Source of the DNA: Xestospongia bergquistia | Lineage: Eukaryota; Porifera; Demospongiae; Haplosclerida; Petrosiidae | Reading direction: 5' to 3' | DNA: 64,000 nucleotides | Assembly (NCBI GenBank): GCA_963965975.1 | Contig: OZ014424.1 | Coordinates: 186,001 to 250,000, forward strand | Shown: piece by piece, positions 1 to 64,000 of the stretch | Layout of the letters: each line of letters opens with the position of its first letter | Position numbering within the stretch: the first letter of the stretch is position 1 | Notes under the pieces: generated by a model | Databases searched by the model: none | The model's input: only the letters and a program-made list of their open reading frames with translations | Told to the model about the DNA's origin: nothing | Translations under genes and position numbers: made by a program

Positions 1-709
1 TTTATCGTGCTAATCGTGCTGTAATGTCTGCCGTTAAACCTGGTATCAAGTGGGTCGATATGCATTATCTTGCTGAGACTGAGTTATTGACGGCACTGTG
101 TGAAATGGGATTGTTAGTAGGTGACGTTACTGAGATGATGAAAGTCCGTCTTGGAGCTATTTTCATGCCTCATGGTTTGGGACACTTTATGGGATGTGAT
201 GTACATGACGTGGGAGGTTACCCTGAGGTGAGTAGCCACACCCATTCAAGTGGGTGGACTTTGTTAATTGCTTTGATTAATAGGGTACAGAGAGAATTGA
301 TGAGCCTGGTTTAAAGAGTCTTCGTACTGTCCGTGAACTACAAGAGGGAATGTGTCTAACAATAGAACCTGGTTGCTATTTCATTAATTGTGTGGGTGGA
401 TCATATATCCATATATAATACTATATATTAATTGATGAAGTTATACGTCCATTCATTAACTAGTTATGCATCCATTTATCCACGATTTTTTTACAGTTAC
501 TAGATAAAGCTCTTCTTGACCCAAAGCAGTCATGTTTCCTCAATAAAGATATGTTAATGAAATTTCGAGGCTTTGGTGGTGTACGAATTGAAGATGATAT
601 CATTGTGACATCATCAGGAATGGAGTTATTGACTGATGTCCCACGAACTGTTGAAGAGATTGAAGCATGGATGCAACGAGGAGAAAAACTCTGGGGCAAG
701 AAAAACTAA
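1..709 (+). CDS. PEPD: Xaa-Pro dipeptidase (prolidase), C-terminal part
   Basis: Partial gene entering from the left edge. Exons are <1-227, 284-391 and 497-709, joined by GT-AG introns of 56 and 105 bp. The frame opens YRANRAVM and ends at TAA 707-709. Prolidase cleaves dipeptides with C-terminal proline or hydroxyproline in the cytosol using two metal ions. The metal-site signatures of the pita-bread fold are visible: HGLGHFMG followed by [10 protein letters not shown], then IEPGCYF, then GGVRIEDD. The run [10 protein letters not shown] near the end matches the animal enzyme. Order and spacing are those of vertebrate PEPD, so the identification is firm. The amino-terminal half lies outside the window. 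Importin-4 starts 145 bp downstream on the same strand. Confidence 0.95.
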
Positions 710-757
710 CAATAGATTGAATTAATGTGTAAAATATTGCATTAGGTTTTAACTCTT

Positions 758-824
758 AGTATACGGATCTCCCCGTTTTATTTGCGTATAAAATTTAAGA
801 ATGTTTCCGTTCACGTCCGTATAC
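758..824 (+). repeat. 67-bp element with inverted ends, copy 1 (upstream of importin-4)
   Basis: Begins AGTATACGGA and ends TCCGTATAC, an inverted repeat. The right half holds AGAATGTTTCCGT. Related copies are at 16979-17047 and 60025-60101 (opposite strand). It ends 31 bp before the importin-4 start codon. It could be a tiny transposon relic or a shared promoter module. Confidence 0.6.
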
Positions 825-854
825 ATCCCACGTGGTACAACACTGGAAGGGTGT

Positions 855-3833
855 ATGATGGCGGGAGAGTTAGAGCGTATTTTCTCCCTTCTCCTTAGTC
901 CAGACACTGAGACTATTCGACAAGTAGGTCAGATTTAATATAACCTTGTCATAACTCTTTTATTAGGGGACAGCTGAACTTCAAGCCCTTTACAAGAATC
1001 CAATTTTATTAGATGGGCTGTGTCACGTGATACTGAACTCTGAGAACCCTCATGTATGTAATATTATGTATACGTTCAACAACTAATGTCACATGACTTT
1101 AGATACGACAATTGTCGGCTGTAGTGTTACGTAAGAAGCTTGTTCAAGTTTGGAGGCAGTTATCGCAGGAATATCGTGAGAGGTAATCCTATTATTAATG
1201 CTTTTAATTAATGGTTGTTATGGAAACCTTTTAGTTTGAAGAATGTACTTGTTCAATGTTTGTCCAGTGAAATGCAGTGAGTTGTTTGGTTGCTATGGTA
1301 ACATGACACATACAACATTTCATTATAGTCACTTAGTTCTCAGAGCTGCTGCTAATTTGGTGAGTTTAGTTTCTTACTCAGACCACTTGGTTTGGGTATG
1401 AGACTTAGAATCATTGGTTCCTATTATTAGGTGAGTGTAATTGCTAATTTTGAGTTCACTCATAACCAATGGCCAGAGTTATCTGTATTTATTATGCAAA
1501 ATTGTCAAAATGATGACCCAATACGACAGGAGGTATGTGAAACCACACCCACTGTTCACATACATTAATTAATTAATAGATTGGTATGCTCGTCTTGAGT
1601 TCAGTAATGGAAACAGCTGCTTTCCAAGTAACTCATGTCATAATTACATCATTTATGATGCTCCACCTCTCTAGCTCCACCCACAATATATCCAATTATT
1701 AACATTATTTTCATCAGCTTTAAGTAACGAAAGAAGTAAAATGGTACCTTATTATGCACTAAAGTAAGTGGGTGGAGTTCCCATTACCATATTTGGTAAT
1801 CACTTTAGATCATTAACATCAATGGTAGAATATTTAAAAGAAGACGAAATGGTTAGTAATCGCATGATAATCACATGATTGGTTGTTATTTATTAGCCTC
1901 ACTTTCGAACTCTCATTCCTAAAGCATTACAGGCCATCAAAGCATTGATATCAGAGGACGAGGTCAGTGACCCCTTCTATTTGATGTGGTCTGTACTTTA
2001 CTTTGATGTGGCCTATAGAATAAAGCATGTGATGCTATGGAATTATTTGATGAATTGATGGAATGCGATATCAATTTAATTAGTCCATTTATTAGACAAT
2101 TAGTGGAATTTTGCTTGGAAGTGAGTCACATGACTATCATGTGATCTGACATTATGCATGTATGACTTAGATTGGTAATGACCCTAATCTTGATGAACCT
2201 ATCCGAGTCAAAGCTTTATCAACACTAGGATTTTTAGCAGAAGTAAAGAAAAAAGTAAGTTATATATATAATTATTATATAATTTAATTGTTTTAAATAT
2301 TATAGTCTTTGTTAAAGTTAAATTTATTATCATCAATACTTCAAACTATATTGTCTATAATGGCAACTGGACAAAATGACGACTCTGATGACGATGACGA
2401 TATATTGAGTGACCACACCCATTCTCCTCAAGCTGAAGCCAGTCGGGTACTTATCTACTACCCCTACTTAATAGGATGTATATTAAATTTTAGGTTCTAG
2501 ATCAACTAGCATTGAATTTACCTTCAGAGAAGATGTTCACTTCAGTGGTAAGTTGTACTTATTACAGGTATTTTTAAAATGTCTCTATAGCTTGGATATA
2601 TACAACCGTGGCTACAAAACGAGTGCCTTCCTTTACAGAAGAGAGCTGCTCTCAGTGCTGTTGGCGTTATATCTGAAGGCTGTGCTGAATATATTAGGAA
2701 AAAGTAATTACAGAAATAATAGCAGGGGCGATTAATTTTATCTCCTTTTTTTTCAATAGTCATTTGTCAAGTTTAGTTCAGTTTATTTATTCTGGATTGG
2801 AATATCCTGATCAACAAGTAAAGAATGCTGCATTATTTTCATTGGGCCAGTTCTCGGAGCATTTACAGGTATAATATACTAACTAGTATACTAGAGAATA
2901 TAACTAGTATACTAGAGAATATAACTAGTATACTAGAGAATATAACTAGTATACTAGAGAATATAACTAGTATAGTTGAGAATATAACTAGTATATTATT
3001 GTATATTATCACTACTCTTTGTGTAGCCTGAAATAAGTCAATTCAGTTCAGACTTGTTACCAGCTTTGTTCCAATTTCTTGACCATGCCCTCACATCTAG
3101 TGGGTGTGGCGGACCCTCTATCACTCGAACATTTTATGCTGTAGAAATGTTCTGCGAAAATTTAGGCAAGTACAACAAAAAAAGTTATTCACAATTATCT
3201 CCATAATAGGTGCCAATCTTCTGCCATATCTTCCAGTATTGATGGACAAGCTGTTTTTATTACTTACAGGAGACTATGTAAATGATGTCATTGTGATGTC
3301 ATTATGATGTCATATTATATTTAATAGAACTTTAATTGTAAAGAACTGGCCATCAGCTGTATCGGAGCAATAGGTAGTAAGACCATTATATTACAATAAT
3401 ATATTAATGGTGTTTGTAGCTAATGCTGTCGGTGAAGGTTTAGTACCTTATTTTCAGAAGACACTGGAATCTTTAAAAGTAATTTTAGAATTTTCATTTT
3501 ACTTGTGACTATATGTATAAATAGATGTATCTTGTGTTGCCGTATCAACAAGACATGATTGTACTGCAGGCACAAGCTGTTGGTATGTGATGTTGACTGT
3601 GTTAATTATGTGTGTGGGTGTGATCTAGATACACTTGGGACAATGGCTAGAACAATGGGTGTGAGTAATTTTAGACCTATCGCTGAAGAATGTGTGCAAC
3701 TTGGAATGGTATGAATGAATGGATTATTGAACAGAGGACTGATTTTTTTAATTATTATTTAGTCTCTTATGACCAGTGAAGATCCAGATCTACGGAGATC
3801 AGTGTACGTCAGATAGTACAATATATGATCACT

Positions 3834-3881
<48 letters not shown>

Positions 3882-6184
3882 ATGGTATGCTAGCCTCCGT
3901 ATCAAAAGTCTTACGTCAAGATATGGTCCAACATCTACCAAAAATTATACCACGAATGATTGAATCTCTTAATTGCGATGAAGGTGTACAAGTCAGTATC
4001 TCCCTCTCCTTCACATTTCACACTATCACAGGCTTACTACTCATCTTTTGCTGTCCCATTTCTTGATTTTGATGATGAACCTGGTGATGAATCTATTGAC
4101 AGCTTAGAAGATGACCAAGATATTGAGGGGTATGGAGTCATAGGTAGTCATGTGATATGTCATGTGACCATACAGATATGCAGTAGAAAATGCATATATT
4201 GAAGAAAAAGAGGACACTTGTAATGCAATAGCGGAGATTGCTGAAAATGTTGAGTAAGTTTTTACATATTGAATTTATAATTCATTTTTTATCACAAGCA
4301 TTCTGTTTCTGCCCTATATTGATGATTGTTTTAAAGAGATTAGAATTCTTGTTGATGTGAGTATGCCCCTGTTAATTGTTTAGTTTATTACTTTAATTTA
4401 GCATTCAGCTATATCAGTACGTAAAGCCTCGATAACATCATTAGGCAGATTATGTATTGTGTGGTATCACCCTGTCATTATCGCTGGATATAACGGGGAA
4501 GAAAAAAGTTAGTTATTAAAGGGTTAAATAATTTATTATATGTTTTATATAGCATCATTAAATATGCTTATTAATTCGACTTTGAACAACATGTCTGCAA
4601 GTGCTCGTACTGATGGTGTCTCTACAGTTGTCTTGGCAACATTAGATAGTATTGAGACTGTTTTGAAAGGGTTAAAAGGACGTGGGTGTGTCCTCGAACA
4701 TACAGTAGTTGAGAGTTTAGTGGTTACAGTGGAAGATATCCTTAATAATAAGGTAAGTGTGGTCTCTATTTATCAGTATAGAAATTATTTCTTTCTAGGC
4801 TCAATGTCAAGAAGACGATGGTGAGGAAACAACATTTGAATTTCAAAACAGTGATGTTGCAGAAATTGATGGCCTGTTATTAGAGACAGCTGGCAGTATT
4901 ATTGGTCCTTTAGCCACTATGGTGGGCGGAGCTAATATAATGAAGTTATTAAAACCTATTGTTGAGCTTTTAATGAACAAACTGGTAATCAATATTAATA
5001 ACTATTAATAATTATTAATTATTATTGTTAGACTCATGATAGTTCTGTTGCTACTCGATCATTTGTTATTGGAACATTTGCTGAGGTAAGCTCCTTAATA
5101 AGTAGGTTAATTAACTAAAGTTTATCAATTAGATAGTTGATGGGTGTGGCTCTGCTAGTTCAGAGTTGGCTGGTGATCTTTATCCATTGTTCACACTAGG
5201 GATGAGTGATAAAAATGATGAAGTTGTTAGTAATAGTGTTTATGGAATGGGAACATTAGCAGCTAATGCCCTTCCTGAAATGGCAAGGTTTGTGATCTCA
5301 CATGACATCATTTAGTAATATAATAAGATCACATGACATCATATTGCATTGTGATGTCATGATGATGTCATGTGATATTACAAAACAATATTATGATAAT
5401 ACAATGTATGATGTCATAACACATTATGATGTCATCATGTCACATGACAAGGTTATAATGTCATGTGATCTCATCTAGTCAATATCCGGAGATCTTGAGT
5501 GCTCTGTTTGGACTAGCCCAAACTCGACATAATGGTCGTCTCATGGACAACATTTGTGCAGCTGTCTGTCGCATGATAACCAGCCAACAAGACAGAGTAC
5601 CTTTAGAACAAGTAATCATAGATTACTAATGAAGGGGCATACTCATTATATGAGAGTAATATAGTCCATATTAGGCTATAGTTATAATTGAGTTATCTAA
5701 TGTAGAGTACTATTAACTTATACAATAGGTATTACCAGTGTTACTACAAAATTTACCATTAAAAGAAGATATGGAGGAAAATGAGACAGTTTACAGATGT
5801 ATGTTCAGTTTACTCAATACAGGCAATATAGCGGTAAGAAATGGGCGAGGTCATTTAATTCAAGTGGGTGTGGTTACATTACTTTTTATTATTAGATCAT
5901 GAATAACTTGGATCTTGTATTAAAAGCGTTTGCTACAGAATTATCTGGTGATAAATTACCATCAGGTAAATATAATGACAGTATTATACATGTGTTGTTC
6001 TTATTAAATGTCTTATCTTTTAGATCTCCGATCTCAAATGATTCAAATACTACATGCTTTGCATATTCAATGTAGTCAACAATTTGAAGCGGCTATTGCT
6101 TGTCTTCCTCCTGGCCACACCCAGATATTAGCGGAAACTCTTACATCACAAACTGGATTACCCAATACTAATGACAATGTTTGA
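855..6184 (+). CDS. IPO4: Importin-4 (karyopherin beta family)
   Basis: Roughly two dozen or more short exons; start ATG 855 (MMAGELERIFSLLL), stop TGA 6182-6184. Importin-4 is a HEAT-repeat nuclear import receptor for histones H3/H4 and ribosomal proteins. Direct evidence: the N-terminal HEAT repeat containing RQLSAVVLRKKLVQVWRQL, the acidic loop before the conserved YAVENAYIEEKEDTCNA segment (about 4165-4230), and PLKEDMEENETVYRCMFSLL near the C-terminus, all placed as in vertebrate IPO4. This argues for IPO4 rather than IPO5. Introns are mostly 40-120 bp; some carry minisatellite or dinucleotide repeats and TCACATGA motifs. It converges on TMEM208, with 95 bp between stops. Confidence 0.92.
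2879..2993 (+). repeat. 21-bp minisatellite in an importin-4 intron
   Basis: About five tandem copies of a 21-bp unit containing ACTAGTATACTAGAGAATAT, the last copy diverged. It lies between exons. The open frame through it follows from the unit length being a multiple of three and is not evidence of coding. Confidence 0.9.
3836..3878 (+). repeat. (CA)n microsatellite at an importin-4 3' splice site
   Basis: An uninterrupted CA run that ends directly in the CAG acceptor of the exon encoding YGMLASVSKVL. It replaces the usual polypyrimidine tract. Confidence 0.9.
5290..5480 (+). repeat. Palindrome-rich intron with TCACATGA/TGATGTCAT motifs
   Basis: An importin-4 intron in which TCACATGA (either strand) occurs five times, interleaved with many TGATGTCAT or ATGACATCA words. 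No coding potential is seen. Confidence 0.6.
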
Positions 6185-6279
6185 GGTAATAAATTGTATA
6201 TAAACTGAACATATCTTTGTATTAAAATAATAATACCTGCAAATTAAATTTAATCCCTTGACAACTAACATCAGTTATG

Positions 6280-7023
6280 TTAATAAATCTTTTTGATTTT
6301 TCTTTTTTTCTTTTTCATTTTATCATCATGTACTGGTTCTGATCCTGCCTTAAACCACGGCCACAATAGTGTGACCCAGAGCTTATAAAATGCAAATATT
6401 GGGATCTATACCAGAAATAAGAATTGTTATCTAATTAACAATACAAAAAGTAATATTGCACTCACTATTAACCATAGAATCCAAATATAATTACTGATAG
6501 ATGATAAACATTGTAGAATGGAGACAAGTAAAATGACATCCTTAGAGTACCTAAGAGGAAGTCCTCGTAATCTTTGAGTTAATGAGATTAATCTTACTCA
6601 GACATCCAGGAATCTTCCAGATCAGCCCCTGCATCAATTACATCACCTTTATCATTAAAACTTGCTTGACTGAGGTATCGTAGCATCCAATGACCACACC
6701 CATGATTAAAAACAGCAAATACAACTGCAAACTACATATATTGTACATTTAATAGCATATATATTAACACTTACTATAGATACTAGTGACAGGGTATTGT
6801 ACCACCATATAAAGAAGATTACATGTGTCAATTGGACTATCTACAAAAGTAATCATTAAATTGATTGGGTCCATTGAGAATTAACATACTGTTGTAATGA
6901 CTGAAACCTTCAAATAAAACTTCAAAGTAGACTGGTTGTCTTGGTATATTTCCTTTTGACCCTTTCTCCTTTCCTTGGGCTATAAGAAATAAAATTATTT
7001 GTAATAAACTCTCTACTCACCAT
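6280..7023 (-). CDS. TMEM208: TMEM208 / SND3-like ER membrane protein
   Basis: Five exons on the minus strand. Exon 1 contributes only ATG (7021-7023), followed directly by GTGAGT; exon 2 continues PKERRKGQKEIYQDNQSTLKF. The stop is at 6280-6282. TMEM208 belongs to the SRP-independent (SND) ER-targeting route and also acts in membrane protein folding. Visible matches to the family: the basic N-terminus and LKFYL, two hydrophobic hairpins, the cytosolic AxFNDKGDVIDAGADLE segment, YSKDVILLVSILQCLSS, LWVTLLWPWF, and a lysine-rich tail (KKKKRKIKK). Total is about 170 residues, similar to the human 173. It is head-to-head with FAU (144 bp between start codons) and tail-to-tail with importin-4. Confidence 0.88.
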
Positions 7024-7167
7024 TTTCCTATTTCTAATAAGTGATCACTGCCACACCCTCCTACAACTGAGCGTGCGCAATAGAGTATTACAAGCATGTG
7101 TTGCAATCTCTTTGGCTGACATTATAAGAGGTGGTGGTAATTTCGGTGAATAGATAAGAGAGAGAAC
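7024..7167. promoter_or_regulatory. Bidirectional promoter region TMEM208/FAU
   Basis: The 144 bp between divergent start codons. It contains TGAGCGTGCGCAATA near 7067-7081, a close match to an NRF1-type site on the minus strand, and a CCACACCC box at 7051-7058. No TATA box is evident. The promoter role is inferred from gene layout. Confidence 0.5.
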
Positions 7168-7726
<559 letters not shown>

Positions 7727-7981
7727 TTATTTGATGTTATAATTGGATTTTATCTGAAGTGTTTCGTATTATGCAAATCCTTAATGATCCAATAAAACGA
7801 AACTTACCTAAAAATAATATATATAATAATTAATTGAAAGTTGTTCTAATGTTTAATTACTTTCATAAATAAAATTAATACAAACTACAATAAATAATTA
7901 ATATTAAATTTTTACTGCTACTATTAATAACAGATTATTGACACTCTAAACGCGTTATTTATAGCATCATTACTAGAAAAG

Positions 7982-8005
7982 GTACGAAATACCACTATTT
8001 CGTAC
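7982..8005. other. Perfect 9-bp hairpin before a YY1-like CGCCATTTTG
   Basis: GTACGAAAT, six bases, then ATTTCGTAC. The sequence GACGCCATTTTG follows (about 8008-8019), a match to a YY1-type initiator on the reverse strand. A good splice donor GAAT/GTAAGC lies near 8092. Together these suggest the RAP2 promoter and a non-coding first exon. This is inference only. Confidence 0.35.
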
Positions 8006-8636
8006 AAGACGCCATTTTGAATGCTTGTTACTAAAAATAGAATCATTCAGTTCTATTTTTATCATTCGCAACAGGTTGGGTGGTCAGTGAATGTAAGCAA
8101 TTCTTTCTACCGATCAAGGGAGCCCTGAAGATCTGTAACTAGTTAAAGACAACCTCTACAGAGACAAAGAAGGTTAGATAAGTTACTTAATGATATAGTA
8201 GTCTATCAAAACGATTTGACTAGAATATCAGCATATAGTAAAGATGATAGTGATATAGTTTATGTGTTATAAATAATAATTTTAAATATTAAGATATTCT
8301 TTTGAATATAGTTTTAGTGATTCTTGTGTCTAATCTATAGCACTCTATATGTCTTTGTTAATAGCATAGATATATACTAAGTAGTGTTTAAACCTCATAT
8401 GTTGTTAATTAGGTAATTGATAATAGGGTCATTATGACACTATCTCATTTCTATTGGTCAAATGTCTTTGTCATATTTTACAAGATGTTATATGACATTT
8501 AATATGCTATTGTATTATCAGTTGATATTATGGATGATTTACATATTTTTGTAAAATTACACAACCCAGACCAAAGTTTATACTCTATAGATTATATCAT
8601 ACTTTACTTCCTATTATACCTTCCTCTCTCCTTCTC

Positions 8637-8670
8637 ACTCTGTCTCTCTGTCTCTCTCTCTTTCTGTCTC

Positions 8671-8701
<31 letters not shown>

Positions 8702-8734
8702 GTGTCTCTCTCTCTCTCTGTCTCTCTCTCTCTG

Positions 8735-8808
<74 letters not shown>

Positions 8809-8852
8809 ACTCACTCTCTCTCTCTCTCTCTCACTCTCACTCTCACTCTCAA
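8637..8852 (+). repeat. (CT)n tract of about 215 bp immediately 5' of RAP2
   Basis: Almost pure C/T on the plus strand, with scattered TG and AC interruptions. It ends in CTCAAAG/TATATCAATG, so it may act as an over-long polypyrimidine tract for an acceptor 7 bases before the RAP2 start codon. Open frames across it on both strands are products of the repeat. Confidence 0.85.
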
Positions 8853-8861
8853 AGTATATCA

Positions 8862-9404
8862 ATGAAGGAATATAAAGTAGTTGTATTGGGTAGTGGTGGC
8901 GTCGGAAAAAGTGCCCTAACTGTAAGATTCGTAGCAGGACAATTTGTGGAAAAATATGACCCCACCATCGAAGACTTTTATAGAAAAGAAATCGACCTAG
9001 ATGGGTCACCAGCTGTGATTGAAATCTTAGACACAGCAGGCACTGAGCAATTTGCATCAATGCGAGATCTTTATATCAAAAATGGTCAAGGTTTTTTATT
9101 GGTATATTCTATCATAAATCAACAATCATTCATTGATATAAAACCGCTAAGAGATCAAATTTTACGAGTTAAAGGTGTTCAAAATGTACCAATGTTGCTT
9201 ATCGGAAATAAATGTGATTTAGAAGCAGAGAGAGCTGTGTCTAATACGGATGGAGACGTACTAGCTCAATCCTGGAATTGTCCTTTTTTTGAAACATCTG
9301 CTAAAACTAAGAAGAACGTTGAAGTAATTTTTGTGGATGTAGTACGAGAGATACTTAAAACAAAGTCAAAAAAAGGTGATGGCGGTTGTTGTACCTTATT
9401 ATAA
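8862..9404 (+). CDS. RAP2: Ras-family small GTPase Rap2
   Basis: A single 180-residue coding exon. It carries P-loop GSGGVGKS, switch [14 protein letters not shown], switch [14 protein letters not shown] (the guanine-specificity motif) and ETSAK. Phe in TIEDFYRK separates Rap2 from Rap1, which has Ser there, and NQQSF plus DIKPLRDQI is also Rap2-like. The C-terminus CCTLL gives a CaaX box ending in Leu (geranylgeranylation expected) with an adjacent Cys that could be palmitoylated. Rap2 controls cell adhesion and cytoskeleton through MAP4K and TNIK-type effectors. The coding region has no introns, unlike its neighbours, although a 5' UTR intron is plausible. A likely poly(A) signal AATAAA is near 9757. 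Confidence 0.96.
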
Positions 9405-10211
9405 GAATTAGAAGAAAATAATTTCTTAACTGTTGGATAAAAAGAAAACAAATCTCTCTATCTTTGTTGCTGTAGTTTTATACATATTGTGTTATTTTGT
9501 TGATCTCTTCTCTCTGTTAATTTTCAAAGTCAATTTTTTGTGGTCAGCTAACTCATCCTCTGTTTATCGAACTGCGCATGACATGTTAGTTAATTAACTA
9601 TTACTTTATTAATATTATTTAATAGTAATTATTTAACAGAAGTTATGATTTTCATGTCAGTTTGTCATTTCTTATTAATACAGCAATTGTATGAGTACGT
9701 CTCTTGTAATGGCTATAATAATTATAATCATGTTTTTAAAAGAAATTCTTTGTATTAATAAACTGAAAAATATTTTAGTCTATTTAAATGGGCACATGTT
9801 ACAGTGACGGTTGTTTCATATCAATGAATATTATTAAAATTATATTATAAATGACTTCAGGTTACTCCCTACCACATAGTATAGCTCCATCAGGCTATGA
9901 ATATCATTAAAAGTGACTTAGTCACTCCAATATATCTAAAATGCTTAGGTTTACAATCTTTACTGACAGGTAGCCAAAATATTAGCACATATATCAATAC
10001 CCCTACATTTATAGACATACACTCCTATAACTGTACCCACTAGACCAGACAATACATTGCGTGTTACATACAATAGAATGAGTAATCTCCATACAAAGGA
10101 ATTACACTTTAAGTGCTAATCAATAAAGAATGTAAACAATTAATAGAATTAAGAGTACATATAGAAACCTAATAAAAACAATGAAGAACTATTAACAAAT
10201 ATAATTAACTC
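9405..10211. other. Intergenic, RAP2 3' UTR and tail-to-tail spacer
   Basis: AT-rich. Holds the presumed RAP2 3' UTR and the 3' flank of the next minus-strand gene. I see no further gene or repeat. Confidence 0.6.
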
Positions 10212-12970
10212 TTAATTACTAGCAATCTCGTTACACACATCACATATATTGGTATTGTTATAATTTTCGTTCATACAATAATAACAAGTCCATTGTTTTT
10301 GAGGTACAGATATAATAAAAGGGGGTGTGGTATTGGACGGTTTCACAATTGGACTGGATAATGAATCTGTTTGAATAATACTAGGATGACCACGCTCAGT
10401 AATATAGTGTGATGATGAAGGTACTGTATTCAATGCTCCAACATTACTATAGTTGTATTGAGAAGATGGTGTTACCCAATTTGGTACATTCCCACATTTA
10501 TTACAAGCAGGATTGTTATCATCTCCCTGATTCCACGCTGAACATCTTTGACATACCCAACTGCCATCATTTCTAACACTACCACTATAAGCTGATGCTC
10601 CTGTTGAAGTAAATGGTGCTCGTTTCAAGTGTGAACTATCTGCAGAAACTAACACGCTTCTTCCTTGACCAGCTCTCAAACTTTCCTCGTGTATCCTTTG
10701 TCGTATTTTTTCTCCTTCTTGTTTCCCACCTCCCCACGTTCTACTAGCTTCAAGACTTCCTGACGATGATTCCATGTGTATTCGCTGTCTAATCATGTCC
10801 CCTTCTTGTTTACTTCCTCCCCACGTCTTTCCACTTTCTGAGACTGAAATTCCTTTCTTTAGTTCATACCCTTGATACCTATTTCCACTTTGAGATGGGG
10901 ATATTCCTTTCATTTGTCCCCATTCTGATGATGGATTTCCTTCCCACATCTTTCTAGTTTCTGAAAGTGAGATTCCTTTCCTGGCATCTTCATCTTCTCG
11001 TATTCCCCCTTGTTGGCTGTAAATATCATGTTGTTCATAACAGAGACGAGAAGAATGGCTACTATTTCTACGTGGAGTAGCTATAGGAGGTTTTAGAGAC
11101 TTTTCAACATCAACTAATACATCAAAACTACCACGTCTTGGTAATACATTCTCAGTACTACCACGTCTAGATATTTCATCTATATCAACATTAACATATT
11201 CCCTAATAGTAGGCTCTTTCCTTTGTTTGAATGCTAAGTTGTCTCGACTATTAAGAGGTTGGTTAGTAGGTTGATAGTTGTAAAGCTGGTTATCATATTG
11301 GCCACCATATTGCTTGGTAGGCTGACCATCATGTTGATCAGTACCATACTGGTTGCTAGGATACTGATTAGGAGGTTGGGTTGAATAATAAACTGAATCA
11401 CTCATAGAACTGTCAACACTAAGACCCTTTTGAAGTAAAGGTACTCTATCTTGTCTTGATAGAGGTGATGATGTTCGTTCATTATTAGGGGTGTCTTCCT
11501 CACCAATTTTAAACATAGGAGATGAGTCTGATTGTTTAAAAGGTTGATATAAGTTACGTGTGAAAGAGGTTTGACCCCAAGATGTATTACTAGCAATACT
11601 TGAAGAGGAGGAGGAGTGACGACGCAACATTAAAGCAGGTGAAGGCGTTTCAAAACTATTTTCTCTTTTTGGTAGTCGAGTCATATTATCAGTAGGATAT
11701 GATGCACTCTTGATTTGTGTAGGAGAGACAACCTCCTCTCTGTCGAAAGAACTATTAGATGGATATGAAGACCCGATTCCTCTCATCATATTTTGTAACT
11801 GGCTTTGTGTCATAATGGGAGGTGGTAATTCCAATGAAGACATGAGTTCAGAGGACATGCTATCTTCTAATTGAGTGCTTCCTGAGAAGCCCCTGTGATA
11901 AATATGGTGAGATGAATCAGATAAAAAGGGTTGGTTAGGAGTACTAGTCAATGGAGCTGGTGAATTATAGCCAGCACGAGATGGTGTTAAAGGTCTGTGT
12001 TCAATGATTTGAAAGTGATCACTTGATACTGCATGACCACTCATGATAAAATCCAAACATAGATGTTTCATAGATGGACCTAGTTTTCTTCCTAACATAA
12101 CATGTTTGAATTCAGTAGGAACACCAGTTAATGTACGAGAAAATTTATTGACACGATCTAATAAAAATACTACAACTTTCAGATCTTCATGAAGTATAAC
12201 AATGTCAGCAACAATTGAATAGAGATCTTGCTGAGAAAATTTGTGGAGAATAAGATCAGATGATCCTTGTAACCTCAAGTATCCCATGAGACCAAGAAAT
12301 GCTTCTGCTACTTTTAGTTTACGTTGGACATGAAATACGTAATAGGAAGTACTAATCTAGGGGAAAAAAACACATGACCCTTCAATTAATAATTATATTA
12401 TCTACTATATTAAGTATTGTTATTATTAGTAGTGTTGTTGATATCATGGGATAAAGCTAAGCTGGTAAGTTTTAACCAAATATGGTTTTAAAACTATAAT
12501 CTTCCCATCAAAGGCTTTAAAATATCTCATAAAAGGAAGAAGCACCTGTGACCATAAAAGGCAGTGGTCCAAGTACACATGTGATGTGTGAATAGTACAA
12601 CTACATGCGAATAGATTACTTTATCAATACAATAGTCACTTACTTTCACACGTTTGAGTTCAGGTCTATTTGGTGCTAACAATAAATTGATAGGATAACG
12701 TAACAAGGCCTTTAATCCTTGTTGCCAGTTCTTGACTTCAGGAATGGCATCAATAAGAGATATTTGGTTACAGAGAGGTAACAATGTAGTGAAGACTTTA
12801 GGTTGACCATATCGTGAATCAAAGGTCACTTTCTGAACAAATAATTCCGCTAAATCAAATACATTTTTAGATATTTCTAAATCAGTGAGCTGAAGTTCAC
12901 TCAATTGAAGAACAGAGACAGAGTCTTTTACAGCAGTTAAGATAGTTTCTCTGTCAGAATGATAATCCAT
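10212..12970 (-). CDS. PUB-domain/RanBP2 zinc-finger protein without kinase (paralogue 1)
   Basis: Two exons, 12644-12970 and 10212-12356 (287-bp intron), give 823 residues. Donor AAA/GTAAGT is identical to that of paralogue 2, which supports this splice rather than reading through. Residues 1 to about 190 resemble the PUB domain of SPATA2 and HOIP: YPINLLLAPNRPELKRVK continuing across the junction to STSYYV, then LMGY. The middle is long, Ser/Thr/Gln-rich and disordered, with a repeated TWGGxKQEGxxIRQRIH unit. The C-terminus has two C4 zinc fingers of RanBP2/NZF type, WVCQRC...CNKC and WTCYYC...CDVC. The canonical Thr-Phe ubiquitin-binding pair after the second Cys is absent, so ubiquitin binding is uncertain. 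The stop comes right after finger 2, where paralogue 2 continues into a coiled coil and kinase. No orthologue name is assigned. Confidence 0.75.
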
Positions 12971-13055
12971 GATAACTACTATAGAATATAGGAGAGTTCA
13001 AAGTATTTGTATAGAACTAAAATAAAGTTTATATAAGATCATTTATAGACATCAT

Positions 13056-13388
13056 ATGACAGAGCAGGTGATATATACTTGGTCTGGTCGTGACTGGACA
13101 TACAAGATGATGAGGTCATACCAACTGCCACGTATAAAGAATCTGAGCGCTCCTTTACCGATTGCTCAATCGAATAAAAGTAATGGTGCGATGGCTACTA
13201 ACGGGGTTTACCCTCCTCCTGCCTCTCCCTCTAATATCCTGTTTATCAGTCACGGCTGTTCACCGTTTGTTGTCTTTACCCGTTGCTATAGCAACATATC
13301 ATACTGTCGTACTTACGCTACTTTCCTTATTATAATATTCTGTGGTTTTATTTTTTTAGTTTTTGTCCTTGTCTGTTTCTTGCAATAA
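13056..13388 (+). CDS. Possible small membrane protein, 110 aa
   Basis: An open frame starting 85 bp from, and head-to-head with, paralogue 1. The N-terminal part is polar (MTEQVIYTWSGRDWTY) and the last 25 or so residues are strongly hydrophobic, so a tail anchor is possible. I recognise no family. The same upstream segment was duplicated beside paralogue 2 (16743 onward) but has a 4-bp deletion there, which argues against strong constraint. It may be 5' flank or promoter sequence rather than a gene. Confidence 0.25.
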   Translation: MTEQVIYTWSGRDWTYKMMRSYQLPRIKNLSAPLPIAQSNKSNGAMATNGVYPPPASPSNILFISHGCSPFVVFTRCYSNISYCRTYATFLIIIFCGFIFLVFVLVCFLQ

Positions 13389-13569
13389 ACTAGACTCATA
13401 AATCGTATCATGAATATATAGGAATACATATTTAATTTAGCTGTGACCCAGATGATCAATAAAATATTAATTAACATGCATCAAATTAACATTGAACTTT
13501 ATTATAAAAAAATAGTTAAAATTCAGTAATAGAAAAGCACACACATATTTAAGTAGTAGATCAGTATTG

Positions 13570-16500
13570 TCAGTTGGTCTGATCACTTTGAATGCTAGTG
13601 TTTTGTCGGTATATATCAAGACGTTCAATTACTTGTTTCATTATTGGACGACTACTGGGATCTTCTTTAATACAAGAGACTATTAAATCATGAAGAGATG
13701 GAGATCTTGAACGAACTTGTTGTAACATTTCTTGGAAAATAGGAAGGTCTGCTGGAAAACAACAAGTCATAACTTCACAGAGGAGAACACCATAGCTAAA
13801 GACATCCATCTTAGTTGTCTGAGCTTTCTGGACCTTAACTAGACTTGGTACAGACTCAGGAGCACCATATACTAGAGCACCTGCACCACGTGTCTTTGCT
13901 TTGCGAGCTTTATTAGCAGAACCAAAGTCAGAGATCTTAGTCTTCCATTTATTAGGATCTTTAGATTCTAGGAGGACATTGGCACTACTCACGTCACGAT
14001 GTATAATAGGATCAGGTAGACAATGTAAGTAGTTTAGACCTACTGCTACATCACGTATTATAGTCAACATGACAGGTTCACAGGATGGATCAGGGATGAG
14101 TTGTTTGGTCTCATAAGCATTACATAATGATGTATCCATAATCTCAGTAATAATCATAGGATTACCAGATGGATCATCTAATACAGCACCAATAAACTGG
14201 AGGAGATTAGGATGACGTAACTGAGCCATTGTATTGATCTCACGATGTAATAACTGGAGAGTATCTTCATTAATGATAAGTTCATGCATCTGCTTCACAG
14301 CTACTCTCTGTTCTCTAAAGATACCAATCCATATAGCACCCCAAGCTCCTTTACCTAACTTCTCTTTAGTAAGAGTGACCTCTTCATGACTCACTTTCCA
14401 TGAACTGTAGTCAAGTTGTTCTTTTAATCTCATATTTTCCACTGTTAGACAATCTACCCGATGTTGTAATTCTGACTCAGATTGATCTTTCTCTCTTTGG
14501 AGTTGAGTATATGAGGCTTGAAGATCAGTGACCTCTCTTTGAAGATGTTGTTTTTCTTTGTCAAGTTGTTGTATCTGTATCTCAAAGCTATGTTTCTGAA
14601 TCTTCAGATTTTTTTTTCCTTTTTTTAGTGACTTTTTTTCAAATTGAAGACTATCAATTAAAGTCTGAAGTTGTACATTTTTTTCTTGTAGCTTCGTCTT
14701 TTCATTTTCAAACTCCCTCTCTTGTTTTGTTAACTCTACACTATAAATCTCATTACAACCATCACATATATTTGTATTATTATAATTTTCATTCATGCAA
14801 TAATAACACGTCCAGTGTTGTGCTCCAACTTTAGACGTTAAATATAGTGAACCTTTACATGTTGTAGATGGTCTTGGTGAGATTTTATATAGTGCAGGTG
14901 TAGATGGCCTTGGTAATGAGGTTACAGTATGATGTCCACTAGGATACTGAATGCCGGGTTCCATAAGACTGCTTGCACTATGACTCCTTTGTTGCACATG
15001 AAATCGATTATTTGTTGATTGAGGAGGTGATGAGTCTACTGTACCATAGGCCTGTATATCCAAAAGACTGTCAATACTGTGACCTTTAAGTAATCCATGA
15101 TGTGTTGATTGAGATGATGAGTTAAACTGAAGTGAGATTCCTTTCGTGGCTTCTTGAACTACTTCATCTATATCAACATTAACATATTTCCTAATAGTAG
15201 GCTCTTTATTTTGTTTGAGTGTTAAGTTGTCTCGACTATTAAGAGGATAGTTGCAAGTATTTGAAAGCTGGTTACCATAGTGACTATCATATTGGTTACT
15301 GTAGCGACTATCATATTGGCTACCATATTGGTTGGTAGGCTGGTTATATTGACCGTCATACTGGTAAGTAGCATACCGGTTGCTAGGATATTGACTAGAA
15401 GGTTGGGTTGAATAATAAGCTGAATCACTCATAGAACTGCCAACACTAAGACCCTTTTGAAGTAATGGTACTCTACCTTGTCTTGATAGAGGTGGTGATG
15501 TTCGTTCATTATAAGGGCTGTCTTCCATACCAATTTTAAACATAGGAGATGATTCTGATTGTTTAAATGGTTGATATAAGTTACGTGTAAAGGAGGTTTG
15601 ACCCCAAGATGAGCCCGACGAGCCTGATGAACCAGAACTGTCAGAGTGGCGGCGTAACATTGAAGCAGTAAAAGGCGTCTTTTCAAAACTACTTTCTCTT
15701 TCTGGTAGTTGCACGGTATTAGGATATGATCCACTCTTAGTTCGTTTTGGGAGGATGACCTCTCTATATAAAGGACTATTATTAGATGGGTATGAAGATT
15801 CTCTTCCTCTCATCATAGATTGTAACTGACTTTGCGTCATAATAGGAGGTGGTAACTCAAATGAAGAGGACGGGCTATCATCTAACTGAAGTCCTAATAT
15901 ATCGTAATTTTTACTAGATGGTGTTAAAGTTCTTTGTTCACTGATTTGAGAGTGATCACTTGATACTACATGACCACTCATGATAAAATCCAAACATGGC
16001 TGTTTCATAGGTGGACCTAATTTTCTTGCTAACATGACATGTCTGAATTCAGTAGGAACACGAGACCATTTAGAGACATGATCTAATAAAAATAGTATAA
16101 TTTTTAGATCTTCATGAAGTATAACAATATCAGCAACAATTGAATAAAGATCTTGCTGAGAAAGCTTATGGAGAATAAGATCAGATGATCCTTGTAATCT
16201 GAAGTATCCCATGAGATTGAGAAATTCTTCTGCCACTTTCAGCTTACGTTGGACTTGAAACACGTAATAGGAAGTACTAACCTGGGAGAAAATAAATGTA
16301 CTTATATTTATCAATACAATAGTCACTTACTTTCACACGTTTGAGTTCAGGTCTATTTGGTGCTAACAATAAATTGATAGGATAACGTAACAAGGCCTTT
16401 AATCCTTGTTGCCAGTTCTTGACTTCAGGAATAGCATCATTAAGAGATATTTGGTTACAGAGAGGTAGCAATGTAGTGAAGACTTTAGGCTGACCATATC

Positions 16501-16657
16501 GTGAATCAAAGGTCACATTCTGAACAAATAATTCCGCTAAATCAAATACTTTTTTAGGTATTTCTAAATTAGTGGATTGAAGTTCATTGGATTGAAGAAC
16601 AGAGATAGAATCTTTTACAGCAGTTAAGATAGTTTCTCTGTTAGGATGATAATCCAT
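13570..16657 (-). CDS. PUB domain - zinc finger - coiled coil - TKL-type protein kinase (paralogue 2)
   Basis: Exons 16331-16657 and 13570-16281 with a 49-bp intron give 1,012 residues. Order: N-terminal PUB-like domain (to about residue 190; YPINLLLAPNRPELKRVK, STSYYV, LNLMGY), a long Ser/Gln/Tyr-rich linker, one RanBP2/NZF-type finger (WTCYYC...CDGC), a coiled coil of about 130 residues rich in E, K, Q and L, then a complete kinase domain. The kinase has GKGAWGAIW (P-loop), VAVKQM (catalytic Lys), IIHRDVSSANVLL (HRD loop), ISDFGSAN, YGAPES and a C-lobe ending in SSRPIMKQVIERL. HRDVSSAN and the C-lobe place it among tyrosine-kinase-like (TKL) serine/threonine kinases. All catalytic residues are present. 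A role in ubiquitin-linked signalling is inferred from the PUB and zinc-finger parts. Confidence 0.85.
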
Positions 16658-16742
16658 GATGACTACTATTGAATTTAAAAGAGTTCAAAGTACTTGTATA
16701 AAACTAAAAGAAAGTTTATATAAGATCATTTATAGACATCAT

Positions 16743-16936
16743 ATGACAGAGCAGGTGATATATACTTGCTCTGGTCGTGACTGGACAAGATGATGAGATC
16801 ATACCAACTGCCACGTATAGCTATTGTTGAGGGTTTCTCTACGAGACTAGGTTTCTAATTGCTTAATCGAAAGTAATAGCCACTATGGCGTGAGGGGCAC
16901 TATCCTGTACTCTCCCCCTATGATGCTAATATCCTG
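16743..16936 (+). pseudogene. Duplicated flank matching 13056 onward, frame broken
   Basis: Starts ATGACAGAGCAGGTGATATA like the copy at 13056, but loses four bases after GACTGGACA and then drifts. Its position head-to-head with paralogue 2 shows that the tandem duplication included this promoter-side sequence. Confidence 0.5.
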
Positions 16937-16978
16937 TTTCAGAGGATAAGGAGGGGCTGGCTATGCATGACATGGGAG

Positions 16979-17047
16979 AGTATACGGAAAACATTTCCCA
17001 TTACATTTCTGTACAAATTTTAGAACGTTTCCGTATAACTCCGTATT
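16979..17047 (+). repeat. 69-bp element with inverted ends, copy 2 (upstream of GAS8)
   Basis: Begins AGTATACGGA and ends TCCGTATT. It contains AGAACGTTTCCGT at the same place as copy 1. It ends 69 bp before the GAS8 start codon. Confidence 0.6.
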
Positions 17048-17115
17048 CCTAGACCAGGTTGTTATGGTAACTAATACACAAGTAGCGAGCATTGCACTTA
17101 CTATAGAACTCGAAA

Positions 17116-19330
17116 ATGGTAAGAAGATTTGATAAGATATTGTTTATATATTCTCTAATAGCCTAAAGGAAAAGGAAAAGGAAAAGGGAAAGGAAAAGGG
17201 AAAGGGAAGGGAAAAGGGAAAGGAAAAGCTAAGGCTACTGCTATCATTGATGGCATCTCAACAGAAGATATGACTAAAGAACAGGTATTGTCTATAGTAT
17301 ATTATTGTATTAATGTAATACTATTTATTGTACTACCTTTAATATTGATATAGCTTGAGGAACATTGTGTGAGATTACGAGATGAAGTAGATCGTGAGAG
17401 AGATGAGCGCAACTTCTTCCAACTTGAAAGAGACAAAGTCAGCAATATGATCTGTTAATATTAACTTATTCACATCACATTAGGTGAATACATTCTGGGA
17501 TATCACTAAGAGACAGTTAGAAGAGGCTCAAGCAACAATCAGAAACAAAGAGAGAGAAATTGAAGATGCTGAAGAGAGACATCAAGTGGAAATTAAAGTG
17601 AGTAAATAGAGTTAACCCCTTTTATTATTATCATTATTAATTGCAGGTATACAAGCAAAAAGTGAAGCATTTATTGTACGAACATCAAAACAATATTACT
17701 GAATTAAAGAGAGATGGTCAGTAATTCATTTATCTTCTATCCATCCATCTATCCATTATAGGTAGCGTGGCTGTGACATTGGAACAAAGCAAGCACAGAG
17801 AGCAAGAATCTGAACTACAGACAGAGAAAAGATCTTTAAAAGTAGAACTCAAAGAGCTGGAACTTGCTCACCAAGAAACAGTGAAGGCTTTAAAGAAAGT
17901 AAGCAGTTACTTGCTATATATCTCCTATTGGTTGTTATTAGGAACATGATCAAGCTATTACTGTGATGAAAGAACAGTTTGAGCAAAGATCTTCAGATTT
18001 GGAAGCTAAATATGATCGTAAAATGTCAGCTTTGAGGGATGAACTAGAACTGCGTAGAAAAACAGAAGTTCATGAAGTGGAAGAAGTAATCCGTCTGTTG
18101 GCCTCGTCTGTTCAATTTATTCTCTCTCTCTTAAATAGCGTAAAAATGCTCAGATCAATCAACTAATGAAGAATCATGAGAAAGCATTCAGTGATATTAA
18201 GAACTATTACAATGATATTACATTAAACAATCTTGCTCTCATCAATTCCCTTAAAGTAAGTAACAGAGGGTCCCAGTTAATGTCATACACAGAATAGGAA
18301 CAAGTAGAGACAATGAAGAAAGATCAAGAAAGATTGGAGAAACAGCTTTCAGAGACACAAGCAGAGAAGAGAAGACTGCAGGAACCATTACAGAAGGTCA
18401 CAGATATCCTAACAGTCTTAAGAAATAAAGTTCAATATTTTATTGTATAGGCACGAGAAGAGTTGCTTGAATTACAGAAGAAATTGTCAAGTTATGAGCG
18501 TGACAAAGTCTCTCTTCAAGCAAGTTCATAAAGCGTCTAGTGTACTAATATTATATCTCATATTCTATTATAGAATGCTAAGGCTCAATTAAAAGTCCAA
18601 GGATCTGAACTGAAGAGTCTACGTTGGGAGCATGAAGTGTTAGGACAGAGATTTACACAGGTATACTGGATAAAGAACTGTTGTTGTCTCCATTAATTCT
18701 CTATTAAGGTGTGTGTTTAGATACATTATTTTTATGCTGTGTTTTAGATTCAAAAAGAACGGGATGAACTATACAGTCGTTTTGTATCAGCCATTCATGA
18801 AGTGCAACAAAAAAGTGGATTCAAAAATTTACTTCTTGAAAAGAAGCTCACAGCACTAGCAGATACTTTAGAAAAGAAGGTAAAGATAACTAATTATTAA
18901 TGTATTTAATATATTATTACAGGAGGCTCAATTGAATGAGGTGCTAGCTGCTTCCAATCTTGATCCATCAGCATTGACTATGGTGACTAGAAAACTTGAG
19001 GTACAAGGTTTCACACAGCATCCTCAAAACATACTCTTTTTCTCTCCCTCTTCCTATTTCTCAGGATGTCTTGGACTCCAAAAATGGTGCTATTCGTGAC
19101 CTACAATATGAACTAGCTCGAGTTTGCAAGGTACATTTACAAATTTAAGACACTATTATTGTTAATATTATTATGTAAAGGCTCATAATGATCTTATCAA
19201 AACCTATGAAGCTAAACTCTCAAGTTTTGGAGTCCCTGTTGAAGAGTTGGGTTTCAAGCCTCTGCAAAGTACAGTGGCTGGTCAAACTTTGGGCCAAGGA
19301 CCAGCTGGTCTGGTAGCATCACCTTCATAA
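17116..19330 (+). CDS. GAS8: GAS8 / dynein regulatory complex subunit 4
   Basis: Multi-exon gene. Exon 1 contributes only ATG (17116-17118, then GTAAG); exon 2 continues P-K-(GK)n from a purine tract at 17164-17228. The stop is TAA 19328-19330. DRC4 is a coiled-coil part of the nexin-dynein regulatory complex of motile cilia and flagella. Visible matches: [97 protein letters not shown], and [12 protein letters not shown] at the C-terminus, in vertebrate order. In a sponge this would serve choanocyte and larval cilia. The inverted repeat begins about 45 bp after the stop. Confidence 0.96.
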
Positions 19331-19374
19331 GAGAACATCCCTGTAATATATTGTTAATGACTGTGGAGTGTATT

Positions 19375-21030
19375 TTGTTATTAAAATGCTAAGTATTATT
19401 ATTAATTCCATTTCATATTAAAGTGTGGTTTTCTTTGCAGGCTACTTAGACATTTTCCTCTTAAACCTTAAATTTGCATGGATGGGCCAGCCTAACATTT
19501 TATATTCACATTTTAAGACCGACCAGTTCTATTGACATTTCGTCCAAGTAATTTAAATAGATTTTTTAAAACAAAAATATATAAATAGATTATGAAAAGA
19601 AAAACAAAAAAAAACCCTTGTGTGTTGCCCAAACGATTCCTACTCGCTCACCCACTCAGGCTTCCACTTAGGCTCCAGGATTCCCTGCTATTGCTAGCTG
19701 GGACCGCCACCTGGCTTGGTAACCCTCGTCTTCGCGAGGTAATCCTGGCTGGAGCGTCGCCCTAACTTAAAACCAGCCGTACGGGATTCCAGCTCTTAGG
19801 GAATTTCGCATTCAGGAACCGGGAACCACAAATACACCAGCCTCATCTCGTTTAAAGGGAGACTACCAGCCCTATCCTAGTCGGCCTTTCGGATACTCCG
19901 TAGAGTATGCTGGTAACCATCTCAGAGGTCTGATGCATTGCAGAACGCTGGCCCACAACACACTGGCACTCATGACTGTTTCAGTTTCTTTTTATATGTA
20001 CGTCAGATTTTCTCTTCATGCTCTTGTGGGGCGCGTCGATCAGCGCTATGAATCTCATTAACGGCTGTTATGACTCGATGGAGTAAGAATGAACTAAAAC
20101 TATATTTTAAAGGTCAGGAATAAAACTAGTCTTATTTAAACAAACTAGAACAATACTAATCCTATTAATTTTTTATCATTCTTATATTAAGCCACTCACA
20201 ATTCAAATTACATGTTTACACTATATCAAATGCTAAGCTATTACATTCAAAATAGTTTAAAAAGGACACATTTTAAACATCATCTAACTTCTACTTTTTT
20301 TATGAAGTTAGTTATATAGGTCCTTGTTAAGTAATGTTATTATTACTGCTCAAAAATATTGCGTTTCATATTTAAAAATCTTTATATAATGTCCTTTGTT
20401 CTACTAATAAATGTACATGTAAATTAATGAACCTGTTTAGTTTTTTTAAAGACTTTAACATCATTTCTGAACGCAAACAATTACTCTACTTAACAAGGAC
20501 CTATATAGCTAACTTCATAAAAAATTTGAAGTGATTTCGCTACCTATCATCTTAAGCCATTTTTAGCTCAATACCAATGGACCAAAAGGTTAAAAATTGA
20601 GAATTTAGTTCATTTCACCAAATCAGTTAAAATTTTTTGTGGAGTTAGCTACAGAGGTTCTTGTTAAGTGACATTAGTATTACTGCTCTAAAATGTTGTG
20701 TTTCATATTTAAAAATATTTATATAATGTCCTTTGTTCTACTAGTAAATGTACATGGAAATTAATGGATCTTTTTAGTTTTTTTTTTTACAGACTTTAAC
20801 AACAGTTCTGAACACAAACAATTACTTTACTTAACAAGGACCTATATAGCTAACTTCATAAAAAATTTGAAGTGATTTTGCTGCCTCTCATCTTAGGCTA
20901 TTTTTAGCTTAATACCATGGACCAAACGTTAAAAATTGAGAATTTGGTCAACATCACCAAATTACTTGAAAAGTTTTGTGGAGTTAGCTATATAGGTCCT
21001 TGTTAAGTGACAATAGTATTACTGCTCTAA
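19375..21030 (-). repeat. Dispersed repeat, copy A, with TIR-bounded 340-bp sub-units
   Basis: Matches 61000-62330 in the opposite orientation. It contains the 344-bp conserved core (19620-19963), an AT-rich segment to about 20300, then tandem units of about 340 bp starting at 20301, 20640 and 20981 (the last truncated). The unit 20301-20519 is bounded by 33-bp inverted repeats with one mismatch, TATGAAGTTAG...TTGTTAAGTA, like a small non-autonomous DNA transposon with TA ends. No transposase is seen. Confidence 0.8.
19620..19963 (-). ncRNA. Candidate small structured RNA, core of repeat copy A
   Basis: GC-rich 344-bp block, identical to 61475-61818 except for one base. On the minus strand a TATAAAAA box (19989-19996) lies 26 bp upstream. 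The ends GTGTGTTG and CAACACAC are complementary, and the coding-strand T9 tract (A9 at 19606-19614) follows 5 bp after. This looks like an RNA polymerase III gene with an external promoter, or a SINE-like element. No known RNA was matched. Confidence 0.35.
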
Positions 21031-21046
21031 TATGTTACCAAAATGT

Positions 21047-21258
21047 TACTACATACACAAATGTACCTTTACTGTATACACAAATGTACCTTTACTGCAT
21101 ACACAAATGTACCTTTACTGTATACACAAATGTACCTTTACTGTATACACAAATGTACCTTTACTGCATACACAAATGTACCTTTACTGTATACACAAAT
21201 GTACCTTTACTGTATACACAAATGTACCTTTACTGTATACACAAATGTACCTTTACTG
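21047..21258 (+). repeat. 23-bp minisatellite
   Basis: About nine tandem copies of a 23-bp unit (TATACACAAATGTACCTTTA plus CTG). Because 23 is not a multiple of three, the same peptide pattern appears in all three frames, so the overlapping open frames are not genes. Confidence 0.95.
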
Positions 21259-21380
21259 TACCAATATAATATACTGGCTGATCCAAAAATACCTTCTACA
21301 ATGTTGCAGCAAAACAAGTATAAAAATAATGTTAAAAAAACTAATACAGCAATAAATATGATGCAATAATTACTCAATTG

Positions 21381-24057
21381 TCATAAAACAAACTCTTGAA
21401 TTTCAAGATGTACTATATTATCTTCAAGTATGGAGTCTCTATTGTTGGGCACAGAGTTTCTATCTTCAGATACAGAGTCCCCACACCTCAGATTGTTCAA
21501 AATTAGTGATGGATGTACATATCTTTGCATTGGGAGAAAGCAACTTTCATTAATTCATCAAACCTAATTTGCTTACTGATCAACTTTTCCACCATAAAGA
21601 TCTCGCAATGATCTACCCTCTTTTGTTAATGGTCCTGAGAAAACAAACTTCCTAACTTCATCAGCAGTAGCACTTTCCTCCTTATACAAAAAAACATCAA
21701 AAAGTAAATTGCTATGTATAGAATGGAGTAATTTTAAAATGTTTTAAAGTTCATTCCTAAATAACTTTACCTTTGATGAATTTTCATAAATTTTGATAAT
21801 CAGAGAAGTGAACAAGTTGAGGACAGCATATATGAATAACACTACAAAGATATAGATGAAAATTTGACCAAATACATAGACTCCAATATCATATGTGTTG
21901 TCAAAGGAACGAAGCATTGGATAGATCTCATCACCATTACTTAGAACAAATAAACTTTGTAATGTTTTAGAAAAATCACTGAACTAGAAAATAAATGAGA
22001 TATATTTTTGTAACATTAAAGTATCCATTCATCTATTCATCCATTCATTTATCTGATTATGCATCTATCTACATATCCATTCATCCATTTATTTATCCAT
22101 TCTTATGTACTAACCCTCTCATTATAAGGAGCAAATATCACTGAACCATAAATAGCAAAGGAGATAAACAAAATGAAAGTGCATAACATAAATTTGACCA
22201 CCTCAGGGAATGCAAGTCTCATAGTACGAGTCAATACCTATATCAATGAATATTATTATAAACACTAATTACATATATACATTAAATGACTTAAACATCA
22301 ATGAATATCATTATAAAACACTACTTATATACATTAAGTGATTTGACTAATATATCGTAAGATGGTAGCAGTATTGACTAAAACAGCTGTACCCAATACA
22401 ATACGTATACTGGCTGATCCAAAAATAACCTATTAAACAAGACAAACCAGTTAAACCTGTTTTATAATTAGCTTACATTGAACTCTAACAGTATCTTATA
22501 CAGTGAACCAAAAATTAGAAAACCATCACTAATAAAAATTAACAAAAGCCAGATAGAAAAGAGAGGACGACAATTCCACCAGGAGAATGTTTGATTAAGT
22601 TTGGTGTGATAAAACTTCCTCATTGCCTGTAAAAATACTAAAAGTGTTTTATGAGGAGATAGTCACATACTCTCCCCAAATAGTATGCTCTGCAATATTT
22701 GATGATAACAAATACTGCCGACACAAAACACAGAATGATAACTGTAACATCAATGATAATAGTGGATATAGTTAGAGCAATTTCTCCAGCTATAGTGAAA
22801 AATTGGTCATTTTTCTTTTATCTTTAGTTTGTATACCTTCATTTTGATTTGACATGACATTGCATTTTGTTTTTTTCTCATCAACATCTAGTGAATGCTT
22901 GATAATACCATGATGTTCCAAGTTTGAATATTTGATCTAAAGACATCACATGATTGTCACATAATAGTCACATGATTTAATAAGAATAACGCACTGTGAT
23001 AGTAAAGAGAAAGCATTCAATCTTTTTACGGACAATACGAATGTTATTGAGGTATAAAAGGAGAGTCATATCTATAAATCTGAAAAAAATAGTGATATTT
23101 TAAAGATGTAGAAATACTTGTCAATAGCAAAGCCTGCTGTAGTTGTTCAGTAACAGAGTTATTACTGTCAGCCATCAAATTAAACGTTACTATAACAAGT
23201 GATCATGAAAATAGTAAGAATGCAATATAATACCTGCGATAATGGTGTCATCTAGAACAGCAGTATAGTTGGATGGTTCTAGATATACTTCTTTATATTG
23301 CCTCAGTAAAACTTGTACTGGTAGTATATCTCCACTACTATCTAACATATAACTATATCCACCTAATGTTAAGTTAGGTAGCTGGTAATACTAGGAAAGA
23401 AAGAAAAGAAGTGGAAGATTATCATGACACAATTCTTCTTACTCTTTCAACTGCATATGTGATCTCATTTAGTAAGTTTTGTTGAGTATAAAGCGAATTA
23501 TTCTTGTAAAATAGTTGGTTGAACAAACTGCGAGCCTCAACGAAAAACACTGATCTGTTACTTGGCAATGAATATATAAATAATGACACCTAAATAATGA
23601 CGTCTTCCATTGATAATATGTCTTTTAATATAAATACATACTTGCAAAAGAATGAGAACAGTCTTAATAATTTGCAGTATAAATTTGTATGGTACAACTC
23701 TTTTCACTTTCCATCTTGAAATAGGGTCACAAATATGATAATAAAGTGCTTCCTTCAAATTTATTTCATTGTTAATAAGGTCCTTTATATCGACCTTTGG
23801 TATAATACTCATCAAGCGAGTTAATCTATTATGATAATTTGGGTTAGGATGATCTTGATCAATCTCTTCTCTAAAAGTGTAATACAATATTTTGCAGCAG
23901 TCTTATAACATATACACATTAATAGTTATGTATATGGTCTATTGCACCATTGCAATATAACTTACCTGGGTTCATCTTCATTTTCTTCATCAATATGTTG
24001 AGCTCTTACTAGCTGTGGTGATCTTCTTTCATGAAGGATATCTTGCAACTGCGCCAT
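21381..24057 (-). CDS. Mucolipin-type TRP channel (TRPML), paralogue A
   Basis: Many exons on the minus strand. Start ATG 24055-24057 (MAQLQDILHERR); probable stop 21381-21383 in a last exon 21381-21532. TRPML channels are six-transmembrane cation channels of late endosomes and lysosomes gated by PI(3,5)P2. Family marks: LYYHICDPISRWKVKRVVPYK leading into TM1, a luminal loop with YYQLPNLTLGGYSYM and VLLRQYK, a PISRW-type basic N-terminal region, and a pore segment SLFVLSNGDEIYPML followed by a hydrophobic last helix and LNLFTSLI. The pore keeps two acidic residues (D-E) after NG, as in vertebrate NGDD. The short cytosolic tail FVFSGPLTKEG is shared with paralogue B. The exact last exon is uncertain. 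Confidence 0.88.
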
Positions 24058-24341
24058 AAGAACCGACGCCCAGTTGTCATATGAATAAACTTTATTTAGT
24101 GTTAATTAATGCAAAAAATGTTTTAATTAGAAATAAGGAGCATCAGATTTCAATCCACCCACCTGTTAATATATTCATCATTAACTAAATAGACATCATG
24201 TAATATAATAATAGTGACAATATTTTTGAATAAAACTGATTGTGTTAAAAAGAGATGTAATAATTTGTGATTTCATTAACTTAATGTTTTAATCTAAATC
24301 GCTAATAGATTGCTTGCGTCGTCTGGTTCTTCTAGAGAGGA

Positions 24342-27032
24342 TCATAGCAGGCTCAACATATCTAGAAACACTATTCCATCATTTAAGATCAGTGAGGTAA
24401 TCACTAACTTTTCAACGTAAGTAACATCTCGAAGTGCACCTCCATTTGGAGTTAAAGGACCAGAGAATACAAACCGATGCACTTCATTTATTGTAGCTCT
24501 GTCTACCATCTGAAAATAGATGAATAAAATGAATAATAGATCAATAAAAGGAGGAATCATAGTGTAAATGGACAGACGACTATTAAAATGGACACTTACA
24601 ATTGATGCATCATAGGCTGCTTTGACCAGTGAAGTAAAAAGATTAAGAACAGCATAAATAAATAAAAAACAAAAAGAATAAACAAAAATTCGACTGTAAA
24701 TATAAATAGCTAAATTATCAGATGTAAATGCTCTGAACACAAGCCATATACTATCTCCATTGATCAAAGAAAATAAGATCTCCACAGAATTACCCAAATT
24801 ACCAAACTATTAGTAAGAAAAGACTCATTTATTTTCACTACTATACTGAATATACCATTTCTCCACCATAAGGTCCGAATACTACTAGACCACAGAGAGC
24901 AAATGCAAAATACAACAACGAAGTACATATCATAAATTTGATCAGTTTAGGAGATGCTGCACTTAAAGTACGAGTCAATGCCTATAAATAAAAATTAAAA
25001 GTTACAGATAACAAGTAGGGACGTCCTCTTTACATTGAGTTGCTTGAAGAAACTGAAGTATCGCAGCATAGCACCAGATTGTATTATCAGTGTTGAGCCA
25101 AGTAAAATTCGTACACTGACTGGATCTGTAATTACCTAAAACATAGTCACTATAGTAACAAATCATGTGACTAGAGCTAAGTAATTAACAAGTACTTACA
25201 TTATATTGCAAGAGTATTTTTAGAAGGGACCCTGTAATTAAGAAGACATCACTAAATGATGTAAAGAGATGCCACATGGAAAACAAATGTCTTCTCTCCC
25301 ACCAGTTCAAGTGAATTCTTAATTTACATTGATAAAACTCACCCATAGCCTAATAATAATTATGAGGATATAAAGTGGAGCATCCCCTCTTACTTTGCCA
25401 AGGGTATAACCCCTGTGATATGAATGTAATGTAAATAAAATAGAGATAATACACATTATGGTAACTATGACATCAAGTATTGTGAGAAATGCTGTAAAAA
25501 CTATTGAAGGCTCTACAGAAAAGAGTAAATAATTATTAATTAAAAAGATTTCTTAATTCCCTTACTAGTACTGGATAAAATTTGTCCATTACATGACAAT
25601 CTTTTGACATTATTTGTTAAGAAATATTCCAACTTCCCATTGTGAGCTTCATTAGAGTATATCAACTAAACAGGTGGAGGAGATTAGAACATCAACACAT
25701 CAAAGGAAACATGGAAAATACATAAGAAACAATATCAAAAGAAAACACCCAATACTGTAACTTATATCAGTAAAAGTATCAGGATTGTTTGATCAAATAA
25801 GTATACTCCTAGTAACATTAGTAGTAATCTCATATTAAGTGGGTTACCTTCACATTAAAGAGGAAACATTCAGGGGCAGACCCAGCAATTGTCTCTGTAA
25901 TGTGTATACTTTTAATAGATAGCACTAAATCAAGTGAGAGCAGTCTATGGATAACATCAGTTACATCACATTGAGGACATAGTTACCATGGTCAACAGTA
26001 CCTGTTAAAGGACATATCTAAACCGTTAGTTTCTAATTGTTCTTGTATGGAGATATTCTCAGATGAGTTCAGTTGGAATGTTGCTACATAATATGTTTAT
26101 TAAAACAAAATATATATTATATATGCTCACTTGTGATGACTGTGGAGTCAAAGATAAAAGTATTGCATGATGGTTCTAGATCAGCCATTTTGTATTGTCT
26201 CAATAAAACTTGTACTGGTAATGTATCTCCATTGCTATCTACCATATAACTATATCCACCTAACGTTAGGTTAGGTAGCTGGTAGTACTAGAGGAAGGAG
26301 ACAACACTCATTTTACAGTCCAATGAAATGCAATATATATTAATTATTGTACAATTGATTACCCGATTAACAGCAAAGGCAATTTCCTCAATAACTTCAT
26401 TTTGAGTATATGCATTGTATGACCCTGATATTTTCTGTGATGATTTAATAAATAATTTCTCAAAAATATGTTGACTTTTGTAGAAATAGACTGAAAGTTC
26501 ATTTTGTATTGTATATGTGAACAATATCACCTAATAAGGAATTATTAATAAATTATTTAAGGGGCAATTCCATTACTTGAACAACAAGAAAGATTGTTTT
26601 AATAATTTGCAAGACAAGCTTGTACGGGACAAGTCGTTCTACTTTCCATCGTTTGAGAGGATTACAAATATGAAAATATAGTGAGGCTTTTAATTCAAGT
26701 TCATTTTGAGAAAGATCTTGAAGGTTTAAGCGAGATTTCAACCTAGTCAGTTTCTCTCTATTGCTTCCACTATCATCAGAGTTAATACTATTTGATGTGA
26801 CAAAAACACTATCAGATGATCGTCTAAAAGAGACAAAATAGAAATATTAATATAATAACAATAAATAAGTAATTTGGTACCTTCTTTCAGTAACTTCTTC
26901 AGCAAACGAGACAGCGCTAGTTCGATATTGTAATCGTCCGTTTTTACTTTTTTGAATACCATCTGTTTCCTCTTTCTCTCTCAAATCCTCAAGTTCAACA
27001 ATATCTGTAGTATCACTATCTCCTCTATCCAT
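24342..27032 (-). CDS. Mucolipin-type TRP channel (TRPML), paralogue B
   Basis: Tandem neighbour of paralogue A, 284 bp upstream, with the same exon layout. Start 27030-27032 (MDRGDSDTTDIVELEDL), probable stop at 24342. Shared family features: LYFHICNPLKRWKVERLVPYK before TM1, luminal YYQLPNLTLGGYSYM, VLLRQYKM, FHSYHRG-like loop sequence, ILLGSTLIIQ, a pore loop EILFSLINGDSIWLVF, and the tail FVFSGPLTPNGG. The second acidic pore residue of vertebrate NGDD is Ser here, so ion selectivity or pH block may differ from paralogue A. The C-terminus could instead be spliced into a basic peptide RRTRRRKQSISDLD encoded just downstream. The gene is head-to-head with SPT16. Confidence 0.88.
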
Positions 27033-27219
27033 CTTTTAACACGAGAGAGGAGTAAACCCCTTTTATTATTGAAATATGGAACGTGGAAACACGTGTTCAA
27101 GACTAATAATTATTATTATTATTTACGCCACACCCATGTAATTGAGTCCGCGTATTTGGCGGGAAGACAGCCTCGTGTCCAGAGAGGAACTTAGTCAATT
27201 CATCTGTCTCGTCCTAAAG
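27033..27219. promoter_or_regulatory. Bidirectional promoter TRPML-B/SPT16 with E2F-type site
   Basis: The 187 bp between divergent start codons. TTTGGCGGGAAG at 27155-27166 matches the E2F consensus, and a CCACACCC box is at 27128-27135. No TATA box is seen. The E2F role is inferred from motif and gene class. Confidence 0.5.
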
Positions 27220-34757
<7,538 letters not shown>

Positions 34758-35290
34758 CCAACCTATTGTTCTACTGTTATTAAAACAATCCTATTAAAAA
34801 TGTCTTGTCAAAATTATAATAAACAGTCGAGATCAATGAATGTCATTATAGATTAATGATTTCATAGTTGGATGTCACAGGCAGTTGTAAATTCTAGTAT
34901 ATTCACGTACATTGTCCGTTTCATTTTGCAAGAGGTAGTTATATTAATGTTATTTAATGTTGACAAGTGTTTCAATTAACTTGATAATCATCATCACAGT
35001 AACAGGTGTCATCAACCTCTCTCTAGTCAGCTGATAAAATGGTTGCACTTTAAGTGTGACCATATGCTCCTTTGAGAGAGAAAGTAAAACAATTAATAAA
35101 ATACACAACACTGAATTATAATAGCTAATAATTTTTATTTTTTGTCTTTTTTCGTTTCTTTTTTTTTCTTTTTTTTTCTTTTTTTCGTATATTTCTTTTT
35201 CTCAGGTGAATGGTGAATAAAGCTATGTAACTAACGTAGTGGGTGTGGTTATTTCTTTATCCAGATGAGATCCCATAACAGCTATAATCC
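34758..35290. other. Tail-to-tail spacer SPT16/PABPN1
   Basis: Holds both presumed 3' UTRs and a T-rich tract at about 35130-35200. A CCACACCC-type box lies at 35241-35248. No gene is seen. Confidence 0.6.
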
Positions 35291-36446
35291 TTAATAAGGT
35301 GCATACCAGTTTGTTTTAGCTCGTCCACTGAAATCAAAAAAATATATAAAATATTGTAAATCAAATTTACTGTCATACCGGAATCCTCTGCCACGCCCTC
35401 TAATAGGCATCATAGCTACATACCCACCCATATATGGGTTGAATCCCATCATCATTCCCCTCATACCACGCCCACGTCCTCGACCACGCCCTCTACTGGT
35501 AGCTGACATTCCAGGTCGATTTGTTCTTTTAGCGACAACCTAAACAATAATAATTTAAATACAATAAAGTAATTAAATACTTTGATTTGACGCCCACGAA
35601 ATAACGATTCATCTAACTCTACAGCTGCTTTTACTGAATCAGCATCTGTAAATTCTACATATGCAAATCTACATACAAAAAAAAATCAATTTTATATAAT
35701 GAACAGGGACATACCCTTTTGGATGTCCCGAGTATTTATCACAGAGTATTGTTACTCTGTTAATGCCACCACAACCATTGAAATGTTGACCTAGTTCTTC
35801 TGCAGTTGCTTGATAATCTACCTGCAATTAAATAACAATTAATAGGGGTATGGTTACAATAAGAAAACTCACATTTCCAACATATACCGATCGACCATCA
35901 GACTCCATTTTTTCTTCCATTGTGGGAAAAGCAGCACCGCCAGCTACAATAACACCATCATCTATAGAAACAATAAAGTAGGTGTGGTCTTACCTGTCTT
36001 CCCTCCCATTAACTCTTTTTCAACTTCTCCTTGCATCTCTTTTAACTTTTCAGCTTCTTCTTCCATTTCTTTAACTCTAGCTTTGATAGCTTCTATTTCC
36101 TAATAAAGTCAGTAACATAGCAACTTAGTAACAAACACACAAGAGTTAATATTAAGTGTTAAATGGGAATACAACTTTTAATGTAGTGTTCACAATATAA
36201 TGCATTGTTACATTACAATGCTATAATGTGTACCGGATCTTCTATTTGGACACCCTCCTTAGATTCATCTTGATCTAACAAACTTATTTCTCCATCAACA
36301 TCACCATCACCTTCTTGATCACCATTTTCCTCCTCACCAACTCCGAGAGCACTATCCAGAAGTGAACTCTCGTCTGGGTCTGTCTCCTTTGAATTGGTGA
36401 CCTCCTCTAGCAAGTCTACAGAAGATTGGTGTTGCATGGTGGACAT
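35291..36446 (-). CDS. PABPN1: Nuclear poly(A)-binding protein
   Basis: About six exons; start ATG 36444-36446 ([15 protein letters not shown]; a second in-frame ATG is three codons on), stop 35291-35293. PABPN1 binds nascent poly(A), stimulates poly(A) polymerase and sets tail length. Order: acidic N-terminus, coiled coil [19 protein letters not shown], one RRM with RNP2 VYVGNV and RNP1 KGFAYVEF, then an Arg/Gly-rich tail ([13 protein letters not shown]) ending WYAPY. This arrangement is diagnostic. The N-terminal polyalanine tract of mammals is absent. The gene shares a 128-bp divergent promoter region with an Aurora kinase. Confidence 0.95.
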
Positions 36447-36574
36447 GGTAGAAATCAATATCACGTGTAGTCCTTTATGATATAAATATTATGTGATAAT
36501 ACCAAATTTACTGCGCATGCGCAGAACCGATTTGGTGGTCAGTTTCAAAAGAGTGACTCTCTGGGCACAAACGA
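36447..36574. promoter_or_regulatory. Bidirectional promoter PABPN1/Aurora with NRF1 palindrome
   Basis: TGCGCATGCGCA at 36512-36523 is a perfect NRF1-type palindrome midway between divergent start codons. TTCAAA at 36544-36549 is a possible CHR-like element on the Aurora side. The motif match is direct; function is inferred. Confidence 0.55.
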
Positions 36575-38243
36575 ATGGATAGTAAAACTGCAAATGTTCG
36601 AGCTCTAACGACTCAGGTAAAACTTGAGACGTTATCTTTGATTCTATTTTGTAATATTCATTAGGTTGAGGGGTTAACAATTGGTACTTCATTAAACAAA
36701 GAAAATTACTCCATTAATTCTTCAAGTAGATTATTACCTCCTCATAAAGTTCAAGAACCTAAGAAATATCACGTGAGATATAAACTACTAAATTTTAACT
36801 AGAATCCACTTATTCTACAGATTCCTGCTGCTACTACAAATGGAGGACAGGCATCATTAGAGACTCATAAACCTCTAGCCCTTGCTGTAACTGGTTTACC
36901 GAAGAGAAACAGTCCAGTTGAACTTACAAAAGATTTACCAAAACCATCTACTACTCTGGCTGTTTCTATGAGCTCTAGTACCAGACCAGAAACTATTACA
37001 GCAAAGAGTATTGCTACAAAGACAACGATATCAACTGACTCCATTACTAGTAGAGAACCTCCTCAACAACAGTATACTAGATGGATGGAAGAATGTAGAG
37101 ATGAATGGATGGACAAATAGATGAGTAATAGATTAAGTAAATATTATATTATTTTATTGTAGGAAACGCTGGACTTTAGCAGATTTTGATATTGGTAGAC
37201 CTCTAGGAAGAGGTAAGATTCAACCGACAATTTCTCTATAGTATAAACATTTTAATTTAGGCAAGTTTGGTAATGTTTATCTTGCTCGTGAGAAAAAAAC
37301 AAGATTTGTTGTTGCATTAAAAGTACTATTTAAATCTCAGCTACAAAAAGCATCAGTTGAACATCAATTAAGACGAGAAATTGAAATACAAGCACACTTA
37401 AGGTAAAACCACACCCCTCTAATAACAGATTTTTAACCCCTACTAGACATCCTCATATACTTCGTCTCTATGGTTACTTTTATGATGAGACTCGCGTGTA
37501 CTTGATATTAGAATATGCACCACGAGGAGAACTGTATAAAGTGTTGCAAAAAGAAGGACGATTCAGTGAACAACAATCTGCAATAGTAGGAGGAGTTATG
37601 ATAATTATTTTAATATTATTTCTTTTAGTATATACGTCAACTTGCTGATGCTCTTCAATACTGCCATTCAAAGAAGGTTATTCATCGTGATATTAAACCA
37701 GAAAACCTATTAGTTAATTTAAAGGTATTTAATAAAAATGTTGTCAATTTAGTTTCTTATTTAAATAAAGGGAGATTTAAAAATTGCTGATTTTGGGTGG
37801 TCCGTTCATGCACCTTCATCTCGTCGTTCAACATTATGTGGTACACTTGACTATCTCCCTCCAGAAATGGTTGAAGAAAAAGTCCATGATGAAAAAGTAA
37901 AAATTATCTATCTGGTCCCTTAACCAAATCATGTGCTCATTTTAGGTGGATTTATGGAGTCTTGGTGTTCTGTGTTATGAGTTTCTTGTTGGAAAACCTC
38001 CCTTTGAAACTCCCAATACTCATGATACTTACAGGAAAATAGTTATGGTGGACTATAAATGTCCTTCATTTGTTTCAGCTGGAGCTAAAGATCTTATTTC
38101 AAAAGTAATGTAAACTTTTTTAAAATTATAATTTTTAATTTTATTTTTAGCTTCTTAAAAAGAATCCACAACATCGTCTTCCGCTTGAAGAGGTTCTCAA
38201 ACATCCATGGATTCTTGAAAATACAGAAAAGCGGAAATTATAA
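36575..38243 (+). CDS. AURK: Aurora kinase
   Basis: Start ATG 36575 ([11 protein letters not shown]), stop TAA 38241-38243, several short introns. Aurora kinases control centrosome maturation, spindle assembly and chromosome segregation. The Ser/Thr-rich N-terminal extension of about 150 residues is followed by [24 protein letters not shown], catalytic [36 protein letters not shown] (the Aurora activation-loop signature with the phosphorylatable Thr), DYLPPEM, and a C-lobe ending LKHPWI. All catalytic residues are present. The sequence could be the single pre-duplication animal Aurora; A versus B cannot be decided from this alone. Confidence 0.96.
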
Positions 38244-38756
38244 GGGACGTGGGCGTTGTTGTTGAAGCTCCGCCCACATTTCATTCACGTTCTTGAATTT
38301 GTATTGTCTTCTATATAGACCTACCTGTTGAATGTATGTATTGTGTGTTTTAGTCTTAAATACAAACTGTACAACAAATGTATATCCTTACACTTATTGT
38401 ATTGCTAAAGTATTTTCTTTCAAGTTTATTAGTAAAAGAACAAGAAAATAGAAATAGCTGTTGACATAATTTTTGCTCAAAACTATCAATTATTACAGAT
38501 TATTCTAGGGTTGTGTACTTATTCCATCTCTAGGAACTGATTGAATGGTGGTTATTACAGCTGGAAAATGCCTCCATTTTCATGTACTATAAATATAATT
38601 GATCTGTTCCTGTTAGGTAGCAATGTAGTCTGTGATCTATTGGTACCAGTTATGATAATACTATTAGTTGATAATAACACTATTGTTGAATGTGTGATAT
38701 TGATTAATAACACAAAGCATTATACAAAATGGAAGCAAAACAATTTATTTTCATTG
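38244..38756. other. Tail-to-tail spacer Aurora/FAM210
   Basis: AT-rich 3' flanks. An open frame at 38541-38834 crosses into FAM210 exon sequence antisense and has no support as a gene. Confidence 0.6.
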
Positions 38757-39467
38757 TTAACTGATATCTTTAGTTTGTGGTGGTGGTTTCATGATACCAC
38801 GTGCTCTCAGATACCTCACAATAAAAGGGACTGATGTCACAGTAACAGTTGCTCTGATTGGTAGTGTGATTTTATAAACAATATAAGAAACAGCAAATGT
38901 TGATGCTGTTTTGTATCTACTTGCATCAATATTGAAATACTTTAAGAAATTTTCCACATCCACTCCACTAAAAAGGAAAAACGATATTAATGGGAAGGAC
39001 AATACACCCACACACTTAATTAGAATGTACACAATAAAATTAGTTGAGTGGGTGGTGTCTTCACTTACGATTTCACTATAAGGTAACAGGTACTTAATAC
39101 ACACAGTGACATCCCTGTGTGAAACAGGATTGCCACCAAGCCATATTCCCGAATAATTCTCTTCAAATTTCCACGACTCTCCTGTCTTTTCGATAGCTTC
39201 TTACTTTCACCTTCATCAGTACTGTACCAATGTACATATAGATTGGAATATGGCTGTAATGCTTGCTGATGACATGAAGGAAATATTGTAGGACTGAGAC
39301 TCATATATCCATTCCTACATTGCCACTGTAGAATGGGACTGAGACTTCTTGCATTAACTCTGAAACATAATGCTCTACAATTAAAATTATCAGTTGTTTT
39401 ATTTATTTAATAATACGTCATCAAACCTCAGTCTAATGACTCCAAAAGCCCTTACTGTAGCAGCCAT
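38757..39467 (-). CDS. FAM210 family (DUF1279) mitochondrial membrane protein
   Basis: Exons on the minus strand; start ATG 39465-39467 (MAATVRAFGVIRLR), stop at 38757-38759. The DUF1279 region is recognisable: IREYGLVAILFHTGMSLCVLSTCYLIVKSGVD (hydrophobic helix), then FLKYFNID, followed by a second hydrophobic segment and LRARGIMKP. The family includes FAM210A and FAM210B of the mitochondrial inner membrane, tied to mitochondrial translation and erythroid iron metabolism. The N-terminus is basic and Ser-rich, compatible with a transit peptide. A versus B cannot be assigned. It shares an 80-bp divergent promoter with POLA2. Confidence 0.85.
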
Positions 39468-39547
39468 CTGCACATGAAGATAAATTTTATGGGCGTGGTC
39501 AAATACCGCGCCTTCTTTGGCGGGAAATTGATAACTTTTTGCACGAG
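39468..39547. promoter_or_regulatory. Bidirectional promoter FAM210/POLA2 with E2F site
   Basis: TTTGGCGGGAAA at 39516-39527 is a perfect E2F consensus, 21 bp before the POLA2 start codon. POLA2 is a known E2F-type S-phase gene in other animals. GGGCGTGGTC just upstream is a variant of the CACCC motif seen across the window. Confidence 0.6.
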
Positions 39548-42500
39548 ATGGAGGAGCTGAGAGGAGAATTGGAAAATTTTGGCATTGTCATAAAGCAAGA
39601 GAGTTTTCTTGAAAAATGTAAGAGTTTTAAATTTGTTTCTTTTTATTTCTTTTCAGTATGGGAAGTAGGTCAACGACATGTGTTGTCTGCAGAAGACTTA
39701 GCTGATGAATGGGTATCTTTTTCATGTTCTAATAATGAGTGTCAACTTAGTATCCCAAACATAGAGCGATTCACATCTCAGGTAACTGAATAGCCACACC
39801 CATTTCTATCTAGCTTTACCATTTAGATACGAAAAAAGGCTCAACAAACTCCATCTCGTAACACCACCTCTCGTTCACAAACCACACCCACTCAACGACA
39901 CAATGATATATTATACACTAAAGAAAGTTTACATTTATTATTGTAAGTATTAATGACTTTCTATTTATTACTTTGTTTTTTCATAGTGACAAAAATAACA
40001 AAGAAGAAGATGATGATGATGACCCAATTAATCTTATGAGTACTTATGGAGGACAACCATCAAAGCAAACAGTATGACTTCAATTATTTTATAATATAAT
40101 TATGATGTCATTTATAGAGGGGCACTAAAAGGAGTGTAAATTCTCCTGTCACTCCAGTCTCCAAACTGAGGCACGTACCCAAAATTCCAAACTCAGACAC
40201 CCAATCTCCTAATGATTCAATGTAAGTATTACTTGGTTTTAATAAATTATAGTACCTCTCATTAGAACTGAGACACCAGCTACAAAATATGACCTTCGGC
40301 AAAATAAAGGAAAGGTTATATGTTCGTATAATGAATCTATTCTTGATAAATGGGTGGAGTCAACTAGTATAACACAAGTGGACATCTATAATGCAGAATC
40401 AGCATATACTCAAGTTCCTCGTCACATGTATCAGATACCATCACAAAAAAGAATGGGTAAGTTGATCACATGACTGTCACATGACCATTGCTATTGAAAT
40501 TATAGTCCTAGTGAACCATTTGGAAGAATTAGGTCAAAAGATATGTGAGTTTAATGAACTGCCTGATCTTAGCAACATCAGTTCCCTAGCAACTGCTACC
40601 ACGGTAACAAAGTTCAAATTCTTCAGTAATTAGTTTTAATTATAGGAATCTTCGATATTTGTGGGTCGAATAGCATGTGAGGGAGAAGGTCGTATTAATC
40701 CTTCATCATGCATCTTGGAAGGGGTGGAGTCTTTTCAATCAAGTCTGAGACATAGATTAGCAAGAGTAATGCTCCATATTCCGGACACACTCCCACCTTG
40801 TTCTCTGTTTCCTGGACAGGTAAATAATATATTGACATATTATAGTATCAACTGGCACTATAGTACTTTGTCTACTACTAGTTAATGTACATATCAATTT
40901 TGTCTCAAATTACAAAGCAATTTCTCAAATAAAAATACAAGTCCTTTCATGTTCTTTGTTAATGGTAATTATCACTATCAGTCCATCATTACTACTAGAT
41001 TATTACTTAGTACTAAATTATCCAGTCTTATTAGCTAATTACTTCACTTAATAAGGAGACTTTAAAAATAATAAATCCATACCAGGTTAGAACAACATCT
41101 GTATATTAATAAATGGTCATGTTATTGTGTGCATGTATTTACATACTATATACCTTATATGGATGTTTTACAACATATGGTAAGTTCTCGGTAATGTATG
41201 ACATATGGTGTGATCTCAGTAATGTATTACATATGGTAACGTGTTTTTCAGTGAATTTCACTATGCCTTTGTTAACTAATATCAATGTACTATTTATTAC
41301 AGGTGGTAGTTGTTGAGGGTACTCTAGATCATAGCCTTATTTTAACCCCTACTAAAATTTATGATGAGGTCAGAAGGTCATATATATATTAAATCTTACA
41401 CATTATAATACAGGGTGCTATCCCTTTGTCACCCTCAAGAGAAGCTGGAATGAAAATAGGAGGTAAATTTCTCCCTTTCTTCACCCTCTCCCTCACTCTC
41501 TGTCTAGGTTTATCGGGTATAATAGCTGCCGGCCCATTCACAGTTACAGATAATTTATATATGACACCACTCTATGATTTACTATCTATCGTATCAAATG
41601 AGAAACCTCATATATTACTACTAGTAAGTAACTAATATCATTTATCTTCATTAATTTCATCAAAACCTTATAATATTGTTATAATTGAATTAATATCTCA
41701 TCTTATCTATAGTTAGGACCTTTTATAGATATTGGCCACTCAGCAATAAAGGTTAGGGAAGTTTAGTCAGAGCACATTATACATATTGAGATAGTGGGAA
41801 ATAATATTGTTTGAGTTGTATTAGTTGTGTTTGGTGACATAACTATGTTTCTTGAACAGGACCAAAGCTTTCATACAAGTTTTGAAGTTTTTTTTATAAA
41901 GGAAATTCTTAAGCCAATATTTGACGAATGTCAAAGGTAAATTAATTTTCAATACTTGGATTCTCTATCCATCCATCTATCCATCAGTTGGTCCTTCCAC
42001 TATCTATTTATCTATCAACTACCCATTCATCTATTGGTTCACCTATGTATCAATCTATCTATCAACTACCTATTCTCATTTCCCTTTATATCCTTAGATC
42101 CAACACACGTGTTGTAGTAGTTCCCTCTCAAAAAGACATATGTCATCCTTGGATGGTATATCCTCAACCACCTTTCTCAATTACAGATGACAATGTAAGG
42201 ATGTCATTTCAAAGAAATATTGTCACTTCAAAGAAATATTATGCTATGTTTTGATGTAGTTATCAAATGTAGTGACATTTGTTAGCGATCCTGCCACTCT
42301 TGTTATTAATGGTGTTAGGATTGGTGTTTCCTCTACTGATATCCTCTTTCATTTATCATCACGTACCATGTTTATTGGGTAAACACACATACCAATATAT
42401 AACAATTTAATTTAGTTATTGTTAAAAGATCTAATGGAGACAGAATGACAAGACTAGTATCTCATATCCTCCATCAACAAAGGTAACTGCCCCTTTATTG

Positions 42501-44049
42501 GTAAGGTTGTGAACATTGTATTTCAATTCAATTATTTTCCTCTTTGAAAAGTCCCTATTACTATATAGAAATGAGACATTTGAAATCTGATACTTCAAAT
42601 GTCATTAGACTATTAGTAGATAGTAGTGGTCAGTTCATAGTAGAATTTAGTATGTTGTGTAACATAGGAAATGTAATAGATTACTTTACCTTTGAGCTTT
42701 TTGTTACAATATATAGGGACTTTTTATTTGCTGTCTCTAAAATGACAATTGTTGATGCTAGAATATATGTAGGAACCTGTCTATCTTTGAAAATATAACA
42801 ATTATAAGATGACTGCATGATACTGAAAGATATCAGGTTACTGTCATAAGACATTAAGAAATAGAGGTCATTGTCCAGCCCACACTTATATTATAAGTTG
42901 GAAATGAGAACTAAAGAGAAAATATGTCTCTACTGATCTCAAATGACATTAATATAATGAGTGGGTGGTAATGGTCAGGCCTTATTAAAGTCTTGATATA
43001 AGACATTAAAAAATAGAGGCCGTTGTCCAGCCCACAGTTATTAAAAGAGAAATATATCTCTACTGATTTCAAATGAGTTGGCAGCAATGATCAGGCCTCA
43101 TTAAAGTCTTCTTGATATATACCTGTGTGTCAACCTTTCTGGTATGTATCCAGAGTTACATCAGGTATTATCTGTGTGTGTCAATCCAGTACTGGTTGCA
43201 TCAGGTACCTGTTGTGGTGAGGAAGTTAAATGATTAGTTAAAGATCAATGATTATATGATAACAATACTGTGATCACTTCCTCTAGTACATCTGTCACAT
43301 GTTCACTTTACTCTTTCTTGTTAATTTTATTTTCCTTTCATGTAGCTACTATCCTCTTTATCCTCCATTTGTTCGGGAAGAAACGGTTACCAAGGCTACT
43401 GATATTAAATCAAGCTCCACCCCTTATTTAGAACATCTTCCCGAAGTTAATTTAGATCTGTTATTAGCATATAATGAGGGACATGCTCTTTTACCAGTTA
43501 AACCAGATATACTGGTTTTGCCATCTGATCTGAAGCCATTTGTAAAGGTAATTATGACACACACTTCCATTGATCCATACATCCATTTTCAAAAGTATAC
43601 ATCCATTGGATAGATTAAAAATGAATGTATACTTTTGAAAGGCATATCTGACACATACCTTTAAAATTCATCTATCCATTACATAAACAGTTTATGAGAT
43701 TATGAATTTAAAGGATTATGTGGAGGTGGTCCATTCCAACTAGGAATGGATGCATGGGAAAAAGGATAGATGGATTATGAATGGATGGAGATTGATAACT
43801 CATTTTATGAGCTGACTGGTGTGTGATCAGAAACAAAACCACACACCATTTATGGAACATTAATAATTGTTCACTAATACCATTTTCATTTTTTCTTTTT
43901 CCCTAACAAAGGTGATAGATGGTTGCGTATGTATTAATCCTGGACACATTACAAAAAAGGCAGGTGGAGGAACATTCACAAGATTTACTATTCCAGGAAT
44001 AATTGCTCCGGGAGATATTTCTGTAGGAATACAAACTCAACATATATAA
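39548..44049 (+). CDS. POLA2: DNA polymerase alpha subunit B
   Basis: Many exons; start ATG 39548 (MEELRGELENFGI), stop TAA 44047-44049. POLA2 is the non-catalytic B subunit of polymerase alpha-primase. Visible: the N-terminal helical domain, the OB fold (SIFVGRIACEGEGRINPSSCILEG, FPGQVVVVEGT), and the inactive phosphoesterase domain (GPFTVTDNLYMTPLYDLL, LLLGPFIDIGHS, VVVPSQKDICHPWMVYPQPPF, LPSDLKPFVKVIDGCVCINPG). The end PGDISVGIQTQHI is typical. Phosphoesterase metal ligands are degenerate, as in the family. The penultimate large intron (about 42,500-43,350) carries duplicated non-coding sequence. Confidence 0.95.
42846..43110 (+). repeat. Diverged tandem duplication in a POLA2 intron
   Basis: Two copies of about 130 bp share ACATTAA(G/A)AAATAGAGG, TTGTCCAGCCCACA and TCTCTACTGAT. 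No coding potential is seen. Confidence 0.65.
43587..43640. other. Perfect 16-bp inverted repeat (hairpin) in a POLA2 intron
   Basis: TTTCAAAAGTATACAT at 43587-43602 and its exact reverse complement at 43625-43640, with a 22-base loop. It could fold in the pre-mRNA. No known element was recognised. Confidence 0.8.
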
Positions 44050-44283
44050 CAATTAATAATTAAGTTACACACAATACGTCATTATCAAAATAATTAGATT
44101 AAACCGACGTTCACTTATAAATACTCTTGCGCTACTGACTCGTGCAAATAAGATTGCTTGCTTGCTCTATAATCTATAGTTTGTTTAGTGCTGAAGCAAC
44201 TATATTTGAAAGTTGTCTGTTAACAGTGTGAAAGACCTAGTTCAGCGAGTGAGAGAACAGTTTTAAAGACACATACCGCCGAG

Positions 44284-47200
44284 ATGTCGTGTCATTCTAA
44301 CGTCTCTACGATGGCTCACCTGCGAACTTACCTAGTCCGCCGCTTGGATGGTGTTGATCAAGATTACCAAGTAGACAAGAAAGCTAACGGCTCTGATCTT
44401 TTAGATAGGGTAAGAGAAAAGTTTACTAAGTAAACAGAAGATAGATCGCAAGGAATAGTGTGTGCATAATAAATTGCTTTAGGCTACAGACTACAAGGAG
44501 GCAATTGTAAAATATTCATGCATACCCTCCAGCCAGTTATGGTTATATAAGTAGTAAATAACTCTGCAGGAGACAAAACTATCTTTTATTTGGTTTTCTT
44601 ACAGGCGTGTAAATCTCTGGGTATACTGGAGAAAGACTACTTTGGGTTGCAGTACAAAGACAAAAATGGAGACCATTTGTGGATAAATCTTCGTAACCCA
44701 CTTCAAGAACAGCTGCCTCAAAATAGCCTTCGACCGACTGTTGAAATGCGAGTGAAGTACTTTGTTGCTCCTCAGAAGTTGATCCAACCAATTACAAGGT
44801 GAGAGAGTAGAGTATGATATTATAATAATGTATGCATGATAAAAACTTCAAAGCTCAGTGCTGATATAAAAGATAGGCCTGTTTGTTTTGGCTACTCTGC
44901 AGCAAGATCTTAATCTCATCAAAGAAATGGGATGATCTATTGTTGTGACATAGGTAGACGCAGTAAACCTAATGACAAGGTGTTTAGTATTCCATAATTA
45001 ATAAACCCCTTTAAGAAACCATGCACCTGGTGGTACTAACCCACTCCTCGAGAAGCCTTAACTTGCAGACAACACTTCTAATATCATGATAGCCCACAAA
45101 ACAACTTGTTTTTCAAAGAGCTGTTTCTTGTCATTTAACTTCCAATGATCCATGCTAATATGACTTGTACTATTACGTAAGCATTCATTCTCATTACTCT
45201 TGTTTGTCAAAGCAAGCTAATGACATGAAAAATATAAGAACAATCTGTTATTACTTCACAGGTGGTAGTTAGTTTAATGAAAATTAAAATATATCTCCAA
45301 GAAGTAACAAACACATTAACTATGTAGCCAGCCAAGATCATGTGACCTTTGCCTGAGTTTAGTAATCTTTATTTTCCACAGAAGCCTTTTAATAACAGTT
45401 ATGATTTGATCATCTCCTCCTATACAATCAGACCTTTGTTCACATTATCTTATTTTTACATAGGATTCACTTTTATAAGCACTTGCGTAAAGAACTCATC
45501 TTAGGCCGATTGAAGGTCAATAGTGCAAAAGGAGCTCGACTAACAGCTCTTATGGCTCAGATTGATAAAGGGGATTACCATAGCAACTTTCAATATCGTC
45601 ACAAAGTGCCATGCAGTAGCTCTGAAATGGAAAATTATGAGACTCGCATACGTCGTGAACATTATAAGCTAATCAGTACACCACCAGAGGTGGCTATTGA
45701 GAAGTTTCTAAATGAAGCTGCTACGTTGGAGCATTATGGTATGGAGATGTATCATGTTGTCGATGGCAACCGTGATAAAATGATAGTAGCTGTTGGACCA
45801 GAGTGTATTCTAGTCTTGTCATCACAGATGGATGTTTTGCACAGGTAGGTGTCAAAAACAAATTGTGTAATTGGTTATTCTACTAACATTAATGGCTCCT
45901 TGCTGTCTTAGTCAGCTAGAAGACCATTAGACATTGCAATGTTATTAATGGCTAGTTCACAGTCTTACTAGATATTTTAATGTATGGAATGTTTGCATGA
46001 TTGAACTAGTTAACAGACTTACTCTAAACTGACCATCTGTAAATTCACTCTCGCTAAAATAACTTACCATGACTTTATAATATTCATTGATCAATAATAT
46101 GAGAATGTTTTGACCTGCAGTTGTTACAACAAGAATAAATATATTTGTATCTCTAGGCACTTTTAATGGGCTATATGTCTAAAAGATGAAAGGCATATAA
46201 CAGAGGAGTAATACTATAAACACAATCCTACTTACTATGTATTTGGTTTCTGTTGTCATAGTCTATCAGCAGCAGCCAGCTTCTGCTTACTTAATAGGAA
46301 GCCTTATTAAAAAACTGCACTAACCTGCTTGTCAAGCCAACCAAGTTAAAAGCATATCCTGCTGACACCTCAGTGGTCCTTCATAACAGTGTCAGCACAT
46401 CTTTTTACAAAGACTTGTTACTTAGTAAGACAGCTTCAAGTTGATGTTGTATAACTTTGTCAAGACAGACTGGACAAGTAGGAGTGTGGTTGCCTCAATT
46501 TGTCTAAAACAGCATGCTAGTGAACCACAATGGTCATTAGTACAAATTACGCTTACTAATGTGTTAAATTGTACTTCCCTGACACAATCATCATGTTCTC
46601 TCTTTTATCTCACTAGATACAACTTCTCTGCTATTCATTATACAGCATTTCATGCTAGAAAGTTTACTGCTATGGTTCAACCTGAAGATGACTCCAGACC
46701 TGTGCAATTAGAATTTGAATTAAAAAGTCGTGCAGCTGCACAAGCTCTGTATCGCTCTGTCACTGAGTTTCATACCTTTTTTCAACAAGACAAGATCACT
46801 GGTGTTGTGAAAAATGCTGGCTATTGTAAATCCATTATTGGATCTTTTAAAGGACAATCTCCTGATCGCTTTTACTTTGATGTGGTACGGACACATCGTG
46901 AAGTTGTAGATCATCTATGGCCCATCCTTAATCCAAACTCCCGTCAATCCTCTAGACCACGCCCTCCTCCTCTTCCTCCTGCTGGATTTCCCACAACTAG
47001 TATGATGTCCATTGCATCCCAACGTTCTACTCGTAGTCTTCCTAGTCACAACCCTCATTCAACAAGACTTCAAAATTCAATGCAACGTAGCATTTCTACC
47101 GATAATGCATTCCGTAGAGGACACTTACCCCCACCTCCTCCACCATTTAATCCCACTGATACTCCTATCCATCGTCCCTCACCTACCAGTAGACGAGTGG

Positions 47201-47943
47201 CAGAACCAACTTTGATTAGTCACCCTGTATCCAGCAGTAGTGTCAGGAGAATAACAGAACCAACATTACGACCACCTCAATCACCTTTCAATCCATATGC
47301 CAGCAGTATTGATTATAACACTGACTCAGATGATCAAAGTAGTACCTACATCAGTGGAGGAGAATCAGATACATATGTGTGCATGAGAAGTACCAGTGGC
47401 TACATCAGGACTGGTTCTGATTCCTATACTGGGTCTGATACCTATGCTGGGGCTGGGTCTGATACATATGCAGGAGCAGGTTCTGATACTTATGCTGGGG
47501 CTGGATCTGATACCTATATTAATAGTGGAACATCTGACATCAGCTCTAGCAGTCTCGATCAACCTCCATCACCTCCTCCAGTATATTCAGAAATTGACCC
47601 TAATCAAGATATACCTTCACCACCACCTCGTCCTTTCGCTCTAAACCCCAACAACTTCACTATGACAGGAATCCTACAAAATGGCAGTGGTGACATGTCA
47701 CACGAACACAGCATCTTTAATTTCGATACCACAGAAGTTTTAAGTCGTACAAGAGAACTAGAAACTGAATTACAACGACTTAGGTCAGCAATGACTTGTC
47801 GTATTTGTAGGACGCAGCCGTTGGGAGCAACATTCTGTCCTTGTGGTCATACAGTCTGTTGTTACAATTGTGCTATGAGGTTAAGACAGTGTTGGCAATG
47901 TGATGAACCTATAGAGAATGTTCAAAAAATGTTATTAGCATAA
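44284..47943 (+). CDS. MYLIP: FERM-RING E3 ubiquitin ligase, MYLIP/IDOL-like
   Basis: Exons 44284-44409, 44605-44798, 45464-45844 and 46617-47943 give 675 residues. Residues 1 to about 300 are a FERM domain (TYLVRRLDG, DYFGLQYKDKNGDHLWIN, EHYKLIS, LEHYGMEMYHV, with F3 lobe FSAIHYTAFHARKFTAMV). The C-terminus is a C3HC4 RING, CRICRTQPLGATFCPCGHTVCC...CWQC. In vertebrates this ligase ubiquitinates LDL-receptor family members and myosin regulatory light chain. The protein is over 200 residues longer than human MYLIP because of a Pro/Ser-rich insert between FERM and RING containing four or more TYAGAGSD repeats from about 47430. An internal start (ATG 44311) is also possible. Confidence 0.9.
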
Positions 47944-48486
47944 TTATAACTTTTATACTGTTATGTGCATGTTATATATACTTACAATGTACTAACTTAC
48001 TGATCATCAGTTGTTATTTCTCGCTTTTTGAGTTTTGATAAACTTCTAATTTCATCTTCTCTGATATATGATTTTTCTCTAAATAACTTTATTAACTCAA
48101 ATACTAATTTCTATCAGATTTTTTTAAAATAATTGTAATTTCTTCTAAATCAAGTGGACATTTCTAAAATCTAATTACTCTATTATATTTTTTTAAAGTT
48201 ATCAGTTAAAAAAATTATAACAAAAACAAAACAAAAAAGCATCAATCAATTCAGAAAATACAACAAGGAAAGAGAAAGAAGCAAATAACTACACACTATA
48301 AACACAATATTATACAATTGTTTTTGACAAACAGCTAATATATATATAACTTCTATTGTTGTAGGAATACTATAGGACATTGAGCTATTAATTTACAATT
48401 TCACTACTAAATTGAAGAATTGAAAAAACAGTATTCAAGCTAAATGAACAAGACAACTAGTTGCCTAGCAACCACCAAATCACATA
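47944..48486. other. Tail-to-tail spacer MYLIP/USP10
   Basis: AT-rich 3' flanks with T-runs. I see no gene or notable repeat. Confidence 0.6.
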
Positions 48487-51400
48487 TCAACGACTGTGTA
48501 TGGTATCTACCTGTCGATAAAAAAACAGATATGGCACACGATGGCCTGGGTGGAAAACTTGATCAGGAAAAACCGGTTTTACGTAATTGTCGTCAAACCT
48601 TAGCCATCCACCCGACGGTGGATGGTAGGTATCACATGTGTAATGGCCACCATTGGGTGTATCACCATTATGATAAACAACTAAAAAGAGAGAGAGATAG
48701 GGACAAAGAGAAATGAGTTACTAGGAAGATTCATTAATTTGTTATAATTTAATAGCAATTATAATTGTAGTAATAGATACAAACTACTAACAAATAGAGC
48801 TTTTAAAGAATTACATGTAAATGTACATGTACATGTAATTTACGGTGTAAGATGAACCTATAACAATAGATGTACATGTAAACATAAGCTGGTACATGTA
48901 CATGTATCAAGATAAATAGATAAACAACACATTGCTAAAAATGGTCATTACATTAACTTCTAATGTGTACACAACATCCTATAGTCTAAAAGACACAACA
49001 GTAGTTAGTCAAAGGGCCAAAGCGTCATTCGATACGATAATGCTGATGTTATAATGAGGGACGTCTGATCACGGAAACATCAAGGTAACTCCCAAAGAAA
49101 GGCTTCGTAGCTAATATACTTAACAATAGGTGAATTGCCAAATACCTTTTTAGTCAAATAATAACAGCTAATGGCTTTATGATGCGAAAACTTATATCTG
49201 TTAACCACAAGACCACAAGAATGTCTTCAGTACATAAGTCACACTGAAAGATCTTATTTCCTTTATAGAAACACTAACTCCTTTTAAGTGTAATATAGTC
49301 ATTACATGATAGGGATATTGAAGATTCACCTCATACTTCTGACCACTGTTATGTCCTCACTGCACTGATCTCAATCATAAATACCACATACAATAACAGT
49401 CAAATAAATACACATACATGTACATGTATATCATACATGTACATGTATGTATATCCTGGCACATATATATATTATAGCCAGCTTAAGTCTAAGTTCAGAT
49501 CAAGCATGCGTAACAATAAACAAACGACATTAACACAATTGTAATTTAGTTTTAATAATAACCTAATCATCAATATGGTGATCTCAGGCAAGGGTGTGTC
49601 TAGAGACAAATTACTCGTCATAGTAACCTAGTTCTGTTCTCATAGGAATGACATAAGGATATATAGTACTGAGAATTTTAACAGAACATCAAAGGCAGTA
49701 CTATATTTACAAGACCACTGTTAAATAAACATTTCTTCCTACAATGACTTACAGGTGGAGCTAGAAATTTGAGCAACCAGACATTAAAAATATATTGTTG
49801 TTTAGCAATTTTATTGTAGCCATTATTGTACTAGTGATTATAGTAACATTATTTTTGTCATTAAATTACTACAGAACATATGATCCATTAATAAAATATC
49901 AAGTCATTCCAGTAATACATTAAAAACACTGAATATAAATATAACTGATACTCCAGTATATATAACTATCACAACATCAACTGGTCTAGTACACACTACA
50001 CTAATATTAACATTTTGTTGAAACTCTCTATTGCACCAATTAATCCAGGTGTGATATTATAACCATCATCACCACTTTCAATATAACTTATCAAAGAGAA
50101 GAGGAGGAGACCACCGTCTATCTCCTACATATTACTAAGTACCTTCACTCCACCACCAATGTTGACACTTAACCATTCCATAACAAGTATACAAGGAATA
50201 CAGTGACACGTCTAGAATAACTATAAATATGCTACTCTTATAACAGTCTGATAACAAACAACTCTATTCAATTGTAGTATCAAATTACTATGTATCATAA
50301 TATGTACTAAATTTACTCACCTGCCCACAACTTATAGGAACGTTGTGATGGAGTTAACTTGCCTTTAACAGTTGGAGCAAGAAGATCTGGAGGTGGAATA
50401 TATTATGATACATATCACACACGTATTAAAGATAGTTTGGTTTATTAATAGATATATTATATTACTGATGAATGTCTAATAAATAGGTTTATACTTGTGT
50501 AGTCAGTAAGTCTAGTGTTCAGAGGAGTGAAGTGTAAACAATTGACATCATAATGACTCTACCATCTGGTAATAGGTAATACTATAGTACTGAGTGTATT
50601 AGAGTCGCACCATATAAGTATGGAAGCAATATATACTGTATTGGACGTGGTGAAATATACTTTGAGAAAATATATTGAATTAACTAATTCAATGAACTGG
50701 ATAATTGCACAATACTAATGTTATTGTATGTAATTATAACAGTAGTAAATTACTATTAACAATAATAGTATATTATATTATATTAGTATATTATTTGTGT
50801 TTTACATATAATGAGTGGGTGGACAGCATATGCCTATAATATCATTATCTCTATTCCTTTCGTCTCAAGGTGTGGTTTGAATTTACTCCACAAAATTAAA
50901 GTCAAAGAAAACATTATCATACTGAATGATATAAAGTTACTTTTAATATAAATATAATAGAGTAACAAGATGCAAGGAGTACAACTTCCTTAAATGAGTT
51001 GATAAATTGATATTTCACATGTGAAAACAAGAGACACTGTTAATATATTACTACTAAATTGTATGACACTATGTCAAATTTCCTTGATATTATCACATAT
51101 AAATTATACTTTCAAGTGAAACATCAAAGCTGTTGACTGTTTTCAAGTTGACATAGAACAAGCTTTATATTGAAATTAAAAGGGAAAGATCATGGTATAA
51201 ACATTTCTCAGAACAAAATGTCACACTAACAAGCATAAACTGAGTGTCTTATGTAGCACCTCTGACAGTATGACTACACGACATGTGACTGCTGAAATGT
51301 AGAGGAAACAATACAAGTTGTAGTATTTAAGTCATTAGTACGTGTAGGAAGACAATATGTCACTAGTATATTAATGACAGCTAATATATATAGCCAATAA

Positions 51401-54400
51401 TTTCAGTATTAAACTTGCTGTATCTACAATAATAGACATGATATTAAATAGTTCTTATTATGTCTCTGTTAAGTAGATAACATGTGATTTTCTATTTTAA
51501 TACAACATTATAATAACAACTATTATCCCTGATAACATTTCCTCAATGTCCTAATGCATTACTGTAAATAGTGCAGTCCAATGGACTATATAGTTTATGT
51601 AATAATTATATATTGTGTGTTTTGAAGCCAATCTATTATTGAAAGTAGTTGGGACAAAAAATAATTAATTTTAGTAAATGCTGTTTGAAAAGGGTGTGGT
51701 TTGCATTGTCCATACTCATTCTTTAACAAACAGCAGGTGTTCGGCAAAGAGACGATGCCAAACAGACAAAAGAAAACAATAGATTACCTTCATAATTAAT
51801 TTAATAGCTCTCTTAATGTAATTAAATATATCGATAGCCAAAAGATTCTTCCAAAATTAGTCCATTTTAAACTAACAGGAATCAATTATAACAATAGAGC
51901 CAAGCTACTTGCTAGACATTCCAAAAATAGAAGACCTTAGAAAGAATATCATGACAGCCTTGACAATATAACAGGAAAATGAAGCCAATAAATGACCTGA
52001 TAATTTAATAATGACAAGTGATTATTTGTAGAGGAGTGAGGACCACAAAATGGCTCAAAGCGCTTTGTGAGTATTTTAACGAAAGGTGACTCACCTCACA
52101 TGTACATGTACACATGAAGTGAGTACATGTTAAAAGGTTTCCTTAAAATTAAAGATACCACAATCATGTACATGTACATGTTTTAATTAGGCTTCTAAAT
52201 AACTAGAAATGTAAGTAACAAAGGCAATTCATTCATTAAAAGTCATATCACATGTACATCTACATGTACATCACATGTACATGTAGATGTAATGAGTTGA
52301 TGTCATTTTGTCCATCTGTTCTATTCAAACAACAATAATTTATTACAAGAAAGTAGATCCATAAAGGGTTAAAAAGAGTGTTATTCTCTTGACATTAAAT
52401 TCTTGATTGTACGCCCATTAATCTTAATATGTACATGTATGTCTATAACATACACATGTTGACATAAGCTTTGCTTTACAGAAAGACTGATTGAATTATA
52501 TATATGAAAATAGAAGAGATATAAAATATAACAAATATGGGTTATGTATTTATTTAATGGACCGATTATTATCAAAAAGATGGAGTGGGAAGCCAATAGA
52601 AAGGAAATGATTAACATGTTTTAAGAAAAAACATGTTTAAAAAAGAAACCCAAACTATTTTAAGGAGGTGTATCTAGATGATGCCAACAATAGCATCCTC
52701 TCTTGGACAACATGTGGGAAGAAAAAGTGATAACACAATTATAACAATTAGCCTGACAAATTGGTGTCAGAGTCTACCCACACCAGGTACAGACAAACAA
52801 CAACACTAGCATCTCTATCAACCTGAAGTATCAAAATCTTAGATAACAAATAGGATGTTGTCATGGTAACCAATAATACAGGTGGTCATAGATCCAGCTG
52901 AATAGGGCTCAGTTTACTTGTTAATTTTTGATAGTACAGGAAATAAAATACCTTTGAACTAGTGTTAATGACATGTCAATAATATGGGTCAATTACTTAA
53001 CAGTGTGGTCGTTATGCTACCTCATATACAAACAAGTTTAATTAGCCATGTAGAACATACTGAGAAGTGACAAACATCACTAACTATATAATATAATATC
53101 TTGTACAATCGAAGCTTAGGTAAATAAACTTTACTAGAGAAAGACTATATATCACTAGAGAAATTGATTTAAGCTAACTAATTGTGTGTTATGATGTCAA
53201 AAAATACATTAACTATTTAAAGTGTACAGTTAAACAGGTGAGTAGTTTCTTAATGAGACGATATTAAGTAAGTGTTACCTTTTGGTATTTCTAGGTCATT
53301 ATCATAGTTGATCATTTTGTGGAGTTTGTGAGGTTTTGAGCCATCAAATATAAACCTTTTAAGATGTAGAATAAGTACAGGAGGAAGATGTACTAGAGTG
53401 GTACGTCTGGTAGCACCAATCTAGTGTGTGGGAGTGTGTGTGTGATAGAGAGAGAGATGATATTATATGTTTTGATAAAATAATTATGTTTGTGTGTGCC
53501 AAATGTCTTAATATAACATCATTAATACTATTTTTTATATATTCTTTAATATTTTATTCAGAGAAGTTGATGAACACACACATATCAACTTGTTTTGTCC
53601 AGACAATTACATAATTAATAACTGATTAATTACTAATATAAATAATTACAGGAAGATGTACCTGTATATATCCATACAATTAGTAATAAATATATATCTA
53701 CTTTTAGTAGCTATGACTAAAGACTTTGTATCTTTTTAAAAATTTAAAAGAGCTGTATGTTACTATTTTTAGTAACACTTGTGTAGTAGAGGAAATTATT
53801 ACTATATTTAGTAACATTACTATACATAGTCAGCTCAACTAACAAAATTAATACGGCATCTGTTATCTGGACAAGTAGACCAATTATGACCATAAAAGGA
53901 AATATGTCATAACTTTTTTCTTGATCTTAAGAGTCAGACGTAAACAATCTATATAAGTTACAATGATATGGTCAAATACATGTTTAATTGTGTCTGTGTT
54001 TTGAGAGTAATTCCTTATCTGTTACGATCAATATAAAGTACCATTTAGAAACTAATATAATTAAATAAAATGTCTATAAAGTAGTATTATTGAATTATCT
54101 CTACTACTATAAAAGATATTAATATCTACCCACATTCATTAGTTCAGCCATCACATGTACATACATATATGTACCAGGATGTATTATATGGAATAATCCA
54201 TATTATCATAAATCATCCATTTTAATTATATAGCAATTACATAAATGCCAAAAATGTACATGTAGTTACATGTAATACATGTACATGTCATGTAGCCACA
54301 TGTATATGGTATGTGTAATTATATGTAATACATGTATATGTCATGTACCCACATATTATATGGTATATATAATTATATGTAATACATGTACATGTCATGT

Positions 54401-57400
54401 ACCCACATATTATATGGTATATATAATTATATGTAATACATTTACATGTCATGTACCCACATATTATATGGTATATATAATTATATGTAATACATTTACA
54501 TGTCATGTAGCCATATTATATGGTATATGTAATTACATGTAATACATTTACATGTCATGTACCCACATATTATATGGTATATATAATTATATGTAATACA
54601 TTTACATGTCATGTAGCCATATTATATGGTATATGTAATTACATGTAATACATGTACATGTCATGTACCCACATATTATATGGTATATATAATTATATGT
54701 TTAGACTTCATATACTTATTACTTCTTACCACATGTCACAATTACAAACCTCAAATTAAAACAAGGTTACTATTACTATAGAAACGAGTCTACTAGACTA
54801 GTCTGGGTATCCATTAGTCAGTAATCATTACAATAACAATTTAATGAGGTTAGTGACTGGACTATTGTATGTCCTCGTATTATGCAAGATTATTTAATAT
54901 AGAATTAATGAAGCGTGTAATAATAATTATTACATAATATAATGTAATTGTGCAATATAATATAACATTATGTTTCTTTGTATAATGATTAAGATTTTAA
55001 CTATATTAAAAGTATATTAAACTACATTAGTAGATTGTCCTCATTCTAATGTAGTCATATTGTTACAAGAAAGATCCTAGTAATTTAATTATTAATTAAT
55101 CTAATTTGTTTCACTAATTTGACAATCACTCAATAGCAGACCAGTTAGTTCTTATAAACAATATCACACAAGAATTAAAGATATTATTACTACTGACATC
55201 ATTATAGTAATGTCTTAAAGCATTTAGCTAGACTAGACTATTAAAGGTGAGATATATTATACTAACATATCTTGAAATAATATTTCAACCAGTTATTTCT
55301 GATTTCAGCTGTACTTTAGCATTAACATGACCAAGTATGTAGTACAATATGTCGTACAGTTATTTGGGTCAAAAACAATGTCCCGACAATTTAACCTTGA
55401 ACTTGAAATATGATATCTACTAATGATCAGTATTAAATAACATAATATTAACGACTTGATGACATCATTATAACATCACAAAGAGTCATTGTGACAATTC
55501 ATTTTTAATATCTGTCAGCATGATATGTTAACGCACAAGACAATAGAGAAACAATACTATAAAAGATCTAGTTACTTAACACAATAGGAGAGAGACAAGG
55601 AAAGCAACCAGACATTAATCTGTGTGTGATTGTTTGACTCAAGTTAACCAAATATTGATAAATATTTATGATAATTAACTGGTCTTACCTCATCTTTGTC
55701 AGAAAAATGAATAGCCTCTTTTGAAGCCATAAATTCTAAAGCATCTTTTACTGTTCGTATTTCATCAGACTAGAATAATGGATAGATGGAATAGATAAAT
55801 GGATGAATAGATAAATGAATGGATAGATGGAATAGATAAATGGATGAATAGAAAAATGAATGGATAGATGGAATAGATAAATGGATGAATAGATAAATGA
55901 ATGGATAGATGGAATAGATAAATGGATGAATAGATAAATGAATGGATAGATGGAATAGATAAATGGATAAATAGATAAATGAATGGATAGATGGAATAGA
56001 TAAATGGATAAATAGATAAATGAATGGATAGATGGAATAGATAAATGGATAAATAGATAAATGAATGGATAGATGGAATAGATAAATGGATAAATAGATA
56101 GCTAGCTAGATGATAAAAGGAATGAACACATACTTGAATATCTAGTTGTAGAGAGAAGAATGGTTCTACAGTAGCTGAAACTTTCATGCCTTGTCGATGA
56201 AGAGAGGATTGTTGCTTGCCCCCAAATATTTCACTAATTGGTGAATCAACATGGACGGTCTAGAGTAAGTTAATTAAACCAAATTATTAAAGGGGTATGA
56301 GAGTTTAATGACCCATGTTTTTTACTACTATAAGGAGCTGTGATTATCACATCCAATAGCCCACCCACACATAGTAGAAATAATTATTATTGCTGCTTTG
56401 TATTCCATTGATAGACCACACTCATTAAATGAATGTGCTAAAAATGGCTTCTCATACAGCAATAACCACACCCACTAATTGGTAATAAACTAATATACTC
56501 ACTTGACGTTTTATTGTTAATTTGTTCTTTGGCCCCACCTCTTGCCACTCCTCTTCTTCATCTTTAAGCCCCTCCTCCTCAGTTGTTGAATCAGTGGTTT
56601 CACTTGAAGTGGGTGTGGCTACAGACTGTACAGCAGCTACCATTTCATCATGTAGTTTGTTTAAAATACAACCCAGAAACTCCTCAGCATCTTCTTGGCG
56701 ACCCTGAACAAAAGAGAGAGAGATAACAATCTTAACACTATTTATCCATTAGCGTTGTCCATCTTCCATTTTATAGAGTATCTATCCATAAATCAAAATC
56801 AGACTATTTTATATGTCATTCATTCATCCATTCATCCATCTATCAATCCATTCACACATCATTACTTAATCATACATCCATTACCAGTATTACCTGAATT
56901 GATAAATGTGATTTTATTTTAGGTAATATTTCATACATAAATTCTGGTCTGAATGGATTTTCATATGAGAAATCTCTCATTCCTTTCTTACGTCGACCAT
57001 TGTTCTTAGCATCTAGAGAATATGTTAAAACCATTATTACTAAAAATGGGGGCATGGCTACATACCATCAGTCAAACTAGGTTTGGGATAGTTCTGAAAA
57101 TATTGCATAAATTTGACCCTATTAATTAAGATATAATTAAAATTGATTTCATTTTATAATTACATGTAACTTACATGTTTTCTGTTGCAATGGTTGCTAT
57201 TGACAATGAGGAAGACTCCTTGGGTAACTTTAAATAACGCAATAAATTACTAAAAGCTGGACAACTAATAAGAGCTTGTAGAGTCTAGGGGGTGGAGTTA
57301 AGGAGTGTGTTATAGTTCTTAATTAGTGGGTGTGGTATAGTAATTAATTACTATTTATTAGGATACTGCATGCATATAACACATGTTGCCGCTATTGGTT

Positions 57401-59706
57401 AGACCACGGGGGAGAATAGAGACTGGATCATGATTGATAGCTTTGTCCTTTATTTGATCTGTAATGGATACATAATAAAAGCAATGGACAAATGAATACA
57501 GTGAGCAAATGTTATATGGATCAACACTCCATTAATGGACACATAAAACAGATGGAAATATTGCACAAATGGATGCATGTAAATATATTATGGATAAACA
57601 CAATATTAATGGATCAACACATACCACCAAAAAACTTTAATCTTTCTCTATTCACTTCTTCCAGTTCAGACTCATTTTCTTTTTGACTAACTTCAGGCAC
57701 ATTAACTTTATTAACCACACCTACAACAGCTAGCGGCTTTCCTGGTACCTGCACCTCAACATTAGTAAGTGTCTTAGGTGGCTGAACTAAGGAAGCAGCT
57801 CCCACAACTGACGCCCATGATCTTGATGGTGGAGGTTTAGTGGAAGACTTTTTATCAGTAACAATAACTGCTGTTACCGTGACTTTTTCATTTTGGGGAG
57901 AATGAATTTCTTTGTTGTTTGTGGGAATAGTGCTAGTGTGAGAATTGATGGGTGATGGAGATTTTTGATCATTTTTGCTAGTGTTAATAACAGGAGTAGG
58001 CACATTGACAAGGGTAGTAGTAGATTCTATACTAGGTGGAGATGATGTAGGTGATGGTGATTTAGAGACTGGTGTAGGTGATTTGTTGTTGCATCTATCA
58101 GAGTGGACAGGTGAATTAGAAATAGGTTTATCAACAGGACTGTCAGGTTTAACAGGTTTATCAACAGGACAGTCAGGTTTAACAGGGTTATCAACAGGAC
58201 AGTCAGGTTTAATAGTTATATCAACAGGACTGTCAGGTTTAACAGGTATAATAACAGGACTGTCAGGTTTAACAGGTTTATCAACAGGACTGTCAGGTTT
58301 AACAAGTTTATCAACAAGACTGTCAACTTTAACGGGTTTATCAACAGGACTGTCAATTTTGTCAAGTTTATCAACAGGACAGTCAGGTTTATCAACAGGA
58401 CTATCAGGTTTAACAGGTTTATCAGGTGAAGTTGAGTCCTCTGGCAAAAGTGAAGTTTTATATGGACTAGTGGGTGTGGTTGAAATAGGTTCAATAGATG
58501 GGTGTGCGTCAGCAAGTTCTTCTGGAGTAGGTGTGGTTCTATTAGGTGTATCATTAGGACTATTGTCATGATCTAATATTCTTGTATCAATATCACCAGT
58601 TGATGATGATCTTCTATTTGCTATTGAAGAAGGACGAGAGGAGGAAGAAGAAGCAGGTGGAGGAGAGAGAGAGATAGATTTGACCTGACTAATATCAATA
58701 CCTTCAGTCTCGTTAAAAATGGGGCGGGATTGATTTGAAATAGGAACAGTCTGATCTGATGTAAAATTTGACCTTTTGTACTTATCTCGATTTTTCTTGT
58801 CAACTGGAGGTACCGACTGGCGATGGTCTCTTGGAGTCTGATGGTAGGGTGCAACCACGGCAACCTGTGGTCCTGTAGAGCGAAATCCAGCTGTAGTATG
58901 ACCTATTGTGTGAAGAGGAAAAGGCTGTGGAAAGGGGGCAGGGTCAGCCATAAAAGGGACCATGACAGGATTAAAAGGATGAAACACAAATGGTTGAGTT
59001 GGTATAGGTTGGAATGGAGGAACGTGAAAACTGCCTTGGGGACCAACCCCTACCTCATTTTTTGTAATTATTGATAAATTAGACACAGTAGACGGGACAA
59101 ACTCTTTAGCAAATACATTAAGTTTTGCAGGACTCCGCCCACTCTGACCAGAATTAATTGAACTAGAACTAGGAGTGGCACTTAGAGAACTTAGCGAAGT
59201 TGTAGATGGACTGAGAGTTGAGGTAGAGCAACCAAATTGATATTGATCAGCATATTCAGTTAGAGAACCACTAGGAGACGACAGGGAAAACTGGAATTCA
59301 GGACTGGTTATACTGGACAGACCAGTTACCACTCCACTATCACTACTGGTAGTACTGCTATGATTAACAGTTATACGACCATCTATAAAGAAATGGGATA
59401 TATAGTGGTATAATGGATATATAGATATCAAAAATGGATACATAGGGCACAGAATAGATAAACTCTTACCAGATGCAGATTGGACTGGACTTAAGAACTA
59501 AAATAAACAAAATATAATGACATCATTGTGACATCATCAATTTATCATACCACAACTGCTGCTCGTTCATTGCTGCGTAAATCTTGGACTTCGTCAACTG
59601 AAAAGTCACCAAAAACCACACCCTAAAATTTTAATAATTGAAAACCACATTGTACAAACATATTAGATTTCAATATTATATATAACTATTTCTAAGTTAC
59701 CTCCAT
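48487..59706 (-). CDS. USP10: Ubiquitin-specific protease USP10
   Basis: Minus-strand gene with a compact 5' part and three introns of 1.6, 2.9 and 2.3 kb in the 3' part. USP10 deubiquitinates p53, Beclin-1 and stalled ribosomes, and binds G3BP. In order: MEGVVFGDF with the FGDF G3BP-binding motif (exon near 59560-59625); a disordered region (57614-59390) with PAM2 motif AKLNVFAKEFVPS and a 30-bp-repeat segment; RSWASVV; the Cys box GNMCYMHATLQAL (about 57280-57390); GRQEDAEEFL (56503-56703); EEEWQEVGPKNK; the exon 55689-55769; LPPVLILHLKRF (53279-53420); exon 50331-50386; and the last exon 48487-48680 with the His box GDTPNGGHYTCD. Every catalytic element is present. The ATG at 59704-59706 is chosen because it directly precedes the FGDF exon; upstream small exons are possible. 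Confidence 0.93.
48681..50330. other. USP10 last intron, 1.65 kb
   Basis: AT-rich. Repeated ACATGTACATGT-type palindromes occur (about 48815-48905 and 49410-49455). No gene is seen on either strand. Confidence 0.6.
50387..53278. other. USP10 intron, 2.9 kb
   Basis: AT-rich, with many ACATGTACATG palindromes at about 52095-52300 and one CCACACCC-type box at 51692. No gene is seen. Confidence 0.6.
54255..54705 (+). repeat. 54-bp minisatellite in a USP10 intron
   Basis: About eight copies of a 54-bp unit containing TCATGTACCCACATATTATA. TCATGT starts at 54341, 54395 and 54449 confirm the spacing. Open frames across it are repeat artefacts. Confidence 0.95.
55781..56103 (+). repeat. 41-bp minisatellite in a USP10 intron
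   Basis: About eight copies of a 41-bp unit containing GATAGATGGAATAGATAAAT. Unit starts are 55781, 55822 and 55863. It begins 12 bp from the splice acceptor of exon 55689-55769. Confidence 0.95.
58125..58425 (-). repeat. 30-bp coding repeat in USP10
   Basis: About ten copies of a 30-bp unit encode KPDSPVDKPV-like decapeptides in the disordered region. The unit length is a multiple of three, so the reading frame is kept. Copy number probably varies among individuals. Confidence 0.9.
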
Positions 59707-60266
59707 TCCTAGTGGTTCTCTTACTGTCTCTCTGATAGTGTGACTACCTAAGGAGAGAATAAGGTCATATGTAACACATAGAAAAAAAATAGGAACAGAA
59801 AAGCCTATTCACATGACTATCATGTGACAATACTCCTTTAATACAAGTCTTACTTTTAGCGTCACTAGAATATGCAAAAGTGCACTCACTTCAGAGAGAA
59901 CTACGAGGAAATCAAAAAGATCAGCAGGAAAATTACCAAAAACTGAACAGCCCTGTATTAATTACTACCTTCCTAAATACTCCATTTTGCTGTTGCATGC
60001 TGGATCACGTGAGTTAGACGTTAAGTTTACGGACAAAAACGGAAACATTCTGAAATTTCTACAGAAATGAAATGGGCTGCAACATGTTAACTCCGTATAC
60101 TACGTTACTATCTGTCGAGGATCAAAACACAACTGATAGCTATACAATAAAGTAGACAAAGTCAGTTATTACATCTCCTATGATATCTAGTCAGTTTATT
60201 TTTCCCAATTTCTCAACTGTTTATCTCTAACACCACTCTTGCAGAATCCAGCCCCACCTATCTCTA
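59707..60266. promoter_or_regulatory. Divergent intergenic region USP10/PREY
   Basis: 560 bp. Contains the inverted-ends element copy 3, an E-box TCACGTGA near 60005, and possible non-coding first exons of USP10 (donor AGGAAG/GTAGT near 59970 and AA/GTGAGT near 59893 on the minus strand). The exons are uncertain. Confidence 0.4.
60025..60101 (-). repeat. 77-bp element with inverted ends, copy 3 (upstream of PREY)
   Basis: On the minus strand it begins AGTATACGGA, contains AGAATGTTTCCGT and ends GTCCGTAAAC, as in copies 1 and 2. It ends 165 bp before the PREY start codon. Confidence 0.6.
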
Positions 60267-60589
60267 ATGAATACTATTATAAAAAGACCTCATCTTCTAA
60301 AATTAGTTTTTAGTGCTCACAGAAGATTGTCTCAGTTCATTGATAAAGAGTTTCTAAATCTGTTAGTGTGTCCGCTATCTAAGGAACCTCTAAGGTAAGT
60401 GATGGGGATGTCCCTATTCATAATTATCCTCATAATATTAACGTATTCAGGTATGTCCCTGATACCCAAGAACTAGTATGTGATAAATTGGGTGTGGCTT
60501 ATCCAGTGAAGGGTGGAATACCTATGTTAGCACCACAAGATGGTCACCTTATAAATGAATCAAGCCATCCCCATGACAATCATGAATAA
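60267..60589 (+). CDS. PYURF: PREY/PYURF, Trm112-like mitochondrial methyltransferase chaperone
   Basis: Exons 60267-60394 and 60451-60589 give 88 residues. The N-terminus is basic and hydrophobic (MNTIIKRPHLLKLVFSAHRR), compatible with mitochondrial targeting. The rest is the Trm112/UPF0434 fold: FLNLLVCPLSKEPLRYV, LVCDKLGVAYPVKGGIPML. In human cells PREY stabilises methyltransferases for coenzyme Q and complex I assembly. Here the frame stands alone; I see no PIGY reading frame downstream. Its stop lies 79 bp from that of metaxin on the opposite strand. Confidence 0.9.
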
Positions 60590-60668
60590 TTTTACATCCT
60601 CCATTCAATTTATTTACTTTCTATAGTCTACAAATAATAACAATAATTTCAATGTACAAAGAGTTACA

Positions 60669-63635
60669 TTATTCTAAGCCATTTAGTTCATCTAATTGTT
60701 CCTCTTCTGTAATGCTGCTCATAAACTCCACCCATCTGTTCTTATTAAGGTTATTCACGAGTCTTCCAAGTAATCCAACCCTCATCCCTTGTATTGTTAA
60801 CAAAACTCCTGCTATAGCAACACATGCCCACAAGGTGGGATCTTTATAAAGAGGAGAAGATCGAGTTATGGTCATTGTTGTAGCTGGTCCTTTAGAATAA
60901 AACATTTTGATAACGAAATGGTGTTCAAAAACATCAATTTATTTTAATATAAAGTGATCATTAATATATATAATGCAGCTACACTGTATCCAAACTAAAT
61001 GTCATAATTTTCATGTACATTTACTAGTAGAACAAAGGGCATTATATAAATATTTTTAACAAAAATGTAATGGAACATTTTAGAGCAGTAATACTAATGT
61101 CACTTAACAAGGACTTATATAGATGGCAACTCCATAAAAAAGTGGAATTTAGATGATGTTTAGAGTGTGTTCTTTTTTAAGCCATTTTGAATGTGATAGC
61201 TTAGCATTTGATATAGTGTAAACTTGTAATTTGAACTATGAGTGGTTTAATATAAGAATGACAAAAAATTAATAGCATTAGTACTGTTCTAGTTTGCTTA
61301 AACAGGACCTAGCTTTATTCTTCACCTTTAAAATATAGTTTTAGTTCATTCTTACTCCATGGAGTCATAACAGCCATTAATGAGATTCATAGCGCTGATC
61401 GACGCGCCCCACAAGAGCATGAAGGGAAAATCTGACGTACATATAAAAAGAAACCAAAGCAGTCATGAGTGCCAGTGTGTTGTGGGCCAGCGTTCTGCAA
61501 TGCATCAGACCTCTGAGATGGTTACCAGCATACTCTACGGAGTATCCGAAAGGCCGACTAGGATAGGGCTGGTAGTCTCCCTTTAAACGAGATGAGGCTG
61601 GTGTATTTGTGGTTCCCGGTTCCTGAATGCGACATTCCCTAAGAGCTGGAATCCCGTACGGCTGGTTTTAAGTTAGGGCGACGCTCCAGCCAGGATTACC
61701 TCGCGAAGACGAGGGTTACCAAGCCAGGTGGCGGTCCCAGCTAGCAATAGCAGGGAATCCTGGAGCCTAAGTGGAAGCCTGAGTGGGTGAGCGAGTAGGA
61801 ATCGTTTGGGCAACACACAAGGGTTTTTTTTTGTTTTTTCATAATTTTTTTTGTTTTTTCATAGTCTATTTATATTATATTTTGTTTTTTAAAAAAATCT
61901 ATTTAAATTACTGGGAATAAATGTCAATAGACCTGGCCAGCTTTAAAATGTAAATATAGAATGTTAGGCTGGCCCATCAGTGCAAATTTAAGGTTTAAGA
62001 GGAAAATGTCTAAGCAGCTTGCAAAGAAAACCATACTTTAATATGAAATGGAATTAATAATGATATTTATTCAGCATTTATAACAATTTACATGCAGAAA
62101 TTTTTTTATGAAGTTAGCTATATAGGTCTTTGCTAAGTAGAGTAATTGTTTGTGCTCAGAAATGTTATTAAAATCTGTAAAAAAAACCTAAAAAGATTCA
62201 TTAATTTACATGTAAATTTACTAGTAAAACAAAGGACATTATATAAAGATTTTTAAACATGTAATATAACATTTTAGAGCAGTAATACTAATGTCACTTA
62301 ACAAGGACCTATATAGCTAATTTTATTAAAATTCAAGTGATTTGGTAACGTGGACCAAATTCTTAATCTTTAATTCAGATCATGATAGTTTTTGATATTG
62401 TAGGTAAAAATTGAAGTGACTATAAAATATTAATTCACAGAATACAAATCAATACATTTTAGTACAAAATGGTCATTGCTATATATGAATATATATTTTT
62501 ACTATGTTTAACTGGACTTACTGGTTTTCATTTCTGGAAAGAGCAATCGTCTGATATTGTCACAATATTCAGATAAATTTCTCAATGAGTTTAACTTAAG
62601 TTGTAATTGATTGTTGCCTGGCAACTGATATTGAGCAATTAATTCCAAGTACCCATATACAAGTGCATCCAATGAACTGGGACTAGAGATATTTGTCATA
62701 GTAACAAACTAATAATTTAAAGAGTGGGTGGATACCTGGTACCAGAGAAAAAAGTTTCATTGTGTAATCTATCTGATAGTAAGTCTAAAGCTTCTTCTGC
62801 CTGGTTTATTAACTGTAATATTAATTAATTAATTTAATTAATTAATAATAAATATAACTTACTTGTATTCCTCTTTGTTCTGGTGTGATATGTTCAGGCA
62901 AACCAGTTTTCATAACTTGTTGAACTAGTCTATGTTGCCGAGATAGGATATACAGGGTGAGAGGGAAGGTCACCATTTTGCTGTGCCACTTTCGAGTGAC
63001 CTCAGTATAATTTTTACCATCAACCCAATGGATATATAGCTGATCAATAGAATAAAAATGGATGAATAGATGACTAACAAGATGAATGATCAATAAATGG
63101 ATGGATAGAATTAATGAATGGATTAATGAACAGATAGAAAAAAGAATATATTTACTAATGCTAATTTTAGACGATCTGTTAAAAAAGCTGAGTAAGCAGT
63201 AATTTCAGCTAATTGTTTCGGATCCAATTTTCCTTGATCACAGTCTAAACCCTACAATTCAAATGATATCAACCAAATAAACAAACACCTGTTTAATTCA
63301 CTTGTTTCTTTAATTGTCCAATAATAGCGTCAGCACCAGAAAATGGTGTACCATTAACTACAAGACTAGGAAAATTACCTACAAATGACATAAGTTAATT
63401 TTAATGTAGATTGTTTCATTTTAGACCTGTTGGAGACATCCAATGTTTGCATGTTGAGATGATCTGGACCGGACAGTTGTCTCCTAGCAATCGTAGATAT
63501 GTCTAGATAATGAGGTTATTATTAGGAGTGGATTTAATGCTTTTCTTTAGTACTTACTAGTACTTGAAGACATTCAGGATCAATTGAAGCAGTAAATAAA
63601 TCACCAGGATATACAGTGAGTTTAATGGAGGCCAT
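60669..63635 (-). CDS. MTX1: Metaxin (MTX1/3-like) outer mitochondrial membrane protein
   Basis: Start ATG 63633-63635 (MASIKLTVYPGDL). Exons run to 62522, then a last exon 60669-60889. Metaxins are GST-fold proteins of the SAM/MICOS system that inserts beta-barrel proteins. Family matches: YLRLLGDNCPVQI, KHWMSPTG, LPSLVVNG-type loop, IHWVDGKNYTEVTRKWHSKM, FPLTLYIL, SPSSLDALVYGYLELIAQYQLP. The last exon adds a hydrophobic segment ACVAIAGVLLTIQGM and an acidic end, like the C-terminal anchor of MTX1. The phase across intron 60890-62521 fits exactly (one base plus two), supporting the join. That 1.63-kb intron holds dispersed repeat copy B. Without splicing the frame would stop at 62508. Confidence 0.85.
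61000..62330 (+). repeat. Dispersed repeat, copy B, inside the metaxin last intron
   Basis: Opposite orientation to copy A (19375-21030). Contains the end of one TIR unit (to 61135), the AT-rich segment, the 344-bp core (61475-61818), a diverged flank, and a full TIR unit 62107-62326. The two copies lie about 41 kb apart. Outside the core the copies differ by many substitutions and small indels. Confidence 0.8.
61475..61818 (+). ncRNA. Candidate small structured RNA, core of repeat copy B
   Basis: Same 344-bp core as copy A, one mismatch. TATAAAAA at 61442-61449 lies 26 bp upstream of GTGTGTTG (61475-61482), which pairs with CAACACAC (61811-61818). A T9 tract (61824-61832) follows. The upstream stretch GCATGAAGGGAAAATCTGAC is also conserved between copies and sits where a snRNA-type proximal element would. 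I could not match RNase P, MRP, 7SL or 7SK. Confidence 0.35.
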
Positions 63636-64000
63636 ATTAAGGGTTAAAAATTATAATTCTATTCTATTTTTAGTTCAATTTTTTGTTTAATTACAGTGAA
63701 ATTTTGTAACATTTAAGAGCAGTAACATTGTAACTAAATTTAGACACTTTATAAATTTTGTTCCTTGTTATGTCCACAATTGTAGGAAAAACATGAGTTC
63801 ATTCATTCTATTGTGATTGGATCTCATTGTTATATAAATTTCTAGTTAACTGGTTATAAAACTTTCCTTAAAACTTCAAAGAAGTTACATTATAGTTGTA
63901 CTGTATCATACAACATAATATTATATGAATGACTTAAAACAACACAGGGCAATGTCATAATGAAGTATACTTAGAGGAACATAACATATAATTTGACACT
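63636..64000. other. Upstream flank of metaxin
   Basis: AT-rich, 5' of metaxin. No gene or repeat is seen before the window edge. Confidence 0.5.

What the first reader, a model, noticed from the sequence alone, without database searches (positions are those of the whole stretch)
61442..61832. 344-bp core with 343 identical bases in two old repeat copies, framed by TATA box, complementary ends and T9 tract
Aligned by eye, the cores at 19620-19963 and 61475-61818 differ at one position and have equal length, while sequence on the oligo-T side differs by many substitutions and indels. TATAAAAA sits 26 bp upstream in both, 8-nt ends pair perfectly, and T9 follows 5 bp later. This is the layout of an RNA polymerase III gene with an upstream promoter (as for U6, 7SK, RNase P RNA). 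Known conserved blocks of RNase P, MRP, 7SL and 7SK were not found. Either an undescribed small RNA gene family or a SINE-like element carried in a TIR repeat.
Basis: partly seen in the sequence, partly recalled or inferred. Interest (0 to 1): 0.75.

Follow-up and report, generated by a model that had tools for sequence, protein, structure and literature searches.

The report
Multi-copy RNA gene with U6-type promoter
The window holds two of about 300 near-identical copies, spread over the chromosomes of this animal (probably a sponge), of an undescribed structured RNA gene of about 355 nucleotides that seems to be driven by the same promoter type as the animal's U6 gene; its RNA has not been shown, but so many copies would mean heavy demand for an RNA that matches no known family.

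Summary
The 344-nt cores differ at one base; their flanks differ by 8-11%. A core 30-mer occurs at 296 places in the 146-Mb genome, reversed control 0. The promoter resembles that of the genome's own U6 and RNase P genes: a similar distal motif and a CCCACAA proximal element (CCCGTAA in one U6), 34 nt from TATA in both U6 and three RNase P genes and in 84 of 87 copies. U6, RNase P, MRP, SRP and U1 RNAs are encoded elsewhere; Rfam finds nothing. Two subtypes differ by a compensatory terminal pair: G-C in 46, U-A in 40 of 87. Of 26 substitutions in predicted paired columns, 20 keep pairing (15.1 expected, P=0.0005), but paired and unpaired columns vary equally often. Exact type A copies lie near contig ends (90 of 96 within 1 Mb). 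Best reading: an undescribed, amplified pol III RNA family; transcription is inferred, function unknown. A SINE is unlikely: no target-site duplications, no B box.

The parts
61377..61390 (+). distal element TTAATGAGATTCAT, copy 1
   Evidence: exact; 1 mismatch in U6b, 2 in U6a, 2-3 in RNase P; 3.1% of random 150-nt windows reach <=3 mismatches
61408..61432 (+). proximal sequence element (CCCACAA...AAAATC), copy 1
   Evidence: CCCACAA also in U6b, 3 RNase P and 4 U1 hits; 34 nt before TATA as in U6 and RNase P; 706 places in the genome at <=3 mismatches, reversed control 0
61442..61449 (+). TATA box TATAAAAA, copy 1
61471..61827 (+). predicted transcript, copy 1 (start inferred from the 29-nt TATA-to-start spacing of U6; end within the T run)
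   Evidence: inference
61475..61818 (+). conserved 344-nt core, copy 1 (type A, G1-C344)
61824..61832 (+). T9 run, presumed terminator, copy 1
20048..20061 (-). distal element, copy 2
20006..20030 (-). proximal sequence element, copy 2
19989..19996 (-). TATA box TATAAAAA, copy 2
19620..19963 (-). conserved 344-nt core, copy 2 (type A)
19606..19614 (-). T9 run, presumed terminator, copy 2

Best explanation
Each intact copy is a self-contained RNA polymerase III gene of the U6 (type 3, SNAPc-type) promoter class. Relative to the predicted start it has a distal element at about -95, a proximal element at about -64 and a TATA box at about -30; it gives a transcript of about 355 nt whose 5' and 3' ends pair, and it ends at a T run. 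About 300 near-identical copies supply one abundant structural RNA, most likely the scaffold of a lineage-specific ribonucleoprotein. They are kept uniform by purifying selection on fold and sequence, probably together with exchange between copies. Shown here: copy number, promoter class by motif and spacing, core conservation over flanks, pair-keeping variation, absence from Rfam. Inferred: transcription, pol III, abundance and RNP role.
For: Promoter elements and 34-nt PSE-TATA spacing as in U6 and RNase P, found in 84 of 87 full-length copies, 35 or 36 nt in two more, one without PSE (12 of the 87 had been picked by an exact PSE). SRP and an RNase P-like hit without the motifs serve as negative comparisons. 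Core 0-3 differences against 4.6-56 expected from flanks. 301 of 344 core columns invariant in 55 distinct sequences. Compensatory G1-C344 / U1-A344 (46 and 40 of 87). Core position 63 varies only as the N of a cUNCGg tetraloop, and one hairpin loop is replaced in 6 of 55 sequences by a two-pair-longer stem with a UUCG or UUUG loop. Substitutions keep pairs, 20 of 26, P=0.0005. 296 places with a core 30-mer, control 0.
Against: No transcript data. Folding energy is only mildly better than shuffles (z -1.42, 8 of 100 shuffles as good). Paired columns vary about as often as unpaired ones (28 of 232 and 15 of 112). The pairs tested were predicted from the same alignment, and RNAalifold counts only one pair as compensatory; that change is probably one ancestral event and comes with changes in leader and tail. 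One invariant T4 inside the core (position 192) could stop pol III; the genome's MRP RNA also has internal T4 runs, while RNase P is followed by only a T4. MRP has a differently spaced element (CCCACTA -58, TATATAAA -31), and U1 hits, expected to be pol II genes, have TATA-like words with 1-2 mismatches at -29 to -30, so TATA alone does not separate the classes here. Gene conversion alone could explain part of the uniformity.
Confidence: 0.7

Rival explanations
1. A SINE-like or other selfish element that happens to carry a U6-type promoter and spreads through the genome, with no function for the host.
For: About 300 dispersed copies with clusters; truncated or deleted copies (L046, L095, L102) and promoters without core (L096-L098); decayed fragments of 70-89% identity beside 6 of the 20 copies fetched with long flanks; more 3' ends (347) than middles (296), though the two patterns differ in length and allowed mismatches.
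Against: No target-site duplication signal: longest shared word 6.7 nt on average within copies, 6.5 between copies (20 copies). No B box (best 3 mismatches). The promoter lies outside the transcript yet is kept in 86 of 87 full-length copies. The core is uniform while promoter spacers vary, and substitutions tend to keep pairs; passive copies would decay evenly.
Confidence: 0.14
2. A highly diverged 7SK RNA that sequesters P-TEFb, amplified in this lineage.
For: Similar size, type 3 pol III promoter, and pairing of the 5' and 3' ends as in the closed 7SK model (PMC8406779, passages seen).
Against: No GATC word in the core, although the HEXIM-binding GAUC element (recalled) is a conserved 7SK feature; no Rfam match up to E 10 except three weak hits to other families; hundreds of 7SK genes are not known to me in any animal.
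Confidence: 0.09
3. Concerted evolution of a DNA element (for example a chromatin boundary or origin) in which the RNA is irrelevant.
For: Bias of exact type A copies to contig ends (90 of 96 within 1 Mb); pol III machinery can act as a boundary (recalled).
Against: The compensatory terminal pair, the tetraloop-type variation and pair-keeping substitutions point to RNA; strong conservation ends at the T run.
Confidence: 0.07

Closest known systems
U6 snRNA gene (RF00026), this genome's own two matches
   Same: distal element, TATAAAAG 29 nt before the start, 34-nt PSE-TATA spacing, T-run terminator
   Different: 2 matches (a lower bound: 48 of 15,937 candidates scored) against about 300 copies; the transcript is unrelated and about three times longer. 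Amplified U6 genes in some animals are recalled, not checked
RNase P RNA (RF00009), this genome's own
   Same: promoter motifs and 34-nt PSE-TATA spacing, similar length
   Different: the core has no RF00009 match; 5 matches were listed: 3 strong, one diverged without the promoter, one below the cut-off (15 of 4,174 candidates scored)
7SK snRNA
   Same: pol III type 3 (recalled for vertebrates), similar size (444 nt in fly), ends pair in the closed model (PMC8406779 passages)
   Different: no GATC in the core, no Rfam match, hundreds of copies
RUF6 GC-rich ncRNA family of Plasmodium falciparum
   Same: GC-rich RNA family thought to be pol III-made and dispersed over many chromosomes (PMC6974570 passages); here core GC 54%, window 34%
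   Different: RUF6 has 15 members, internal A/B boxes and lies beside some var genes; here the promoter is external and the neighbouring genes sampled share no family
Amplified 5S rRNA or snRNA gene families (recalled; PMC5437419 seen only as abstract start in the listing)
   Same: many near-identical copies of one structural RNA gene
   Different: copies here are dispersed or loosely clustered with mostly unalignable flanks, and the RNA is unknown

Membership tests
pol III type 3 (SNAPc-type) gene | PSE shared with the same genome's snRNA genes | tested here: met
   CCCACAA in U6b, 3 of 3 strong RNase P hits and 4 of 4 U1 hits; U6a has CCCGTAA, MRP CCCACTA; exact CCCACAA in that zone in 0.26% of random 150-nt windows; full PSE at <=3 mismatches in 86 of 87 copies
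pol III type 3 (SNAPc-type) gene | TATA box at fixed distance from PSE | tested here: met
   34 nt in 84 of 87 copies, both U6 and 3 RNase P hits; 27 nt in MRP; TATA-like words with 1-2 mismatches in U1 at 27-30 nt
pol III type 3 (SNAPc-type) gene | T-run terminator | tested here: met
   first T run of 4 or more after the core is 7 or longer in 78 of 87 copies, 5 or 6 in the other 9
pol III type 3 (SNAPc-type) gene | transcribed by pol III | not testable with these tools
   no RNA or ChIP data held
RNase P / MRP / SRP / U6 / U1 RNA | match to the Rfam model | tested here: not met
   no family at gathering over the window, 4227 searched; members found elsewhere in the genome
7SK RNA | GAUC HEXIM-binding motif (recalled) | tested here: not met
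   no GATC in the core
7SK RNA | binds HEXIM, LARP7, P-TEFb | not testable with these tools
   no biochemical data
SINE | internal A/B box promoter (consensus recalled) | tested here: not met
   no exact A or B box; best B box has 3 mismatches
SINE | target-site duplications | tested here: not met
   20 copies, no excess over the between-copy control
telomerase RNA | template of more than one telomeric repeat | tested here: inconclusive
   best CCCTAACCC-like word has 3 mismatches, but this species' telomere repeat was not determined; sponge telomerase RNAs are described (PMC8480181 passages)
RUF6-like regulatory ncRNA | adjacency to one variable gene family | tested here: inconclusive
   17 flanking ORFs from 13 of 20 loci were scanned (shortlisted 37): 7 have Pfam hits, all to different families

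The most novel reading that the evidence does not exclude
A previously undescribed class of abundant animal ncRNA: one U6-promoter RNA of about 355 nt in about 300 copies, in two end-variant subtypes that favour different chromosome regions, scaffolding an unknown nuclear or embryonic RNP; its copy number is some twenty times the 14 type 3 pol III promoters aligned for the human genome (PMC3499247 passages).
Probability: 0.4. Interest if true: 0.88.

Novelty: new variant of a known kind. Interest (0 to 1): 0.73.

Why it matters
Type 3 pol III genes are few in human (14 promoters aligned in PMC3499247, passages seen). A single unknown RNA with about 300 conserved copies of that promoter class implies heavy demand for an RNA that I found described nowhere (and the paper searches), in what is probably an early-branching animal. 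It also gives a natural set of hundreds of U6-type promoters whose fixed motifs and variable spacers define the snRNA promoter code of this lineage, and one northern blot would test it.

Tried and rejected
Rfam at gathering over the whole window and at E up to 10 on the core: only weak hits to Qrr, WT1-AS_2 and SNORA38, E 2-9.8. An exact 20-base core word in GTDB genomes, an exact 18-base word in viral contigs and a sensitive BLAST of the 391-bp finding in plasmids: none, so no second species was found and cross-species covariation could not be done. Coding: all six frames of the transcript have stops, and 2- and 4-nt length variants exist. Target-site duplications: none seen. Linkage to one protein family: not seen in 17 ORFs. 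A 26-mer of the type A 5' end gave 331 places at <=2 mismatches, but a longer 29-mer at <=1 mismatch gave 111; the difference was not resolved. I count about 300 copies from the 30-mer (296), the 3' end (347) and type A 111 plus type B 157. Paper searches: no such sponge RNA in the listings shown; only open-licence papers are held and the longer lists were cut. The species was not identified; 'sponge' rests on my reading of window proteins and was not tested.

Full report
CHECK. The two cores are 344 nt each and differ at one base. The window lies at C14:186001-250000 of a 146.46-Mb genome in 21 contigs. A search with the 391-bp finding listed 42 places: 40 nearly full-length at 99-100% identity and two short ones at 86%; only 40 of 416 candidates were scored. 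A 30-base core word with up to 3 mismatches occurs 296 times and its reversed control 0 times. A 20-base 3'-end word with up to 2 mismatches occurs 347 times. The 5' end splits into type A (111 places for a 29-mer at <=1 mismatch) and type B (157 for a 25-mer at <=2 mismatches). I take about 300 copies; a looser type A 26-mer gave 331, which I could not reconcile.

CORE VERSUS FLANK. Among 22 copies with long flanks (20 of the best matches plus the two window copies), mean pairwise identity in 25-column blocks is 0.78-0.93 over the first 100 bp upstream and 0.30-0.67 beyond; cores are 99.4-100% identical to copy 1. In 41 comparisons (40 of 231 pairs) where adjacent flanks align over at least 100 columns, the flanks differ by 1-16% while the cores differ by 0-3 bases, against 4.6-56 expected. 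Because 20 of the 22 came from the best matches, I added three further sets: 34 of the 100 places listed for the internal word (all on C1 and C2, all exact), 12 of 96 exact type A and 8 of 100 listed exact type B 5' ends, and 17 exact proximal elements, picked by eye, that had no listed core. Of these 93 places 87 have a full-length core; L046 and L102 are partial, L095 is truncated and L096-L098 have no core. On C1 and C2 the copies without indels mostly differ from copy 1 at 3-7 positions, largely at recurrent sites, and a few are more damaged. Decayed core fragments of 70-89% identity lie near 6 of the 20 copies fetched with long flanks, so unused copies do decay.

PROMOTER. The shared upstream unit is TTAATGAGATTCAT, then CCCACAAGAGCATGAAGACAAAATC, then TATAAAAG. 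Over the 87 full-length copies the proximal element is present at <=3 mismatches in 86 (L079 has lost it) and its distance to TATA is 34 nt in 84, 35 and 36 in one each; 12 of the 87 had been chosen by an exact proximal element. The genome's two U6 matches carry the distal element with 1 and 2 mismatches (3.1% of random windows reach <=3) and TATAAAAG 29 nt before the match start. The proximal-to-TATA distance is 34 nt in both U6 and in three RNase P hits, one U6 having CCCGTAA for CCCACAA. U1 hits carry CCCACAA at -57 to -59, closer to the start than in U6, which is also the human rule (PMC3499247, passages); they have TATA-like words with 1-2 mismatches at -29 to -30. MRP has CCCACTA at -58 and TATATAAA at -31. 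SRP and a diverged RNase P-like hit have no comparable element. Starts of these genes are Rfam match starts, not mapped ends.

RNA. Of 87 full-length copies, 46 have G1-C344, 40 have U1-A344 and one (L110) G with A. Leader and tail change with it, so this is probably one ancient switch. In 55 distinct sequences 301 of 344 core columns do not vary; 28 of 232 predicted paired and 15 of 112 unpaired columns do, so loops are not freer overall. Of the 15 variants seen in at least 3 of 55 sequences, 9 are in predicted loops, 2 form the compensatory terminal pair, 3 keep a pair and 1 breaks one. They include core 63 (the N of a cUNCGg tetraloop), 119, 139-140, 159, 208 and a hairpin loop near 230 that is swapped in 6 of 55 for a longer stem closed by UUCG or UUUG. 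Of 26 distinct substitutions in predicted paired columns, terminal pair aside, 20 keep a standard pair; placing the same substitutions at random paired sites gives 15.1 on average, P=0.0005. The pairs come from a prediction on the same alignment, and RNAalifold itself counts one pair as compensatory; thermodynamic stability is unremarkable (z -1.42). All six frames of the transcript contain stops.

PLACEMENT. The 96 exact type A 5' ends are on C2-C15, none on C1, and 90 lie within 1 Mb of a contig end (26% expected). The first 100 exact type B ends are on C1 (52), C2 (33), C3 (14) and C4 (1), with 51 of 96 neighbour gaps under 20 kb; that list is cut in contig order, so its distribution is incomplete. 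Whether contig ends are telomeres was not tested. Seven of 17 flanking ORFs scanned have Pfam hits, all to different families.

MEANING. The evidence fits a gene family for one abundant structural RNA. Selection on the fold is suggested by pair-keeping variation; exchange between copies, or recurrent mutation, by the same variants (such as 119A) in both types. Function is inferred only. The core is not RNase P, MRP, SRP, U6 or U1, which are found elsewhere; 7SK membership fails on GAUC and on Rfam; SINE hallmarks fail. It works like an amplified structural RNA gene; what the RNA does remains open.

Noticed in passing
G000 C5:8814881 and C5:8816535 (L029): One U6 gene lies about 1.6 kb from a type A copy; the SRP RNA gene found (C8:7416732) lies about 10 kb from another. 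Small-RNA neighbourhoods near contig ends may exist.
   Followed up: no
G000 C5:8258235-8275789 (L031-L033), C5:7906790 (L034): Three RNase P RNA genes spaced about 8.6 kb apart, plus a diverged copy without the promoter motifs.
   Followed up: partly
L018, L020, L026, L028 downstream of core; L100, L101: Remnants of the core's 3' end lie downstream on the same strand in 4 of 20 copies and upstream in none, and by eye in L100 and L101; the mechanism of turnover is unexplained.
   Followed up: partly
L096, L097, L098 (C1): Three near-identical places keep the proximal element and a TATA box but have no core; they could drive another RNA or be dead.
   Followed up: no
61005-61122, 62202-62316, 20297-21037: Short diverged direct and inverted repeats flank both window copies.
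   Followed up: no
10212-12356 and 13570-16326 (-): Two neighbouring genes with similar ORFs (by eye); the second carries a protein kinase domain.
   Followed up: no
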